This document shows, piece by piece, positions 1 to 64,000 of a stretch of 64,000 nt of DNA. The notes under the pieces are model-generated. The model was not told where the DNA came from and made no database searches. It worked only from the letters and a program-made list of their open reading frames with translations. The stretch covers positions 248,001 to 312,000 of the forward strand of contig CCSI01000002.1 of the NCBI GenBank assembly GCA_000756795.1. Direction: 5' to 3'. The number at the start of each line of letters is the position of its first letter. Position 1 is the first letter of the stretch. The DNA comes from Qipengyuania vulgaris (GTDB taxonomy: Bacteria > Pseudomonadota > Alphaproteobacteria > Sphingomonadales > Sphingomonadaceae). A program made the translations under genes and the position numbers.

Positions 1-564
1 CCGCTTCCTGAGCCAGGGACGGGCGTGGTCCTACTTGCCGCGGGCCAGGCGAAGCGGTTCGGCGGCGATAAGCTCATGGCCGAATTTCACGGACGACCCT
101 TGTGGAAACGGGCTGCGGAAACCGCAGAGGCCATCGATTTCAGTGAGCGCGTTGTCGTCATCGGTCCGGATAGTCCGATTGAGAGCCGCTTGGGGTGGAT
201 GCGGGTCGAAAACCAGTTCGCAGAGCAGGGCATGGGCACCTCGATCGCTGCGGGAGTTCGCGCGCTTACCAATTGCGATCGCGTGATCATCATGCTCGCT
301 GACATGCCGCTTGTCTCGCGTACCCATCTTGATCGGCTCATCGCAGCGCAAGGCGTGGCCTTCACGCGCTATCCCGATGGCTCTCCAGGATGTCCGGCGA
401 TTTTTCCGCGCTCGGTTTACCCACTGCTTGAAACCCTCAATGGCGACCGGGGAGCACGAAGCCTCGGTTTGGGAGATGCCGAGCTTATCGCGCCTTCTCA
501 GCAACGCCAACTTACCGATATCGACGAGGTTCGCGACCTTCAGCGTCTGAGGTCCGCCGGTTGA
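1..564 (+). CDS. MobA-like nucleotidyltransferase, 5' end outside window
   Basis: NTP_transf_3 (MobA/MocA-type) nucleotidyltransferase, a family that transfers CMP or GMP to molybdopterin or activates sugar phosphates in the cytosol. The nucleotide-binding start VLLAAGQAKRFGGDKL is visible, followed by the metal-binding DMPL motif near the middle. The frame stays open to base 1, and a GTG at 25 would leave almost nothing before the first beta strand, so the true start probably lies upstream. From GTG 25 it is 179 residues, close to the usual 190-200. The specificity (CTP or GTP) cannot be read, because any XdhC or xanthine dehydrogenase neighbours would lie outside the window. Confidence 0.8.
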   Translation, partial: PLPEPGTGVVLLAAGQAKRFGGDKLMAEFHGRPLWKRAAETAEAIDFSERVVVIGPDSPIESRLGWMRVENQFAEQGMGTSIAAGVRALTNCDRVIIMLADMPLVSRTHLDRLIAAQGVAFTRYPDGSPGCPAIFPRSVYPLLETLNGDRGARSLGLGDAELIAPSQQRQLTDIDEVRDLQRLRSAG

Positions 565-876
565 GGATTAGTGCGGCAATTCGGTAGTCAGGGTGAATTA
601 GTGGCGGCTTTCTGCTGGATTTCATCGAAACCTGCCAGTCCGCTTCCGGCCCCATTTCAGTCAGTCACGGTGAAGGAACTCGATCGGCAGCTTCGGGGCC
701 GTAATCGGACTGTCCGCTATTGGACCCTTTTGTCGAAAAGCTGCCTGTCAGCTAACGACCCGATTCCGGATTTCAGCGCAATCCGCTGCCACGCGTGAGC
801 CTTACGCGCCGATTTGCCTCAGTTGATAGCGGAGCAGGGATTTGACCCTTGGAAACGCAGAATGTGATGGCTGTTA
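565..876. other. Intergenic, no gene seen
   Basis: About 310 bases between the MobA-like gene and the convergent amj gene. The short open frames here show no family signature. The stretch holds a degenerate copy of an intergenic motif (tgtccgct near 708, and gctaacgacccga near 750) that reappears around 3190-3260. I see no clear terminator with a T-tract. Confidence 0.5.
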
Positions 877-1677
877 TCAAATCAGATTCGCGACCCAAAC
901 GATTGCGATTGCCGCGGGCAAAAAGAGTGCCTGTGCTAGCAGGGTCCCAGCGAGGCGGCTTAGCGAGATCCAGGCGATTGCGCGGCGGAAGCTCGGCTCC
1001 GATTGCTTGCCATCGACAACATCATCAGTGAGAATCGACAGGTGCGGGTCGATAAAGAGAAATAGTAGGATGGTCGCAAAGCCGTTCACCACCGCCGACA
1101 ACTGTGAAGCCGTCACCCGGTATTCAGGGTTTAGATAGCCCGCGTAGATAGCAGCAAACACGCCGACTACGAGCAAGGCTTGCGCTACACAATTGGCCGC
1201 CAGGATACCCCACGTAAGTTCTCGCGGTTTTTCCTTCCCGACAGATGCACGGGCCGGGATAGAAATCGACGTGTGAAGGATACGCAAGCCACCTGGCGAG
1301 AAACCTCTCAGAAGCGTCTTGGCTAGTGATTGCCTAGGCTGCACCGCCTCAATTGCATGAGCAAACATACGTTGTGCCGTCGGCACCAGAGCCAAACCCG
1401 CCATCACGCCTACAAGCGCAGACAAAAGGATCAGCCTGAAGTCCGTCTCGAGGTTCGTTGTTATCTGTCCAGCGAGACTGTTTTCAACCCGTTTGGCGAC
1501 CAATGGGGCCAGAAAGCCATTCGATAGGCGTGAGACAAGCAGCAGGACGTTGAACAGAGCAAAGCTCATCGCGATCCGTCCTGTTCGAACGCCAGCTATG
1601 CGTGCTGCGTAAGCCAGCGCGCCAATCAGATTGATGACGAATGCGAGGCATACCACCGCAGTCAAATTCGTATCCAT
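877..1677 (-). CDS. amj: Lipid II flippase Amj family protein
   Basis: DUF2837/Amj family integral membrane protein of 266 residues. In Bacillus subtilis Amj is the alternate lipid II flippase that substitutes for MurJ in peptidoglycan synthesis. The family hallmark is strong at the N-terminus: LIGALAYAARIAGVRTGRIA, then FALFNVLLLVSRLSN. About six to seven hydrophobic segments follow and the protein ends with a membrane helix. It is the last gene of a minus-strand run (2976 to 877) after a TauE/SafE exporter, 45 bases apart. Identity rests on recognising the family pattern; whether it is essential here depends on whether the genome also has murJ. Confidence 0.85.
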   Translation of the reverse strand: MDTNLTAVVCLAFVINLIGALAYAARIAGVRTGRIAMSFALFNVLLLVSRLSNGFLAPLVAKRVENSLAGQITTNLETDFRLILLSALVGVMAGLALVPTAQRMFAHAIEAVQPRQSLAKTLLRGFSPGGLRILHTSISIPARASVGKEKPRELTWGILAANCVAQALLVVGVFAAIYAGYLNPEYRVTASQLSAVVNGFATILLFLFIDPHLSILTDDVVDGKQSEPSFRRAIAWISLSRLAGTLLAQALFLPAAIAIVWVANLI

Positions 1678-1722
1678 TGGAGCTCGCTTTTCCTGTCATC
1701 TGGGTCAGCAAAAATGTGCTGG

Positions 1723-2499
1723 TCAGAATATCCATACCTTGGCGACGGTGAATAAGCTGGTGACCGTCAGCACGGTTGCGACCATGAAGAGAAGCAATCT
1801 AGCATTGATCCGGCTGGTCAGAATTGCGCCGATGGGCGCTGCAATAACGCCCCCGATGATCAGGCCGATAACGGCATGGCTGAATGCAGAGACGCCGAGC
1901 GTGATCAGGAAAGTGATCGAGACCGCAAGCGTGAGCAGAAACTCAGCCGAATTGACCGTGCCGATCGTCGTGCGCGGGTCACCGCCCTGCACCAATAAGT
2001 TCGACGTGACCACTGGTCCCCAGCCGCCACCGCCAGCGCTGTCGAGAAAACCACCTACAAAGGCGAGCGGTCTGGTGAACTTTGGATCCTGGAAGCGCGG
2101 CCAGCGTCCGAAAAAGATCGCTTTGTAAAAAAGGAAGATACCGATAGCGGCTAGGTAAAGCATGACGAATGGTTTTGCCGCAGAAGCATCCACGCTTGAA
2201 AGGACATACGCGCCCAGCACGCCAGCGATGACGCCGGCTGGCACCAAGCGCCAAAAGAGCGGCCAGTTGATGTTTTTTCGCCATAGATGGCTTGCACCGG
2301 AAGTGCCCGTAGTAAACACCTCTACGAGGTGAACGCTCGCCGAAGCAGTTGCTGGTGGCACGCCAAGGACGCTGACAAGCATGGTCTGGGTGATTACCCC
2401 GAACGCCATGCCAAGCGCGCCATCGATGATCTGCGCTGCAAAGCCGACAAGGATGAACGGGAGGAGGTTTGCCGCTAAGGGCGCAATCGCATCGAACAC
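1723..2499 (-). CDS. TauE/SafE family sulfite/anion exporter
   Basis: Membrane permease of the TauE/SafE family (258 residues, typical length), with about eight predicted helices and the duplicated glycine-rich helix pattern. One repeat begins LPFILVGFAAQIIDGALGMAFG; the second has GGFLDSAGGGGWGPV. Family members export sulfite, sulfoacetate or related organosulfur anions across the inner membrane; the substrate cannot be inferred here. It sits in a minus-strand operon between a 31-residue membrane peptide upstream and amj downstream. A second, unrelated-looking TauE/SafE gene lies at 56053. Confidence 0.88.
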   Translation of the reverse strand: MFDAIAPLAANLLPFILVGFAAQIIDGALGMAFGVITQTMLVSVLGVPPATASASVHLVEVFTTGTSGASHLWRKNINWPLFWRLVPAGVIAGVLGAYVLSSVDASAAKPFVMLYLAAIGIFLFYKAIFFGRWPRFQDPKFTRPLAFVGGFLDSAGGGGWGPVVTSNLLVQGGDPRTTIGTVNSAEFLLTLAVSITFLITLGVSAFSHAVIGLIIGGVIAAPIGAILTSRINARLLLFMVATVLTVTSLFTVAKVWIF

Positions 2500-2571
2500 G
2501 GGCGTAAACTTTCGATTAAATGCGGCAAGCGCGCAGTTGCAAACCTTCAGCTGGTTCTTTGACGTTTACCC

Positions 2572-2667
2572 TCAATGCGGCAGGAACAGCGCTGCCGTCG
2601 CTGTCAGGAACATCAGCGTCAGAACCCCAAATGCAAGATCGGTGTTGGTCGCATTCGGTTTAGACAT
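2572..2667 (-). CDS. 31-residue single-helix membrane peptide
   Basis: Small open frame beginning MSKPNATNTD, followed by one hydrophobic helix of about 18 residues and ending LPH. The ATG at 2667 lies three bases after the stop of the upstream gene (2671), and a G-rich stretch about ten bases before it could act as ribosome binding site, so translation is probably coupled. The TauE gene follows 72 bases downstream. The size and shape resemble accessory membrane peptides such as CydX or CcoS, but there is no sequence signature to name it. Position, coupling and a clean helix support it being real; no function is assigned. Confidence 0.5.
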   Translation of the reverse strand: MSKPNATNTDLAFGVLTLMFLTATAALFLPH

Positions 2668-2670
2668 AGT

Positions 2671-2976
2671 TCAAACCCCCAGCCAACTCGCGACCACCAT
2701 CGCGAGGATAATCAGAGATACCACGACCCAGAGGGTCGTCATCTGCGCTGCTACACGCAGATGCGACTTCTGTTCGGAAAGGAACTGAGAAATTTTCGGA
2801 CGTAATAGCGGGTCGCAGGTTAACAGGGCCGTATCGATAGCTGGCGAAGCCCTGTAGAAGTCGCGTAGTTCGCTGAGTTCATTTTCTTCAAGTTGGGGAT
2901 AGCGTGTGAGCAACTCACTCGCTCTCAATCGCGCGTCCGGGTTTCCTTCCCGAAACTGCGAAACAGCTGGTTCCAT
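2671..2976 (-). CDS. Tail-anchored hypothetical protein
   Basis: A 101-residue protein starting MEPAVSQFREG (chosen over the ATG at 2997 because the extra residues look non-coding). It has a charged helical region of about 75 residues followed by one C-terminal transmembrane helix (TTLWVVVSLIILAMVVASW), i.e. a tail anchor with the soluble part in the cytosol. The soluble part has a LxxYPQLxExELxxLxxF pattern that recalls short protein-protein interaction modules. It is the first gene of the operon leading to TauE and amj. I do not recognise the family. Confidence 0.6.
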   Translation of the reverse strand: MEPAVSQFREGNPDARLRASELLTRYPQLEENELSELRDFYRASPAIDTALLTCDPLLRPKISQFLSEQKSHLRVAAQMTTLWVVVSLIILAMVVASWLGV

Positions 2977-3340
2977 GTTTTGAGATATTCCGAGCACACA
3001 GTAGGCGGGTGCTCACGCGCGACGGCAACTCAGCCGTAGCAGACGGTCGTATAGTCTCATTCTTGCGTGCGGGAAAGTGGTTTATTGGCCAGAAAGATTG
3101 GAAACGGAAGGGGGTAGGCTCCGCCGACAAACAAGATTAGGCGCCGCTATTTTTTCCTAAAGTTCGAGGCCGACGCGGAAGTCCGCTTTCCACCCACTTC
3201 GTGACAGCTTCGCCGAGCTAGCGATGTGCCAAAAGCGGACCAGCGGCTGACGACCCGATAGCTGACAATCGCGTGCGCAAGCGAACTCGTGCGTTTCGAT
3301 GGTAAACCGTCAATTCACCTCTAAATTTTTACGCCTTCCG
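2977..3340. other. Divergent intergenic region with repeat motif
   Basis: Holds the promoter region of the minus-strand 2976-877 operon and, at its right end, approaches the ECF-type promoter of the coiled-coil gene. Around 3180-3260 it carries a copy of a dispersed motif: gtccgctttccaccc, then aaaagcggacc and gctgacgacccga. No convincing reading frame is present. Confidence 0.5.
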
Positions 3341-3370
3341 GGAATAATCCGCCCCGGCTTTTCGTCTTCG
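3341..3370 (+). promoter_or_regulatory. ECF-type promoter, copy 1
   Basis: GGAATAA at 3341-3347, 15 bases, then CGTCTTCG at 3363-3370. The same -35 heptamer, same spacing and same -10 octamer occur before the sigma gene at 6805-6834. GGAA/CGTC is the usual shape of ECF sigma promoters. It would give a leader of about 50 bases before the ATG at 3426, which has an aaagga ribosome site. Inferred target of the sigma factor encoded at 6839. Confidence 0.75.
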
Positions 3371-3425
3371 TCCGGAATGCGCGTCACTGTGCGCATCACA
3401 AAGATAGAACCGAAAGGAACGAGAA

Positions 3426-4082
3426 ATGAAAATGATCGCTCACAGCACCTCGCTTCTTGCGCTTGCTGCTGCAGCAGGACTGGCTTCGACGCCCGTCGCG
3501 GCACAGGATTCGGAGGACGAGTCCACCGAGATCCAGAACGAATATGATTCCGACGCAGCCGAGGCGCAGGCGGAGTACGACCGCGATGCTGCGGAAGCCG
3601 TTGCGGAATACGAAGAGGAAGTTGCGGAGATCGAAGGCGAGCGTGCAGAAGCACAGCGCGAGCTCGATGCAGTCCTGAACGATGCAACCGCGTCGGCAGA
3701 AGATATTGCGGAAGCCCAGGCGGACTTCGATGAGAAGATGGCTGAACTCGACGAGGAACTCGCCGAGGAAGAGGCCGAACTGGCCGAAGAACTCGCCGAT
3801 ATCGAAAATGATCTGCAGGAAGACCTCGACGATATCGAGGAAGACCGCCTCGAAGATCTCGCAGACAATGCCGAGGATGCCGAGGAAGAGGCTCGTGAAG
3901 CCGAGGAAGAAGCGCGTGAGGCTGCCGCTGAAGCTGAAGAAGAGGCACGCGAGGCCGCTGAGGAAGCCGAGGAAGAAGCTCGCGAAGCAGCCGAGGAAGC
4001 TGAAGAGGCCGCTCGTGAAGCAGCTGAGGAAGCTGCTGAAGAAGCAGCTGAAGAAGAAGCTGAGGACGAAGTCGACGACTAA
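3426..4082 (+). CDS. Secreted Glu/Ala-rich coiled-coil protein
   Basis: A 218-residue, extremely acidic protein. A signal peptide of about 26 residues ends in a PVAAQ cleavage site, so it is exported to the periplasm or beyond. The mature part is almost continuous predicted coiled coil: first a region rich in AEYD/AEYE blocks, then from residue 153 a set of 11-residue repeats of the form EEAREAAEEAE. Eleven-residue periodicity favours a right-handed coiled coil rather than a heptad one. It is preceded by an ECF-type promoter and followed by an outer-membrane barrel gene. The secreted protease at 5207 carries a similar Glu/Ala segment with the shared block EEEAREAEEEARE. No enzymatic domain; a structural, spacer or chaperone-like role is possible but not shown. 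Confidence 0.85.
   Translation: MKMIAHSTSLLALAAAAGLASTPVAAQDSEDESTEIQNEYDSDAAEAQAEYDRDAAEAVAEYEEEVAEIEGERAEAQRELDAVLNDATASAEDIAEAQADFDEKMAELDEELAEEEAELAEELADIENDLQEDLDDIEEDRLEDLADNAEDAEEEAREAEEEAREAAAEAEEEAREAAEEAEEEAREAAEEAEEAAREAAEEAAEEAAEEEAEDEVDD
3882..4067 (+). repeat. 33-bp-unit degenerate tandem repeat coding EEAREAAEEAE
   Basis: Within the coiled-coil gene, five successive imperfect 33-base units encode 11-residue repeats starting EEAREA. Codon choice varies between units (gaa/gag, gct/gcc/gca), so the repeat is conserved better in protein than in DNA, which suggests selection on the helix rather than recent DNA expansion. Confidence 0.7.
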
Positions 4083-4139
4083 GCCGGCATTCGTATTTGG
4101 TCCCGGGAGGCGCGCCTTTGGAATATTCGGAGTTTTACA

Positions 4140-5045
4140 ATGAAAACATCTTCAGTCGCCCGCGCCCTGGCTTGCTCGACCATCCTGGTTTCGACCAGTG
4201 CCTTGGCAGATGATCAATTTTCGCTCGAGCTCGAAGCCGGCACATTCTACGATAGTCAGCTGGTCGTCGACGAAATCGATACGCAATTGGATGCCGGCGA
4301 TCTCGCGTTCAGGCTGGGTGCCGATGCCGAATTCGAGGCTATCGACACAGACGCGTTCGAGTTGGAGCTCGGCTACAACTTCGGTCAGACGCTCTACACC
4401 GATTCAGACGAGTTCAACCTGCAGTCTCACACTGCAAGTGTCGATGTCGGAACTCGCGTCATCGGACCGCGTGTCGGTGCTCGCTATGCATTCTCGCACT
4501 ACCGTTTGGGTGGTGACGCACTGTTCGATATGCAGAGCATTACGCCGAGCATCTCGGGTTTCGTGGCCGATGAACTCTTCGCGCGTGCATATTACCAGTA
4601 TGCCGACAAGGACTTTTCGACCCTCGACGAACGCGATGCGACGGCCAATCAGGTGGGTGGTAGCCTATTCAAGTTCTACAACGACAATGCCGGCTTCTTC
4701 TCGGTCGCCGGTCGTTGGGAAGATGAAGATGCTGTAGATCCCGCGCTCGACTACGACGGCTTCGTGATCGGGGCTGATTGGCGTATTCCGCTTGCCGGTG
4801 GCCGTGGCGGCACTCGTCTTCAGTTCGGCGTTGACTATCGGGATCGCGACTACAAGGCGATCACGCCTTCGATCAACGAAGTCCGAACCGAAGAGCGCCT
4901 TCGTGGCGAAGCCGAGCTGACGGTGCCGGTGACCGAAAGTCTCAGCATCGAGACTGGCTATCGCTATACGAACCGCAACTCGAATCTGCCCTCTGCAGAT
5001 TACAATGAGCATCGTTTGAGCGCCGGGGTTATCCTTGAGCTCTGA
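4140..5045 (+). CDS. Outer-membrane beta-barrel protein
   Basis: A 301-residue protein with a 23-residue signal peptide (cut after ALADD) and a mature part made of alternating-residue strands rich in aromatic and acidic positions, such as FELELGYNFG, RVGARYAFSHYRLG and GTRLQFGVDYRDRDY. The C-terminus closes with a final strand, HRLSAGVILEL, as expected for BAM-assembled barrels, although it ends in Leu rather than Phe. About 12 to 14 strands fit the length. It resembles the barrel of porin-like or SLAM-type proteins without a clear family call. It lies 57 bases after the coiled-coil gene, probably in the same transcript. Confidence 0.75.
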   Translation: MKTSSVARALACSTILVSTSALADDQFSLELEAGTFYDSQLVVDEIDTQLDAGDLAFRLGADAEFEAIDTDAFELELGYNFGQTLYTDSDEFNLQSHTASVDVGTRVIGPRVGARYAFSHYRLGGDALFDMQSITPSISGFVADELFARAYYQYADKDFSTLDERDATANQVGGSLFKFYNDNAGFFSVAGRWEDEDAVDPALDYDGFVIGADWRIPLAGGRGGTRLQFGVDYRDRDYKAITPSINEVRTEERLRGEAELTVPVTESLSIETGYRYTNRNSNLPSADYNEHRLSAGVILEL

Positions 5046-5147
5046 CCGTTCCGCCTTGGCGCAAATCCCGCGTGACCTCGGCTTTCCCTGCCAAGGGAAC
5101 CGGGCAACTCGCGCTACCGCCGCGTGGTATCAGAATTGAACAGATAT

Positions 5148-5177
5148 CGGCCCGCTTGTGATACTGCAGGCGGGCCG
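5148..5177 (+). other. Hairpin before the S8 protease gene
   Basis: Perfect 8-bp stem: cggcccgc at 5148-5155 and gcgggccg at 5170-5177, with a 14-base loop. No T-tract follows. It sits 29 bases before the protease ATG, so it may be a transcript-processing or attenuating structure between the barrel and protease genes rather than a standard terminator. Confidence 0.45.
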
Positions 5178-5206
5178 GTGTCACCTCGCTGGACTATTCG
5201 AGAAGC

Positions 5207-6772
5207 ATGAGCCCGATCAAAATCTTCCTGCCGGTTCTTTCCTCGGCGCTGCTTGGTTGCTTGGTGGCGACCCCGGCGAGCGCTCAGGACTTCGACGATG
5301 ACATCGAAGAGGCCGCTGAGGAGGCCGCAGAAGAGGCTGCAGAAAAGGCTGCAGAAGAGGCTGCAGAAGAGGCTGCGGAAGAAGCTGCCGACGCGGCGCA
5401 AGAGGCAGCTGAGGAAGCTGCCGAGAGCGCAGCCGAAGACGCAGCGGAAGGTGCTGCCGAAGACGCTGCCGATAATGCAGCCGAAGTTGCCGAGGAAGCT
5501 GCCGAGAAAGCCGAGGAACTGGCCGAAGAATTCGCCGAGGCTCGCGAAGAATTCGAAGAAGAAGCTCGAGAGGCGGAGGAAGAGGCGCGCGAGGAAGCTC
5601 TTGAATCGGAAGAAGATGAAGCAGACGAGCGTGAAGACGAGGAAGAGGTTCGCCGCGAAGAGCTGTCCGGCACCATGGGCCAGCGCACGATCGAGATCTC
5701 TACTGACGAAGATGGCCACGAAATACGTTTTGGTGAAAAGCTTGTCCTGGTCGATGTCGATAGCGCTGATCGCCTCGAAGAGAATGGCTTCCAGGTCATC
5801 GAGAAAACCGAGCTCCTGAGTCTAGGCAAAGTCCTCGTCCGCGTCGCTACGAATGGCCGCAACTTCGACGAGGAGATGGAAGGGCTCGGCGTTGGCACTT
5901 CCAACGCGGAGGCTGACAATAACCACATATACCGTCCAAACGGGCGGGACAGACAAGGCGTCGGGGGGGCGGTCTATCGCCCCGCGTCCTTCATTCCACG
6001 TCGCACTGCAGGCCAGTTGGCAAACCGTCGTATCGGACTGATTGATACGGGTCTCGACCAAAGCCATCCCGCCCTTGCTGGCAGGCAGATCGAGACGCGC
6101 AGTTTTCTCGCAAGGAATGCGTCCGAGCCTACCGGCCACGGAACTGCTGTGGCCTCCATCCTCGTGGGCAAGGGTGGCGGATTCGAGGGCCTGGCTCCCG
6201 AGGCCAAACTGTTCGCAGCTTCGGTGTTCCAGGCGGCGCCCGAAACGGGTGTGACAACGACTGCTGCCGATCTTGTCGAAGCCATCGACTGGCTGCTGGA
6301 GAGCCGCGTCCCGATAGCCAACATGAGCCTCTCTGGTCCGCCAAATGCCATTCTGAGAACGGCTATTCGAAGGGCACGGGACAAGGGCATGCTAATCGTC
6401 GCTGCCGTGGGCAACGGCGGCCCGACCGCAGAGCCAGCCTATCCGGCCGCCTATCCGGAGGTTGTCGCCGTTACAGCGGTTGGACGCGGAAACAGAGTTT
6501 ATCGACTGGCCGGTCGCGGCAGTCATGTGGCTTTCGCTGCGCCGGGCGTCGACATTATGAGCGCTGAGGCGGGCACGGACGGATATTATTCGGAATCCGG
6601 CACTTCATTTGCTGCCCCATTTGTCTCGGCGACCTTCCTGCTGCGCTGCAATTCAGGTGGCAAGCTGTGTGAAGACTTGCCTCGCCACTATAGGGCTCTT
6701 GCCCGTCGGGCTCTCGACCTGGGTGAAAATGGACGTGACAACACATATGGATATGGCTTGATCAGACCATGA
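5207..6772 (+). CDS. Secreted S8 subtilisin-like protease with Glu/Ala coiled-coil N-terminus
   Basis: A 521-residue exported protein. A signal peptide (about 27 residues, cut after ASA) is followed by roughly 120 residues of Glu/Ala-rich helix with EEAA repeats, a linker domain (about 155-260) and a C-terminal subtilisin domain. The catalytic triad is complete: Asp280 in IDTGLD, His311 in GHGTAVASI and Ser467 in GTSFAAP. The Glu/Ala segment ends with the same EEEAREAEEEARE block as the protein at 3426, so the two may associate through like coiled coils. The gene is followed 66 bases later by the ECF sigma gene. A role in cutting an envelope protein or the anti-sigma factor is inference from position only. 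Confidence 0.88.
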   Translation: MSPIKIFLPVLSSALLGCLVATPASAQDFDDDIEEAAEEAAEEAAEKAAEEAAEEAAEEAADAAQEAAEEAAESAAEDAAEGAAEDAADNAAEVAEEAAEKAEELAEEFAEAREEFEEEAREAEEEAREEALESEEDEADEREDEEEVRREELSGTMGQRTIEISTDEDGHEIRFGEKLVLVDVDSADRLEENGFQVIEKTELLSLGKVLVRVATNGRNFDEEMEGLGVGTSNAEADNNHIYRPNGRDRQGVGGAVYRPASFIPRRTAGQLANRRIGLIDTGLDQSHPALAGRQIETRSFLARNASEPTGHGTAVASILVGKGGGFEGLAPEAKLFAASVFQAAPETGVTTTAADLVEAIDWLLESRVPIANMSLSGPPNAILRTAIRRARDKGMLIVAAVGNGGPTAEPAYPAAYPEVVAVTAVGRGNRVYRLAGRGSHVAFAAPGVDIMSAEAGTDGYYSESGTSFAAPFVSATFLLRCNSGGKLCEDLPRHYRALARRALDLGENGRDNTYGYGLIRP

Positions 6773-6789
6773 TCCTTGCCTCCAGATAT

Positions 6790-6812
6790 TTTATTCCGAG
6801 ACACGGAATAAA
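6790..6812. promoter_or_regulatory. 9-bp inverted repeat overlapping the sigma-gene -35
   Basis: Perfect arms tttattccg (6790-6798) and cggaataaa (6804-6812) around agaca. The right arm contains the -35 element GGAATAA. There is no T-tract, so an operator, or overlapping divergent ECF-type elements, is likelier than a terminator. The copy-1 promoter has only a short ttccgggaa version of this symmetry. Confidence 0.55.
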
Positions 6813-6834
6813 CGGGGCCTCTTATCCGTCTTCG
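6805..6834 (+). promoter_or_regulatory. ECF-type promoter, copy 2 (probable autoregulation)
   Basis: GGAATAA at 6805-6811, 15 bases, CGTCTTCG at 6827-6834, identical in both boxes and spacing to the element at 3341-3370. It lies immediately before the sigma gene, as expected for ECF autoregulation. Transcription would start about at 6838-6842, on top of the ATG at 6839, implying a leaderless or nearly leaderless mRNA. Confidence 0.75.
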
Positions 6835-6838
6835 AGAC

Positions 6839-7369
6839 ATGCAGAGTAAAGCGTCACCCCGGCTCCAGGCCGAGCTTGCCGCGTTGCTGACGCCGCTTCG
6901 GCGTTACTGTTATTCGCTCACAGGAAATCCCTATGACGCGGATGACCTCCTGCACGATACTTTGGAGCGCCTCCTGACACGCGGAGCTCCAGTGGAAGCC
7001 GACACCCTGCGCTGGGCCTTGCGGGTCTGTCGCAATCGGTGGGTTGATGAGATCCGATCACGCCAAGTGCGTGCAGCCGGTGACATTGACGAGATGCCGG
7101 ATGCTGTCGCGGTGGATGGCGAAGGCGAAATGGAAGGGCGAATGGCCCTGTTTGGTGCGGAGAGCGCGATCGCATCGCTGCCGCAGGAGTTCAGGGAGGT
7201 CCTGATGCTCGTGGCGGTCGAGGGCATGAAATACAAGGAAGCGGCCGAGTTGATCGGCGTTCCGGTAGGCACGGTGATGAGCAGGCTCGCGCGCGCAAGA
7301 AAGGCGCTTGCCGAATATGAGGCTCGCGAACCAACCAATGTCGTACAGTTCGACAGGAGCAAGAAATGA
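6839..7369 (+). CDS. ECF-type RNA polymerase sigma factor
   Basis: A 176-residue sigma-70 family protein with only regions 2 and 4, the ECF architecture. Region 2 is visible as the YDADDLLHDTLERLL helix and the RWALRVCRNRWVDEIR segment; region 4 as LPQEFREVLMLVAVEGMKYK and the helix-turn-helix IGVPVGTVMSRLARAR. The ATG at 6839 is needed to keep region 2 intact, although it almost coincides with the expected transcription start. The stop overlaps the anti-sigma start (ATGA at 7366-7369). By the two matching promoter elements it probably controls its own gene and the coiled-coil/barrel/protease genes. Confidence 0.92.
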   Translation: MQSKASPRLQAELAALLTPLRRYCYSLTGNPYDADDLLHDTLERLLTRGAPVEADTLRWALRVCRNRWVDEIRSRQVRAAGDIDEMPDAVAVDGEGEMEGRMALFGAESAIASLPQEFREVLMLVAVEGMKYKEAAELIGVPVGTVMSRLARARKALAEYEAREPTNVVQFDRSKK

Positions 7370-8106
7370 CCATGATTACGGATGAAATGCTCTCTGCCTT
7401 TATCGACGGCGAACTTGGAGCCTCACATTCCGACGAAGTGCGCGCCGCACTCAATCACGATCCAGCCCTTCGGGCGCGGCTGGAAGAGTTTGAGCAAGCC
7501 AATGAGACGATGCGTCTCGCGGCAGCAGGTGTTGCCGCAAGGCCGCTGCCGGCTTCGGTTCTTTCGATGCTAGCTGGCAACGATGCCGCTGCAGATAAAG
7601 CTGTGGCAAACCGGTTCTGGCCAACCGCGCTCGCTGCTTCGCTTGCTCTTGCGGTAGGCTTGGCGGCTGGTTCTCAATTCCTCGCTTCGGGCAGTTCTAT
7701 GGTAGCTCCGGATGAGCTCCAGCTGGCATCTCGCATCCATACGGGAGATCCGCTGTTTGCCGCCTTTGAGACGACTCCGAGCAATCGAACGGTCGAGGTC
7801 GGCGCGAGCGGCGCGGAACTGGAACCCGTGCTGAGCTTCACAAACAAAGCTGGTGAGCCTTGCCGGGAAGCTCGCTACACGAGCGAAGGCGGGAGCATTA
7901 ATGCGGTAGCCTGCCGTGAGGCCGATGCTTGGCGCGTTGACTTCGCCATCCGTTCTGAAACCACAAGAGATGCGCAAGGCTACCAGACCGCGTCGGCATC
8001 CGACCTCGCGCTCGTCAATTCTTACGTCGACCAGGTAACGGCTGGAGACGCTTTCGGTTCGGCAGAGGAATCTGCCTCTATCTCGGGAGGCTGGTTGTCG
8101 GACTGA
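7366..8106 (+). CDS. Anti-sigma factor, single-pass membrane protein
   Basis: A 246-residue protein overlapping the sigma gene by four bases, the standard arrangement for a cognate anti-sigma factor. The cytosolic N-terminus has the typical opening MLSAFIDGELG and further helices resembling an anti-sigma domain, but lacks the zinc-binding HxxxCxxC signature. One membrane helix follows (near residues 85-105, ALAASLALAVGLAAG), then about 140 periplasmic residues with two cysteines (GEPCREAR and AVACREAD) that could form a disulfide sensor. A caggag ribosome site precedes the first ATG. The release mechanism (proteolysis or conformational) is not evident. Confidence 0.85.
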   Translation: MTMITDEMLSAFIDGELGASHSDEVRAALNHDPALRARLEEFEQANETMRLAAAGVAARPLPASVLSMLAGNDAAADKAVANRFWPTALAASLALAVGLAAGSQFLASGSSMVAPDELQLASRIHTGDPLFAAFETTPSNRTVEVGASGAELEPVLSFTNKAGEPCREARYTSEGGSINAVACREADAWRVDFAIRSETTRDAQGYQTASASDLALVNSYVDQVTAGDAFGSAEESASISGGWLSD

Positions 8107-8688
8107 GCGGGCACCGCGCATTCAATGTGTCCGCTTCCCACCCACATGCGGACATTGGCTGATGACACCCGCCAGGAAAAGCGGACGGTCTGCTTTCAAT
8201 AAAATAGCAAACCGCCTCGTATGTCCGGAATGGGGGCGCACAGCCGCCGTTATGAGGGCAGGGAGACAAGAATTTCCCAATGATTACAGTGCCCATCACT
8301 AGCATGTCGGGTGCGCCAAGGGCAGGGTCCGCCTCAGCGGGTCCTGCCCTTGGCGCATCATGACGAGACGAAACTCGTTCGGAGTCGAAGCGAAGCGAAG
8401 ACGGGGCGGCGCAAAGCGCCGGCCCAATCCTGTCGGGTAGGATGGTGTCTCAGAACCCTAATGCAGACCTTGGCGGCACTTGTCCGCGTACAAATTCACT
8501 GCCCGTCCATTCAGCCCACGTTAGCCTGCTGCCCCCTAGGGCAAACCCACTGTTGCTGCAGTGCAACAAAACTCTCTCGCGCAAAACTGGAAATTCCAGC
8601 CGGATGCGTTACATAACGATGACAGAGTGTGACTCTTCGGAGAAACAGGTGGGCTGACCCGCCCCAATGGGGCAGGGACGACGGGATC
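8107..8688. other. Long intergenic region with repeats and hairpins
   Basis: Nearly 580 bases without a convincing gene. It contains a copy of the dispersed motif with a tgtccgc/gcggaca inverted repeat (8128-8154), a strong 15-bp inverted repeat (8312-8357), a 6-bp GC stem (8407-8421), a tgttgc/gcaaca inverted repeat (8551-8568) and a ctggaa/ttccag palindrome (8587-8599). The last two lie where promoter control of the lipid kinase gene would be expected. A small RNA is possible; no direct evidence. Confidence 0.5.
8312..8357. terminator. Strong 15-bp hairpin, terminator-like without T-tract
   Basis: Arms 8312-8326 (tgcgccaagggcagg) and 8343-8357 are exact reverse complements, and the 16-base loop can itself form four more GC pairs. 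There is no T-run on either side, so it may be a rho-dependent end, an mRNA-stabilising structure or part of an RNA gene after the anti-sigma gene. Confidence 0.55.
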
Positions 8689-9726
8689 ATGGAACGTACG
8701 ATCTACAACTTCGAGCAGTTCGACCGCCTTGCGGACGATTATGCGCGTGCGCCGCTGGAGGCACAGCCTTCGGGTAGCCGCGGGCAGGCTGTTCGCGTGG
8801 GCGTCATCCTCAATCGCCGCAGCCACCAGAACGCTGTCGAGACGCGCGAATGCGAAGACCGCAGCAACGTTACCATCGCCTGCCCCGATACGCGACTGGG
8901 CATCGCGCATGAGCTCGCGCGCATGGCCGAGAAGGGTATCGACCTCCTCGTCATCAGCGGCGGCGACGGTACGGTGCGCGATGTACTGACCATGGGCCAG
9001 CCGATTTTCGGCGAGAACTGGCCGAAGATCGCAGTCCTGCCCAAGGGCAAGACCAATGCGCTGAATGTGGACCTGGGTTCGCCTGTAGACTGGACTTTGG
9101 CACAGGCCATCGATGCTTACAGCAAGGGACGCACGGTCAAGCGCCGTCCGCTCGCCGTGCGGGCTGCGGGCACGAGCGACCCGGCCATGCTCGGTTTCAT
9201 CTTCGGCGCAGGCTCATTCACGCTTGGCGTCGATGCCGGGCAGGATGCGCACCGCATCGGTTTTTTCAACTCGATTGCCGTCGGCGTGGCGAGCGCCTGG
9301 GGCGTGCTGCAGGCCTTGTTCGGCAGCGATGCCAACCGCTGGCGCCGGGGCGCTGCGATGGAGCTCAGCTATCTTCCTTCGGGCGAACCCATGCCGCATT
9401 CGCGCCATGGCGACCCTTCACGCCGCAATGTCATGCTGGCCTCGACGCTCCACACGATGCCGCTCGACATCAAGCTGTTCGGCAAGGGGCAGGGGGATAT
9501 CCGCCTGCTCGTGCTCGACCATCCGCGTCGCCGCGTGATGTTCTCCGTTCCGGCAATCCTCGCCGGCTGGCATCCGCGCTGGCTTTCGCGCGCAGGCCTG
9601 CATCACCTTTCGGCCGAAGGGTTCGCGATCACGCTCGATTCGCCGTTCATTCTCGACGGTGAGCATTTCGAGGGCGGCAGCTACACGGTCGAGCAGGGGC
9701 CCGAACTGACCTTCGTCGCCGGGTGA
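8689..9726 (+). CDS. Diacylglycerol/sphingosine kinase family lipid kinase
   Basis: A 345-residue cytosolic enzyme of the DAGK catalytic family, which phosphorylates diacylglycerol or related lipids with ATP. The nucleotide-binding motif SGGDGTVRDVL is clear, with a later LPKGKTNALN segment in place of the usual PxGTxND, and a C-terminal DGE-type loop (LDGEHF). The start MERTIYNFEQF at 8689 is chosen because it has an aggga ribosome site. The stop overlaps the GTG start of the next gene (GTGA), so the two are co-translated. Substrate is uncertain. Confidence 0.85.
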   Translation: MERTIYNFEQFDRLADDYARAPLEAQPSGSRGQAVRVGVILNRRSHQNAVETRECEDRSNVTIACPDTRLGIAHELARMAEKGIDLLVISGGDGTVRDVLTMGQPIFGENWPKIAVLPKGKTNALNVDLGSPVDWTLAQAIDAYSKGRTVKRRPLAVRAAGTSDPAMLGFIFGAGSFTLGVDAGQDAHRIGFFNSIAVGVASAWGVLQALFGSDANRWRRGAAMELSYLPSGEPMPHSRHGDPSRRNVMLASTLHTMPLDIKLFGKGQGDIRLLVLDHPRRRVMFSVPAILAGWHPRWLSRAGLHHLSAEGFAITLDSPFILDGEHFEGGSYTVEQGPELTFVAG

Positions 9727-10619
9727 GCGCAAACCTCCAGGACAGGATTGCCGCATCGCTTGCGCGTGAACCGCGCAGCGAAGTCGCAGCCTATGCCCGC
9801 ATGCTGGGCGAGGAAACGGGAGCCAGCGCGGTGCTCTTCTACGGTTCGAACCTGCGCACCGGCTCGCTCGAGGGCGTGCTCGATTTCTATGTCCTGCTGC
9901 CGGGCCCCCAGGTCGAGCGTATCTGGCCCAAGGTCAGCTATCGCGAGTGGGAGCATGGCGGCGAGATACTACGCGCCAAGATTGCCACGATGAGCCTGGC
10001 AAAATTCGCCGAGGCTGCGCGCGGGGATAGCCGCGACACCACCATCTGGACGCGTTTCGTGCAGCCCAGCGCACTCATCTGGGCGAGCGATGAGGAGGCG
10101 CGTGGAAATGTTGCGAAAGCGATCGAGGATGCGGCGTGCACCGCCTCGCGCTTTGCGGCCATGCTTGGCCCGCGCAAGGGCACGCCCGAAGATTTCTGGC
10201 GTGCGCTCTTCCAGGCGACCTATCGCGCCGAATTTCGGGTCGAAAAGCCGGGGCGCGAGGATTCGATCCTCTCGGTCAATGCGGAGCATTTCGACGGATT
10301 GCTGGCGCAGGCTTGGGAAGCGGCGGGCATCATCTACGACCGCGAGGAAGGGCAGCTCGTCCCACGTATTTCAGCCGAACAGCGCGATAAGGTTCTGGCA
10401 CAATGGAAGCGGCGCGAGCGGCTCGGCAAGCCTCTCAATATCCTGCGGCTGGCCAAGGCGACCACCACTTTTGAGGGCGCCGCGCGCTACGGCGCGTGGA
10501 AGCTGGAGCGGCACACCGGCATTGCGCTGGAAGTCACGCCGTTTCGCGAAAAGCACCCGCTTCTCGCCATGCCCGGCGCTGCGGTGGAATTGTGGCGCGA
10601 GAAGCGCCGCCGCCGCTAG
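9723..10619 (+). CDS. Nucleotidyltransferase-like protein, possibly Tam41-related
   Basis: A 298-residue protein without a confident family. Near residues 38-60 it has FYGSNLR...GVLDFYVLLPG, the G-S and D-x-x spacing of a polymerase-beta-fold nucleotidyltransferase, and this particular form recalls Tam41/Mmp37 CDP-diacylglycerol synthases. Coupling to a lipid kinase (which would make phosphatidate, the Tam41 substrate) supports that reading. The rest is helical with many Arg/Trp and ends in a basic tail. No signal peptide or membrane helix. Function is inference; it could equally be an uncharacterised nucleotidyltransferase. Confidence 0.55.
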   Translation: MSANLQDRIAASLAREPRSEVAAYARMLGEETGASAVLFYGSNLRTGSLEGVLDFYVLLPGPQVERIWPKVSYREWEHGGEILRAKIATMSLAKFAEAARGDSRDTTIWTRFVQPSALIWASDEEARGNVAKAIEDAACTASRFAAMLGPRKGTPEDFWRALFQATYRAEFRVEKPGREDSILSVNAEHFDGLLAQAWEAAGIIYDREEGQLVPRISAEQRDKVLAQWKRRERLGKPLNILRLAKATTTFEGAARYGAWKLERHTGIALEVTPFREKHPLLAMPGAAVELWREKRRRR

Positions 10620-10622
10620 CGA

Positions 10623-11120
10623 TTAGCGGTAGCGCATGCGGATGGAGATGTTCTTCACCCCGCTGCCGACATCGAATCCCACCTTCTTGTAGCTCGGCTT
10701 GCCGAGGTTGAAGATGTTGATGCTCGGGTCGTTCGACATCGCGCCGCCGTCTCCGAAAATGTCGGTCTTGCCGTCGCCATCGAGGTCGTGGCGCACAGCG
10801 ATGCCGTAATGGCCCGGTGCGGGGAGCGGCATGCAGAACCGCATGGTGCCGGCCTTGGCGGGCGCTTCCATGCGGTAAATCCAGCGGCCCTTCTCGAGCC
10901 AGTCCTGCTTCGTCGCACGATAGGACTGGATGCGGATGGTGCCCTTGCTTTCCTTCACATCGGTAATCGAAACCATGACGGCAGGCCCCTTGCCTGCCGA
11001 ACACTTGCCCGGGTCGTGCGCGATCTTCTCGCGATACTGTGCCTCTGCGGGCGAGCTCATGGCAAGTCCCGTAAGGGCAAGCGCGGCGGTTCCGGTGATG
11101 GCTGCGAGTTTGCTGGTCAT
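10623..11120 (-). CDS. DUF2141 domain exported protein
   Basis: A 165-residue protein with a signal peptide (cut near AEAQY) and a DUF2141 domain, a beta-rich fold of unknown function in exported proteobacterial proteins. Visible family features: IRIQSYRATKQDWLEKG, FCMPLPAPGHYGIAVRHDLD, and a calcium-like DGDGKTD loop followed by GGAMSNDP. It is convergent with the preceding gene, ending four bases from its stop, and stands alone. Confidence 0.85.
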   Translation of the reverse strand: MTSKLAAITGTAALALTGLAMSSPAEAQYREKIAHDPGKCSAGKGPAVMVSITDVKESKGTIRIQSYRATKQDWLEKGRWIYRMEAPAKAGTMRFCMPLPAPGHYGIAVRHDLDGDGKTDIFGDGGAMSNDPSINIFNLGKPSYKKVGFDVGSGVKNISIRMRYR

Positions 11121-11244
11121 GGTGATGGCCCCGTCAATTCGTGTGCCAGCGCGCGAATAATCGGGCGCGCCGAGTGAGGCAAATCCTGCCTCTGCTTGAC
11201 CCTGATATGCCGCAGCCTCAGTGAATTGCGGCTGAATTTACCGT

Positions 11245-12924
11245 TCAGTCGCCTGCGAGCCGGCCCTTGTCGAGGCGGATGACGCGGTCGGCGATATCGG
11301 GGAGCAGCCCCCTGTGCGCGATTGCAATTACGGTGCGCGTCTCGGTCATCGCATGAAGCGCGGCGGCGATGGCCTGCTCGCTGGCGGTGTCGATCGCGCT
11401 GGTCGCCTCGTCGAGGATGATGAGGTCGGGGTCGAGCATCAAAGCACGAGCTAGGGCAATGCGCTGCCGTTCACCGCCAGAAAGCGCACGGCCACCCTCG
11501 CCGAGGTCGCAATCCATGCCTTCGGGAAGCGAGTGGACAAAAGTTGCCGAGGCCTCTTCCAACGCGTGCCTCATCTGGTCATCGTCCGCTTCCGGAGCGG
11601 CCCAGAGAAGGTTGTCGCGCACGCTGCCCGAGAACAGCACCGGTTCCTGCTGCACATAGGCGACGCGCGCGCGCCACGCGCGTCGGTTGGCGGGCGTTAT
11701 TTTAGTTTCATCGATGAGCATGCTCCCCGCATCGGGTGCGATGAGCCCGGCAGCAATGTCGGCCAGCGTGCTCTTGCCGGAGCCCGAGGGGCCTGTGAGG
11801 ACAGTCAACTGCCGTGCCTTGATAGTGAGGTCGATCGGGCCCAGCGCGGGACGCTCGCCGCGGTGGAATAGCGAAACGCCCTCCAGAACTATGGACCTCG
11901 CCAGCGACACTGCCGGACCTTGCGCGTCGTCTTCGCGGTGCTCGCCAGCCGTGCGGATGGTGGCGAGCGCCTCTTCCAATGCAGGCAATTCGTGGCTCCA
12001 GCCCTGCCAGCTCGCCTGCAGTTCGGAGAGCAGCGGCAGGGCGCGAACGAAAATCGCGGCAAGCGGCAGGAGGATCGGCAGTGGCATTTCAAGCCCGCCG
12101 AGTGCGAGCCAAGCGAACCCGGCAGCGACCATTGCCGCACCCAAATGCAACGCTGCGTGACCGAGTGCGCTGTCGCGGACATAGGCACGTTCAGTCTGGC
12201 GCAGGCCTGCAAGGTCGCGTTCTACCTCGTGGGAGGTGCGGTCCTCGCGCCCGTAGCTCTTGATGACGCGCAGCGCGCCGAGAGTTTCGCCCAATTGCGA
12301 ATGGAGCCTGTCGTGCCTGCGCGACAAGGCCTCGCCGAGCTGGCGCGCACGGCGGCGCAATGGGGTGAAGAAAAGGAGGATGAGTGCGGAGGCTGCCGCT
12401 CCCGTCAGGGCCGCAGCAGGCGAAATAGCCAGCGCAGCCAGCCCAAGGGCGACGAGGCCAAGCACCAGCCGCACGAGCTGCGCGACCAGTTCGACGCCAT
12501 AACCTGCGCGGTCGATATTGGTGATGAGCAGCGCCTCGCTCTCGCCTTGGCGCAAGCCCGATAGCCAGCGCCAGCGGGCATGCAGCAGGCTGTCGACTGC
12601 TTGCATCCTGAGGCCATCGACCACAGCCACCTGCAGGTCCTGCGCGGCAAGGCGGCGTGCTACCTCGGCCACCGAACGCAGCATGACAAGCGCGACGAAT
12701 AGGACAAGCAGCGCGCCAAGCGGCAGCTGCGGCAGGGTAAGGCCGAAGGGAAGCGATATTTGGGTACCACCGGCATGCGCGAGCAGCGGCACGAGCAGAA
12801 CGAAGCCCAGCCCCTCGGTCGCGGCGGACACGAGCGAGAGGAAGATCAGCCAGCCGGTGGCCTTCCTCCCGGCAATGACCGCCAGCGCGCCGAAACCGCC
12901 CATTGTTTCGCGCCGCCTCCCCAT
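11245..12924 (-). CDS. RiPP-cluster ABC exporter, fused permease-ATPase
   Basis: A 559-residue half-transporter with six N-terminal membrane helices (to about residue 300) and a C-terminal ATPase: Walker A GPSGSGKST, signature LSGGERQRI, Walker B LIILDEATSAID. There is no N-terminal C39 peptidase domain, so it would export but not cut the leader. Its start shares one base with the cyclase stop (TGATG at 12926-12922), placing it as the last gene of the RiPP operon; the role matches the D protein of lasso clusters. Specific cargo is inferred from position. Confidence 0.85.
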   Translation of the reverse strand: MGRRRETMGGFGALAVIAGRKATGWLIFLSLVSAATEGLGFVLLVPLLAHAGGTQISLPFGLTLPQLPLGALLVLFVALVMLRSVAEVARRLAAQDLQVAVVDGLRMQAVDSLLHARWRWLSGLRQGESEALLITNIDRAGYGVELVAQLVRLVLGLVALGLAALAISPAAALTGAAASALILLFFTPLRRRARQLGEALSRRHDRLHSQLGETLGALRVIKSYGREDRTSHEVERDLAGLRQTERAYVRDSALGHAALHLGAAMVAAGFAWLALGGLEMPLPILLPLAAIFVRALPLLSELQASWQGWSHELPALEEALATIRTAGEHREDDAQGPAVSLARSIVLEGVSLFHRGERPALGPIDLTIKARQLTVLTGPSGSGKSTLADIAAGLIAPDAGSMLIDETKITPANRRAWRARVAYVQQEPVLFSGSVRDNLLWAAPEADDDQMRHALEEASATFVHSLPEGMDCDLGEGGRALSGGERQRIALARALMLDPDLIILDEATSAIDTASEQAIAAALHAMTETRTVIAIAHRGLLPDIADRVIRLDKGRLAGD

Positions 12925-14777
12925 CAGAAATCGTTCCTTTTCTCGGTATGCGAAACGAAAATCGCGGTGGTGAAAGCGCGGGTCAGGCCCACTTCGCGTG
13001 GCAGGCGTTTGCGGGGGTCGCGCGGGGTTTTCGCTGGCCAGTCGCGCAAAAGCTCCTGCATCCTGTCGATGTCGAGGATGGCGGAAAGCTGCGGATGCGC
13101 ACGCATGGCTTCTGCCTGTGCAAGCAGTTCGGTGCGTCTTGCCGACAGGCGCGCGTGCCAGTCGACATTGTGACGGCCCTGTCGGACCTCGGTGCGCTGC
13201 GCTTCGGGCATGAGACCCCTTGCCATACGCCGCGCCAGATAGCGATCCTTGCCCGGGCGTCGCAGTTGGTCGGTCGGGAGGCCGTGGCAGAATTCAAACA
13301 GCGGACGGTATGCAGTCACATCGCGGTGCGCCATGCCGTAGAGCCGCTCCATCCCGAGGTCTAAATCCTCCCCGCTGTCGGCGCTGGCCCACATCGCCCT
13401 GATGGCTTGCTCGCGCGACGCAGGGATGGGCGGTGACTCGAAAGACGACACCGACCCGCGCGCATCCGACTTCTTGCGCCACTTCGCGCCCGCCTCGGCC
13501 GACAGCAGCGAGGATAATGGAATGTCGCCGAATCGCTCTGGATGGACGCGCTTGCGGATGGCGCGCTGGAGCCGCGAGGGCAGGTGCGGAAGAACAGCCA
13601 TCGACAGGATACGCCGGGGCAATGCGTGCTCGGGTTCCTCCGCGGCGGCGAGCTTGACGAGCCGCGCGAGGCGGCCCTTGCGCAATGCTTCGGGTGCAGC
13701 CCAGTCGCCATCGAGGCTGATTGTGAAATTGCCGTGCAAGGCGGTCAGCATGGCGTCGCAGCCTTGCGCCTTGGCCGCCTCGAACAGCGGGTGGAAAATG
13801 CCGGTATTCGCGATGTTCGCGGTCGGCACTTCGGTGCGCGCGAGCAGTTCGCGCAAGGCATAGTCGTGCCCGCCGCGCTCTTCGGGAAAATGCGGCTCGA
13901 GACGCGGATGCATGGCGGCAAAGCGGCGCACCATTTCACGCTCCTCGCCAAATCCGCTTTCCGGCTCCCACCCGTCCCAGTCGGGATGCGGTCCGAAGGT
14001 GAAGCTCGGCAGGCGCTGGTCCTCGGGCAGGTGTTTCGAAACTGCGAGCGCGGCCAATGGACTGTCGAGCCCGCCCGACAGCATGATCGCAGGGTTCTTC
14101 AGGCCCGCGACACAGGCACCTGCCGCCTCGTCGAGCAATTCGAGCCCCCGCTCGACATATGCCTCGTCGCTCGCCAGTTCGACCGGCTCAACCGCCAGCG
14201 GGTCGTAATAGCGGTCCAGCTTCCAGTCCGCGCCATCGATAATGACCCGGCTTCCGAGTGGGACCCGCCCGATGCCTTCGTACCAGCCGACCGGCTCGCA
14301 ATCGTGATGATCGAAGGCCAGCTGGTCAGCAAGGTATGTCCAGTCGATATTGCGCGGCGCGCCGGCTGCGAAGATTGCCCCGAGCAGGGGCGATGCCGCG
14401 ACAATTTCGCGCGATGTGAAGAAATGCAAGGGCGGCGCGGTCCACGGGGACCTCACCAGACGAAGCCCGCGCGGACCGGTGACGGTTATCGCGCAATAAT
14501 GACCCACCAGCCTGTGGTCGGTATCCTCGCCCCATCGTCTCAGCGCGGCGTCATAGAGTGCTGCTGCGGGAATATCGTCAGAAAGGTCAAGGCTGCGGCT
14601 GATGTCCTGCGCATTGTCGATACGTCCGAAAAGGACCGTTCGCCCGCCCTTGTTTCCGCCTCCCCAGACATCGAAATCATGAACCGATGCGGGATGGGGC
14701 GCATAACCGACTGCATTGCCAATCGCAGCGCGCGCAGGGGAAGGCATTCCGCCCGCGCACCATGCCGCAGCGATCAT
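12924..14777 (-). CDS. Asparagine-synthetase-like RiPP cyclase (lasso C-type)
   Basis: A 617-residue AsnB-family protein. The C-terminal synthetase domain has the ATP pyrophosphatase loop SGGLDS at residues 234-239; this domain adenylates a carboxylate in lasso cyclases and asparagine synthetase. The N-terminal glutaminase-like domain lacks the catalytic cysteine right after Met (it begins MIAAAWC), so ammonia is not expected to be made from glutamine, as in lasso C proteins. The 48-residue precursor ends 13 bases upstream and the exporter overlaps downstream. The expected chemistry is activation of a carboxylate on the precursor, yet the precursor core has no Asp or Glu, so the C-terminus or Asp29 are the only candidates. 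Length is normal for the family. Confidence 0.85.
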   Translation of the reverse strand: MIAAAWCAGGMPSPARAAIGNAVGYAPHPASVHDFDVWGGGNKGGRTVLFGRIDNAQDISRSLDLSDDIPAAALYDAALRRWGEDTDHRLVGHYCAITVTGPRGLRLVRSPWTAPPLHFFTSREIVAASPLLGAIFAAGAPRNIDWTYLADQLAFDHHDCEPVGWYEGIGRVPLGSRVIIDGADWKLDRYYDPLAVEPVELASDEAYVERGLELLDEAAGACVAGLKNPAIMLSGGLDSPLAALAVSKHLPEDQRLPSFTFGPHPDWDGWEPESGFGEEREMVRRFAAMHPRLEPHFPEERGGHDYALRELLARTEVPTANIANTGIFHPLFEAAKAQGCDAMLTALHGNFTISLDGDWAAPEALRKGRLARLVKLAAAEEPEHALPRRILSMAVLPHLPSRLQRAIRKRVHPERFGDIPLSSLLSAEAGAKWRKKSDARGSVSSFESPPIPASREQAIRAMWASADSGEDLDLGMERLYGMAHRDVTAYRPLFEFCHGLPTDQLRRPGKDRYLARRMARGLMPEAQRTEVRQGRHNVDWHARLSARRTELLAQAEAMRAHPQLSAILDIDRMQELLRDWPAKTPRDPRKRLPREVGLTRAFTTAIFVSHTEKRNDF

Positions 14778-14790
14778 GCGAAATACGCGC

Positions 14791-14937
14791 TCAGGATCGA
14801 GCGCGCGCGTTCGGTCCGGACTGCAGGCCCGAACCGCGCGGTCCAGCGATGTCGCGCATGGTGCCGAGCTTCACGAGCTGCGGCTTCTCCCAGCGCCGCT
14901 TGCCTGCCTTGGCGACCTGTTCGTTCTTGCTCATCAT
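14791..14937 (-). CDS. Lasso-like RiPP precursor peptide
   Basis: A 48-residue peptide starting MMSKNEQ, with an aagga ribosome site upstream; the second Met at 14934 is also possible. The leader has W16-x2-P19-x-L21-x3-G25, matching the Y/WxxPxLxxxG box by which lasso leaders bind the PqqD-type recognition protein. The normally conserved Thr at leader position -2 is Ala31 here. After it comes a Gly/Pro/Ser/Arg-rich tail (GPRGSGLQSGPNARARS) with no Asp, Glu or Cys; the last acidic residue is Asp29. It lies between the PqqD gene (24 bases away) and the cyclase gene. Leader and context support a RiPP precursor; the final product type is unknown. Confidence 0.8.
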   Translation of the reverse strand: MMSKNEQVAKAGKRRWEKPQLVKLGTMRDIAGPRGSGLQSGPNARARS

Positions 14938-14961
14938 CAAATTCCTTCGGCAGCAACCTTA

Positions 14962-15234
14962 TCAAACCGTCGCCTCTGCCACCAGTGCCGCATCGCGAAA
15001 ATCGGCAAGCAAGGCGCTAACATCCTTAGCGATGACTGCCTCGTCGCCCTCGTAACCGCACGCCATCAACTCGGTGATGGCGTCCTCGTCGCGCTTGCCA
15101 TCGATGGCCTCCCACACTGCCTTGGCCGTCCCGGTCAGCGAGAACAATTCGCCGCCGTCGAGATCGACGATGAGCAGTTCGTCGTCGACTTCGGTGGCGA
15201 TGAAATTGTCAGTCAGCTTGCGGATTGCACCCAT
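14962..15234 (-). CDS. PqqD-family RiPP recognition element protein (lasso B1-type)
   Basis: A 90-residue PqqD-fold protein, starting MGAIRKLTDNF at 15234 with an aggag ribosome site eight bases upstream; the ATG-like start at 15270 lacks one. Visible family pattern: LLIVDLDGGELFSLTGTAKAVWEAIDG followed by a helical C-terminus, typical of the RRE that binds leader peptides. It is the first gene of the operon PqqD - precursor - cyclase - exporter. No fused or separate transglutaminase-like B2 protease is found between here and rpe. Confidence 0.88.
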   Translation of the reverse strand: MGAIRKLTDNFIATEVDDELLIVDLDGGELFSLTGTAKAVWEAIDGKRDEDAITELMACGYEGDEAVIAKDVSALLADFRDAALVAEATV

Positions 15235-15380
15235 GCGCGCGACTCCTAACGTTGCTGGCCATGCAATCAAGGCTGCTGGTTGGTGGATAAACCTGCGGAC
15301 AACCTTGTGGAGCGCCCGTGGAGACGGGTATTTCGGCTGCCAGCAGGCTAACTCCAGACAAGCGAAAGCCGACCGGCCCC

Positions 15381-16043
15381 ATGACCGTCCCGCTGATTTC
15401 TCCCAGTATCCTTTCCGCCGATTTTGCCCGGCTGGGCGAGGAAGTCCGCGCTGTCGACGAGGCGGGGGCCGACTGGATCCATATCGACGTGATGGACGGG
15501 CATTACGTGCCCAACATCACCATCGGGCCGGCGGTCGTGAAAGCGCTGCGCCCGCACACCACCAAGACCTTCGACGTGCATCTGATGATTGCGCCGGTCG
15601 ACCCCTATCTCGAGGCATTCGCCGAGGCCGGGGCGGACATAATTACGGTCCATCCCGAGGCAGGGCCGCATATCCACCGCACTCTGCAGGCCATCAAGAA
15701 TTTGGGCAAGAAAGCGGGCGTGGTGCTCAATCCCGGCACGCCTGCGAAGATGCTCGATTATCTCATCGAGGAAGTCGACCTCGTGCTGGTGATGAGCGTC
15801 AATCCCGGTTTCGGCGGACAGAGCTTCATCCATTCGCAGCTGCGCAAGGTCGAAGCCATCCGCAAGATGATCGACAAGACCGGCAAGGACATCCGCCTTG
15901 AAGTCGATGGCGGGGTCGACCCGACCACCGCGCCGCTCTGCGTGGATGCTGGCGCCGATGTGCTGGTAGCCGGTTCTGCCACCTTCCGTGGCGGACCTGA
16001 AAAGTACGCGAGCAATATCGCCGCGCTCAAGGGGCTGGGATGA
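15381..16043 (+). CDS. rpe: Ribulose-phosphate 3-epimerase
   Basis: Interconverts ribulose 5-phosphate and xylulose 5-phosphate in the pentose phosphate pathway (cytosol). The sequence is a full TIM barrel: SPSILSADF at the start, [14 protein letters not shown] with the metal ligands, [17 protein letters not shown] and EVDGGV. The start at 15381 (MTVPLISPS) gives 220 residues, the usual length; an upstream GTG at 15318 is open but adds atypical residues. It overlaps the heparinase-like gene by four bases (ATGA), so the two are coupled. Confidence 0.95.
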
Positions 16044-18034
16044 GCGAGGGTCACTCCGGCCTGCTCAGCGCCTCGCACGAAGACGTGGGTCACGAGGTGC
16101 AGGTCGCGCTGCCTCTGTTCGACGAGCCGGAGCCGCTGGTCGAGGAGGAAGATGACTCCGACCAGATCGATATCGAAGAGGCTATCGAGGCTGCAAAAGC
16201 GGAGCCTGAGGCTGAGGCTGAACCGGAGGTCGCGGAAAAGCCGGAGCCGCATTTGGTTGCCGCCCCGCCCGCTCCCGAGCCCGAACCCGAAGTAGACCCC
16301 GAGCCGCTCGAGCCTGCCCGCGCGCTGGTCCCGGCAGATTTCGCCCTGCCGCATGGCGGTGCGCTCGATGCGCTGATCCGCTGGGGCTACAAGCTCGGCG
16401 TGCCCGGCTCGGTTCTTGCCGCGCCGCTGCGCAAGCCTGCCAAGCTGCGCTTCATGGCTATGGTCGAGACCCCACTCGCGGGCGACCGGATTGCCGGAAT
16501 GTCGCTGCGGGCGGGTCAGCTTCAGATCGCAGGCCTGAAGGCGCCGACCGCCAAGCTCGACTATGGCTCACCTTCCAAACTGACCGAGCCTTTCGCGCGC
16601 GCCGTTCATGGTTTCACCTGGATGCGCGACCTTTCCTCCTGCGCCCCGCGCGGGCAATGTGCCGATACGTCGGGTGCCATCTTCAAGGCGTGGCTCGCGA
16701 AGAACCCTGCGCCGGGCAAGGGGCCCGCGTGGGATGTCGAGCTGGCTGGCCTGCGCCTCCTCAACTGGCTGGTGCACACCCCGGTTCTCCTGTCGGGCGA
16801 GGGCGAGAAGCTGAAACAGCCGCTGCTCGAGGCTATCGACACCACCGCGCGCTGGCTCGACCGGCAGGTAGCGAGTGGTGAGGACCGCATGGCGCAGGTC
16901 ACCGGCTGGACCGCCATCGTTGCTGCTGGTCTGCTGCTGCCCGACGGCAAACCGCGCCGCCTGCATGGCGAGGCCGGACTGCTGCGCACTCTGGGCGAGC
17001 TGGTCAGCGACGATGGCGGCGTGCTTTCGCGCAGCCCCACCGCGCAGGCGCAGGCCATCGCGCTGCTGGTCGATTTGCGCGCCTGCTACGAGGCGGCGGG
17101 GCGCGAGCCGCCCGCCGCGCTTGCTGCGCTGCTCAACCTGCTCGTACCCGCGCTGCTTTCGCTGCGGATGGGCGACAAAGGGCTGGGCAGCTGGCAGGGC
17201 AGCGCTGCGATGAGCGAACCTGCGCTGGATGCGCTCGTTACTGCCAGCGGCGTGCGCGCACGACCGATGGTCGATGCCCGCCACTGGGGCTACCAGCGGG
17301 TGCGCGCGAAAGAGGGCGCGCTGGTGATGGACGGCGCCCCGCCGCCCAAGCCGCGTCATGCACGCCACGGCTGCGCCTCGACGCTGGCCTTCGAATTCTC
17401 GCACGGGTCCCAGCGCATCATCGTCAATTGCGGCGGCTCGGAACTGGCCGGCGCTCTCGTGCCTGCGCGTATCGAGCAGGGCCTGCGTGGCACATCGGCA
17501 CATTCGACACTGGTGCTCGACGAGGCCAATTCCACCGCGGTCCTCATCGGCGGGCAAATCGGCAAGGGCGTCGAGGAAGTCGACTTCAAGCGCGAGACCA
17601 TCCAGCAGGATGCGCGCAAGGCGACCAAATTCGAGGCCGTGCACAATGGCTATGTCGCGCGCCACGGCCTCTTTCACCGCCGCATCCTCATCCTGTCGGA
17701 CGACGGCACCGAGCTGCGCGGCGAGGATGTGCTCGAGCCCTCCACCCGCAAGGGCAAGCGCGGCAAGATAGGTTTCGCCATCCGCTTCCATCTCGGACGC
17801 GGGGTCGATGCGAAGCTGACCGAGGATGGCATGGGCGTGCATCTGGCGCTGGCCGACGCAAGCTACTGGCAATTCCGCCTCGCAGGCTCTAGCGGCGAGG
17901 CGCACTGCACGCTGGAGGACAGTCTCTGGGTCGATGGCCAGGGCCGTCCGCATGGTACGCAGCAAATTGTGGTCGAAGGCATGGCCGCTCGCAGCGGGGA
18001 ACGCTTCCCTTGGCTGCTCAAACGAATGGGATAG
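16040..18034 (+). CDS. Heparinase II/III family protein with acidic N-terminal extension
   Basis: A 664-residue protein with an alpha-toroid and C-terminal beta-sandwich of the heparinase II/III family, polysaccharide lyases acting on uronic-acid polymers. The C-terminal region has [24 protein letters not shown] and [15 protein letters not shown], characteristic of the family. The first about 95 residues are unusual: an acidic, Glu/Pro-rich low-complexity stretch ([22 protein letters not shown]) before the folded part begins. No obvious signal peptide is present. It lies between rpe and purH in one transcript. Substrate is unknown. Confidence 0.85.
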
Positions 18035-18042
18035 AAGTTTCA

Positions 18043-19629
18043 ATGTCAGACGTGGCGATCAAACGGGCACTTCTCTCGGTGTCCGACAAGAGCGGTTTGG
18101 TAGAACTGGGCAAGGCGCTGGCCGCCAAGGGTGTCGAGCTGGTCTCCACCGGCGGTACCGCGAAGGCGCTGCGCGAGGCGGGTCTCGAGGTGAAGGACGT
18201 GTCCGACCTCACCGGCTTCCCCGAGATGATGGACGGCCGCGTGAAGACACTGCACCCGATGGTCCACGGCGGCCTCCTCGCGGTTCGCGACAATCCCGAA
18301 CACGCCGCCGCTATGAAAGAGCACGCCATTGGTGCAATCGACCTCGTGGTGGTCAATCTCTACCCCTTCGAAGCGACTGTCGCCAAGGGCGCGGAGCGTG
18401 GCGAGATTATCGAGAACATCGATATCGGCGGGCCGTCGATGGTGCGCAGCGCGGCGAAGAATCACCAATACGTCACCATCGTCACCGACCCTGCCGATTA
18501 CGACACGCTGGTGGGCGAACTGGAAGCCAACGGCGCGACCAGCCTCGACTTCCGCCGCAAATGCGCGGCCAAGGCCTTCGCGGCCACCGCAGCCTATGAC
18601 AGCATGATCAGCCAGTGGTTCGCATTCGCCGACCAGCAGCAGACCTTCCCCGATTTCCTCGCGGTCAACGGCAAGGCCCCGGTGGAACTGCGCTATGGCG
18701 AGAACCCGCACCAGAAGGCGGCGCTCTACACTCCCGTCGGCCCGCACGGGAAAGGCATCGCGCAGGCTGAGCAGCTACAGGGCAAGGAACTCAGCTACAA
18801 CAATTACAACGACGCCGATGCCGCGCTCGAACTCTGCGCCGAATTCGCAGGCGGCGAGCCGGCAGTGGTCATCGTCAAGCACGCCAACCCCTGCGGCGTG
18901 GCGCAGGCCTCCACCCTCATCGAGGCGTGGAACGAGGCCCTTGCCTGCGACAGCGTGTCGGCCTTCGGCGGCATCGTCGCAGTGAACACCGAGCTCGACG
19001 GCGAGACCGCCCGCGCCATTTGCGAGATTTTCACCGAAGTCGTCATCGCGCCCTCAGTCAGTGACGAAGCGCGCGAGGCTTTCGCGAAGAAGAAAAACCT
19101 GCGCCTGCTCGTCACCGGCGACCTGCCGGACCCGCGTCGTGGCGGTTTGCTTGTTAAGCCCATCACTGGCGGCCTGCTCGTGCAGACGCGCGACAATGGG
19201 GCGATTTCTGAAGCCGATCTCAAGGTGGTTACCAAGCGTGAGCCGACAAGCCAGGAATTGAAGGACTGCCTCTTCGCCTGGACGGTCGCTCGGCACGTGA
19301 AGTCGAATGCCATCGTCTACGCGAAGGACGGTGCGACAGCGGGCATCGGCGCAGGCCAGATGAACCGCCGCGATTCCTCGCGCATCGCTGCCATAAAGGC
19401 TGCCGAGGCGGCCGAGAAATACGGCTGGGGCCAGAGCCGCGCAGTCGGCAGCGCGGTGGCCTCGGACGCCTTCTTCCCCTTCGCCGACGGACTGCTGGCT
19501 GCGGCCGAAGCCGGGGCGACCGCGATCATCCAGCCGGGCGGCTCAATCCGCGACGAGGAAGTCATCGCGGCAGCCGACGAACAGGGCCTTGCGATGGTGT
19601 TTACCGGAATGAGACATTTCCGGCACTAA
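18043..19629 (+). CDS. purH: Bifunctional AICAR transformylase/IMP cyclohydrolase
   Basis: Catalyses the last two steps to IMP in purine synthesis. The cyclohydrolase domain covers about residues 1-195 ([44 protein letters not shown]) and the transformylase domain the rest, with KHANPCGVA and the metal/substrate segment [14 protein letters not shown]. The ATG at 18043 is used (528 residues); an in-frame TTG at 18010 would overlap the upstream gene. A 6-bp GC hairpin with a short T-run follows at 19632. Confidence 0.97.
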
Positions 19630-19631
19630 GG

Positions 19632-19650
19632 GGCCCCCACGGGGCCGTTT
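19632..19650 (+). terminator. Probable terminator after purH
   Basis: ggcccc at 19632-19637 pairs with ggggcc at 19641-19646 around cac, followed by gttt. The stem is short and the T-run weak, so this is a modest call. Confidence 0.4.
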
Positions 19651-19744
19651 CGAACTGTCCTGAACGCCACACAACCAAGCCATTCAGCGCCTTTAAATCG
19701 CGCAATGTGTAACCACGTGGGATAAGTCCACGAAAGAATACGAC

Positions 19745-19867
19745 ATGAACCTCTTCAGCCCCGACCTCTATCGCAATTTCGGCCTCGGCTTCCTTGCCGG
19801 GACCTTCGTTGTCGCCTTTGCCAACGGAGGCGAAATCGTCTCCGCCATCGCGGCCGTTATCCAGTGA
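19745..19867 (+). CDS. 40-residue membrane peptide coupled to msrA
   Basis: Open frame MNLFSPDLYRNF followed by a hydrophobic helix (GLGFLAGTFVVAFA) and a short tail ending AAVIQ. Its TGA overlaps the GTG start of msrA (GTGA at 19864-19867), so msrA translation probably depends on it. A short hairpin (cgtgg/ccacg, 19716-19732) lies just before its ribosome site gaaag. Such short peptides with DLYRNF-type N-termini occur before other genes in this group, but I cannot assign a function. Membrane location is inferred from the helix. Confidence 0.6.
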   Translation: MNLFSPDLYRNFGLGFLAGTFVVAFANGGEIVSAIAAVIQ

Positions 19868-20544
19868 AGCGCTTCGCCCCCCTGATCGCGGCGGGCGTGC
19901 TCTTCGCCACCGCAGCCTGCCAGCAGCCCGCACTCGCCGCCGAGAAGGTGGTCGAGGCACCTGCCGCTGTGGTGAAATCGAAGGAAGGCAAGGGCCTCAA
20001 GACAGCCATTTTCGCAGGCGGCTGTTTCTGGGGCGTGGAAGCGGTGTTCAGCCACACCAAGGGCGTCACCAGCGCCGTCTCGGGCTATCACGGCGGAACA
20101 CGCCGCCAGGCCGACTACAAGCTCGTCTCCTCGGGCGTGACTGACCATGTCGAGGCAGTAAGGGTCACCTACGACCCCAGCGTCGTGCGTTATGACGAGC
20201 TCCTGCGTATCTATTTCTCGGTTATCATCGACCCGACCCTGAAAAATCGCCAGGGCCCCGACCGCGGCGCACATTATAATGCCGAGCTGGTCCCCGTCAG
20301 CGCCGAACAGCGCAAGGTCGCCGCGGCCTATCTCACGCAGCTGAAGAAAACGAAGCTGTGGGATCGACAGATCGTCACCAGCATCAGCCCGGCGCGCAAA
20401 TTCTACGCCGCCGAAACCTACCATCAGGATTTCGCCGCCAAGAACCCGCGCCACGGCTATATCGTGCGCTGGGATGCCCCCAAGGTGGCTGCATTGAAGC
20501 GGCTCTACCCCTCGCTCTACCGCGCCGAGTTCCGCCGCAACTGA
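19864..20544 (+). CDS. msrA: Exported peptide-methionine (S)-S-oxide reductase
   Basis: Reduces methionine-S-sulfoxide in proteins. The catalytic motif AGGCFWGVEAVF (Cys at the GCFWG) and the SGYHGG and YHQDFA segments are intact. A signal peptide of about 27 residues precedes it (ends PALAA), so it acts in the periplasm, where oxidised envelope proteins are repaired. A cysteine in the leader (TAACQQ) gives only a poor lipobox. The start is GTG, overlapping the upstream small frame. A matching TAT-exported MsrB is at 34666. Confidence 0.94.
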   Translation: MKRFAPLIAAGVLFATAACQQPALAAEKVVEAPAAVVKSKEGKGLKTAIFAGGCFWGVEAVFSHTKGVTSAVSGYHGGTRRQADYKLVSSGVTDHVEAVRVTYDPSVVRYDELLRIYFSVIIDPTLKNRQGPDRGAHYNAELVPVSAEQRKVAAAYLTQLKKTKLWDRQIVTSISPARKFYAAETYHQDFAAKNPRHGYIVRWDAPKVAALKRLYPSLYRAEFRRN

Positions 20545-20581
20545 CTTGCGCGGGGGGCGCGGCGCTCCTAACTCATGGCGC

Positions 20582-21049
20582 ATGGCAGGACATTCGCACG
20601 CGCATAAGGAACATTCGGGCGACGCTCTCATCGATGCGGCCCGGCTCACCCTCACCGATTCCGGCGAACAATGGACCGGCATGCGCCAGTCCGTGTTCGA
20701 GGAACTCGCGCGGCACGAGAAGCCTGCCAGCGCCTACGACATTGCCGACAATCTCTCGGCTGCACGCGGCAAGCGCGTCGCGCCCAACAGCGTCTATCGC
20801 ATCCTCGACCTGTTCGTGCGGACAAACCTTGCCAACCGGATCGAGAGCGCGAACGCCTATCTTGTTAACACCCACCCGGGCTGCCGCCACGATTGCATCT
20901 TCCTGATTTGCGACGACTGCGGGAAGGCGACGCATATCGACGACGAGCGCGTCACTGGAGCGCTGCGCGAAGCGGGCAAGGACGCGGGCTTCATCGATGT
21001 GCGTCCGGTGGTGGAACTTCGCGGCTTGTGTGACGACTGCGCGGCCTGA
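20582..21049 (+). CDS. Fur-family transcriptional regulator, Zur-like
   Basis: A 155-residue metal-dependent repressor of the Fur superfamily. It opens with a His-rich tail (MAGHSHAHKEH), then a winged helix (MRQSVFEELARHEKPASAYD, VAPNSVYRILDLFV) and a dimerisation domain with CRHDCIFLICDDCGK and a C-terminal CDDC, giving the two CxxC pairs of the structural zinc site. The His-rich start and cysteines favour zinc (Zur) over iron sensing. Start ATG at 20582; the TTG at 20546 gives an unlikely extension. It stands alone after msrA. Confidence 0.88.
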   Translation: MAGHSHAHKEHSGDALIDAARLTLTDSGEQWTGMRQSVFEELARHEKPASAYDIADNLSAARGKRVAPNSVYRILDLFVRTNLANRIESANAYLVNTHPGCRHDCIFLICDDCGKATHIDDERVTGALREAGKDAGFIDVRPVVELRGLCDDCAA

Positions 21050-21123
21050 ACTACGCCCAACTGTGCATTTTCAGCGATAAACCGTTCATCGACAGTTCGG
21101 AAAAGCGCGTGTAGAGCATTCGT

Positions 21124-23046
21124 ATGAGTGAACGCCCCAAGACCCCCTTGCTCGACACTGTCGACACCCCCGCCGACCTGCGCAAACTGAAGAAGGAACA
21201 GCTTCGCCAGCTCTCCGATGAACTGCGCGCGGAAATGATCGACGCCGTCGGCACCACCGGCGGACACCTCGGCTCGGGGCTGGGCGTGGTCGAGCTGACC
21301 GCCGCCATTCATTATGTATTCGATACGCCGACCGACAAGCTGGTCTGGGACGTCGGCCACCAGTGCTATCCGCACAAGATCCTCACCGGCCGCCGCGACC
21401 GCATCCGCACGCTGCGCCAGGGCGGCGGCCTTTCGGGCTTCACCAAGCGCGCGGAGAGCGAATACGACCCCTTCGGCGCCGCGCATAGCTCGACCTCGAT
21501 TTCGGCCGCGCTCGGCTTTGCCATGGCAAACAAGATGCAGGGCCAGCCCGGACGCGGCATCGCGGTGATCGGCGACGGCGCGATGAGCGCAGGGATGGCC
21601 TACGAGGCGATGAACAATGCCGAGCAGGCAGGTAACCGCCTCGTCGTCATCCTTAACGACAACGATATGTCAATTGCGCCGCCGGTGGGCGGTCTCTCGG
21701 CCTATCTCGCGCGCATGGTGTCCTCGAGCGAATATCTCGGCCTAAGGTCGATGGCCTCAAAGATTGCCCGCAAGATGGGCCGCCGCGTGTGGGGTGGGCT
21801 CGAAAAGGCGGAGGAATTCGCGCGCGGCATGGTGACCGGCGGGACCATGTTCGAAGAGCTGGGCTTCTATTACGTCGGCCCCATCGACGGGCACAATCTC
21901 GACCATCTCATCCCGGTGCTGGAGAACGTGCGCGACAGCGAGCAGGGTCCGGTGCTCATCCATGTCGTGACGCAAAAGGGCAAGGGCTACGCGCCGGCTG
22001 AAAACAGCGCCGACAAGTATCATGGCGTCGCAAAGTTCGACGTCGTCACTGGCGAACAGAAAAAGTCGAAGGGCGGCCCTCCGGCCTATCAGAACGTCTT
22101 CGGCGAGACGCTGGCGAAGCTCGCCAATGCCGACCCGAAAATCTGCGCCATCACCGCCGCCATGCCGAGCGGGACGGGCGTCGATAAATTCGCGCAGGCG
22201 CATCCCGACAAGGCCTTCGACGTCGGCATTGCCGAACAGCACGGCGTGACTTTCGCAGCGGGCCTCGCCGCGGAAGGCATGCGTCCCTTCGCGGCGATCT
22301 ATTCGACCTTCCTCCAGCGCGCCTACGACCAGGTCGTGCACGATGTCGCCATCCAGAACCTGCCCGTGCGCTTCGCAATCGACCGCGCCGGACTGGTGGG
22401 TGCCGATGGCTGCACGCACGCAGGCTCGTTCGACATTACTTATCTCGCGACGCTGCCCAACATGGTGGTGATGGCTGCCGCCGACGAGGCGGAACTGGCG
22501 CACATGACCTATACCGCCGCGAAATACGACGATGGCCCCATTGCCTTCCGCTATCCGCGCGGCGCTGGCACGGGTGTGGAAATCCCCGAGCAGCTCGAAC
22601 AGCTCGAAATCGGCAAGGGCCGCGTGGTCCGCGAAGGCAGCAAGGTCGCCATCCTGTCGCTCGGCGCGCGCCTGGAAGAGGCCAAGAAAGCCGCCGACCA
22701 GCTCGAGGCCAAGGGCCTGTCGACCACGGTCGCCGACATGCGCTTCGCCAAGCCGCTCGACACAGCAATGATCGAGAAGCTGATGCGCAGCCACGAAGTC
22801 GTGGTGACAGTCGAGGAAGGCGCCGTGGGCGGCCTCGGTGCGCACGTGCTGACCTTTGCTTCGGACGAGGGTCTCACGGACAGCGGCCTTAAGGTCCGCA
22901 CCATGCGCCTGCCCGACGTCTTCCAGGACCAGGACGACCCGACCAAGCAGTATGACGAAGCCGGCCTCAACGCGCCGCATATCGTCGACACCGTGTTGAA
23001 CGCATTGCGGCATAACAGCGCGGGTGTCGAAGAGGCGCGGGCTTGA
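21124..23046 (+). CDS. dxs: 1-deoxy-D-xylulose-5-phosphate synthase
   Basis: Condenses pyruvate with glyceraldehyde 3-phosphate (thiamine diphosphate and Mg), the first step of the MEP isoprenoid route, which feeds carotenoids and quinones in these bacteria. Thiamine/Mg motif [26 protein letters not shown]-type [10 protein letters not shown] at the start and the transketolase half with [15 protein letters not shown] and the [10 protein letters not shown]-terminus are all present. 640 residues is the normal length. Its TGA overlaps a TTG start of the HNH gene. Confidence 0.97.
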
Positions 23047-23609
23047 GGCGCAGTAAGCCGCTCAAGATAACGAGCCGCGTTTCGTCGGTAACCAATGGCT
23101 TTGTTCAGGCGATTATCCCACGAACCGAACCTTGTCCCCATGTGACGCGGCAGGTCCTAGATATTCTCTCAATGCAGCCGACGGACCTAGAGTGCGCCTA
23201 TTGCGGCCAAGGAGCCCGGCATTGGGATCATTTGAACCCGCTGGTCTCCCAGAAAAGGCCAACAGGATATCTCAACTCCGCAGAGAACCGTGTCCCAGCT
23301 TGCGACGCATGCAACACATCGAAGGGCGGGAAACCATGGAAAGAGTGGATGCTTGGCCCCGCAAAGGGCTCACCCACTTCCAGAGGTGTTTCTGACGTCG
23401 AGAAAAGGATCGCCTTGCTGGAAAAGGTCGAGGCGAAATTTCGCCTGCAACCAGTGGACCTGGAGAACCTTGCAGGGGCGGAGATTTGGCGGCGATATTG
23501 GGATATGCGGCAAGAAATCGAAGATCGAATGTTTGAGGCACAGCGCCTTGCTGACGAAATCAACGAGTGTGTGACAGCAAGGCTCGTGCAGAGGGCTTCC
23601 CAGCCATGA
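23043..23609 (+). CDS. HNH endonuclease domain protein
   Basis: A 188-residue protein with an HNH nuclease centre at residues about 50-100: [16 protein letters not shown], an asparagine, and [13 protein letters not shown]; two CxxC pairs suggest structural zinc. Downstream is a helical tail. The best-supported start is a TTG that overlaps the dxs stop; a GTG further in, or Met44 just before the domain, are alternatives. It overlaps the next gene by ATGA. Base composition is visibly less GC-rich than its neighbours, so it may have been inserted into the dxs-crotonase interval. No restriction, phage or intron partner is visible, and its DNA target is unknown. Confidence 0.75.
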
Positions 23610-24403
23610 CCCCCCTCACTGCCTCCGAAGCCGACCACGTCACCACGCTCACACTCAACCGCCCCGACAGCATGAACCCGCTCGGCGCGGCGGGGGACGG
23701 GGATGCCTTTGTCGAGGCCTGCGATGCCATCAACGCCGACATGGATGTGCGCTGCGTCATCCTGACCGGCGCGGGGCGTGCCTTCTCCGCCGGTGGCGAC
23801 ATCAAGGCGATGAAGGAAAAGACCGGCAATTTCGGCGGCACCGCGCCCGAGATTGCCGATGGCTACCGCAACAACATCCACAAGATCCTGCGCGCGCTCT
23901 ATTCGCTACGCGTGCCTCTGATTGCGGCGGTCAATGGTCCGGCCATCGGTCTGGGGTGCGACCTTGCCTGCCTCGCCGACATGCGCATCGCCTCCAACAA
24001 GGCGAAGTTCGGCGTCACCTTCCTCAAGCTCGGTATCATTCCGGGCGATGGCGGCACGTGGATCCTCCCGCGCATCATCGGCGAGGCGCGCGCCGCGGAG
24101 TTGTTCTACACCGGCGATGTCATCGACGCGGCCACCGCGCTCGACTGGGGGCTGGTCAGCCGCGTGGTCGAGCATGAGGTGCTGCTGGAAGAGGCCAATG
24201 CCCTCGCCGCCAAGGTCGCTGCGATGCCTCCCCATGCGCTCCGTCAGGCGAAGAACCTCATGCGACAGGGGCGCTCGACGACCTACGACGCGGCGCTCGA
24301 AATGGCGGCCAATGCGCAGGCGCTGATGCACTCGACGCATGACCACATGGAAGGCGTCGACGCGCTCATTGAGAAGCGCGCCCCCAAATTCACGGGGCGA
24401 TAG
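23606..24403 (+). CDS. Enoyl-CoA hydratase/isomerase (crotonase) family protein
   Basis: A 265-residue crotonase-fold enzyme, acting on acyl-CoA esters in fatty-acid or related degradation. Crotonase features: GAGRAFSAGGDIKAMKEK (oxyanion hole), GPAIGLGCDLACLADMRIAS and a helical C-terminus. The position equivalent to the second catalytic Glu is Gly-rich and substitutes here (KLGIIPGDGG), so it may be an isomerase-type member rather than a true hydratase. Start ATG 23606 overlaps the HNH gene stop. Substrate not predictable. Confidence 0.85.
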   Translation: MTPLTASEADHVTTLTLNRPDSMNPLGAAGDGDAFVEACDAINADMDVRCVILTGAGRAFSAGGDIKAMKEKTGNFGGTAPEIADGYRNNIHKILRALYSLRVPLIAAVNGPAIGLGCDLACLADMRIASNKAKFGVTFLKLGIIPGDGGTWILPRIIGEARAAELFYTGDVIDAATALDWGLVSRVVEHEVLLEEANALAAKVAAMPPHALRQAKNLMRQGRSTTYDAALEMAANAQALMHSTHDHMEGVDALIEKRAPKFTGR

Positions 24404-24452
24404 CGTCAGAGCGCGCGTTTGCTTGTCCTACCGCTTCGCTGCTTGAGGACGG

Positions 24453-25124
24453 TCAGACCCAGCGCCAGATGCCTGCAGGGATACCGCCTGCGCTAATGTG
24501 CCACCATGTGATGCCGAGCCATGCCGCTATGGCTACCAGCCACAGGATCACGCCTGCGCGCGCAAGCCTGCCCCAGCGCGGCCAATAGCTGGTTTTCGCC
24601 TCCCACTGTTTCCACGCCTCGCCCATCAGCGCCTCTTTCTTGCGGTCTTGCAGCCTTGCTCCGACCAGCGCGAGGACGAGGATGGCAAGCGCCACGACCA
24701 ACGTGCGCCAGCTCCACCACAGGACGATGTGCGAGATTGCCCAGAGCGCGAAACCCCACATCATCGGGTGGCGCGTGACGGCGAAGACGCCTGTTGGATC
24801 GCGTTGCGTAAGTTTCTCTGCGCCGGGTGCGGGCAAAGCCGGATTGCCCATGAGCGAGCCAAGGAACAGCACCAGTGCGGGCAGGGTCAGGAAGGTTGCG
24901 ACGATCCACCCGATCTCGCCGCTGCCGCCGAGCATGGTGTACTCCGCAGCGACGAAAGCGAAATACATCCACGCCATCGAGGCGGCCGCCACGAGGCTGT
25001 AGAGGATGGAAAAACCGGTCGCGCCCAGCAATCTGACGAGCGGTGCACGCAGCGGATGCGACAGCGCGAAATGCGTGCTGACGAATGCCAGCGAGGCAGC
25101 GATAAGCGAAGTCAGCGGGTCCAT
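24453..25124 (-). CDS. NnrU family membrane protein
   Basis: A 223-residue integral membrane protein with about six helices. Features of the NnrU/isoprenylcysteine-methyltransferase-like group: HFALSHPLRAPL near the start and VTRHPMMWGFALWAISHI in the middle. NnrU is linked to nitric oxide metabolism in denitrifiers, but the broad family has unclear roles and no denitrification genes are nearby. The start at 25124 (MDPLTSL) has a ggagg site; the 25154 start adds ten residues without one. Confidence 0.8.
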   Translation of the reverse strand: MDPLTSLIAASLAFVSTHFALSHPLRAPLVRLLGATGFSILYSLVAAASMAWMYFAFVAAEYTMLGGSGEIGWIVATFLTLPALVLFLGSLMGNPALPAPGAEKLTQRDPTGVFAVTRHPMMWGFALWAISHIVLWWSWRTLVVALAILVLALVGARLQDRKKEALMGEAWKQWEAKTSYWPRWGRLARAGVILWLVAIAAWLGITWWHISAGGIPAGIWRWV

Positions 25125-25170
25125 GATGTCCTCCCTTGCTTGGGAAGCTATCACAGGCGCGGGCGCCGAC

Positions 25171-25671
25171 CTATGCCTCGATCGCGATCAGTTTGACCGT
25201 GAACAGCAGCGTCGCGCCGCCGGGAATCGGGCCCTTGCCCTTCGGCCCGTAGGCGAGGTCGGCGGGTGCGACGATTTCGATCGTGTCGCCCACGCCCATC
25301 TCGGGGATAGCCATCTGCCAAGCCTTGATCAGGCGGCCGAGCGGGAAGGTCGCCGGTTCGCCGCGCTCAAAGCTGGAATCGAAGGTTTCGCCATCGATGA
25401 AGGTCCCGGCGTAGTGGACGGTAACCTCGTCCTCGACCGTGGGCTTCTCGTTAGAACCTGCATATTCGACGTAACGCCAGCGCAGGCCGCCATCCATCGT
25501 ATACCAGCCGTCCTCGGCCTTCAGGCCCGCCGGATAGGCCTGCTGGGCGTTCATCCATCCGATGTCCTGCGAACGGTCGAGCGCTGTCTCCTGCGCGGTT
25601 ACCGCCTGGAAACCGACCACCGCCACGGCAGCTCCCACGGCTGCCAGCATTACGCGCATATCCTTCATCAC
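25171..25671 (-). CDS. FKBP-type peptidyl-prolyl cis-trans isomerase, exported
   Basis: A 166-residue protein with an N-terminal signal sequence (MLAAVGAAVAVVGFQAVTAQ) and an FKBP domain: VTVHYAGTFIDGETFDSSFERGEP, LIKAWQMAIPEMGVGD, and LAYGPKGKGPIPGGATLLF. The conserved ligand and catalytic aromatic/acidic residues of FKBPs are in place. It would accelerate proline isomerisation of envelope proteins in the periplasm. Several Met candidates exist; the one at 25671 is chosen. A terminator hairpin sits between it and the next minus-strand gene. Confidence 0.9.
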   Translation of the reverse strand: MMKDMRVMLAAVGAAVAVVGFQAVTAQETALDRSQDIGWMNAQQAYPAGLKAEDGWYTMDGGLRWRYVEYAGSNEKPTVEDEVTVHYAGTFIDGETFDSSFERGEPATFPLGRLIKAWQMAIPEMGVGDTIEIVAPADLAYGPKGKGPIPGGATLLFTVKLIAIEA

Positions 25672-25717
25672 GACCCGCAATTCCTCGTTTGAATGTGCAG
25701 TGAGCGCAGACACGAAA

Positions 25718-25746
25718 AAGGGCGCGGTTTCAAGCCGCGCCCTTTT
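25718..25746. terminator. Bidirectional rho-independent terminator
   Basis: aagggcgcgg (25718-25727) pairs exactly with ccgcgccctt (25735-25744), 10 bp, loop of 7. A-run on the left and T-run on the right give T-tracts in both directions. It ends the minus-strand peptide transporter gene (stop at 25765). Confidence 0.85.
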
Positions 25747-25764
25747 CCATTTTCGAGCAACCGA

Positions 25765-27429
25765 TCAGGCGTTCGGCTTGGTCGTCGGGTGAACCCCGCC
25801 TTCCATCGATTCCAGACCGGCACCGGCCTGGCCCTCAAGGTCGTCGCCAACATTGTCATCACGCAGCGTGTCGAGGTGCATGAGGCGCTTGATGAGCGGG
25901 CTCACGACCATCACGGCGATACCGATGCCGACAGCATACCAGCCGACAGTCGAGTAGACATCGAGCACGACCTGCTTGCCGGCTTCCTCGCCGACACCTT
26001 CGCCGCCGGTGGCAGCAGCGATGAGGCCGGCTGCGAAGTTACCGGTGGCCGAAGCGAAGAACCAGGTGCCCATGATGAGCGAGGCCATGTGACCGGGGCT
26101 CAGGCGGTTCATTGCCGAAAGGCCGACAGGCGAGAGGCAAAGCTCGCCGGTGGTGTGCAGCAGGTAAATGAGGAAGATAAAGATGACCGGCGTCGGCACG
26201 TTGATGCCGGCGCTTTCCGCGCCCCAGACGAGGACGAGGAAGCCGAGCCCCACCTGGATGACGGCAAGGCCGAACTTCATCGGCGTGCTGGGCTCCGCGC
26301 CCTTGCGAGCGAGACCCTGCCACAGCATCGCGAAGAGCGGTGCGAGCAGCACGATGTAGATCGCGTTGATCGACTGGAACATCGACGCGTTCACGCCCTG
26401 CGTATCGACATGGCGGTCGGTGAAGACGTTGAGCGACGAACCCGCCTGCTCGAACAGCGCCCAGAAGACGATCGATACGAGGATGAGAAACATCGCGGCA
26501 AAGATCCGGTCACGTTCCTGCGGAGCGAGCTTGGTCACAGCGGTGAACAGCACGTAAGCCACGAGGCCGCCGCCGAAGACACCGAGCACGGTTCCGACCA
26601 GTTCCTGGTACTGGATGGCGGCCCAGCACAGAGCGACCATGGCAAGACCGGCGCCGTAGATGGCCCATTCCTTGCCGCCTGCAATCTTCGCCGGATCCTT
26701 CGGTTCGCCCTTGCCGAGCAGCAGGGGCTTGCCGATGACGAAGAAGATAAGGCCGATCAGCATGCCGATACCGGCGAGGCCGAAGCCGTATTCCCAGCCA
26801 TAGGTCTGGCCGAGATAGCCGCAGATGATCGATGCGGTCGCCGCGCCGACGTTAATACCCATGTAGAAGATGGTGTAGGCCGGGTCGCGGCGAACGTCGG
26901 TGCGCGAATAGAGCTGGCCGACGATGACTGAGATGTTGGCCTTCAGGAAGCCCGAGCCCACGATGATGAGGGCAAGCGCCAGCCAGAAGATGTTGATGAA
27001 GGGATCCGACTGCCCGCCCGAACCTTCGAAGGCCATGAAGAAGTGGCCGAACGTCAGGAGGACGGCACCGAACAGAACGGCCTTGCGCTGGCCGATGTAT
27101 TGGTCGGCGAGGTAGCCGCCAACGACGGGAGCGATATAGACCAGCGCGGTGTAGGCGCCGTAGATGACGTAGGCCTTGTCTTCGGCGAACATCCAGTGCT
27201 GAATGAGGTAGAAGATAAGCAGAGCGCGCATGCCGTAGTAGGAGAAGCGCTCCCACATTTCGGCCATGAACAGCAGGAACAGCCCCTTGGGGTGTCCGAT
27301 GACCTCTGCCTGCGGACGGGTGATGAGCACCACGCCGCCGATGAGAAATGCTGCCAGTGCGACCACGGCAACCCTGAAAGTCCACATTTCGAACGCTGAG
27401 TCGAATGTGAAGAACATGCCTTCGACCAT
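25765..27429 (-). CDS. POT-family peptide transporter
   Basis: A 554-residue proton-coupled oligopeptide transporter of the inner membrane with 12-14 helices. The POT signature is exact: EMWERFSYYGMRALL, followed by APVVGGYLADQYIGQRKAVLFG. It imports di- and tripeptides with protons. The C-terminus ends in a charged tail. ATG 27429 is used, Met5 being an alternative. Transcription probably stops at the 10-bp hairpin downstream. It is divergent from the YtrA-type regulator, which may or may not control it. Confidence 0.93.
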   Translation of the reverse strand: MVEGMFFTFDSAFEMWTFRVAVVALAAFLIGGVVLITRPQAEVIGHPKGLFLLFMAEMWERFSYYGMRALLIFYLIQHWMFAEDKAYVIYGAYTALVYIAPVVGGYLADQYIGQRKAVLFGAVLLTFGHFFMAFEGSGGQSDPFINIFWLALALIIVGSGFLKANISVIVGQLYSRTDVRRDPAYTIFYMGINVGAATASIICGYLGQTYGWEYGFGLAGIGMLIGLIFFVIGKPLLLGKGEPKDPAKIAGGKEWAIYGAGLAMVALCWAAIQYQELVGTVLGVFGGGLVAYVLFTAVTKLAPQERDRIFAAMFLILVSIVFWALFEQAGSSLNVFTDRHVDTQGVNASMFQSINAIYIVLLAPLFAMLWQGLARKGAEPSTPMKFGLAVIQVGLGFLVLVWGAESAGINVPTPVIFIFLIYLLHTTGELCLSPVGLSAMNRLSPGHMASLIMGTWFFASATGNFAAGLIAAATGGEGVGEEAGKQVVLDVYSTVGWYAVGIGIAVMVVSPLIKRLMHLDTLRDDNVGDDLEGQAGAGLESMEGGVHPTTKPNA

Positions 27430-27617
27430 AAGAAACCGGTCCCTTTGATTGTTATCGTCGGAGCCGCGCTGGCGCAGCCCTTCCCCTCGAAGCCGCGCAC
27501 CCTAGCGTTTCCGGCGGCCATGTGAAGCATTAGTTACACTCGCGACCACATTGGCGGGAACCTTGCGCGCCGCGCTGTATTATGGCACTGATGCACTATT
27601 GCTGCCGGGGAATCGAA

Positions 27618-27959
27618 ATGAGCAACCAGTCCAAGCCCGTCTACCTGAAGCTGCGCGACATGATCGCGGCTGCCATTATCGATGGCCGCTATCGCGAAGG
27701 CGAAATGCTTCCCTCGGTCCGTGCGCTGGCTGCCGAACAGGGGGCGAACCCGCTTACCGTGGCGAAAGCATACCAGCAGTTCCAGAACGATGGGCTGGTC
27801 GAGGTCCAGCGCGGGGTCGGCATGTATGTCGCCAAGGGCGCCGCTTGCGTGCTGCGCCAACGCGAGCGGGAGGAATTCCTGAAAGAGGAATGGCCCGAAA
27901 TCCGTGAGCGGATGGAGAGGCTCGGCATCTCGCCAGCCGAACTGATGGCGGACGCCTGA
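27618..27959 (+). CDS. GntR-family (YtrA-type) transcriptional regulator
   Basis: A 113-residue regulator: GntR winged helix (VYLKLRDMIAAAIIDGRYRE, LPSVRALAAEQGANPLTVAKAY, QQFQNDGLVEVQRGVGMYV) followed only by a short helical C-terminus, the YtrA layout. YtrA proteins usually govern adjacent ABC transporters; none is adjacent here. It starts at ATG 27618 (MSNQSKPVYL). It faces away from the peptide transporter and precedes ihfB. Confidence 0.88.
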   Translation: MSNQSKPVYLKLRDMIAAAIIDGRYREGEMLPSVRALAAEQGANPLTVAKAYQQFQNDGLVEVQRGVGMYVAKGAACVLRQREREEFLKEEWPEIRERMERLGISPAELMADA

Positions 27960-28108
27960 ACCGCCAAGGGGCAATTTAACAAAAGCTATCTTGCAAAAAC
28001 CCCGTAATTCTGCCACTTATCGCGAATAGGGGCGCGTCTCGGCGATGCCCGTTAGGGGCGACACGTAACAGAAGCGGCTGCTTGAAACGGCAGTCCGGAG
28101 ACCGCAAG

Positions 28109-28390
28109 ATGATTCGTTCCGAACTCCTCACCGCGATTGCCGAAGACAATCCTGAACTGCGTGCCGAAGAGGTGGAGCAGGTCGTCGATATCTTCTTCGA
28201 GGAAATCGCGCAGCGCCTGACCGAGGGCGGCCGTGTCGAACTGCGTGGCTTCGGCGCATTTTCCACCCGCGAACGCCAGGCGCGCCAGGGGCGCAATCCG
28301 CGGACCGGCGAAATGGTCGACGTGCCGGCGAAAAAAGTGCCCTATTTCAAGCCGGGCAAGGAAATCCGCGAGCGCCTCAACGAGAATTGA
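28109..28390 (+). CDS. ihfB: Integration host factor subunit beta
   Basis: A 93-residue DNA-bending protein of the HU/IHF family. It matches IHF-beta: [46 protein letters not shown] and RNPRTGEMV, followed by [17 protein letters not shown]. With IHF-alpha it forms a heterodimer that bends DNA in transcription, replication and recombination. A cggag ribosome site precedes the ATG. The tRNA-Leu gene follows 76 bases later. Confidence 0.93.
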
Positions 28391-28466
28391 GCGGCGCGAG
28401 GTCCATCGCCCAACTTGGCGATTGCAGCACATCATCCGATTCTCTAACCACCGCCCCTGCCGGATA

Positions 28467-28548
28467 GCGGGTGTGGCGGAATGGTAGACGCCGGGGACTT
28501 AAAATCCCCTGTCTTTATGGCGTGTGGGTTCGAGTCCCACCACCCGCA
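28467..28548 (+). tRNA. tRNA-Leu (anticodon UAA)
   Basis: Acceptor gcgggtg pairs with cacccgc (28541-28547), discriminator A at 28548. The D arm begins tggcggaatggtagacgcc; the anticodon stem gggga/tcccc encloses cttaaaa with anticodon TAA; a long variable arm typical of tRNA-Leu follows, and the T arm is gtgggttcgagtcccac. The 3' CCA is not encoded (ccg follows). Confidence 0.95.
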
Positions 28549-28727
28549 CCGGTCTTAGCTTTTCAGCAGCTTGCGCTGCGCGGTGTCGGCAGCGCTGACA
28601 AACGTCTTCAGCGCTTTATCTTCGTATTAACCCCTAGTTCGATATCAAAGGCACCTACAGGGGCACTGGTCCAAGACCATCGCGACCGGGCACTTCGCTC
28701 ACACGCGTTCTTGGGGATTAGACGACG

Positions 28728-29369
28728 ATGGATTATTCAAGCGGCTTCGGGGCAGACAGCAGGCCGGTTTCAGATCCGACGGAACAACGCGGAGCGCCGC
28801 GCTATACCTCGCTGATTCGCTCGGCAAAGCTGGTGTGCGGGCAGGGCGAATTCCTGTGCGTCATTCGCGATGTTTCTGCGACGGGCGTTTCGCTGCGCAC
28901 CTTTCATGCCTTGCCGGACGATCGGATTCTCGCGCTCGAGCTACAGAACGGCGAGACTTACGAGATCAAGGAAATTCGCCGCAACGGCTTTGAGGCGAGC
29001 TACCAGTTCGACCGCCCGGTGACCGTCGAGCGCCTGATCCACGAGACGTGGAATTTCCCCAAGCGGCAGCTGCGCCTCAACATCGCGATTCCGCTCGAGC
29101 TCTCGACACTCACCGCGAGCGGCGAGGCAGATACGGTCAACCTTTCGCAGCAGGGCGCGCGGGTTGCATGCGATGCCAGCTTTGCCATCGACCAGACCAT
29201 CCGCGTTGCCGGGAAATCCTTCCCCGAAACGCGCGCCAAGGTCCGCTGGCGCAAGGACGGCCACTATGGCCTCGTCTTTGAAAACACCTTCTCGCTGCGT
29301 GAATTCTCATTGATGGCAGCCGCAGTACAGTGCCCGGTCATGCTCGAGGAAACGCCCAGCGCAGCCTGA
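28728..29369 (+). CDS. Tandem PilZ-domain protein
   Basis: A 213-residue cytosolic protein with two PilZ-like c-di-GMP-binding modules. The first has RGAPR (RxxxR) and DVSATG (DxSxxG) near residues 22-50; the second has KRQLR and NLSQQG near residues 110-140 followed by VRWRKDGHYGLVFE. Both motif pairs are intact, so both may bind c-di-GMP and signal to motility, surface or polysaccharide targets. It precedes an envelope-glycan operon by 94 bases, a possible target system. Confidence 0.85.
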   Translation: MDYSSGFGADSRPVSDPTEQRGAPRYTSLIRSAKLVCGQGEFLCVIRDVSATGVSLRTFHALPDDRILALELQNGETYEIKEIRRNGFEASYQFDRPVTVERLIHETWNFPKRQLRLNIAIPLELSTLTASGEADTVNLSQQGARVACDASFAIDQTIRVAGKSFPETRAKVRWRKDGHYGLVFENTFSLREFSLMAAAVQCPVMLEETPSAA

Positions 29370-29463
29370 AAATACCGATTTCCCGGCGAATTAACGACCG
29401 CGTTAACCTCCCCCTAACCATTTTCCTTCACTTCCGGTGAGGCAAAGGAATTCGGGGGTATCC

Positions 29464-31035
29464 ATGGGCGAGAACGCCAAGACGCTGAAAGTCGACGTAG
29501 CCATCATCGGTGCAGGTCCAGCAGGCCTTACCGCAGGCTACCTGCTCACCAAGCAGGGCAAGTCGGTCGCGATTATCGAGCAAGACGAGACCTATGTCGG
29601 CGGCATCAGTCGCACGGTCGAGCACGAGGGCTATCGCTTCGACATCGGCGGACACCGCTTCTTCTCCAAGAGCCAGCAGGTCGTTGATCTGTGGAACGAG
29701 ATCCTAGGCGAGGACGATTTCATCCAGCGCCCGCGCATGAGCCGCATCTATTACGAGGGCAAGTTCTACAGCTATCCGCTGCGCGCCTTCGAAGCGCTGT
29801 GGAACCTCGGCATCCTGCGCTCGACCGTCTGTATGGCGAGCTACCTCCAGTACAAGCTCTTCCCGAAGAAAGAGGTAAAGAGCTTCGAGGACTGGACCAC
29901 TAACCAGTTCGGCCACAAGCTCTATTCGATCTTCTTCAAGACCTATACTGAGAAGGTGTGGGGCATGCCCTGCGACGAGATGAGCGCCGACTGGGCCGCC
30001 CAGCGCATCAAGGGCCTTTCGCTCTGGGGCGCGGTGGTCGATGGATTGAAGCGCAGCCTCGGCCTCAACAAGAAGCCGAATGACGGGCAGGCCGTGAAGA
30101 CGCTGCTCGAAACCTTCCGCTACCCGCGCCTTGGCCCTGGCATGATGTGGGAAGCCGCACGCGACAAGATTCTTGCCAGCGGCCACGGACACATTGTCAT
30201 GGGTCATGGCCTCAAGCAGCTTTCCAGCGACGGCAAGGGCGGCTGGCGCATGAGCGCAGAGGGTAAGGACGGTGAAGTCGTCGTCGAAGCCGCACATGCC
30301 ATCAGCTCGGCCCCGATGCGCGAACTTTCCAAGCGCCTTCACCCGCTGCCGCAGAGCACGCTGCAGGCAAGCGACCTCAAGTACCGCGACTTCCTGACCG
30401 TCGCGCTGATGGTCGAGGGCGAGGACCTCTTCCCCGACAACTGGATCTACATCCACGACAGCAAGGTAAAGGTCGGCCGTGTGCAGAACTTCCGCAGCTG
30501 GTCGCCGGAAATGATCCCCGACGAGGACATGGCCTGCGTCGGCCTCGAATATTTCTGTTTCGAAGGCGATGGCCTGTGGTCGATGGATGACGACGACCTC
30601 GTCAAACTCGCCACCGACGAGATGGAAATCCTTGGCCTCGTCGACCGCAAGAAGGTCAAGTCGGGCGCGGTGGTCCGGCAGGAAAAGGCCTATCCCGTCT
30701 ATGACGAGGACTATGCCGCCAACGTCGATGCGATGCGCAAGGAGCTCGAGGAAAAGCACCCGACGCTGCACCTCGTGGGCCGCAACGGCATGCATCGCTA
30801 CAACAACCAGGACCACGCGATGATGACCGCCATGCTGACGGTGGAGAACATTATCGCCGGCGAGCGTCTCTACGACACATGGTGCGTGAACGAGGACGCC
30901 GAATACCACGAGGCGGGCGACGAAGGCGCCGAGCGCAGCTTGCCCAGCCGCCAGCCGAGCGAGGACCAGGCGGCGGCCCTCAATTCCGTGCGCGAGGTTC
31001 CGACCCGCGTGGCAGGCGACAAGGAGGCCGCGTGA
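29464..31035 (+). CDS. FAD-dependent UDP-galactopyranose-mutase-like oxidoreductase
   Basis: A 523-residue flavoprotein. FAD-binding GxGxxG loop VAIIGAGPAGLTAGYLL at the start (MGENAKTLKV, ATG 29464, with a ggggg site), then VGGISRTVEHEGYRFDIGGH. The layout resembles UDP-galactopyranose mutase and protoporphyrinogen-oxidase-like enzymes used in glycan synthesis. Its stop overlaps the next start (TGATG), beginning a four-gene operon with a sulfatase-fold transferase, GtrA and a GT-C-like protein. Sugar substrate unknown. Confidence 0.8.
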   Translation: MGENAKTLKVDVAIIGAGPAGLTAGYLLTKQGKSVAIIEQDETYVGGISRTVEHEGYRFDIGGHRFFSKSQQVVDLWNEILGEDDFIQRPRMSRIYYEGKFYSYPLRAFEALWNLGILRSTVCMASYLQYKLFPKKEVKSFEDWTTNQFGHKLYSIFFKTYTEKVWGMPCDEMSADWAAQRIKGLSLWGAVVDGLKRSLGLNKKPNDGQAVKTLLETFRYPRLGPGMMWEAARDKILASGHGHIVMGHGLKQLSSDGKGGWRMSAEGKDGEVVVEAAHAISSAPMRELSKRLHPLPQSTLQASDLKYRDFLTVALMVEGEDLFPDNWIYIHDSKVKVGRVQNFRSWSPEMIPDEDMACVGLEYFCFEGDGLWSMDDDDLVKLATDEMEILGLVDRKKVKSGAVVRQEKAYPVYDEDYAANVDAMRKELEEKHPTLHLVGRNGMHRYNNQDHAMMTAMLTVENIIAGERLYDTWCVNEDAEYHEAGDEGAERSLPSRQPSEDQAAALNSVREVPTRVAGDKEAA

Positions 31036-32480
31036 TGGCAACCGTAGCGATTGCTCCGGCCACTTTCGGCCAGAGGACCAAGAAGGCCTTGTTCGGAAAA
31101 ATCTCGCGCGAGGAGTGGGACAAGTTCCATAACTGGGCGGTTATCTGGCTGGTGCTTGCCAATATCGGTTTCGCAGCCATGTGGGCCGTCGGCTCGCCGC
31201 CACGAAATCCGGAAATCCTTGCCGCCGGCGCCATCGGCCTCGTGGTGCGCAACATGCCGCTCTGGCTGCGCTGCACGGCTTTCCTCGCTGCTATCACCTA
31301 CTCGCTGCTCGGATTCATTGCCGGGCTGTTTAACCTGTCGATTGTTTCGCTGATCCACTCGCTCAAGTTCTTTGCCGAGGTGAAGCCGACCCAGAGCTTC
31401 GATTACCTCGTGGGTGCCGGCCTGCTGATGGGCATCACTGTGCTCGCCTTCTGGCTCAACCGCCGCCCGCAGGGCTTTACCGACCTGCGCCTCGTCATAC
31501 TGGCCATTCTTGCCACCATGGGCCTGGCAAAGATCGACGTGTACATGGGCAAGGGCATGCGCGGCCACTACGCCCGCGCAGCCGAAGCAGGGGCGCCGTT
31601 CGATTCGGCGGGCCTCAACTCGGGCTTCGCGCAGGTAACCGATGGTTCGCGCAACCTGATGATCATCATGGTGGAATCGCTCGGTCAGCCGGTCGGCAAC
31701 GAGGATATGTCCGAACTGCTCTTTGCGCGCTACAACGATGCGAGCGTGACCAGCCGGTTCGAGCTCAGTTCGGGCGAAAACACCTATTACAATTCGACCA
31801 CCGCCGCAGAAATCCGCGAGCTGTGCGGTCGCTGGGGCGACTATTACGAAGTCACCGATGCGCCCGATGACAGCTGCCTTCCGGCGCGTCTTGCAAAAGC
31901 AGGATACGAGACCAGGGCTTACCACAGTTTCACCGGCGCCTTCTTTGACCGCACCGAATGGTATCCCAACATCGGCTTCCAGGAGCAGCAGTTCGCCGAG
32001 GATCTGTTCGAGCGCAACACCCGCGAATGCGGCGGCGTGTTCCCCGGTGTCTGCGACCGCGATGTCCCGGCGCTGCTCGCCAAGGACCTGAAAGCTTCGG
32101 ACAAGCCGCAGTTCGTGTACTGGCTCACGGTCAATTCGCACCTTCCCGTTCCCCCGGGCATGAATCTCGATGTCGACCGCTGCGATCGCATTTCGCCCGC
32201 GCTCGCCGAGGATTACCCGATGATTTGCCGCCAGTTTGCGCTGTGGGACCAGCTCGACAAAGCCATCATCAGGGAAATCACCGCTTCCGATTTCCCGGCG
32301 ACCGATATCCTTATCGTAGGCGATCACATGCCGCCCTATTACGACCGCCACCATCGTAGCCAGTTCGCCCCGGATCGCGTTCCATGGCTGCTGCTGAAGT
32401 GGAAGGGTGACGAGGCGCCTGCCGCAGACCCTTCCGCCATCGTCAAGGGTGAGGACGCTGAAAATGGCGCTGCAGGGTAA
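31035..32480 (+). CDS. Membrane sulfatase-fold transferase, LtaS/EptA-like
   Basis: A 481-residue protein with about four N-terminal membrane helices (residues 35-175) and a periplasmic alkaline-phosphatase/sulfatase-fold domain. Visible elements: LMIIMVESLGQPV (metal site), GENTYYNSTTAAEIREL with the probable nucleophile Thr in the NSTT run, and LIVGDHMPPYYDRHH (metal ligands). This fold in membrane proteins transfers phosphoglycerol or phosphoethanolamine to glycans or lipids. It overlaps the flavoprotein gene upstream and GtrA downstream. The donor is not known. Confidence 0.82.
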   Translation: MATVAIAPATFGQRTKKALFGKISREEWDKFHNWAVIWLVLANIGFAAMWAVGSPPRNPEILAAGAIGLVVRNMPLWLRCTAFLAAITYSLLGFIAGLFNLSIVSLIHSLKFFAEVKPTQSFDYLVGAGLLMGITVLAFWLNRRPQGFTDLRLVILAILATMGLAKIDVYMGKGMRGHYARAAEAGAPFDSAGLNSGFAQVTDGSRNLMIIMVESLGQPVGNEDMSELLFARYNDASVTSRFELSSGENTYYNSTTAAEIRELCGRWGDYYEVTDAPDDSCLPARLAKAGYETRAYHSFTGAFFDRTEWYPNIGFQEQQFAEDLFERNTRECGGVFPGVCDRDVPALLAKDLKASDKPQFVYWLTVNSHLPVPPGMNLDVDRCDRISPALAEDYPMICRQFALWDQLDKAIIREITASDFPATDILIVGDHMPPYYDRHHRSQFAPDRVPWLLLKWKGDEAPAADPSAIVKGEDAENGAAG

Positions 32481-32907
32481 TCCGGCGATGCAGTGGCCCG
32501 CCGCCATCATCCGACGTTTCGACCTTGTCCGGCTGGTGCGTTACGGCTTTGCCAGCGTGGCCGCGCTTGCCGTCGACATGGGCACTTTCCTTTTGCTGCT
32601 TTCGATGAACGTCGTGGCAGCACCCGCCTCGGCGCTCGGCTACAGTCTCGGCATCGTCACCCATTGGCTGCTCTCCAGCCGGACGGTGTTCACCGATACG
32701 GTCGCCGAGCGCGGACCACAGCGCACGCGCCAGAAAGCGCTGTTCGTCGGCTCGGCGCTAATCGGTCTCGGCCTCACCACGCTTATCGTGGGCGGCGGCG
32801 ATATGGCGGGGCTCGATCCGCGGCTGGCCAAGCTGGCCGCGATCGCGGTGAGCTTCACCGCGACCTGGCTCTTGCGCAGCAAGGTGGTTTTCCGCCACGT
32901 AGACTGA
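32464..32907 (+). CDS. GtrA family membrane protein
   Basis: A 147-residue protein with four membrane helices, of the GtrA family of flippase-like proteins associated with polyprenyl-linked sugar transfer. It opens with a short cytosolic helix then LVRYGFASVAALAVDMGTFLL and ends with a WLLRSKVVF segment typical of the family. The start at 32464 overlaps the upstream gene by 17 bases. It may flip a glycosyl carrier lipid for the GT-C-like enzyme next door. Confidence 0.85.
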   Translation: MALQGNPAMQWPAAIIRRFDLVRLVRYGFASVAALAVDMGTFLLLLSMNVVAAPASALGYSLGIVTHWLLSSRTVFTDTVAERGPQRTRQKALFVGSALIGLGLTTLIVGGGDMAGLDPRLAKLAAIAVSFTATWLLRSKVVFRHVD

Positions 32908-32908
32908 C

Positions 32909-34669
32909 ATGACTGCGGACCGGCGCCTGCGTGATGGGGAATTCCCCCTAAAAGGGCTGTTGCTCGCCTGGGCCGCCGTCTGCCTGATCCTCCTTGTCAC
33001 CGGCATCGGGCGCGTCCTCACGGGTCGCTTTCCCGACCCCGACGACGTACTGCGCCTCGTGCAGGTGCGCGACTTGCTGGCGGGTCAGGGCTGGTTCGAC
33101 ATCACCCAATATCGCATAAATCCCCCGGACGGCACGGTGATGCACTGGTCGCGGCTGGTCGATATCCCGCTGCTCTTGGTGATTGCCGCGCTGACGCCGC
33201 TGGTCGGACAGGCTGCAGCCGAAACGACTGCACTTGTCCTTGTCCCGTTCCTTACCTTCGGGATTGCCGCAGCCGCGCTCGGGCGACTGGCATGGCGCCT
33301 GCTCGGCAACCGCGCGGCCATTTTCGCGGTGCTTGCCTGCGGTTTCCTGCCTTCGCTGCTGTTCCAGTTCCAGCCCATGCGCATCGACCATCATGGCTGG
33401 CAGGTCGCCAGCGTCGCCGTCGCGCTATGGGCCATCAGCCGAAGGCAAGCGAGTTTCAGTGCCTGGGTTGCCGGTATCGCCATGGCCTTCGGAGCATCGA
33501 TTTCGCTCGAGGTCCTGCCGCTGGCCGCAGCCTTCGCCGCCGTGCTCTGGGTACGCTGGTGGTTCGACTACAAACAGCGCGACTGGCTGGTCGCCTACAT
33601 GCTCGGCCTTTCGCTCGGCATGCTCGGTTTCTACCTCGTCACGCGCGGCACTTCGGCAATCGAATATTGCGATGCGATTTCGCCCGCTCATGTCGCCTTT
33701 TTCCTGGTCGCGGTGGCAGGCACATGGGTCATCGCCAATGCGACAAAGCTGCGCGGTTTCGGTCTGGTGTTCTTGTTCGCGCTGGTGGGAGGGCTTGCGG
33801 CGGGAGCCTTCGCGCTCATTTCGCCGACCTGCCTTGCAACGCCCTTCGCCGCGCTAGACCCGCTGGTCGACCGTTACTGGTATCGACTCGTGCTCGAGGG
33901 CCAGCCCCTGTGGAAGCAGCCGGTCGCGACATGGGTGACGGCGTTGGTGCAGCTGCTCGCGGCGATTGGCGCAGTCATCGCGTTGCGTCTACGCGCGATG
34001 GAGTGGATGCGCGGCTGGTGGGGCGAGTATCTCTTCTTGCTGCTGGCTGCGACAGTACTCGGATTGCTGGTCGCACGCTCGCTCGCATTTGCGTCTGTCA
34101 TCGCGGCCATCCCGCTCGGCTGGCTCGCCTCGAGCCTGCTCTTGCGCATTCGCCAGCAGAAAGCCCCTCTCGCCTCGTTGGGCCTCGCGGCAATTATCAT
34201 CGTGCTGCTTGCACCGATGTCGCTGGTCATGGCGGCGCGTGCGGTCATGCCTGCTGAGGAGACCGAAGTGCAGAATGTCGCGAGCGGCGCCTGCGATGTC
34301 TACGGCAACGCGCCGCTGCTGGCGAAGCTGGAGACGGGGACGGTCATAGCCCCGCTCGACCTTGGCCCGGCCATCCTGCTCGAAACCGAACATAGCGTCG
34401 TGGCGACAGGCCACCACCGCGCCGCCGAGGCCATGGGCGACGTCATCCGCACATTTACCTTGCCTGTCGCCGAGGCCCGCGAAATCGCGAGGTCGCACGG
34501 CGCGGAATACCTCGCGATGTGCACCGACATGACCGAGATAGCGCTCTATCGCCACGAAGCACCCGATGGGCTTGCAGCCGCATTGGTTGAAGGTGAAGTG
34601 CCCGACTGGCTCGAACGCGTGAACCTCGGCGGACCGGAAGAATTCGCGGTTTACCGCGTCGCCGACTAG
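32909..34669 (+). CDS. GT-C-like polytopic membrane protein
   Basis: A 586-residue protein with about 11 membrane helices. The first periplasmic loop has DPDDVLRLVQVRDLL and HWSRLVDIPLL, the aspartate-rich motif and following elements of GT-C/STT3-type glycosyltransferases; a long soluble C-terminal part follows. It starts right after gtrA and completes the operon. It would use a polyprenyl-phosphate sugar donor in the periplasm. Its stop overlaps the convergent msrB by four bases. No close family name is assigned. Confidence 0.7.
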   Translation: MTADRRLRDGEFPLKGLLLAWAAVCLILLVTGIGRVLTGRFPDPDDVLRLVQVRDLLAGQGWFDITQYRINPPDGTVMHWSRLVDIPLLLVIAALTPLVGQAAAETTALVLVPFLTFGIAAAALGRLAWRLLGNRAAIFAVLACGFLPSLLFQFQPMRIDHHGWQVASVAVALWAISRRQASFSAWVAGIAMAFGASISLEVLPLAAAFAAVLWVRWWFDYKQRDWLVAYMLGLSLGMLGFYLVTRGTSAIEYCDAISPAHVAFFLVAVAGTWVIANATKLRGFGLVFLFALVGGLAAGAFALISPTCLATPFAALDPLVDRYWYRLVLEGQPLWKQPVATWVTALVQLLAAIGAVIALRLRAMEWMRGWWGEYLFLLLAATVLGLLVARSLAFASVIAAIPLGWLASSLLLRIRQQKAPLASLGLAAIIIVLLAPMSLVMAARAVMPAEETEVQNVASGACDVYGNAPLLAKLETGTVIAPLDLGPAILLETEHSVVATGHHRAAEAMGDVIRTFTLPVAEAREIARSHGAEYLAMCTDMTEIALYRHEAPDGLAAALVEGEVPDWLERVNLGGPEEFAVYRVAD

Positions 34670-35172
34670 GCGGCGAGGAAGTCCATCGCCACGCCGTTGA
34701 TGCAGTGGCGCTTGCCGGTAGGCTTGGGGCCGTCGTTGAAGATGTGGCCCAGATGCCCGCCGCAATCGGCGCAGTGCACTTCGGTGCGCGGGTAGCCGAT
34801 CTTGTAGTCGGTGCTGGTCCCTACTGCGCCGGGCAGCGCCTTCCAGAAGCTCGGCCAGCCGGTGCCCGAATCGTATTTGGTCTTTGAGGAATAGAGTTTG
34901 TTGCCACAACCGGCGCAGGTGAAGGTTCCGGCGCGCTTTTCGTCGTTCAGTCTGGACGAATAGGGCCGCTCGGTTCCCGCTTCGCGCAGGATGTAGAACT
35001 CGCTCTTCGTCAGTTTCTTGCGCCATTGCGCCTCGCTCAGCGAGACGGGGAAGTCCTTGGCTTGCACTTCGCGCGAGCCGCAGGCGACCAAGGTGGTCGC
35101 GGCAACGCCCGAGCCGAGCAGGCCGAGGAAGGAACGGCGGTTTCCGGCAGTGTTTCGCATGTCGTCATCCAT
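34666..35172 (-). CDS. msrB: TAT-exported peptide-methionine (R)-S-oxide reductase
   Basis: Reduces methionine-R-sulfoxide. A twin-arginine signal (NRRSFLGLLGSGVAATTLVAC) with a lipobox-like LVAC suggests TAT export as a lipoprotein, giving an envelope-anchored enzyme. MsrB core: CAGCGNKLY, CADCGGHLGHIF (four zinc cysteines) and the catalytic Cys in KRHCINGVAM. 168 residues. The ATG at 35172 has a ggga site at the right distance. It complements the exported MsrA at 19864. Confidence 0.93.
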   Translation of the reverse strand: MDDDMRNTAGNRRSFLGLLGSGVAATTLVACGSREVQAKDFPVSLSEAQWRKKLTKSEFYILREAGTERPYSSRLNDEKRAGTFTCAGCGNKLYSSKTKYDSGTGWPSFWKALPGAVGTSTDYKIGYPRTEVHCADCGGHLGHIFNDGPKPTGKRHCINGVAMDFLAA

Positions 35173-35216
35173 AGGCTGTCTCCCATGAATACGCGCGGAA
35201 CGCCCGAAAGGTTACG

Positions 35217-36557
35217 TCAGAACTCGGTAACCTCGACTTCGAGCTTGCGGAAGCCGTGGACGAAGTTGGCACGCACGCGCTCGATATCGCCGGCAAGGTG
35301 CACCCGCATGCGGCGCTTGTGCATTTCTTCGAGCAACACGCGGAGTTGCAGTTCGGCAAGCCGCGCACCCACGCAGCGGTGGATGCCATAGCCGAAGGCA
35401 ATGTGGCGGCGGGCATTCTCGCGTTCGATGTCGAGCTTGTCGGGGTTCTCGAACACTTCCTCGTCGCGGTTGGCGCTGAGGTACCAGAGCACGACCTTGT
35501 CGCCTTTCTTGATCTGCTGGCCGAAGACCTCGGTGTCCTCGGTGCAGGTGCGGCGCATATGTGCAAGCGGGGTCTGCATGCGCAGGATTTCCTGCACCGC
35601 ATTGGGGATGAGTTCGGGGTTCTGTTCGAACTTTTTGCGCTGGTCGGGGTTCTTGTCGAGCTGGTAGATGATCCCGCTCATCGAATTGCGCGTGGTGTCG
35701 TTGCCGCCGACGATGAGCAGCACGAGATTGCCCATGAATTCCTCCGGGCGCATCTGGTTCATCGCCTCGGAGTGGATCATCATCGAGATGAGGTCGTCGC
35801 CCGGCTCCTTGTCATGCGTGCGCTCGACCCAGAGCGACTGGAAATAGGCCGCCATCTCGTGAAGAAAGCCCCAGCGCATCTCGTCGAGCGCGCGGACGGT
35901 GGCAAGCTCGGTATCGCCCGACCAGTCGGACCAGAAGGTCAAGAGGCGGCGGTCTTCCCAGGGAAAGCCGAACAGGATGGCGAGCATGCCGGTGGTGAGC
36001 TCGATGGAAACCTTGTCGACCCAGTCGAACACTTCGCCGCGCGGGAGAGAATCGAGCAGTTCGCCCGTGCGTGCACGGATTTCGCCTTCCATCTCGGCCA
36101 TGCCCGAAGGCGTGAATTTGGGCGCGACCGTGCGGCGCTGGCCGGTGTGCTGCGGGCGGTCCATCGCTATGAACATCGGCAGTTCGCGGCCGCCCGGGAT
36201 GTTGCTTTCGGCCATTTCCTCTTCGCTCAGGCGATTGAGGATGGTGATCCCGCCATACTCCCAGCTGGAGGAGAATATCTCCGGCAAGGCTTCGATATGC
36301 TGGATCGCCTTGTGACCGACGACTGCCCAATAGGGGCCGAAGGGGCTGTCCGGAATGTAGTGCAGGGGACCCGCCTCGCGCATCTCGCGGAAGATCGGAT
36401 GCCAGGTGTTCTCGGCATAGATGTCGCTGCGGCTTACATCCCATTTATGCGGGTGGTTGAGCCGCTCCTCCGGATGCTCGGCAAAATGCTGCTTGAGCGC
36501 CTCGTAGGCGGTGGGCGACGTCCGGCATTCCGGGCGCTGCGGGGCGACTGTAGCCAT
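35217..36557 (-). CDS. Cytochrome P450, CYP153-like
   Basis: A 446-residue P450, starting MATVAPQRPE at 36557 with a gagg ribosome site. The I-helix oxygen-activation motif is GGNDTTRNS, the ExxR pair is in EILRMQ, and the heme-binding loop is FGYGIHRCVGARLAELQLR with the proximal Cys. The block MFIAMDRPQHTGQRRTVAP and SIELTTGMLAILFGFP recalls CYP153 alkane/fatty-acid terminal hydroxylases. It needs a ferredoxin and a reductase; a reductase gene is at 39978, while no ferredoxin gene is visible nearby. Confidence 0.87.
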   Translation of the reverse strand: MATVAPQRPECRTSPTAYEALKQHFAEHPEERLNHPHKWDVSRSDIYAENTWHPIFREMREAGPLHYIPDSPFGPYWAVVGHKAIQHIEALPEIFSSSWEYGGITILNRLSEEEMAESNIPGGRELPMFIAMDRPQHTGQRRTVAPKFTPSGMAEMEGEIRARTGELLDSLPRGEVFDWVDKVSIELTTGMLAILFGFPWEDRRLLTFWSDWSGDTELATVRALDEMRWGFLHEMAAYFQSLWVERTHDKEPGDDLISMMIHSEAMNQMRPEEFMGNLVLLIVGGNDTTRNSMSGIIYQLDKNPDQRKKFEQNPELIPNAVQEILRMQTPLAHMRRTCTEDTEVFGQQIKKGDKVVLWYLSANRDEEVFENPDKLDIERENARRHIAFGYGIHRCVGARLAELQLRVLLEEMHKRRMRVHLAGDIERVRANFVHGFRKLEVEVTEF

Positions 36558-36629
36558 CGCGTGTTCTCCTCTCGCCGCACATCCTGCCCTAACTGACAGG
36601 CGTGTCAATAGTGCGTTTCAAAAGCGAAC

Positions 36630-37898
36630 CTAATGGGCTTCGCTCGCGAGGGATTGCACGGAGGCGACGTTATCGCGGTTCGTTAGGGAGGGGGGGGCGA
36701 GGCGCCCCTTTTTCCCGCGCCCGCCCTTGCCCGATTTCATCACCCGGCGGCGGAATAGCGTCGCGCCCGCCTTGATGAAGATGGCAACGCACAGCGCCTG
36801 CCACGCCAGCGCGAGGAGGTGCGGCCACAACTCGCCTGACTGCGCCGCACGCGCCAGCATGGCGAAGGGCGAGGAGAGCGGGAAAATGGCTGCGAAGAGT
36901 TCGAGCGGCGAGCCGGGGTTGGTCATCGCGAAGGCGGCGAGGAAAAAGACCAGCAGCTGCGCCATGGTCACCGGCATCGACAGTGTTTGCACCTCGCGCA
37001 CGGTGGTCGCCATGCCGCCGATGGTGAGGAAGAGCGAGCCGAGCAGCAAATAGCCCATCGAGAAGTAGGCTACGCCGAGCAGAATGAAGAGCGGCCAACC
37101 CAGCGCCGGCTCGGGCAGTTCGGGAAGGGCCTCGCCCGCCAGAGCGCCGATTATGCCGCCGAAGCCTGCCCACACGGCGATGCCGACGAAGCTCACGCCG
37201 AGCATGGCGAAGAGCTTGCCAAAGAAAACCGAATCCATCGGGATGGCCGCGGCGAGGACCTCGATAACCTTATTAGCCTTCTCCTCGACGAGGTTCGACA
37301 GCACCATGCCGGCGAGCAGCATCATCAGCAGGAACAACAGCAGCTGGCCCGCCTGCGCAGTGCGGATGCGGTCGGACTTGGCGGCCGCCGCCGTCGTCGC
37401 CAGCGCGTTCTTGGTGACCTTGGGATAGTTCGATGGCGCATTGCCCGCGGCCACGGCGGCAAGCAGCGTCACCGGCCCGTCGAGCCGCTTCATCTGTGCT
37501 TCGGTCCCGGTGAGCACGGGCGCTTCGGGTGTGCCCGACACCACGACAGCATAATCAGTCGCGGCAAGCAGGCTGCGCGCGTCGAGCGGCTCTTCGCCCG
37601 CTCCAAGCGCGACGATCTTCGGAAACCCTCCAATGCTCTCCTGCGCGGACGATCGCGCTTCCAGCATCGCGGCATTGTCCTCCTCCGACATGACGACGGC
37701 GATGGTGTTCGAGACCGCCTCGCGCTGGACCTGCCCGCCAATACCGCCGGCAAGCGCGCCGACGATGACGGGGAAGAGCGGACCGAGCAGGAAGAAGAAG
37801 AAAGCGCGGCTGAAGAGGATCGCCTTGAAGTCGCGGCGCGCAACGACCCACGCGGCCTGAAAGAAGGACAGGCGCGAGGCTTCCTGTGCGGTGTTCAT
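36630..37898 (-). CDS. ABC-2 type transporter permease (NatB-like)
   Basis: A 422-residue membrane protein with an N-terminal helix, a large extracytoplasmic domain and five to six C-terminal helices, the ABC-2/NatB layout. LVEEKANKVIEVLAAAIP before the helix cluster is the hallmark of this group. It pairs with the ATPase gene at 37895 (four-base overlap). Family members export Na+ or drugs; the substrate is not known. Confidence 0.87.
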   Translation of the reverse strand: MNTAQEASRLSFFQAAWVVARRDFKAILFSRAFFFFLLGPLFPVIVGALAGGIGGQVQREAVSNTIAVVMSEEDNAAMLEARSSAQESIGGFPKIVALGAGEEPLDARSLLAATDYAVVVSGTPEAPVLTGTEAQMKRLDGPVTLLAAVAAGNAPSNYPKVTKNALATTAAAAKSDRIRTAQAGQLLLFLLMMLLAGMVLSNLVEEKANKVIEVLAAAIPMDSVFFGKLFAMLGVSFVGIAVWAGFGGIIGALAGEALPELPEPALGWPLFILLGVAYFSMGYLLLGSLFLTIGGMATTVREVQTLSMPVTMAQLLVFFLAAFAMTNPGSPLELFAAIFPLSSPFAMLARAAQSGELWPHLLALAWQALCVAIFIKAGATLFRRRVMKSGKGGRGKKGRLAPPSLTNRDNVASVQSLASEAH

Positions 37899-38884
37899 CG
37901 GTCTTCCTCCGCTTCGAGCGCGCGTGCGGCGGCGGCTCCTGCTATCTCGACGAAGGCGTCATGCAGGCCAGCGCGTTCGATGGAGAGCGAGAGGATACCG
38001 GCCTCGCCGTCGATGAGCCGCTTCAACAGCGCCTCGATGCCGCCGTCGGGAATGGGGAAATACCAGAAGTGTCCGCCGCCTTCCTTGGCATCGTGGCGTG
38101 CGTCGGCGGGCAGCGCGCTGCGCCATTCGCCGTCGGCATTGCGCGTTTCGAGCCGCACCTGCGCCGGAATACGGTCGCGCGCGGCATCGACCGAGCCGGC
38201 ATAGGGAACCTTGCCGCCAGCGATAATGGCGACATCGTTGCACAGGCGCTCGGCGTGATGGATGACATGGGTCGAGAAGATGACCGTCGTGCCGTTTCTC
38301 GCCAGCTCGCGTATCATGACTTCGAGCTTGCCCTGGTTGATGGCGTCGAGCCCGCTAAAGGGCTCGTCGAGCACCACCAGTTTCGGGCGGTGCACAAGCG
38401 TGCCGAGCAATTGCACCGTCTGCGCCATGCCCTTCGACAGCTGGCGGATTTGCCGGTCGATGGCGTGACCCATGCCGTGCCCTTCGAGCAGTTCGCGACC
38501 GCGCTTGCGCCCTTCGTCCAGCGGCAGCCCGCGAAGTGCGCCCATGAAGGCAATCGCCTCGTCGCATTTCATCGCGGGATAGAGGCCGCGTTCCTCGGGG
38601 AGGTAGCCAATCCACTTGGCAATCTCGTGCGGGCGGTCGTGGCCGAACACGCGACGTACACCCTCGTCGGGGTCGATGATGCCCAGCAGCATCCTGAGCG
38701 TGGTGGTCTTGCCCGCGCCATTGGGGCCGAGGATGCCGTAAATCGCGCCTGCGGGGACCGAGATATCTACCCCGTCCACTGCCAGCGTATCGTCGAACCG
38801 CTTGACCAGTCCGCGCGCCTCGATGGCAAGGTCGCTGTTGTAATGATGCTCGTTTCGCGACATCGCGTGTACCGGCTCCCCCAT
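37895..38884 (-). CDS. ABC transporter ATP-binding protein (NatA-like)
   Basis: A 329-residue ATPase with Walker A GPNGAGKTTTLRML, signature QLSKGMAQTVQLLG, Walker B LVVLDEPFSGLD and a long C-terminal regulatory part. It overlaps the permease gene by ATGA, forming one exporter. The first ATG at 38884 is used; Met8 (38863) would have a GGGGGAG site and is a fair alternative. Confidence 0.88.
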   Translation of the reverse strand: MGEPVHAMSRNEHHYNSDLAIEARGLVKRFDDTLAVDGVDISVPAGAIYGILGPNGAGKTTTLRMLLGIIDPDEGVRRVFGHDRPHEIAKWIGYLPEERGLYPAMKCDEAIAFMGALRGLPLDEGRKRGRELLEGHGMGHAIDRQIRQLSKGMAQTVQLLGTLVHRPKLVVLDEPFSGLDAINQGKLEVMIRELARNGTTVIFSTHVIHHAERLCNDVAIIAGGKVPYAGSVDAARDRIPAQVRLETRNADGEWRSALPADARHDAKEGGGHFWYFPIPDGGIEALLKRLIDGEAGILSLSIERAGLHDAFVEIAGAAAARALEAEEDR

Positions 38885-38932
38885 TGAGCCGAGCGAGTTA
38901 AGCCTTCGAAGTGAACGGGAGCAACAGCAAGT

Positions 38933-39994
38933 TTGGTTAAATCCGTGTCACCCGGTGAATTGCAGGTCGCGTTGAGGGAAAAGGCGCGCGAGCTGGGCTT
39001 CGTCGCCTGCGGATTTACCGGGGCGGGCGGCGACCCCTTGCGTGCCGAAAGGTTCGAGGAATGGCTGGGCGAAGGGCGACACGGCTCGATGGAATGGATG
39101 GAGAGCCGCAAGGCCCAGCGCGCTTCCCCGCAAGGGCTGTGGCCCGAGGCAAACAGCGTTATCGCGCTCGGCATGAGCTATGCGCCCGACGTCGACCCGC
39201 TGGCGCTGGAAGGCGATGACGAGAAAGCGCGCATTTCGGTCTATGCGCAGGGGCGCGATTATCACGATGTGGTGAAGAAGGCGCTGAAAGCCCTCGCGCG
39301 CTGGCTCATCGAGCGTGCGCCGGAGAGCGAACTCAAGGTCTTCGTCGACACCGCGCCCGTGATGGAAAAGCCGCTGGGGCAGGCCGCGGGTATCGGCTGG
39401 CAGGGCAAGCACACCAATCTCGTCAGCCGCGAGCATGGCAGCTGGCTGTTCCTCGGCGCGATCTACTCGACGATTCCGTTCGAACCCGACGCGGCGCACC
39501 GCGACATGTGTGGCAGTTGCCGCGCTTGCCAGGATGCCTGCCCGACCGACGCTTTCCCCGCGCCCTACAAGCTCGATGCGCAGCGGTGCATTTCTTACCT
39601 CACTATCGAGCACAAGGATGCGATCCCCGAAGAGTTTCGCGAGGCGCTCGGCAACCGTATCTACGGCTGCGATGATTGCCTTGCCGTGTGCCCGTGGAAC
39701 AAGTTCGCTGATGCGGCGCACCGCCACATCAAGCTTGCCCCGCGCCAAGAACTGACCACGCCGCGGCTGGCCGAGTTCCTTGCCTTCGACGATGCGGGCT
39801 TTCGGCAGTTCTTCTCCGGTTCGCCCATCAAGCGCGTGGGGCGCAACCGGTTCGTGCGCAACTGTCTCTACGCAGCGGGCAATAGCGGGAATGCGGAATT
39901 GCTCGCCCCGGTCGAGGCGCTGCGTAATGACGAGGACCCGGTTGTCGCCGAAGCAGCCGACTGGGCCGCGCGTAAACTCAACCCATTTCCTTGA
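38933..39994 (+). CDS. queG: Epoxyqueuosine reductase QueG
   Basis: Last step of queuosine biosynthesis: reduces epoxyqueuosine to queuosine in tRNA with cobalamin and two Fe4S4 clusters. The ferredoxin-type cysteines are visible: [16 protein letters not shown] and [14 protein letters not shown]. The core [18 protein letters not shown] is also present. 353 residues, normal length. The start is a TTG (38933) or a GTG four codons later, both weak. It overlaps the convergent ferredoxin reductase gene by 17 bases. Confidence 0.93.
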
Positions 39995-41204
39995 GCGGGA
40001 CTTCGGTGTCGGCCAGCAGCTCGGGGTAGATCTCCGCCCGGTTCATCACCAGCTTGCGCCCCTGCGCATAGTCGCGCGTGTTGTTGACGCAGTCGAGCGC
40101 GATGACCTCCCCTTCACGCAGGTAGATGAGGCTGAACTTGCGCGCTTGCGGGTCGCCGCGCAGAACGGTCTGGTCGTAGCCTAGCGACAGCCCCACGGTC
40201 TGCAGCCGCAAGTCGTACTGGTTCGACCAGAACCATGGCACGGCGTCGTAATCCTGCTTGTCGCCCATGATTGCCTTGGCTGCCACGCTCGCCATGTCGT
40301 TGGCGTTCTGCACCGATTCGAGGCGCACCACGGCGTTGCCCGCATAGGGGTTCGCATGCGCCGCGCAGTCGCCGATGGCGTAGATATCGTCGAGCGAGGT
40401 GCGCCCGTAAGTGTCGACATCCACCCCGTTGCTGCCCGCAGCGCCCGCCGCAATCAGCGGACCGACCGAAGGCACGATGCCGATGCCGACGATGACGATT
40501 TCGCAAGCGATGGTCTCGCCGGTCGACAAAGTGACGCCGGTGACCTTCTCGCCATCGCCCTCGATGCGCTCGACACCGGTCTCGAGCCGCAGGTCGACGC
40601 CCTGTTCGCGGTGTTCCTTCGCGTAGAACTCGGAGATTTCCGGTCCGGCCACGCGCGCCAGCACGCGGTCCTGCATTTCGACGACCGTCACCTCGCAGCC
40701 CAGCTTGCGCAGGACCGCGGCGGCTTCGAGGCCGATATAGCCCGCGCCCACAACGACCGCGCGCTTTGCACCCGCTTCCAGTTCGGCCTTGAGCGTATCG
40801 GTATCGCGCCGATTGCGGATGGTGTGGATGCCAGCGAGCTCCGCGCCCGGACAGCCGAGCCTGCGCGCGTCGCCGCCGCCCGACCAGATGAGCTTGCGGT
40901 AGCTTACCGACGTATCGTCCGACAGCGACAAGACGTGCTTCATCCAGTCGACTTCATTGACGTTCGCGCCCAATCGCAGCGTCACGTTCCGTTCCGCCCA
41001 GAAGGCTTCGGGACGGATGAGGATTTTCTCGAAGGGCTTGTCCCCGGCGAGATATTCCTTCGACAGCGGCGGGCGCTCGTAGGGCGGGTTGCGGTCGCGG
41101 CTGACCATGAGGATGCTGTCCTCGTGGCCTGCCTGGCGCAAGGCTATCGCAGCCTGCGCGCCGCCGTGTCCCGACCCGACGATGACGACGTCATAATGCT
41201 CCAT
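39978..41204 (-). CDS. NAD(P)H:ferredoxin/rubredoxin reductase-like FAD protein
   Basis: A 408-residue pyridine-nucleotide-disulfide oxidoreductase: FAD loop [19 protein letters not shown] at the start ([10 protein letters not shown], 41204), NAD loop [21 protein letters not shown], and a C-terminal FAD-binding GDCAAH segment. The closest shape is the rhodocoxin/putidaredoxin reductase group that passes electrons to a ferredoxin and P450. The two P450 genes in the window are the plausible partners. Convergent overlap with queG. Confidence 0.85.
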
Positions 41205-41256
41205 GGCGCGAATGGCTGGCGTCAAACTGCCGCGCGGTCAAGCGTTGAGAGACGTT

Positions 41257-44200
41257 TCACCGGCCCAGCAGGTTGCGCGCCATGCTGGCAATCTGGGCGA
41301 GCATGGCGGGCGCGACAGGCGTCTGGCCCTGCGCTCGCTCGACCATCGTCTTGAACTGGCGCACCGCGACCTCGTGGTCGCTGAGCCAGTTCTCGACCAC
41401 GCCCGGCATGTCCTTTTTCGCATCCTTGCGGCGCGAAAGGCGGCGCAGCAGTTCGAGCCGCATCTGCTGGAAATCGCGCGCGAGGCCGGAGACGAGCAGG
41501 CGCTCCCACACGTCCGAAGGGACCATGGTGGCCGCCACGCTCTGCGCCCAGTCGATGCCGAGCTTGGCGCCGATATCGGTGAAGCCCTCGGTGATCATCC
41601 GCGCGCCGATTTCGGTGTCGCTCGCCAATTGGGCGAGACCGACCGAACCGTCGAGGTCGAACATGTGGGTGACGCGCGAGGCCATGGCATCGCTGGCACC
41701 GGCCTTGGTGAACTTCTCGTGCAGCTTGGAGGACTGCGCTTTCAATTCGCTGCCGAGCAGCTGGTCGGTATCCTTGACCAGCATTGTGACGCCCTTGCCC
41801 AGTTCCGCGACCATGTCCGCCGGTTTCACCCGGCCAGCGCCGGTGCGCAGGACATCGGACATAAGGTTGGCCGTGGCCGCGGCGAGCCGGTCGAACATGA
41901 GCAGGCGCGCGCCTTCTTCCATCTTCGCCGTGTCGAGTTCGGCCCAGAGCTCACGCAAATCGAACAGGTGCGCGACCGCCACGAAGCTTGCCGCGACCTG
42001 GCTCAGCTCGACGCCTTCTTCCTCAGCCAGTTCGAACGGATGGATGATGCCGAGACGGTTGACCATGGCATTGGCGAGCTTGGTCGCGATAATTTCGCGG
42101 CGCAGGCGGTGGTTCTCAATCTGCTCCTTGAATTTCTTGCGCATCGGCTGCGGGAAGCTACGCAGGAGCAGGTCTTCGAGGATCGGGTCGTCGGGCAGGT
42201 CGCTCGATTCAATGGCATCCTGCAGCACCAGCTTGGTCGAGGACAGCAGCACGGCGAGTTCGGGCCGCGTAAGCCCCATGCCGTCCGCCGCGCGCCGCTG
42301 GAGGGTCTGGTTGTCGGCCAACCCTTCGGTGCGGCGGTCGAGATTGCCGCCCGCCTCGAGCGTTTCGATGAGGTGTAGCTGCGAATTCATCGCGCGGTCG
42401 CCGCCGATTTCGGCGATGGAAAGCGCGAGCGCCTGCAGGCGGTTGTCCTCCAGCACGATCTCGGCGACCTCGTCTGTCATCTCTTCCAGGAGCTTGACGC
42501 GCTTGGGCTCGGTCAGCTTGCCGCTGCGCTTGGCCGCGGCGAGCGCAATCTTGATGTTGACCTCGTTATCCGAGCAATCGACGCCGGCCGAATTGTCGAT
42601 GAAGTCGGTGTTGCAGCGCCCGCCATTGTGCGAGAACTCGATGCGTCCGGCCTGTGTCGCTCCGAGGTTGGCGCCTTCGCCGATGACCCGTGCGCGCACG
42701 TCCTTTGCATCGACGCGGAGCACGTCGTTGGCGGGGTCGCCAACCTGCACGTTATTCTCGGCCGAGGCCTTGATGTAGGTCCCGATGCCGCCGAACCAGA
42801 TAAGGTCGACCGGTGCCTTGAGGATGCCCGAAATCAGCGCTTCTGGCTCGATTTCCGAGACATCGAGGCCGAGCACCTTCTGCATCGCCTTGGACAGTTT
42901 GATGGACTTTGCATCACGCGGATAGATGCCGCCGCCGCGCGAAATGAGGTCGGAATTGTAGTCCTCCCAGCTCGAACGCGGCAGGTCGAACATGCGGGCG
43001 CGTTCCTTCCAGCTCTTGGCCGGGTCCGGATCGGGGTCGAGGAAGATGTGGCGATGATCGAAGGCCGCGACCAGCTTGATCGCCTTCGACAGCAGCATGC
43101 CGTTGCCGAATACGTCGCCCGACATGTCGCCGCAGCCGACGACCTGGATGGGGTCCGACTGCACGTCGATACCCATTTCGAGGAAGTGGCGCTGTACCGA
43201 AACCCACGCACCCTTGGCAGTGATGCCCATAGCCTTGTGGTCGTAGCCCTTCGAGCCGCCGGAGGCGAAAGCGTCGTCGAGCCAGAAGTCCTTCGATTCC
43301 GCGATGGCATTTGCCACGTCGGAGAAACGCGCGGTGCCCTTGTCCGCGGCGACCACGAAATAGGGGTCCTCGCCATCGGTGATGACTACGCCTTCGGGGT
43401 GCACGACCTTGTCGTCGACGATGTTGTCGGTGACCGACAGCAGCGTGCGGATAAAGACTTCGTAGCTGGCCTGTCCCTCGGCCGCCCAGCCGTCACGGTC
43501 GAGCGCGGGGTCGGGCAGCTGCTTGGGATAGAAACCGCCCTTGGCGCCCGTCGGCACGATGACCGCGTTCTTCACGCGCTGCGCCTTCATCAGGCCGAGG
43601 ATTTCGGTGCGGAAGTCATCGCGCCGGTCGGACCAGCGAAGCCCGCCGCGCGCCACCGGGCCGGAGCGCAGGTGGATGCCCTCGACACGGCGCGAATAAA
43701 CGAAGATTTCGCGCCATGGCAGCGGCTTGGGCAGGTTCGGCACAAGCGCGCTTTCGATCTTGAACGCCAGCGCCTCGTTCGCGGCAGGGGCGAAGCTGTT
43801 GGTGCGCAGGATGGCGTCGATGAGCGCGTTGTAGAGCCGGAGCAGGCGGTCGTCATTGATGGCCTTCACCTTGGATAGCCCGCGCTTGATGGCGCCGCGT
43901 GCATCCTCGATGGCGCCCTCGCGGCTGCCCTTGAAATCAGGGTCGTGGCGCGCGGTGAACAGGTCGATGAGCGCAGCGGTAATGTCACTGTTCTTCGCCA
44001 GCGCGTCGACCACGGTGTAAATCGTGAAGCCCATGCCGATCTGGCGCAGGTAGCGGTAGAATGCGCGCAGCCAGTCGGCCTGCGCTGCGCCAAGGCCTGC
44101 TTCGGCGACAAGGCGGTTGAAGACATCGTTTTCGGCATGGCCGTTGAGGACCGCGGCAACCGCACTTTCGATGACCTCGGAGCGTGCGATGAGATCTTCC

Positions 44201-45963
44201 GCATTGACACCGGGCGCAAGCTGCAGCGCAAAATCATGCACGGTGCCGAGGTTCCCGTCCTTCAGCACCGTCGGCATCTCCGACTGCACGTGGAAACCGA
44301 AATTCTCCAGCACCGGAACCGCATCGGAGAGCGGCAGGCTGCCTTCTGCCTGGTAGAGCTTCAGGCGCAGGCAGGCCGGATCGTCGCGCTCGCACAGGTA
44401 AAGGCGCGCGCCGCGATGGGGTGCATCGTCGGCCTCGTCCTCATCGGCATGGATGCCGAGATCGCGCAGGCGGGCGATATCTTCAGCCGCTTCGCGCGGG
44501 CCGAAACGGGCGCGGTAGGCGGTGGGAAAGTGCTCGGCGAAGCGCATGGCTAGCGCGGCCGCGCGTCCTTCGGGAACCAGATGGGCGAGTTCGTTTTCGA
44601 CCGCCTCGCTCCAGCCGCGCAAAAGGGTCTGCAGCTGATCTTCGAGCAGCGCCTCGTCGGGCGCCTTCGCGCCGTCGCGGATGTCTAGCACGAAGCGCAG
44701 CATGGCGAGGTTGCCGCCTTCGACTTCGAGGCTCCAGTCGAGCAGGCGCGCGGCTGCATTCTCTTCGAGCAGCGACTTTATTTGCAGGCGAACCTGCGTC
44801 GCCAGCATGTCGCGCGGCAGCCAGACGAAGGCGAAGAGATGGCGGGCAAGCGGGGCCTCGACCAGCGCTAGGCGCGGGCGCGGACGGTCGACCAGCGCCA
44901 TCATGGTGGTGGCGACACGCTCGGTCGCTTCCTCGCTGAAGCCGATGAGGAGGTCGTGCGGCAATGCGGTCATCGCATGGACCAGCGCCTTACCGGCATG
45001 GCCGCCCTCGTCGAAATTGAGCTTCGCGCGAATGGTGTCGAGCCGTTCGCGCAGGATGGGCACAGCGCGCGGCGGCGCGGCGAGTGCGGCGCTGGTCCAG
45101 ACACCGGCATGGACCGACAGCGCGACCAGTTTCTTGCCCTCGTGGCGCGGTACGATGAAGAGGTCGAGCGGCACATTGCGGTGCACGCGCGCGATATGGT
45201 TGGCCTTGATAATGAGCGGGGTGCGCTTCTCACCCTTGCCCTCGAACCATTTGAACGCGCGCTCGTAGCTTGCGTCGACAAGCAATTCGGGCTCGCCCGC
45301 GCGGCAGATGCCGAGTTCGCCCTGCTGGCTGCCATCGCGCAGGCGCACGACGTGGCCGAGCTGGGTGAGCATGCCCGAATCGAGCCATTCGAGCAGCGCG
45401 CGGCCTTCCCCGTCCTCGATATTCTTTGCGTCGGCCTGCATCTGCTCCTGCAGCTTGGGCCAGTCGGCCACGGCAGCACGCACATCGGCCAAAGTCGTCT
45501 GAAGCGCTTCCTCGAGAACGCGGCGCTGCTTGGCATCGACCCGTGCCGTTTCGAGGTAAATCATCGATTCCCAATAGGCGTCTTCCGGCTCGCCATCGAG
45601 GACGCGGCTGAGCGAGCAATCGGAGGTGCGCTCGATAGGGACCACGGGGTGGACCAGCCGGTCGATGGAAATGCCGAGCGCGGCAATCGCATTGGCAGTC
45701 GAATCGACGAGGAACGGCATATCGTCATTGATGATGGAAATCCGCGTGTAGCGGTGCGCATCACTGACGGTTTCGATTGCCAAGGCAACTTCGCCAAACT
45801 TGCGGGTCTGCGCGGTCTGGGTGACGAATTCCGCCGCTTCCTTCATGCGCTTGTCGTCGAAGGGCGTGTCCCCCGGCAGCATCGAATCGCGCATGTGCTG
45901 GAGCAGCGCCTTGGATTGAGCTGCAGGTTTGGTTGCGGGCTTGGAAGTGCCTTTAGAACCCAT
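41257..45963 (-). CDS. NAD-specific glutamate dehydrogenase, large form
   Basis: A 1568-residue, ~180-kDa glutamate dehydrogenase of the large (GDH-180) class, oxidising glutamate to 2-oxoglutarate with NAD+ in the cytosol. The long N-terminal regulatory part (about residues 1-700, with ACT-like segments) precedes the catalytic core: GGLRWSDRRDDFRTEILGLM, PTGAKGGFYPK and GVVITDGEDP, then a Rossmann part with GDMSGDVFGNGML. Start at 45963 (MGSKGTSKPA). Length agrees with GDH-180 in Caulobacter and relatives. No operon partner. Confidence 0.95.
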   Translation of the reverse strand: MGSKGTSKPATKPAAQSKALLQHMRDSMLPGDTPFDDKRMKEAAEFVTQTAQTRKFGEVALAIETVSDAHRYTRISIINDDMPFLVDSTANAIAALGISIDRLVHPVVPIERTSDCSLSRVLDGEPEDAYWESMIYLETARVDAKQRRVLEEALQTTLADVRAAVADWPKLQEQMQADAKNIEDGEGRALLEWLDSGMLTQLGHVVRLRDGSQQGELGICRAGEPELLVDASYERAFKWFEGKGEKRTPLIIKANHIARVHRNVPLDLFIVPRHEGKKLVALSVHAGVWTSAALAAPPRAVPILRERLDTIRAKLNFDEGGHAGKALVHAMTALPHDLLIGFSEEATERVATTMMALVDRPRPRLALVEAPLARHLFAFVWLPRDMLATQVRLQIKSLLEENAAARLLDWSLEVEGGNLAMLRFVLDIRDGAKAPDEALLEDQLQTLLRGWSEAVENELAHLVPEGRAAALAMRFAEHFPTAYRARFGPREAAEDIARLRDLGIHADEDEADDAPHRGARLYLCERDDPACLRLKLYQAEGSLPLSDAVPVLENFGFHVQSEMPTVLKDGNLGTVHDFALQLAPGVNAEDLIARSEVIESAVAAVLNGHAENDVFNRLVAEAGLGAAQADWLRAFYRYLRQIGMGFTIYTVVDALAKNSDITAALIDLFTARHDPDFKGSREGAIEDARGAIKRGLSKVKAINDDRLLRLYNALIDAILRTNSFAPAANEALAFKIESALVPNLPKPLPWREIFVYSRRVEGIHLRSGPVARGGLRWSDRRDDFRTEILGLMKAQRVKNAVIVPTGAKGGFYPKQLPDPALDRDGWAAEGQASYEVFIRTLLSVTDNIVDDKVVHPEGVVITDGEDPYFVVAADKGTARFSDVANAIAESKDFWLDDAFASGGSKGYDHKAMGITAKGAWVSVQRHFLEMGIDVQSDPIQVVGCGDMSGDVFGNGMLLSKAIKLVAAFDHRHIFLDPDPDPAKSWKERARMFDLPRSSWEDYNSDLISRGGGIYPRDAKSIKLSKAMQKVLGLDVSEIEPEALISGILKAPVDLIWFGGIGTYIKASAENNVQVGDPANDVLRVDAKDVRARVIGEGANLGATQAGRIEFSHNGGRCNTDFIDNSAGVDCSDNEVNIKIALAAAKRSGKLTEPKRVKLLEEMTDEVAEIVLEDNRLQALALSIAEIGGDRAMNSQLHLIETLEAGGNLDRRTEGLADNQTLQRRAADGMGLTRPELAVLLSSTKLVLQDAIESSDLPDDPILEDLLLRSFPQPMRKKFKEQIENHRLRREIIATKLANAMVNRLGIIHPFELAEEEGVELSQVAASFVAVAHLFDLRELWAELDTAKMEEGARLLMFDRLAAATANLMSDVLRTGAGRVKPADMVAELGKGVTMLVKDTDQLLGSELKAQSSKLHEKFTKAGASDAMASRVTHMFDLDGSVGLAQLASDTEIGARMITEGFTDIGAKLGIDWAQSVAATMVPSDVWERLLVSGLARDFQQMRLELLRRLSRRKDAKKDMPGVVENWLSDHEVAVRQFKTMVERAQGQTPVAPAMLAQIASMARNLLGR

Positions 45964-46136
45964 GTGGGGCCTCTCGCTTGGGGCGCGCGAAAATTGCCGC
46001 GCCGTGAAATATCCGAGTCGTTGCTCGGTCAGGTCAGGGGCGGCGATTAGGCCTGTTGAAGGGCAAGGGCAAGGCGGCGCGCACCAATTTTTGCAAACCT
46101 ATGCAAAGGCGGTGGCCGTAGCGTCAGACCAGAGAA

Positions 46137-47111
46137 TCAGGAGAGCTGGTCCATGGCCTTGCGCAGGCTGTCGATCCGCGCCTGCGGGTCGAAGGTGGGG
46201 CCTGCAAAGATTATCTCGTCGGCCTCAGTCCGCTCCACGAATTTCTGCACCGCGTCGCTGCATTGCTCCGGAGTGCCGATGGCGCTCGCCTGGCCGATAT
46301 GCGCAAGCATGGCCTGTGCAGGGGCTGGCAACTGGTCGCGATAGTTTTTGACGGGCGGCTTGAGCTTCGATGGCCTGCCGGTGCGCAGAGCAACGAAAGC
46401 CTGCATCTGCGAGGTGGCGAGCGTTTCGGCCTCCTCCTCGCTATCGGCGCAAAACAGGTTCATCGCGGCCATGACATGCGGCTTTTCGCACACCTCGCTC
46501 GGTTCGAAATTGCGGCGGTAGAGTTCGAGCGCAGCGTCGAGGTGGTCGGGCGCGAAATGGCTCGCAAACGCATAGGGAATGCCGAGTTGCGCTGCGAGGC
46601 TGGCGCCGAACATGCTCGAGCCCAGCATCCAGAATTCAGGCCGCGCGCCGAGGCCGGGAGTGGGCGAAATCTCGCTCGTCCCGTCCATATGCGCCATCAG
46701 TTCGACCACGTCCTGCGGGAACATCTCGGCGGCGCGGTGGAGGTCTTTCCTGAGCGCGCGCTGGAGCTCGGGACCCGCTCCGGGAGCGCGTCCGAGGCCC
46801 AGGTCGACACGGCCGGGAAACAGCGCATCCAGCGTGCCGAACTGCTCGGCAATCTGGAACGGCGTGTGGTTGGGCAGCATGATCCCGCCCGAGCCGATGC
46901 GGATGGTGCTGGTGGCATTGCCGACATGCGCCAGCACGACCGAAGTCGCGCCGCCCGCGATGCCCTCCATCGCGTGGTGCTCGGCAACCCAGTAGCGTTT
47001 GCAGCCTACATCCTCGGCGGACTTGGCGAGCGCGGTGGCGGCCCCGAAGGCTTCTACCAATGTCCCGCCTTCGCGAACCGGGACGAGGTCGAGTATGGAA
47101 TATGCGGTCAT
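46137..47111 (-). CDS. LLM-class flavin-dependent oxidoreductase
   Basis: A 324-residue TIM-barrel flavoprotein of the bacterial luciferase-like (LLM) superfamily, using reduced FMN or F420. Family features: YSILDLVPVREGG, RYWVAEHHAMEGIAGG, GSGGIMLPNHTPFQIAEQFGTL and PGRVDLGLGRAPG. The substrate cannot be told. It is coupled to the downstream-numbered TPR-like gene (ATGA at 47108-47111). Confidence 0.88.
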   Translation of the reverse strand: MTAYSILDLVPVREGGTLVEAFGAATALAKSAEDVGCKRYWVAEHHAMEGIAGGATSVVLAHVGNATSTIRIGSGGIMLPNHTPFQIAEQFGTLDALFPGRVDLGLGRAPGAGPELQRALRKDLHRAAEMFPQDVVELMAHMDGTSEISPTPGLGARPEFWMLGSSMFGASLAAQLGIPYAFASHFAPDHLDAALELYRRNFEPSEVCEKPHVMAAMNLFCADSEEEAETLATSQMQAFVALRTGRPSKLKPPVKNYRDQLPAPAQAMLAHIGQASAIGTPEQCSDAVQKFVERTEADEIIFAGPTFDPQARIDSLRKAMDQLS

Positions 47112-47950
47112 TCGGTCTCCGCCGAATCCAATTGTGTCAGATAGCCTTGCGCCCGTTCGGCGTAAGGGCTGCCGGGGGCGACGGACAACACCGATTGGAA
47201 GCTTGCGCGCGCATCATCGGCGCGGCCGGCCATGGCGGCGATCACACCCGCCTCGAGCCCGATTTGCGGATTGCGCGGATCGAGCATGGCGGCGCGCTCG
47301 ATTTGCGCCTGCGCCTCGCCCAGCCTCTCGAGCCGGCGCGACAGCGTGGCCGAAAGCAGCCAGGCCTCAACATCGAGCGCGTCCGCCTCGCGCGCTTCGG
47401 CGAGGGCGGAGGCGGCATCTTCCGGCCGGTTCAGGCGGACCAGCACGCGCGCGAGGTCAACGCGAAGGTCGGCAGCCAGCTCGCTCTCCTCGGCGGCAAG
47501 TGCCATTCCGCCTGCGCGGTCGAGCAGCGGGAGAGCGGCTTCGACATTATTTTCTGCCATGGCGGCATTTCCCGCCATCGCGGCGAGCCGCGCGCCATAG
47601 GCAAGGTTGTCCTGCGGCGCTTCTCCGCTCGCCAGTTCGAAAGCCTGCCGCGCCTCGCCATATCGCCCGAGCTGGACCAGGGCGAGCCCCGCGCAATGCG
47701 CGCTCTGGGCAAATTCGAGGTCGGTGGAGGCGCGCTCGCGCCATTCTTGCGCGAAGTCCAACGCCTGCTGCGGAAAGCTCGATGCCTGCTTGAGGCAGGT
47801 CGACAGGTCGGCGGGCGGTGCCGACACGCCCCGTTCGATGCGCGGCGGGCGGTCGCGCAGATCGTCGGGAATCTCGGGCATGGTGTTCGAGCCGGGAAAG
47901 GCCCCGGACTGCATGAGGGCGAGAGCGGCGCTGGCGAGGAGTAGGGTCAA
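47108..47950 (-). CDS. Exported TPR-like protein
   Basis: A 280-residue protein starting with a short hydrophobic signal (MTLLLASAALALMQSG), then helical repeats of the tetratricopeptide type: ALDFAQEWRERA, GLALVQLGRYGEARQAFELA, AEAREADALDVEAWLLSATL. Probably periplasmic, possibly a scaffold. It is overlapped at both ends by neighbouring frames, with the alpha/beta hydrolase upstream and LLM oxidoreductase downstream. Confidence 0.7.
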   Translation of the reverse strand: MTLLLASAALALMQSGAFPGSNTMPEIPDDLRDRPPRIERGVSAPPADLSTCLKQASSFPQQALDFAQEWRERASTDLEFAQSAHCAGLALVQLGRYGEARQAFELASGEAPQDNLAYGARLAAMAGNAAMAENNVEAALPLLDRAGGMALAAEESELAADLRVDLARVLVRLNRPEDAASALAEAREADALDVEAWLLSATLSRRLERLGEAQAQIERAAMLDPRNPQIGLEAGVIAAMAGRADDARASFQSVLSVAPGSPYAERAQGYLTQLDSAETE

Positions 47951-48696
47951 GTGTGCTCCAGATCGTGGATGAGGCCGTCCACCGTGCGCAGCAGCAGGGC
48001 GATATCCTGCGGCCGCGAAAGGCGGTGGTCGCCATCCTTGACGAATGTCACTTGAACCGCGTCCGAACGCAGCACGCCTGCAATCTGCAGGCTCAGCTGC
48101 CAGGGCACGTCTTCGTCACGGTGGCCGTGGAGCAGGCGGACCGGCGCATCGATGGGGACGATGCCGCCCATCTGGCGCTGTGCCTGTCCGTCGGCGAAGA
48201 AGCAGCCATGTGTGGGCGTGGGTTCGGGGCCGTAGGGATTGTCTTCGAACACCGTCTCGCCTGCAGCCATCTGCGCTTTCTGTTCGTCGGAATAGCCCCA
48301 TTCGGTAAAGTCAGGTGCGGCGGCGATGCCGACCATTCCGGTAAGGCGTTCGCCCAGCGCGGCGCCGACGAGAAGCATCAGCCAGCCGCCCATGGAAGAG
48401 CCGATGACCACGACCTCGCCCTCGACTTTCGCCTCGATCAGCGCGAGAACTTCGTCGCGCCATTTCGACAGAGTGCCGTCAGCGAAATCGCCCTCGCTCT
48501 TCCCGCAGCCCGAATAGTCGAGCAGCAGGCAGGCGCGGCCCCGTTCGCGCGCCCAGTCGAACAGCGCGGTCGCCTTGCCGCCGTCCATGTCGGACATGTA
48601 GCCGGGCAGGAAAACGAGAGTCGGACCAGTCCCGCGGATATGGCGATAGGCGATGCGCCTGCCGTCTGGCATTTCGTGGTATTTGACGTCGAACAT
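47947..48696 (-). CDS. Alpha/beta hydrolase
   Basis: A 249-residue serine hydrolase. Oxyanion/nucleophile region VIGSSMGGWLML holds the catalytic Ser (GSSMGG); the Asp is in GHRDEDVPW and the His in DGDHRLSRP. It resembles ABHD10-type thioesterases. Start MFDVKYHEM at 48696 is preferred over the 48732 start. Cytosolic. Substrate unknown. It overlaps the TPR-like gene by four bases. Confidence 0.85.
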   Translation of the reverse strand: MFDVKYHEMPDGRRIAYRHIRGTGPTLVFLPGYMSDMDGGKATALFDWARERGRACLLLDYSGCGKSEGDFADGTLSKWRDEVLALIEAKVEGEVVVIGSSMGGWLMLLVGAALGERLTGMVGIAAAPDFTEWGYSDEQKAQMAAGETVFEDNPYGPEPTPTHGCFFADGQAQRQMGGIVPIDAPVRLLHGHRDEDVPWQLSLQIAGVLRSDAVQVTFVKDGDHRLSRPQDIALLLRTVDGLIHDLEHT

Positions 48697-48735
48697 GAGG
48701 CTCGATGTCGGCGCGAGCCGCGGCGAATGCAAGCC

Positions 48736-49806
48736 CTACACGATCGACTGCATGACCTCGACGTTCTCGTCTTCCTCGCACATCGTCTTCAGCGCCCCGA
48801 ACTCCTGCTCCGTCAGCACGGGAGTGAATCTCCTGCCCTCGGCAGCCTCGCGATAGGCCTCGGCGCGCTCTCCCGGTCCCGGATGGCTTGCCGCCCAGCC
48901 GAGCAGCGAGTCCTCATCATAGTCGATGCGTGCGCTTAGCCGTTCGAAGAATTCCGCAGCGCCTGTCGGGGAGATGCCGCTCTCTAGCATTCGCGCGCGC
49001 GAATACTCGTCCGCCTCGCGCTCGGCATCGCGCGAATAATCCATCGCCGCGAGGCCGAACAGCGTGTCGCCGACGCCGGTATTCATGCCCGAAAGCAGGA
49101 CGGTGAGACCGAACTGGCGCAGCAGCGCTGTCATCACATGGCGTTCGCGCACATGGCCGACCTCGTGGCCGAGCACGCCGGCGAGTTCCTCGGGCGTTTC
49201 GGCTTCCTGCACCAGCCCGTCGAAGATGAGAATTTGCCCTCCAGGCAGCGCTACCGCATTGACATCGGTCGAATTGGCGATGCCTGCACGCACTTTTTCC
49301 TCGGCCGGGTCGACCTTGGCGAGCAGCTTGGCGAGCGCGGCGTCGCCTTCGGGCGTATGACAGATGCGATTGCCGAAATCGCCGACCAGTGCGTCGCCCA
49401 TGCTGCGCTCCCAGCTGGTGGGAATGCGCGGGCCGAGCCAGTCCGGTGCAGTGAAGAACAGCGCCAGCAGGCCGGCGCTGACGCCTGCGAAGAGGACGGT
49501 CGCCTTGCCCAGACCAAGTCCGTCGACCCATGCTCCGTATTTGCGGCGCGAGGGCAGTGCAGCTGCAAGCCCCGCCGGCAGGTCTGCGGGCAGGATGAGC
49601 CGGAAATCGTCATCGCCGCTCCAGCGGTATACCCGTTGCCCGCCACGTTCCTCGGCAAATACGAGTTCGCCCAAGGCTGTGTCGAGATTGCTGCTCATAC
49701 TGCGCAGGGCGAGCTGACCCGCCCCGTCCCAGAACGCCTCGCCCTCATGACGCACGGCGCTTTGGCCGTCATACCATTGGGCCGGAGTGCGGAAGCTCTC
49801 TTCCAT
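48736..49806 (-). CDS. M48-family metalloprotease
   Basis: A 356-residue protease with the zinc motif LGHEVGHVRERH (HExxH) and the downstream Glu ligand in DAEREADEYSRARM. One predicted membrane helix (KATVLFAGVSAGLLALFF) lies before the catalytic domain, so the enzyme is membrane-anchored with the active site likely periplasmic or membrane-proximal. M48 members include BepA and Oma1-like envelope-quality proteases. It follows a DUF898 gene with a four-base gap. Confidence 0.9.
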   Translation of the reverse strand: MEESFRTPAQWYDGQSAVRHEGEAFWDGAGQLALRSMSSNLDTALGELVFAEERGGQRVYRWSGDDDFRLILPADLPAGLAAALPSRRKYGAWVDGLGLGKATVLFAGVSAGLLALFFTAPDWLGPRIPTSWERSMGDALVGDFGNRICHTPEGDAALAKLLAKVDPAEEKVRAGIANSTDVNAVALPGGQILIFDGLVQEAETPEELAGVLGHEVGHVRERHVMTALLRQFGLTVLLSGMNTGVGDTLFGLAAMDYSRDAEREADEYSRARMLESGISPTGAAEFFERLSARIDYDEDSLLGWAASHPGPGERAEAYREAAEGRRFTPVLTEQEFGALKTMCEEDENVEVMQSIV

Positions 49807-49810
49807 GGCG

Positions 49811-50872
49811 CTAGATGGCTCCCATGTCGAAGGCGTCGAGCAGGCCCTCGCCGTGACGCGCGGTTGCCGTTTGCGACTGGGTCATCGCATCGAGGTCGAT
49901 TTCGCCTTCCGCATGCATATGCTCGACGTAGAATTTCCAGTGGCGGTAGGGAATAAAGATATAGGCGATCCCGAAAGTCGCCGAAATCAGCAGGAAGTCG
50001 ATGAGGTAAAGGACGATCCAGTCGCTCGTCCGAGCGCGGAAGCTGAATTCCACATCGCCCCAGCGCATGGTGTTGACCGCCTCGCGGAAGAACTTGGCGT
50101 AATAGGCCACCGAAAGCAGCGGCATGCCGAAATAGATGAACAGCACCAGCACGATCGCACTGAAGGCCAGCACGGCCCCCATTCCGCCTTCGAGCTCCGA
50201 ACTCTGAAACGCGAAACCCATGGGAACGAGCAGCAGGAGTGGGATGTAGAACAGCAGGAAGCGTTTGTAGATCGGCGCAGGCTCGGCGTCGGACTGGACG
50301 GTGTAAGGCCCGAAGCTCATCTCCTGCCAGCGCTCGTTCCAGAGACTCGTCATGGTCCAGGGGATAAGCAGGCCAATGGGAAGAATACCCACCATCCAGC
50401 GCCAGAAATAGGACCAGCCATAGGCGAAACCGGGATTGTCGCTGCCACCGCGAATGCCGCGCCAGCGGGTGCGCGAGAGGCGGTAGCGCATGGCGCGGAA
50501 ACGCGCGACGCCCGACAGGTACCAGGTGGCAAGGAACAGGATGATACCCATCACCAGCACATAGTCCTGCATCCCGCGAAAAATCATCCCGCTCGCGATG
50601 AACTGGAGGATGACAAACGGAATGCCGACCAGGACGGTGACAATGAGGAAGCCGAAGAACAGCTCGCGCCCCTCGCCGGTCCATTCCAGCCGCTCGTCTA
50701 CGAAGCTGGTGTGCGACCACAGGTACTGCCGCTCGCGCGTGGTCGCCCAGAAGCGGTAAATGCCCAGCGTAGCGATGGTCAGCAGCAGGTTCGGAAAGGC
50801 AATCTTGGCAAAATCCTGCCAATTGCCGTCGAAGCGGAAGGCGTTGTTCGCCTTCTCCTTGATATCAGCCAT
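49811..50872 (-). CDS. DUF898/YjgN-family membrane protein
   Basis: A 353-residue integral membrane protein starting MADIKEKANNAFRF (50872). It opens with the DUF898 pattern FRFDGNWQDFAKIAFPNLLL and RFWATTRERQYLWSHT, with about six helices in all. Function of YjgN/DUF898 is unknown; the family is widespread in proteobacteria. It is followed in the same direction by the M48 protease, a pairing I infer is functional. Confidence 0.85.
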   Translation of the reverse strand: MADIKEKANNAFRFDGNWQDFAKIAFPNLLLTIATLGIYRFWATTRERQYLWSHTSFVDERLEWTGEGRELFFGFLIVTVLVGIPFVILQFIASGMIFRGMQDYVLVMGIILFLATWYLSGVARFRAMRYRLSRTRWRGIRGGSDNPGFAYGWSYFWRWMVGILPIGLLIPWTMTSLWNERWQEMSFGPYTVQSDAEPAPIYKRFLLFYIPLLLLVPMGFAFQSSELEGGMGAVLAFSAIVLVLFIYFGMPLLSVAYYAKFFREAVNTMRWGDVEFSFRARTSDWIVLYLIDFLLISATFGIAYIFIPYRHWKFYVEHMHAEGEIDLDAMTQSQTATARHGEGLLDAFDMGAI

Positions 50873-50972
50873 GGAAAGTAAACGACCCCGCAACCCGAAT
50901 GATAATGTGAATTCCCGTCCACAAACAATCATTCTAGGTGCGGGGCCGCCAAGTCAAGCGAACCGCGCCGGG

Positions 50973-51164
50973 TCAATCGCGCTGGAAAATGTCCTCGATG
51001 GTCATTTCGAATACATCGGCGATCTTGAAGGCGAGCGGCAGCGAGGGGTCGTAGCGGCCCTTCTCGATGGCGTTGACGCTCTGGCGACTGACTTCCAGCC
51101 GGTCGGCAAGGTCCTGCTGGCTCCAGTCGCGTTCCGCGCGGAGTACCTTGAGGCGGTTGTTCAC
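50973..51164 (-). CDS. XRE-family helix-turn-helix regulator
   Basis: A 63-residue protein that is nearly all HTH_3: LKVLRAERDWSQQDLADRLE and VSRQSVNAIEKGRYDP. Such small regulators often govern the adjacent membrane genes; it overlaps the 201-residue membrane protein gene by four bases. Possibly represses its own operon. Confidence 0.88.
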   Translation of the reverse strand: MNNRLKVLRAERDWSQQDLADRLEVSRQSVNAIEKGRYDPSLPLAFKIADVFEMTIEDIFQRD

Positions 51165-51766
51165 AGCGACCCCCAGGTGCCATGGGTGATGCGGTTGGAA
51201 ACCGCGCCGATGAACTGTCCGCCGAAGAAGGCCACCGCGAACCAGTAGGCCGGAATATGCGGCACGACCTCGCCCGCTTCGAGAAAGCCCCAGATAGTCG
51301 CGAACCCCAGTGCGAAGCCGGTCGCAATCAGCGTCTGGCGCACGATGAGCATGCGGATGAATTCATCCTTCTCGTCGAGGATGAGGCGGCCGATGGCCCA
51401 GAAAACACCGCAAATGGCGAGCCCCGGCATGACCGAGAGACCTGCACGCACGGCGAGCGCAGGATCGTTGTCCTTTAGCATGCTCACCTGCAGCGCGATG
51501 ACTACGAGGTAGAGCGAGGAGAAAATGGCGACCCGCTTGATATAGAGCCGTTGCGCCTCGCCCCGCCCGCTGCACTTGCCCTTGCGGTTGGCCGCGCGGA
51601 TGGTCTGGAAGAACAGCGCGGCCGGGATGACCATCAGGATGAGCGTGGTGGTGGCGTTGATGGCGTCGGTGAGCGCTAGCGCCATGACCATGCCGAAAGT
51701 GGCGAAGGTCAGTCCCGCCCAGACGGGGACCGAAGTGCGCAGCCCCGATGTTTCAGCCGCGCTCAT
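51161..51766 (-). CDS. Hypothetical multi-pass membrane protein
   Basis: A 201-residue integral membrane protein with six predicted helices and one charged loop (NRKGKCSGRGEAQRL). It has no recognised family signature beyond the layout of the small membrane proteins that accompany XRE-type regulators. Overlaps both neighbours by four bases, so the three minus-strand genes 51948-50973 form one operon. Confidence 0.65.
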   Translation of the reverse strand: MSAAETSGLRTSVPVWAGLTFATFGMVMALALTDAINATTTLILMVIPAALFFQTIRAANRKGKCSGRGEAQRLYIKRVAIFSSLYLVVIALQVSMLKDNDPALAVRAGLSVMPGLAICGVFWAIGRLILDEKDEFIRMLIVRQTLIATGFALGFATIWGFLEAGEVVPHIPAYWFAVAFFGGQFIGAVSNRITHGTWGSL

Positions 51767-51948
51767 GCCGCTTTCCGCTTCAGTAGATTGCAGGAACGCT
51801 CACTACGCAGCCATGCGTGGGGGAACAGGGCGAGAAGGAGAAAGGGCGAATATTGTGCCACCTCTTCGGGCACGTATTCGAAGACCGAAAGGAGCGCGAT
51901 GCCGATCATGGCGAACGCGAAGAGGAGGGGTGCGCGATATTGCTTCAT
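51763..51948 (-). CDS. Small two-helix membrane protein
   Basis: A 61-residue protein starting MKQYRAPLLFAFAM at 51948 (ribosome site aggac), with two hydrophobic helices and a short basic tail. First gene of the HTH operon. No family assigned; the larger 51987 start adds residues without a ribosome site. Confidence 0.6.
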   Translation of the reverse strand: MKQYRAPLLFAFAMIGIALLSVFEYVPEEVAQYSPFLLLALFPHAWLRSERSCNLLKRKAA

Positions 51949-52112
51949 GGGAAGTGTCCTTTGCTTGATGTAAAGCTTGTTTGTCATTTGATTCGGCCTC
52001 TGTCAAGCAGGCTTTCCAAAACGGAGCGAGTGCTTGTCAGTGATGCGATTGGCGCTTGTCATCTGCGTGCCATCGGGCGCAGGCAGGAAGCCGCGAAGAG
52101 GAGAGCGCATTT

Positions 52113-53780
52113 ATGTCCCTGACCGAACCGCCCGCATCGCCGAAGCTGCCCGCGCTCGACCGCCGGACCCTGCTCAAGGGCGGAGTGCTGGGCGGAGGAC
52201 TTCTCGCAGCACCGCTCGCCGCGCAGCAGGGTCCGGGCGCCTCGGGCTTTACGCATGGGGTCGCGAGCGGAGAGCCGGGTCACACTCGCGTGCTGCTGTG
52301 GACGCGCTATGTGAATGCGCAGGACACCTCGCTGACATGGCAGGTGCTCACGCCCGATGCGAATATGCGCGTGGTGGCCGAGGGACAGGTCAGCGCCTCG
52401 CCTGAAAACGATTTCTGCGCCAAGGCATGGGCCGAGGGGCTCGAGCCGGGCCGCTGGTATTATTTCCGCTTCATCGTGCCCGATGGTTCCATGTCTGACC
52501 TTGGCCGCACGCGCACGCTTCCCGACGGCCCGACCGCAAGCTGGAAGATGGCAGTCTTCTCCTGCTCCAACATCGGCTTCGGCTGGTTCAACGCATACGC
52601 CCATGCTGCCGAAGCCAACGAGTTCGACTGCGCGTTGCATTTGGGCGATTATTTCTACGAATATCCTGCCGGCACCTATCCTTCAGCGCGCGAGACAATC
52701 GCGGGACGCGATGTGCTGCCGGAAAGCGAATCGGTCTCGCTTGCACAATATCGCAACCGCTTTGCCCTCTACCGCGAGGATCGCGACCTTCAGCGCCTCC
52801 ACCAGCTCTATCCGATGATTTCCGGCTGGGACGACCACGAGAGCACCAACGACAGCTGGGAAGGCGGCGCGCAGAACCACCAGCCGCAAACCGAAGGCGA
52901 TTGGTCGGTGCGCAAGGCAGCGGCGATGAAGGCCTATCGCGAATGGATGCCCGTTTCGGACGAGCCCTGGGCCGAATACCGGGTCGGAAATCTCGCAACA
53001 TTGTTCCGTTTGGAGACGCGGCTGTCGCACCGAGCAAAACAATTCGATTACAACGGTTTGCTGCGCAGCATTTCTTCGCCAGAAGAGGCGGTGGCAAGGC
53101 TCGCAGCGTTTCGCGACGGGGACTATCTCGACCCTTCGCGCGAAGTACTCGGAAGCGCGCAGCAAGGCTGGCTTGCGAGCAGCATGAAATCCTCGCGCGG
53201 TAGCGGGACCGTCTGGCAAGTCCTCGTCCAGCAGGTGCTCATGGGCAAGGCAGCCTCGGCCACGCAGCTGACCGATACGCTGCCCGATAACCTTCCCGAC
53301 TACATTCTCGAACGCGTGCGCGCGGGTGCGCTCGCGAGCCGCGCGGAATTGCCGCTCAACATGGATGCGTGGGATGGCTATCCCGCAGCCCGGCAGCGGC
53401 TCTACGAAGCGGCGCTGGCAGCCGACGCGAACCTCGTCAGCCTTGCGGGCGACACGCACAACGCATGGGCCTTCGACCTGTCGCATGGCGGCGAGAAGGT
53501 GGGTGTGGAATTCGGCGGGCATTCGGTAACCTCGCCCGGCTTCGAAGGCTATTTGCCCCAGCTGCCGCCAGCAGCCGTCGCCAAGGCCATGGTCGAGCGG
53601 AATTCCGAACTCAAATGGATGGACGCCTCGCAGCGCGGCTACATGGCGGTCGAACTCACCCCGACCCGCGCGACGAGCGAATACCGCTTCCTATCCAGCG
53701 TGCGCGACAAGGGGGCGGGCGTGGTCTCTACCAAGCGCATCTCGACCCTCGCTGGCGCACGCATGCTCGACATGGGTTGA
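52113..53780 (+). CDS. TAT-exported PhoD-like alkaline phosphatase
   Basis: A 555-residue phosphodiesterase/phosphatase of the PhoD family. The twin-arginine signal DRRTLLKGGVLGGG directs TAT export. PhoD features: ASGEPGHTRVLLWTR, YFYEYPAG, SGWDDHESTNDSW and GDTHNAWAFDL, with the metal-binding residues in place. Start MSLTEPPAS at 52113 has a gagga ribosome site. Likely scavenges phosphate from esters in the periplasm. Standing alone before the thrS leader. Confidence 0.9.
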   Translation: MSLTEPPASPKLPALDRRTLLKGGVLGGGLLAAPLAAQQGPGASGFTHGVASGEPGHTRVLLWTRYVNAQDTSLTWQVLTPDANMRVVAEGQVSASPENDFCAKAWAEGLEPGRWYYFRFIVPDGSMSDLGRTRTLPDGPTASWKMAVFSCSNIGFGWFNAYAHAAEANEFDCALHLGDYFYEYPAGTYPSARETIAGRDVLPESESVSLAQYRNRFALYREDRDLQRLHQLYPMISGWDDHESTNDSWEGGAQNHQPQTEGDWSVRKAAAMKAYREWMPVSDEPWAEYRVGNLATLFRLETRLSHRAKQFDYNGLLRSISSPEEAVARLAAFRDGDYLDPSREVLGSAQQGWLASSMKSSRGSGTVWQVLVQQVLMGKAASATQLTDTLPDNLPDYILERVRAGALASRAELPLNMDAWDGYPAARQRLYEAALAADANLVSLAGDTHNAWAFDLSHGGEKVGVEFGGHSVTSPGFEGYLPQLPPAAVAKAMVERNSELKWMDASQRGYMAVELTPTRATSEYRFLSSVRDKGAGVVSTKRISTLAGARMLDMG

Positions 53781-53812
53781 GGAATCGGGGGCCGCGCGCT
53801 ATCTCGCTTGCC

Positions 53813-53884
53813 ATGACGCTGCTGAGCATCACGCCCACTACTACCACCACCCCGGTGCTCCGGGGGCGGATGCTCGCAAGCTAA
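53813..53884 (+). CDS. thrS leader peptide (threonine-rich)
   Basis: A 23-residue frame beginning MTLLSITP and containing five consecutive Thr codons (ACT ACT ACC ACC ACC) plus two more nearby: ITPTTTTTPVL. Such a run before a threonyl-tRNA synthetase gene is the signature of translation-sensing attenuation: stalling at Thr codons when charged tRNA-Thr is scarce. The stop TAA is at 53882, 127 bases before the thrS start. Confidence 0.85.
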   Translation: MTLLSITPTTTTTPVLRGRMLAS

Positions 53885-53914
53885 GCGACGCACCGCCACC
53901 CGGTTTCGGGTGGC
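53850..53914 (+). promoter_or_regulatory. Attenuator of thrS: pause, antiterminator and terminator hairpins
   Basis: Three mutually exclusive stems. Hairpin 1:2: ccccgg at 53850-53855 with ccgggg at 53860-53865. Antiterminator 2:3: gggggcgg at 53862-53869 pairs with ccgccaccc at 53893-53901 (one bulged A). Terminator 3:4: gccacccg at 53895-53902 pairs exactly with cgggtggc at 53907-53914. A ribosome stalled on the Thr codons covers arm 1, allowing 2:3. The terminator T-tract is weak (aggcgtttcctc). Confidence 0.78.
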
Positions 53915-54010
53915 AGGCGTTTCCTCCCGAAATCGCGATTTTCTCCCAAACGCCGCTTCAAGCGCGTGGTCATCTGTGTCATGGCGCGCGCCAAGGAAAC
54001 GGACGAGACG

Positions 54011-56041
54011 ATGACGGAACTTCTCAAGATCAGCCTGCCCGATGGTTCGGTGCGCGAAATGGAACCGGGCAGCACGCCCGCCGATGTCGCCGCCGCGATC
54101 GGCCCCGGCCTCGCCAGGGCCGCGATTGCCGCGCGCGTCGACGGCGAGCTTCGCGACATCAACCGCCCCTTCGAAGGCGATGCCGAATTGGCGCTGGTGA
54201 CGAGCCGCGACGAAGAAGACGCGCTCGAACTCGCGCGCCACGATTTCGCGCATGTACTGGCAGAGGCTGTCCAGTCGCTCTTCCCGGGAACGCAGATCAC
54301 CTTCGGCCCGGCGACGGACGACGGCTTCTATTATGATGTGAAAGCGCCCGATACGCGTGAGCCGTTCTCCATGGACGACCTCCCCGCGATCGAGGAGGAA
54401 ATGCGCCGCATCATCAAGGCCGACAAGCCGCTCCGCCGCGAGGTCTGGAGCCGCCAGCAGCTGATCGACAAGTGGGAAGCCGAGGGCGAGGTCTTCAAGG
54501 CGGAATGGGCCAAGGAACTGCCAGAAGACGAGGAGCTCACGGTTTATTGGTCAGGCGAGGACTGGCTCGACATGTGCCGCGGCCCGCATCTTGCCTCGAC
54601 CGGCAAGCTCGATCCGCAGGCCTTCAAGCTCATGCGCGTCGCCGGTGCCTACTGGCGCGGCGACCAGAAGAACGCGCAGCTGACGCGCATCTACGGCACG
54701 GGCTGGCTCAACAAGAAGCAGCTCAATGCGCATCTCACGCGGCTCGAAGAAGCCGCCAAGCGCGACCACCGCAAGCTCGGACGTGAGATGGACCTCTTCC
54801 ACCTGCAGGAAGAGGCGCATGGCAGCGTCTTCTGGCACCCCAATGGCTATAGGATCTGGCGCGAGCTGGAGGCCTATATGCGCCGCAAGATGGACGGCGC
54901 GGGCTATCAGGAAATCAAGACGCCGCAGCTGATGGACGTGCGCCAGTGGGAGCAATCGGGCCACTGGGGCAAATATGCCGAGAACATGTTCGCCGTGCCG
55001 GACATCGTCCCCGAAGTCGAAGGGCTGGGCGACGACAATGACGGCAAGGGCGCCAATCCCAAGGTTGCCGATGACAGCGACTGGATGGCGATCAAGCCCA
55101 TGAACTGCCCGGCCCACGTGCTGGTCTTCAAGCAGGGCATCACTTCCTATCGCGACTTGCCCATCCGCCTGGGCGAGATGGGCTGCTGCCACCGGAACGA
55201 ACCGCATGGCGCGCTTCACGGACTGATGCGCGTGCGCCAGTTCACGCAGGACGATGCGCATATCTTCTGCACGGAAGAACAGGTCGTCGACGAGGTTCGC
55301 GCCTTCTGCAAGCTGGCCGACGAAGTCTATCGCGACTTTGGTTTCAGCTATCATGTGAAGCTCGCGCTGCGCCCCGAGAAGCGGTTCGGCAGCGAGGCTG
55401 ACTGGGACAAGGCAGAGCAGGAACTTCGCGATGCCGTGGCCGAGGCCGGCATGGCCAATGACGAGTATGGCTGGGAAGAGCTCCCCGGCGAAGGCGCGTT
55501 CTATGCTCCCAAGCTCGAATGGCACCTTACCGATGCCATCGGGCGTACCTGGCAGGTCGGCACGATCCAGGGCGACCGCGTGCTGCCCGAACGTCTCGAT
55601 GCAAGCTATGTTGGCGAGGACGGCGAGAAGCACCGCCCGGTCATGCTGCACCGCGCGATCTTCGGCAGCTACGAGCGCTTCATCGGCATATTGATCGAGC
55701 ACTACGCAGGCCGAATGCCCGTCTGGCTCGCCCCGACGCAGGCGGTGGTCGCGACCATCGTCTCGGACGCGGACGATTATGCGAAGGAAGCGGTTGCCAA
55801 GCTCGAAGCAGCAGGCATCCGCGTGGAAAGCGATCTCAGGAACGAGAAGATCAACTACAAGGTGCGCGAGCACAGCCACGCCAAGGTCCCGCACCTGCTG
55901 GTGGTCGGCAATCGCGAGGCCGAGGAAGGCACCGTCGCCGTCCGCACGCTTGGCCAGCAGCACCAGAAGGTGATGCCGCTCGACGAAGCCATCGCGATGC
56001 TCAAGGCCGAAGCAACCCCGCCGGATTTGCGCGAAGGCTAA
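54011..56041 (+). CDS. thrS: Threonyl-tRNA synthetase
   Basis: Class II synthetase charging tRNA-Thr. Domains in order: N-terminal TGS (MTELLKISLPDGSVREM), editing domain (HDFAHVLAEAVQSLFPG), catalytic core with motif 2 (MNCPAHVLVFK, CHRNEPHGAL) and motif 3, then anticodon-binding domain (APTQAVVATI). 676 residues, normal. The start at 54011 is used because ThrS proteins begin at the TGS domain; the in-frame Met at 53981 would add ten residues. Preceded by the Thr-rich leader and attenuator. Confidence 0.96.
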   Translation: MTELLKISLPDGSVREMEPGSTPADVAAAIGPGLARAAIAARVDGELRDINRPFEGDAELALVTSRDEEDALELARHDFAHVLAEAVQSLFPGTQITFGPATDDGFYYDVKAPDTREPFSMDDLPAIEEEMRRIIKADKPLRREVWSRQQLIDKWEAEGEVFKAEWAKELPEDEELTVYWSGEDWLDMCRGPHLASTGKLDPQAFKLMRVAGAYWRGDQKNAQLTRIYGTGWLNKKQLNAHLTRLEEAAKRDHRKLGREMDLFHLQEEAHGSVFWHPNGYRIWRELEAYMRRKMDGAGYQEIKTPQLMDVRQWEQSGHWGKYAENMFAVPDIVPEVEGLGDDNDGKGANPKVADDSDWMAIKPMNCPAHVLVFKQGITSYRDLPIRLGEMGCCHRNEPHGALHGLMRVRQFTQDDAHIFCTEEQVVDEVRAFCKLADEVYRDFGFSYHVKLALRPEKRFGSEADWDKAEQELRDAVAEAGMANDEYGWEELPGEGAFYAPKLEWHLTDAIGRTWQVGTIQGDRVLPERLDASYVGEDGEKHRPVMLHRAIFGSYERFIGILIEHYAGRMPVWLAPTQAVVATIVSDADDYAKEAVAKLEAAGIRVESDLRNEKINYKVREHSHAKVPHLLVVGNREAEEGTVAVRTLGQQHQKVMPLDEAIAMLKAEATPPDLREG

Positions 56042-56052
56042 GCGCGTAAAGG

Positions 56053-56799
56053 ATGGACCTGCTGGCGGGTTACGATGGCGTCGCGGTCGTCGCGGCATTG
56101 CTCGCCGCCTTCGGCTCGGCCTTCGTGCGCGGGCTGACGGGGTTTGGCATGGCCATCCTCATAGTGCCGGTGCTGGCGCTGGCCCTGTCGCCGATTGACG
56201 CGGTGCTGCTGACCAACTTCCTGTCGGTTTTCATCGGCCTGTCGGAAATCCGCCGCCTGCTTCGCGGAGCCGAGAAATCGGCTTGGGTAATCATCGCGCT
56301 GGTGGCGGTGACGACGCCTGTCGGCCTTTACGTGCTCAGCATCACCTCGCCCGCGATTGCGCGGGTGGTGATTGCCCTCATCGCCTTGTCTGCCTTCCTC
56401 GCGATCCTGCTGCCGCGGCGCGAGGCCCTGGATCACCATCCGGCCACCACCGGCGGGGTCGGAGTGCTTTCGGGCCTGATGACAGGATATGCCGGAATGC
56501 CGGGCCCGCCGGTCGTGCCCTACTATGTGGGGCGTGACATCCCGCGCGAGACCGCCAAGGCTTCGATGTTGCTCATCTTCACCTGTGCTTCGAGTGTCGG
56601 GCTCGCCAGCGGGGCCGGTCTTGGCTTGCTCGACTGGAGGCTGGCGGTGCTGGCGTTGCTCCTGTTCCCCGCCGTGCTGTTGGGCAATTGGCTCGGCAAC
56701 AAGGCGTCAGGCAACATCGAGGACCGGACGTGGCGCATATGTGTGGGGTTGGTGCTCGCAGGAGCTGCCCTTGCAGCCTTGTGGAAGGCCTTCGGCTAG
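56053..56799 (+). CDS. TauE/SafE family exporter
   Basis: A 248-residue membrane permease with about eight helices: AFGSAFVRGLTGFGMAIL at the start and GLMTGYAGMPGPPVVPYY in the second half. Starts 12 bases after thrS ends, probably read through from it. Anion substrate unknown. It is not closely similar in motif to the exporter at 1723. Confidence 0.87.
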   Translation: MDLLAGYDGVAVVAALLAAFGSAFVRGLTGFGMAILIVPVLALALSPIDAVLLTNFLSVFIGLSEIRRLLRGAEKSAWVIIALVAVTTPVGLYVLSITSPAIARVVIALIALSAFLAILLPRREALDHHPATTGGVGVLSGLMTGYAGMPGPPVVPYYVGRDIPRETAKASMLLIFTCASSVGLASGAGLGLLDWRLAVLALLLFPAVLLGNWLGNKASGNIEDRTWRICVGLVLAGAALAALWKAFG

Positions 56800-56886
56800 A
56801 CTCTATAGACCATCGCGGCATGCAACGGGCAGGTCAGCGTCGCGCTCGTAACTGGCGGCGCGGCGGCGTGTAGAATGCGAAAGCTG

Positions 56887-57015
56887 TCAGAGGGGTAGCG
56901 CGGGGCCGGCGAGGACCAGCGCGAAGCCGCAGCCGCTCACCAATGCGACGCGCACCATCTCGCCCAGCGGGAGCGCTGGTACGTGGGTGCGTGCGAGAGC
57001 GATTGCCTTGGCCAT
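56887..57015 (-). CDS. Putative 42-residue hydrophobic peptide
   Basis: Frame MAKAIALARTH then a hydrophobic segment (RVALVSGCGFALVLAGPALPL). A G-run lies about 12 bases before its ATG. It lies 36 bases after the agmatine deiminase gene on the same strand, so it could be co-transcribed. Only length, position and a plausible helix support it. Confidence 0.35.
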   Translation of the reverse strand: MAKAIALARTHVPALPLGEMVRVALVSGCGFALVLAGPALPL

Positions 57016-57050
57016 GGCGCAGATTGTCCCCCCAAATTCCTAACGAAGCG

Positions 57051-58055
57051 TTAATCCTGACCTCGTGATGAAGGCATTTGCTGGCTCGCGCAATGAAAAC
57101 CTCCTCCGCCTGCCAGAACAGAGTCGCCGCGCAGGCCGATAGTTGCGCGGTCGGGGAAGAGTTCGGCTATGGCCGCGACGCCTTCTTCGTCATACGGACT
57201 GCCGAAGGTCGGCACCACGACGAGATGGCTGGTGATGGCGAAATTGGCGTAGCTCGCCGGTTCGATATGGTCGCCGCTGGTGACGAGGCCGGGTGAGGGG
57301 ATTTCCTTCACCGTGACGCCCATCGCCTCAGCGCGGGCCTTGGCATCGGCATAAATGGCGGCGTTGGGGTCGTCCTCGCCGGTAGCGCGCGGCAAGGCCA
57401 GCGTGTTTGGCGCCACGAAGCGCGCGAGGTTGTCAACATGCCCGTCGGTGTGGTCGTTGATTAGGCCGTCGCCCAGCCACAGCACGCGAGTAAAGCCGAG
57501 GTCGTGTTTCAGGCGCTCCTCGATGTCTTCGCGCGACAGATGCGGGTTACGGTTGGGGTTGAGCAGACATTGCTCGGTCGTCGCGACGAGGCCTGTCCCG
57601 TCGCCGTCGATTGCCCCGCCCTCGAGTATCCAGTCGGCGACTTCCAGCGGCAGGCCCGCATCCACGGCCAGCTCAGCGCCCACAGTCTGGTCGCCTTCCA
57701 TCAGATATTTCCCGCCCCAACCATTGAAGCCGAAGCGCCGCGCGGCGCGATTGCCCGCGCCATCGGTGAGCACAAGCGGGCCCGTATCGCGTAACCAGAC
57801 ATCGCCATATTCGCGACGCTCAAGCTTGACCGCACCGCTGACTAGGTCGCGCGCGCGCTGCTCATTGTTTGCATCGCGCACCAGAAGGCGGACTTCCTGC
57901 CCGCTCTCGGCGACGGCGTTGGCGAAGGCGGCAATCTGCTCCTGCGCCGCCGGGAGAACCTCGGGCCACTCGTTGGCATCGTGCGGGAAGCCGATCCACA
58001 GCCAGTCCTGCGGGGCCCATTCGGGGGGCATGGTCCAGTTGGGTGTAGCGTTCAT
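57051..58055 (-). CDS. Agmatine deiminase family protein
   Basis: A 334-residue guanidino-group hydrolase of the agmatine deiminase/PAD family (agmatine to N-carbamoylputrescine, polyamine route). Key segments: WPEVLPAAQEQIAAFANA, EYGDVWLRDTGPLVLTDG, GGAIDGDGTGLVATTEQCLL and HTDGHVDNLARFV, with the C-terminal GGGGFHCASQQMP carrying the catalytic Cys. Start MNATPNWTMP at 58055 has a ccccc-flanked site; the longer 58145 start is not supported. Cytosolic. Confidence 0.93.
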   Translation of the reverse strand: MNATPNWTMPPEWAPQDWLWIGFPHDANEWPEVLPAAQEQIAAFANAVAESGQEVRLLVRDANNEQRARDLVSGAVKLERREYGDVWLRDTGPLVLTDGAGNRAARRFGFNGWGGKYLMEGDQTVGAELAVDAGLPLEVADWILEGGAIDGDGTGLVATTEQCLLNPNRNPHLSREDIEERLKHDLGFTRVLWLGDGLINDHTDGHVDNLARFVAPNTLALPRATGEDDPNAAIYADAKARAEAMGVTVKEIPSPGLVTSGDHIEPASYANFAITSHLVVVPTFGSPYDEEGVAAIAELFPDRATIGLRGDSVLAGGGGFHCASQQMPSSRGQD

Positions 58056-58107
58056 GGGGGAGCGGTTAGGCCCGCCGGTCGGGACTAGGCAACAAAAAAG
58101 GGCCAAG

Positions 58108-58134
58108 AAAAAGGGGACGTCGAAGCGCCCCCTT
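58108..58134 (-). terminator. Rho-independent terminator after flotillin gene
   Basis: On the minus strand aaggggGCG (with one G-T wobble) pairs with CGTcccctt around a six-base loop, then a T-run (forward AAAAA at 58108-58112). It lies between the flotillin stop (58156) and the agmatine deiminase start. Confidence 0.7.
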
Positions 58135-58155
58135 CCTGTTTGCATCCCGCCCTAA

Positions 58156-59895
58156 TCAGGCGTCGGCATTTTCGCCTTCATCCTTGGACTTGCCGTTTGC
58201 CGGAAGCGCCTTGGGCTCTTCTCCGGCGTTATCGGCATCGTCGTCCGAGGCGAGGCCTGCGGTCTGCTCGGCCGGTCCTTTTACGAGGCTGTTGAGGCTC
58301 GAACCGTCGAGGCCCAGTTCCTTCATCAGCCCGTCTAGCACCGGTGCCTGAGCGCGGTAAGCCAGCGCGGCGCTGACCGCGTCGGTGGCAAGGTTGCCCG
58401 AGCCTCCGCCCGAACCGGCTGCACCCGAGGGCGCGCCTTTTCCGCCGCCATTCGTAAGTCCGTCGACCTGGACGATCTTGATGCTCTCGATGGCCTCCAT
58501 GGGCTTGGCACTTTCGCGCACCAGGTCCGGCAGGACCTTGAGCAGCGCCAGCTTGGTCTGCAGGCTGATCTGGCCCGAGGACAGGATGTTCGCCGCCTCG
58601 TTGATGGCCTTCTGACCGGCTGCCTCGACTTCGAAGCGGACGCGCGCAGCTTCGGCACGCAGCTTCTCGGCCTCGGCCTCACCCTGTGCTTCGAGGCGCA
58701 GTGCTTCGGCGCGGTTGGTGGCAGCGTCCTTCTCGGCCTCGGCTTCCACGCGGACGCTGATGGCGTCGCGCTCTGCCTGCTTCGAAGCCTCGATCAGCTC
58801 GATGCGCTTCATACGCTCGGCGATCTCGGTTTCGCGGCTGGTCGAGACCTGCTCCTCGGCGGCGACCGCCTTGGCGCGGGCTTCGTCGGCCTCTGCCTTG
58901 GCCTGGCTTTCCTCACGGCTCTTGTTCTGGACCGCGATCTGCTGTTCCTGCCGGGCGATTTCGAGCGCACGCTGCTGGTCGATCCGTGCCTCTTCCACGA
59001 GACGGTCGGCTTCGATCTGCTGGGCGTCGACCTGCTTCTTCGCCTCGATCCGGGCAGCGTCGGCCTCGCGGCTGCGCTCTGCCTGTTCGCGGGCGATTTC
59101 CGAGGACTGCGCGGCGCGGCGGATTTCCACCTCGCGCTCCTGCTGGAGGCGGGCGTATTCCTTGTCGCGCCCGATTTCGAAGCTCTTGGCGTCCGCCTCG
59201 AGGTTCTTCGTCTCCATCTGCACGCGCGTGTCCTGTTCGATGTCGTTGCGCAGTTTCTTGCGCGCCTCGATCTGCTCGGTCAGCTTGGTCAGACCTTCGG
59301 CGTCGAAGGCGTTGTTGGCGTTGAAGTGCTCGATGCTGGTCTGGTCGAGGCCGGTCAGCGAGACCGATTCCAGTTCGAGACCGTTCATGGCGAGGTCGTT
59401 CGATGACACCTGCTGAACCTTCTGGACGAAGTCGGCACGCTGTTCGTGCAGCTCGTTCATCGTCATGCCGGCTGCGACGGAGCGCAGGGCGTCGACGAAC
59501 TTGCCTTCGACGAGGTCCTTCAGGGCTTCGGGCTGCATCGTGCGCTGGCCCAGCGTCTGCGCCGCCATGGCGATGGCTTCGCTATCGGGCTTCACGCGGA
59601 CGTAGAACTCGGCCTTCACGTCGATCCGCAAGCGGTCGAGCGTGATCAGCGCCTCGCCATCGCGGCGGACAACGCTGAGCACCAGCGTGTTCATGTTAAC
59701 CGGCATGGTTTCGTGCAGGACCGGGTAGACGATAGCGCCGCCGTTCATGACGACTTTCTCGCCGCCCACTCCGGTGCGGACGAAGGCTACTTCCTTCGAT
59801 GCGCGGCGATAGAGTTTCGCCAGCGTGAAGCCGATGATGAGAAGGAGGAGTAAGCCTCCGCCTCCATATACGGCGATGTTGGTAAGATTATCCAT
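58156..59895 (-). CDS. Flotillin-like SPFH-domain protein
   Basis: A 579-residue SPFH protein: one N-terminal membrane helix (NIAVYGGGGLLLLLIIGFTLA), the SPFH/band-7 domain to about residue 220, then a long Ala/Glu-rich coiled coil and a disordered Gly-rich tail. Family members organise membrane microdomains (YqiK/FloT type). The YqiJ-like gene immediately upstream is its usual partner. A terminator follows its end. Confidence 0.9.
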   Translation of the reverse strand: MDNLTNIAVYGGGGLLLLLIIGFTLAKLYRRASKEVAFVRTGVGGEKVVMNGGAIVYPVLHETMPVNMNTLVLSVVRRDGEALITLDRLRIDVKAEFYVRVKPDSEAIAMAAQTLGQRTMQPEALKDLVEGKFVDALRSVAAGMTMNELHEQRADFVQKVQQVSSNDLAMNGLELESVSLTGLDQTSIEHFNANNAFDAEGLTKLTEQIEARKKLRNDIEQDTRVQMETKNLEADAKSFEIGRDKEYARLQQEREVEIRRAAQSSEIAREQAERSREADAARIEAKKQVDAQQIEADRLVEEARIDQQRALEIARQEQQIAVQNKSREESQAKAEADEARAKAVAAEEQVSTSRETEIAERMKRIELIEASKQAERDAISVRVEAEAEKDAATNRAEALRLEAQGEAEAEKLRAEAARVRFEVEAAGQKAINEAANILSSGQISLQTKLALLKVLPDLVRESAKPMEAIESIKIVQVDGLTNGGGKGAPSGAAGSGGGSGNLATDAVSAALAYRAQAPVLDGLMKELGLDGSSLNSLVKGPAEQTAGLASDDDADNAGEEPKALPANGKSKDEGENADA

Positions 59896-59904
59896 TGCTC
59901 CTCC

Positions 59905-60552
59905 TTATTGGTTGACTTGTGTTGGCGACAGGCGGCGCTCGGCGAGCGCGGTCGCATAGAATGTGTTGCCCTCGCGGCGGACGAGGAGGACCTCGTCGCC
60001 TGCGTGGATTTCGGATGCTTCCTCATGCGGCTCGACCATCACGAAGTGCGACTGGCCATGCACGTCTTTCACCCTAGCGCGGGCGGGCGAACCAGCGCGC
60101 GCTACGCCATCGGTAATCCGCGCGCGGCGGCCGACCAGGCTTGCGGTGCTCACCGCAGTGGTGTGGTCGTTCGGCATGATCGCGCCGAGTGGTCGGGCGA
60201 GTACTCCGGTGACCGGCAGTGCGGCCCCTCCGGCAATGAGCGCGGCGAGCCATACGTAAAGCGGTGAACCCGTCATGCTTTGCGCCAGCCCCTGCACGCC
60301 GATACCGATGCCTGCGAACAGGAACATGTAGAGCGCCAGCCAGATGGTCAGCGGAACGCGCCCTATGCCGAGCAGCGTGAACAGCCCGTCGAGCGCGCTT
60401 CCCTCGATGGCAGCGTCGCCATCGACATCGGCGTCCACATCGACTTCGGCGTCGAACATGTCGGTCAGCCCGACCATCTGGGCAATTGCCAGCACGAGCA
60501 TAAAGACCAGCGCGGCCGCAAACGGCATGTTGTGCGGCTCCAGCAGAGTCAT
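59905..60552 (-). CDS. YqiJ-like membrane protein with OB-fold domain
   Basis: A 215-residue protein starting MTLLEPHNMP (60552, aaaggggg site). Two to three N-terminal membrane helices are separated by an Asp-rich loop (AEVDVDADVDGD); the C-terminal soluble part is an NfeD-like OB fold (VGRRARITDGVARAG, VKDVHGQSHFVMVEPHEE). It is encoded directly before the flotillin gene, the yqiJ-yqiK arrangement, and likely anchors or partners it in the membrane. Confidence 0.82.
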   Translation of the reverse strand: MTLLEPHNMPFAAALVFMLVLAIAQMVGLTDMFDAEVDVDADVDGDAAIEGSALDGLFTLLGIGRVPLTIWLALYMFLFAGIGIGVQGLAQSMTGSPLYVWLAALIAGGAALPVTGVLARPLGAIMPNDHTTAVSTASLVGRRARITDGVARAGSPARARVKDVHGQSHFVMVEPHEEASEIHAGDEVLLVRREGNTFYATALAERRLSPTQVNQ

Positions 60553-60740
60553 GGTGTCCCCCTTTCTTATGCGCAGGAAATACCTGCCCTCAGCCATGGC
60601 TGAAAGCGTATCGTCCTACTGTTGTATCCATGTCATTCACCTAGCAGAAATGTGCGGTGAACCGTAGGAATATGCGACGAACCGAGTTCGATTTTCCCCG
60701 CTATTCTACGGGTTTGACTTCGCTTGGGTGGTTTTCGACT

Positions 60741-62039
60741 TCAGGCGGGCGTGATGCGCAGCGGTAGCGTCTTCAAACCGCCGACGAAGGTCGATTTGGA
60801 ACGTGCCGGCTCGCCTGCCAGTTCGACGCCCTCGATCCGGTCGAGCAGGACCTCGAACAGGATGCGCATCTCCAGCCGCGCGAGATGGAGGCCAAGGCAC
60901 TGGTGCGCGCCTGCTCCGAAAGCGAGGTGGCGGTTGGGGCTGCGGCTGGCGTCGAATTTGCGCGGGTTCTCGAACTGCGTGGGGTCGTGATTGGCCGCAA
61001 CATAGTTCAGCATCAGCCAGTCGCCCTTGGCGATTTGCTGGCCGCCGACTTCGGTGTCCTCGGCCGCGGTGCGCATGAAGTGCTGCACCGGGCTGGTCCA
61101 GCGGATGGCTTCCTCTACGATGCCGGGAAGCAGAGAACGGTCCTCGCGCACGCGAGCCCATTGGTCGGGATCCTGCGCCAGCGCCAGCATCGCGCCCGCC
61201 GTGCTCGCGCTTGTGGTGTCGTGCCCTGCGGCAGCGACGATGATGTAATAGCCCATCATGTCGCGGTCGTTCAGAGGTTCGCCGTCGACGGTGGCATTGG
61301 CGATCGTGCTGGCCACATCCTCGGTCGGATTGGCGCGCTTTTCGGCGGTTAGCTTGGCGAAGTAAGCTTCGAAATCCTTCACCGCGCCCGCGACGAGCTG
61401 GGTGATAGCCTCGGGCGGCAAGTCCTTCATGCCCGACTGGTTCAAATCCTCGTCCTGCCCGCCGAACATCTGCTGCGTGAGCATCAGCATGCGCGGCTCG
61501 TCCTCTTCGGGCACGCCGAGGATCTGCATGACGACGTGAAGCGGATAGGGCTGCGAGACGAGCTTGCAAAAGTCGGCCTCCGGTCCCGCTTCCAAGAGCC
61601 GATCGACGGTCTTCACCGCCAGCTCGCGCACCTCGTCCTCGATCTGGCGCAGGTTCTTGGGCATGAACCATTCCTGCGTCAGCTTGCGATATTTCATGTG
61701 GATGGGCGCGTCGAAGGTGACGAGGCTGGCGACCATATGCGGGCTCCCGCCGGTCAGGTTCTTCGCGAACTGGATGGCTTCGTTGAGCGCGAAGACGACG
61801 GTCTGCGGATTGTTGAGGAAGGTCGCGTTGTCCTTCGAAATCCGCATCACGTCGTCATAGCGCGTGACCAGCCAGAAGGGCGGATGACGACCCTCGGCGT
61901 CCTCGACCCAGGCGACGGGATTCTCCTCCCGCAGGCGGTCGAAAGTGTCGAGCAGTGGGTCCCATTTGGCGTAGCTCTCCGGCGAAATCACCTCGTAGCC
62001 CGTCGCTGCATCGAGCCGGGGCTTCGCCGCGCTTGCCAT
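60741..62039 (-). CDS. Cytochrome P450, acyl/steroid-type
   Basis: A 432-residue P450: I-helix AAAGHDTTSAS, ExxR in VEEAIRWTSP, heme loop FGAGAHQCLGLHLARLEMR with the axial Cys. Similar in style to CYP125/CYP142-like monooxygenases of sterol or long-chain substrates. Its ATG at 62039 shares a base with the acyl-CoA synthetase stop (TGATG), so they are co-translated, suggesting hydroxylation of an activated or to-be-activated acyl substrate. Distinct from the CYP153-like gene at 35217. Confidence 0.88.
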   Translation of the reverse strand: MASAAKPRLDAATGYEVISPESYAKWDPLLDTFDRLREENPVAWVEDAEGRHPPFWLVTRYDDVMRISKDNATFLNNPQTVVFALNEAIQFAKNLTGGSPHMVASLVTFDAPIHMKYRKLTQEWFMPKNLRQIEDEVRELAVKTVDRLLEAGPEADFCKLVSQPYPLHVVMQILGVPEEDEPRMLMLTQQMFGGQDEDLNQSGMKDLPPEAITQLVAGAVKDFEAYFAKLTAEKRANPTEDVASTIANATVDGEPLNDRDMMGYYIIVAAAGHDTTSASTAGAMLALAQDPDQWARVREDRSLLPGIVEEAIRWTSPVQHFMRTAAEDTEVGGQQIAKGDWLMLNYVAANHDPTQFENPRKFDASRSPNRHLAFGAGAHQCLGLHLARLEMRILFEVLLDRIEGVELAGEPARSKSTFVGGLKTLPLRITPA

Positions 62040-63586
62040 CACGCGCTCTCCGTCTCTGCTTCCGCTTTCGCCAAGTATTCGTCTCGCAGCTCACGCTTGT
62101 AGAGCTTGCCGTTCGCCTCGCGCGGCAATTCGGGGCGGAAGTCGAACAGCTTGGGCATCTTTATCTTGGAGAGGTTGGGCGCGAGGAAGTCGCGCAGTTC
62201 CGCTTCCAGGGCCTCGCCAGCCTCGGCCATGTCCATCGGTTGCACCACCGCGACGACCTTTTCGCCGAAGTCGGGACAGGGGGCGCCGATAACGGCGGCG
62301 TCCATTACCTTGTCATGTGTCACCAGCAGGTTCTCGATTTCCTGCGGGTAGATGTTGACCCCGCCAGAGATAATCATGTGGCTCTTGCGATCGGTGAGGT
62401 AGAGGTAGCCGTCCTCGTCGACATGGCCGATATCGCCCAGCGTCATCCAGCCCTTGGGATGCATGGCATCGGCGGTCTTCTCGGGGTCGTTGTGATAGGT
62501 CGGGATGAGGTCGTTCTCGAAGAAGAGCAGGCCGTCCAGCCCCGCCTCCAGTTCCTCGCCCTCGGGTCCGCAGACATGGATGGTGCCGTGGATGGCCTTG
62601 CCGACGCTGCCCGGGTGCTCGAGCCAGTCCTCGGCCTTTATGAGCGTCATGCCGATGCCTTCGGATCCGGCGTAATATTCGTTGATGATGGGGCCCCACC
62701 ATTCAATCATCGCGCGCTTGATCGGCACGGGGCAGGGCGCGGCGGCGTGGAGTGCGCGCTGGTGGCTGGAAAGGTCGTGGCCCTCGCGCTCTTCGGGTTC
62801 CAGCTTGAGCATGCGGACGAAATGCGTCGGCACCCACTGGCTGTCGGTGACGCGGTAGCGCTCGATGGTCTCCAGCGCGTCGACGGGATCGAACTTCTCC
62901 ATCACCACCACCGTACCGCCGAGCCGGTGCGCGGTCGTGCACCAGCCGAGCGGCGCGGCGTGATAGAGCGGCGCGGGCGATAGATAGACCATGCTGCCAT
63001 CGGCGGGCATGCCTGCGCCCATGATGGCGAGGCTCACCAGCGGGTTCACCGCAAGGATGTCGTCATCGCGCGGCGGGGCGGGCCGCACGCCCTTGGGCGC
63101 GCCGGTCGTGCCCGAGGAATAGAGCATGTATTGCCCCGGCGCCTGGTCCTCTATCGGCTCCGAAGATTGCGCAGCGAGCAAGTTCTCGAAATTCTCGTCA
63201 CCTTCGCCGCCGATCACGAGCAGGTCGATGCCGGCGCAATTCGCGCGGATATCCTCGATACGGTCGTCGAATTTGGTGCTGGTGATGAGCAACTGCACCC
63301 CTGCATCCTTCAGGATGTAGCAAATCTCCGGCGCGGTCAGGCGGGTGGCGACGGGCACCATCATCGTGCCTGCGCGCTGCGAGCCCCAGACGATTGGGAG
63401 GTAATGGATGTTGTTTTCCATCAGCACGGCGAAATGGTCGCCGCGCTTCAGCCCCTTCGACCGCAGCAAATGGGCCATGTGGTTCGCGTAGACGTCCATC
63501 TGGCCATAGGTCATCACCTCACCGCTTCCGGCCATGATGATGGCGGGGTGGTCTGGTCGCGCGCTCGCATGCGTAATCGGGTGCAT
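62039..63586 (-). CDS. Acyl-CoA synthetase (AMP-dependent ligase)
   Basis: A 515-residue ANL-family ligase forming acyl-CoA from a carboxylic acid, ATP and CoA via acyl-AMP. P-loop-like YSSGTTGAPKGVRP, the middle motif YLTDRKSHMIISGGVNIYPQ, and the C-terminal NGKLYKRELRDEY with the catalytic Lys are present. Start ATG 63586 has a gagg site. It pairs with the P450 downstream. Substrate unknown; fatty, isoprenoid or sterol acid are possible. Confidence 0.9.
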   Translation of the reverse strand: MHPITHASARPDHPAIIMAGSGEVMTYGQMDVYANHMAHLLRSKGLKRGDHFAVLMENNIHYLPIVWGSQRAGTMMVPVATRLTAPEICYILKDAGVQLLITSTKFDDRIEDIRANCAGIDLLVIGGEGDENFENLLAAQSSEPIEDQAPGQYMLYSSGTTGAPKGVRPAPPRDDDILAVNPLVSLAIMGAGMPADGSMVYLSPAPLYHAAPLGWCTTAHRLGGTVVVMEKFDPVDALETIERYRVTDSQWVPTHFVRMLKLEPEEREGHDLSSHQRALHAAAPCPVPIKRAMIEWWGPIINEYYAGSEGIGMTLIKAEDWLEHPGSVGKAIHGTIHVCGPEGEELEAGLDGLLFFENDLIPTYHNDPEKTADAMHPKGWMTLGDIGHVDEDGYLYLTDRKSHMIISGGVNIYPQEIENLLVTHDKVMDAAVIGAPCPDFGEKVVAVVQPMDMAEAGEALEAELRDFLAPNLSKIKMPKLFDFRPELPREANGKLYKRELRDEYLAKAEAETESA

Positions 63587-63683
63587 CGGCCGTCCTCTCT
63601 CCTTAGCTGGCGGTCCGCTTTGGCGCAGACTCGTCCAGTTGCATCGAGAAACGTAACCGGCTGAGGAACAAGGGCAAGAAAAA

Positions 63684-63723
63684 AGGCGGCCGGGGATAGG
63701 GTTCTGACCCTGGCCCGCCGCCT
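63684..63723 (-). terminator. Rho-independent terminator of the M23 peptidase gene
   Basis: Outer arms aggcggc (63684-63690) and gccgcct (63717-63723) are exact complements, with an inner agggt/accct stem (63698-63702 and 63707-63711). On the minus strand a T-run follows (A-run at 63679-63684 on the plus strand). Confidence 0.85.
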
Positions 63724-63763
63724 CTTTCCGCAGTCCCGAAAGGCCCGAGAGCCCCTCTCCCTT

Positions 63764-64000
63764 TTATTCCTCGTCGTGACCGCCCTGGCCACCTTCACCC
63801 ATGGCGAGGGCGAATGCTGCCTGTGCCTGCGATTCGACCATATAGGGAACCGGGTTCACAGCAGCGCCGTCGATGCGGACTTCATAGTGGAGGTGCGGGC
63901 CGGTCGAGCGGCCGGTCGAGCCGACGTAGCCGATAAGCTGGCCCTTCTTGACCCAGGTGCCGTCAGCGACAGCGATGCGCGACATATGCGCATAACGCGT
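63764..64000 (-). CDS. M23-family metallopeptidase, 3' part
   Basis: C-terminal portion of a LytM/M23 zinc endopeptidase; the frame is open past base 64000, so the start lies outside. Visible: [35 protein letters not shown] with the HxH zinc ligands and the substrate-loop glycine run. M23 enzymes cut peptidoglycan cross-bridges or act as inactive activators; the HLH here looks active. A terminator follows it. Confidence 0.9.

Follow-up and report, generated by a model that had tools for sequence, protein, structure and literature searches.

Rings of lasso peptides close on an Asp or Glu at core positions 7-9, and precursor predictors apply this Asp/Glu rule. The closest described pathways are those with Ile or Val at position -2 of the leader, for which the available part of PMC10368454 describes BsfA of Bradymonas, where Ile(-2) is accepted, as well as precursors found in silico in Acidobacteriaceae and Sphingomonadales; the Sphingomonadales sequences shown there (Figure 2, S14) may include relatives of the Gln-type family described below. 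RiPPs whose leader protease is encoded outside the cluster are reported in the accessible portions of PMC8960859 and PMC10885120, and the available text of a preprint on PesC (nitrilobacillin) describes the ATP-dependent conversion of an amide into a nitrile, proposed to proceed via an adenylated amide (PMC13060819). Neither a lasso peptide closed on Gln or Asn nor a remote lasso B2 was found among the titles and abstract openings of the open-licence literature.

A four-gene unit beside rpe

The unit lies in a 64,000-nucleotide stretch of Qipengyuania vulgaris DNA, hereafter the window (Table 1). The host is a marine bacterium of a culturable genus. Reading frames and Pfam matches confirm the minus-strand series of a PqqD/RRE protein, a 48-residue precursor, a cyclase and an exporter proposed in the preliminary description, and the coordinates bear out its tight spacing, with gaps of 24 and 13 bases and a single base (12924) common to the end of the cyclase gene and the beginning of the exporter gene. 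A promoter and terminator scan gave results at chance level.

Table 1. Coordinates of the unit, its core peptide and its neighbours in the window
Feature	Position	Strand	Remark
B1, discrete RRE (PqqD-fold) protein, 90 aa	14962..15234	-	Pfam PqqD 54.6 bits
Precursor peptide A, 48 aa from ATG	14791..14937	-	homologous precursors upstream of cyclase in relatives
Predicted core GPRGSGLQSGPNARARS, without Asp/Glu	14794..14844	-	boundary placed from Ile(-2)
Gln8 codon, column with Asp or Glu in acid-type relatives	14821..14823	-	
C, lasso-type cyclase of Asn-synthetase family, 617 aa	12924..14777	-	SGGLDS ATP loop intact
D, ABC exporter, 559 aa, without C39 peptidase	11245..12924	-	ABC_membrane + ABC_tran
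rpe, site marker beside unit, outside pathway	15381..16043	+	
DUF2141 protein, downstream neighbour of unit	10623..11120	-	

B1 is the sole PqqD match of the genome at a threshold of E 0.001, and we observe that it is accompanied, as in lasso pathways, by a precursor with a [Y/W]xxPxL leader, here WEKPQL followed by RDIA. The cyclase matches Pfam Asn_synthase with 45.7 bits and has the ATP loop and the fold of an Asn-synthetase-like cyclase, with a score of 64 bits against the NCBIfam lasso cyclase model NF033535, far under its cut-off of 525. Two absences claimed earlier also hold: no Peptidase_C39 domain was found in the exporter (25 of 26 Pfam rows listed), and the unit departs from lasso clusters in having no B2, with no B2-sized reading frame matching B2 from the DUF2141 gene to rpe, the only PF13471 match being on another contig.

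Relatives have this gene set in unchanged order, at most 2.2 kb from rpe, and for this reason we regard the four-gene unit as more than a chance arrangement. At least 11 genera have such units near rpe, and the DUF2141 gene adjoins rpe in most of those genomes of the genus that have no unit. A search for amide-type units outside the family gave weak matches in other families, the best with E 4.4e-26 (order sample, 396 genomes).

Ring column and cyclase

We identified 86 cyclase places and, besides the window, analysed 60 loci and then four more. The precursor set was drawn from 76 loci, eight of which (L080, L096, L113, L126, L128, L130, L131, L132) were without a usable precursor; six false rows were removed, and L079, L188 and L189 were added by hand. 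The search pattern combined the leader motif with Ile or Val at W+14 or W+15 and left position 8 unconstrained. Ile or Val at -2 in 59/59 relatives is thus a product of selection by the pattern itself; the window precursor has Ile there, in place of the Thr expected of lasso leaders. The core boundary was set by analogy with BsfA (available part of PMC10368454) and by Thr(-2)/Asp8 relatives of equal spacing.

The predicted core is free of acidic residues and has Gln at position 8, at odds with the Asp or Glu of lasso cores. Among the 59 precursors of this leader spacing, 36 of which have a core without Asp/Glu, the ring column contains Q8 in 48, Q9 in 2, N9 in 3, E8 in 2, D8 in 1 and D9 in 3. 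The ten precursors of longer spacing, two of which (L124, L127, spacing 15) are on the other strand from the cyclase, show D8 in seven, D9 in two and Q8 in one, and canonical-type relatives have Asp in this column. The same pattern, applied to a later set of 20 loci, left 9 without precursor and gave 11 precursors (Q8 5, D8 5, E8 1), after seven rows had been set aside by eye as chance frames; two of the later precursors (L237, L244) are again on the opposite strand. When the demand for Ile/Val was dropped, three Thr(-2) precursors appeared (L239, L242, L247) with Asp at exactly the offset of Gln8 from the leader Trp, which supports the register of Gln8, together with two candidates outside the register, L228 and L238, with Ala and Gly in the ring column. 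Asp or Glu is also present at position 7 or 9 in 13/48 Q8 cores, where it could serve instead of Gln8. The conserved Asp(-3) (56/59) is unlikely to be the ring residue, as acid types keep it alongside the acid at position 8.

Of the solved folds, the TsnB9 hydroxyamidotransferase and beta-lactam synthetase (PDB 7ylz and 1m1z) come nearest to the cyclase model, with identities of 15 and 17%; no peptide cyclase occurs among the 50 fold matches listed, and a PDB sequence search with the single cyclase gave 0 matches. Column 536 of the cyclase alignment, in the motif G-x-[H/Q]-x-x-D-W, is His in 48/58 amide types and Gln in 1/58, and Gln in 17/21 acid types. The Q8 pair among the Asp types (L119, L235) has Asp there; of the acid types related to amide types, L100 and L103 have His, L112 has Pro and L240 a gap. 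The sequences are suggestive of a link between this column and the amide or acid type; as a single amide/acid switch the column was rejected, since phylogeny confounds the pattern. Solved structures are matched by the profile only up to a point before column 536, and we assign that column no catalytic role.

The best reading of these data is that a side-chain carboxamide (Gln8/Asn9) stands in for the ring acid, either used directly by the cyclase or deamidated beforehand. Because a conserved Gln replaces the ring acid, the product may be closed by undescribed chemistry. The acid-free core with Gln in the ring column gives a reason, other than those of the preliminary description, why the product may be something else than a normal lasso. 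Tentatively, and with slightly less than even confidence, we propose a lasso-like lineage that closes its ring on the carboxamide: the cyclase would use ATP to activate the amide of Gln8 or Asn9 for attack by the N-terminal amine, and the outcome would be a lactam if ammonia is lost, or a macrocyclic amidine if water is lost. For the core GPRGSGLQSGPNARARS, the calculated masses are 1666.861 Da in linear form, 1649.835 Da as the lactam (-17.027) and 1648.851 Da as the amidine (-18.011). Amide activation by PesC, as proposed in the available part of the preprint, provides a precedent for a cyclase acting on the Gln8 amide.

A prior deamidation of Gln8 or Asn9 to Glu or Asp, whether within the pathway or by an enzyme encoded outside the cluster, followed by formation of an ordinary lasso lactam, is unlikely. 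The acid types E8 (L100, L240, L103) and D8 (L112) have amide types as their close relatives, as interchangeability of the two would give, but the unit contains no extra gene between DUF2141 and rpe. Deamidation by the glutaminase-like half of the cyclase was rejected: an active class II glutamine amidotransferase half has Cys at position 2, and the corresponding residue-2 column is free of Cys in all 63 aligned rows. Deamidation and direct transamidation would lead to the same final lactam.

Slightly less probable again is the absence of any ring at position 8, with the Asn-synthetase-like enzyme acting elsewhere, for example on the C-terminal carboxylate, to give a non-lasso product. The C-terminal residue, Ser in 57/59 cores and Thr in 2/59, is more conserved than Gln8, and the available part of the preprint (PMC13060819) reports Asn-synthetase-like RiPP enzymes whose target is the C-terminus, which they amidate or nitrilate. 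Against this, entropy over core positions 1-12 is lowest at position 8 (1.24 bits in the 59 precursors, with 1.46 at position 1 and 2.1-3.4 at the others), this column contains Asp or Glu in relatives, and B1, B2, the leader motif and the gene order are all of the lasso-pathway type.

The remote B2 protein

The genome-wide search for B2 proposed in the preliminary description located one, the only PF13471 match (64.7 bits), as an orphan gene on a different contig adjoining an acyl-CoA dehydrogenase gene; it scores 69.7 bits against NCBIfam lasso_biosyn_B2 (NF033537, cut-off 33). As expected of a lasso B2, it has the conserved Cys and His, Cys80 and His115 being present in 83/83 B2 rows (one B2 counted twice). 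In the 60 genomes of the genus, with the dehydrogenase neighbour searched within about 1.5 kb, B2 occurs at this site in 23/23 unit-bearing vs 6/37 unit-less genomes. Two of these six retain relics of the unit near rpe, and three (G405, G445, G399) have a full-length B2 at the remote site without unit or relics. In the family sample, B2 is present in 77/77 cyclase-bearing genomes, a number that includes clusters with their own B2, vs 110/320 other genomes, and all 25 cyclase genomes without a nearby B2 have one somewhere (25/25). We call a cyclase unlinked if no B2 lies within 1.5 kb of it; L075 has one about 7.5 kb downstream.

The corresponding site near rpe in relatives of other genera holds B1-B2-A-C-D; in these B2-linked relatives B2 stands between B1 and A, a slot which is empty here. 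Since B2 lies within the homologous cluster of other genera, it has most likely moved out of the cluster to a second locus, and on the sequence evidence the missing B2 is probably the orphan gene on the other contig. Loss of B2 is not what caused the Gln core, as 12 Q8 precursors and one Q9 precursor of this leader type come from loci that have a B2 within 1.5 kb of the cyclase.

The preliminary description had offered two options, leader removal by an enzyme encoded elsewhere or a product other than a lasso, possibly with the leader retained, and had named a B2 elsewhere with matched phylogeny as speaking against its account. Gene content supports the first option, cleavage of the precursor by B2 being our inference, and we reject a retained leader or an absent protease as the lead reading, in view of the remote B2 and its co-occurrence with the unit. 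The phylogenetic match extends to presence and absence only: branching order in the B2 tree does not track unit type, and the B2 of G333 groups with the B2 proteins of G354, G407 and G411, genomes that have cyclases of another clade. That the remote B2 is unrelated, the leader being cut by some other protease or in the course of export, or staying uncut, is improbable, the differing branching orders and the three genomes with B2 and no unit or relics being outweighed by the co-occurrence at one site, the B2 inside the homologous cluster of other genera, the invariant Cys and His, and an exporter without peptidase domain in the Pfam rows listed.

Proposed pathway and comparison with known systems

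With a probability of about one half, we propose a two-locus lasso-like RiPP pathway with a remote B2 and a ring on the Gln8/Asn9 carboxamide. B1 would bind the WxxPxL leader and hand the precursor to the B2 cysteine protease encoded on the other contig, which would cleave after RDIA to make G1 the N-terminus. Ring closure by the ATP-dependent cyclase would follow, between the amine of G1 and the Gln8 side-chain carboxamide (in three relatives, that of Asn9), and the product, presumably threaded, would be removed by the exporter.

If the ring does close on Gln or Asn, the Asp/Glu requirement for lasso rings falls, and this would be a peptide cyclase that activates an amide instead of an acid. 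Asp/Glu-based precursor predictors may then have overlooked a group of pathways in one bacterial family, and searches demanding Asp/Glu at 7-9 would not pick up the rpe-linked units of these 11 or more genera. The remote B2 further suggests that whether a cluster is complete says little about whether a lasso pathway works, as a second locus can supply the protease.

The pathway resembles that of BsfA, as far as the available part of PMC10368454 describes it, in its discrete B1, B2 and C, its [Y/W]xxPxL leader, Ile/Val at -2 and a core starting with Gly1, whereas BsfA has a predicted Asp8 closure, a clustered B2 and a kinase, compared to Gln8, a remote B2 and a kinase-free unit here. The RiPPs with unclustered proteases in the accessible portions of PMC8960859 and PMC10885120 are lanthipeptides, microcin B17 and the like, and the protease is not a lasso B2. 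PesC shares with the present cyclase an Asn-synthetase-like RiPP enzyme and an ATP-dependent step on an amide, but in the available part of the preprint (PMC13060819) it targets the peptide C-terminus, yields a nitrile and has no B1/B2 context. Canonical split-B lasso clusters (A, B1, B2, C, D) contain the same protein families and an exporter, and Gln-type relatives with a clustered B2 keep them in the order given above; the unit described here differs from such clusters in a core without Asp/Glu at positions 7-9 and in a B2 that, in this genus, stands at a separate locus.

The unit and a B2 gene on another contig

The gene content given in the preliminary description was borne out: the unit comprises a B1 (PqqD/RRE) protein, a 48-aa precursor (A), an asparagine-synthetase-like cyclase (C) and an ABC exporter (D), and its spacing likewise held: 24 and 13 bases separate the genes at two junctions, and at the third they overlap by one base. 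No C39 domain is among the Pfam matches listed for the exporter. The genome (2.86 Mb, 11 contigs) has a single PqqD match and a single cyclase match, and the protein search identified relatives in three named genomes, those of Qipengyuania sphaerica, vesicularis, and aquimaris.

PF13471, the family of the transglutaminase-like leader protease (B2) of lasso clusters, has one match in the whole genome, a 145-aa protein on contig 8 that scores 69.7 bits with NCBIfam lasso_biosyn_B2 (cut-off 33). It is flanked by a DUF326 protein on one side and an acyl-CoA dehydrogenase on the other, and neither B1 nor a cyclase was found in its flanks. This gene at a second locus is most likely the missing B2. 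Across the genus, many genomes have the DUF326 protein next to B2, though some do not.

Coordinates of the unit and of the neighbor of the remote B2
Feature	Sequence	Position	Strand
Four-gene unit (B1, A, C, D)	window	11245-15234	-
Cys-rich DUF326 protein, immediately upstream of the remote B2	L002 (locus region carrying the remote B2)	10176-10574	-

Co-occurrence with B2 and the site near rpe

Among 397 genomes sampled from the family, B2 is present in 77/77 cyclase-bearing genomes, which take in clusters with their own B2, versus 110/320 without a cyclase. All 25 genomes examined for want of a B2 close to the cyclase have one elsewhere, including G135, whose nearest B2 stands some 7.5 kb from the cyclase. 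Within the genus (60 genomes, 23 with the unit and 37 without), B2 lies beside acyl-CoA dehydrogenase in 23/23 unit-bearing versus 6/37 unit-less genomes (Fisher test, 2e-11), a value and counts that ignore relatedness, related genomes not being independent; B2 at any site is found in 21 of the 37. Among the six, G438 and G435 retain unit relics between rpe and DUF2141, namely a B1 start and an exporter piece in the former (L254) and exporter pieces only in the latter (L255), with the remote B2 still there in both. The B2 frame of G420 is only 86 aa; in G405, G445, and G399 the B2 at the site is full-length, and no unit relics were found near rpe.

One clade (support 0.997) holds the orphan B2s of Qipengyuania and some other genera, with acyl-CoA dehydrogenase in the flank of 28 of its 32 members. 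In genomes G002, G158, and G096 (another genus), the remote B2 adjoins another B1 and a cyclase, and therefore may serve a second lasso cluster there. The B2 tree does not track unit type; it looks as if one unit type can be swapped for another while B2 stays resident.

The rpe gene lies at most 2.2 kb from the cyclase in 49 of 52 amide-type loci (Gln8, Gln9 or Asn9 in the ring column; window not counted), spanning 11 genera; in 37 of these 49 no B2 lies 1.5 kb or less from the cyclase, and in the other 12 one does. Gene order is B1-B2-A-C-D when B2 is present and B1-A-C-D when it is absent; the position between B1 and A has therefore either lost its B2 or never held one. Where rpe was located in unit-less genomes of the genus, its flank contains DUF2141 in 31/36 and unit pieces in 2/36.

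Core boundary and ring column

According to PMC10368454, B2 cleaves BsfA, a Bradymonas lasso precursor, two residues past Ile(-2), and by analogy the core here would begin at G1, after RDIA. The leader stretch from the aromatic residue to position -2 is one residue shorter in the window precursor than in BsfA, but L239, L242, and L247 combine the usual Thr(-2) and the window's leader spacing with Asp in the ring column.

From 76 cyclase loci, 68 yielded 69 precursors. The window's leader spacing occurs in 59 (Q8 48, Q9 2, N9 3, E8 2, D8 1, D9 3), and 10 have a leader one residue longer (D8 7, D9 2, Q8 1). Another 20 loci, collected later, yielded 11 precursors of the same pattern (Q8 5, D8 5, E8 1). 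Two candidate precursors, from L228 and L238, do not fit the register. In the 59, position 8 has the lowest entropy (1.24 bits) among core positions 1-12, and the C-terminal residue is more constant still (Ser in 57, Thr in 2). The residue before it is Arg or Lys in 40/59; the window's unit contains no kinase gene. Asp and Glu are absent from the core in 36/59 precursors, the window's included. An acid also occurs at position 7 or 9 in 13 of the 48 Q8 cores, and a normal ring is therefore possible in those 13 alone and not in the other 35.

Some cores show further features. L085 (G015) has two tandem precursors ahead of a single cyclase, both Q8 with differing cores; Gln-type cores of L097, L099, L104, and L232 have two Cys, making a disulfide possible; and in L120, L129, and L198, three units of the window's genus, position 8 is neither Gln nor an acid, with Asn at 9.

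Amide and acid types, and the likely product

On the cyclase tree (79 labels, 58 amide and 21 acid), at least 5 amide/acid switches are needed, against a mean of 18.8 and a minimum of 15 in 300 label shuffles. The cyclases of L103 (E8) and L112 (D8) group among amide types, L100 and L240 (both E8) pair, with L100 adjoining two Q8 types, and L119 and L235 form a Q8 pair among Asp types. This pattern argues that Gln substitutes for the acid at one site, and the tree would fit Gln used as such or otherwise.

Most likely, the pathway makes a lasso-like product in which a side-chain amide replaces the acid. Direct use of the amide (a lactam with loss of ammonia, or an amidine) and prior deamidation are indistinguishable from sequence. 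Because the window's core has no Asp or Glu at positions 7-9, by which lasso membership is assigned, the pathway is not classed as a lasso peptide, yet it would work like a lasso pathway.
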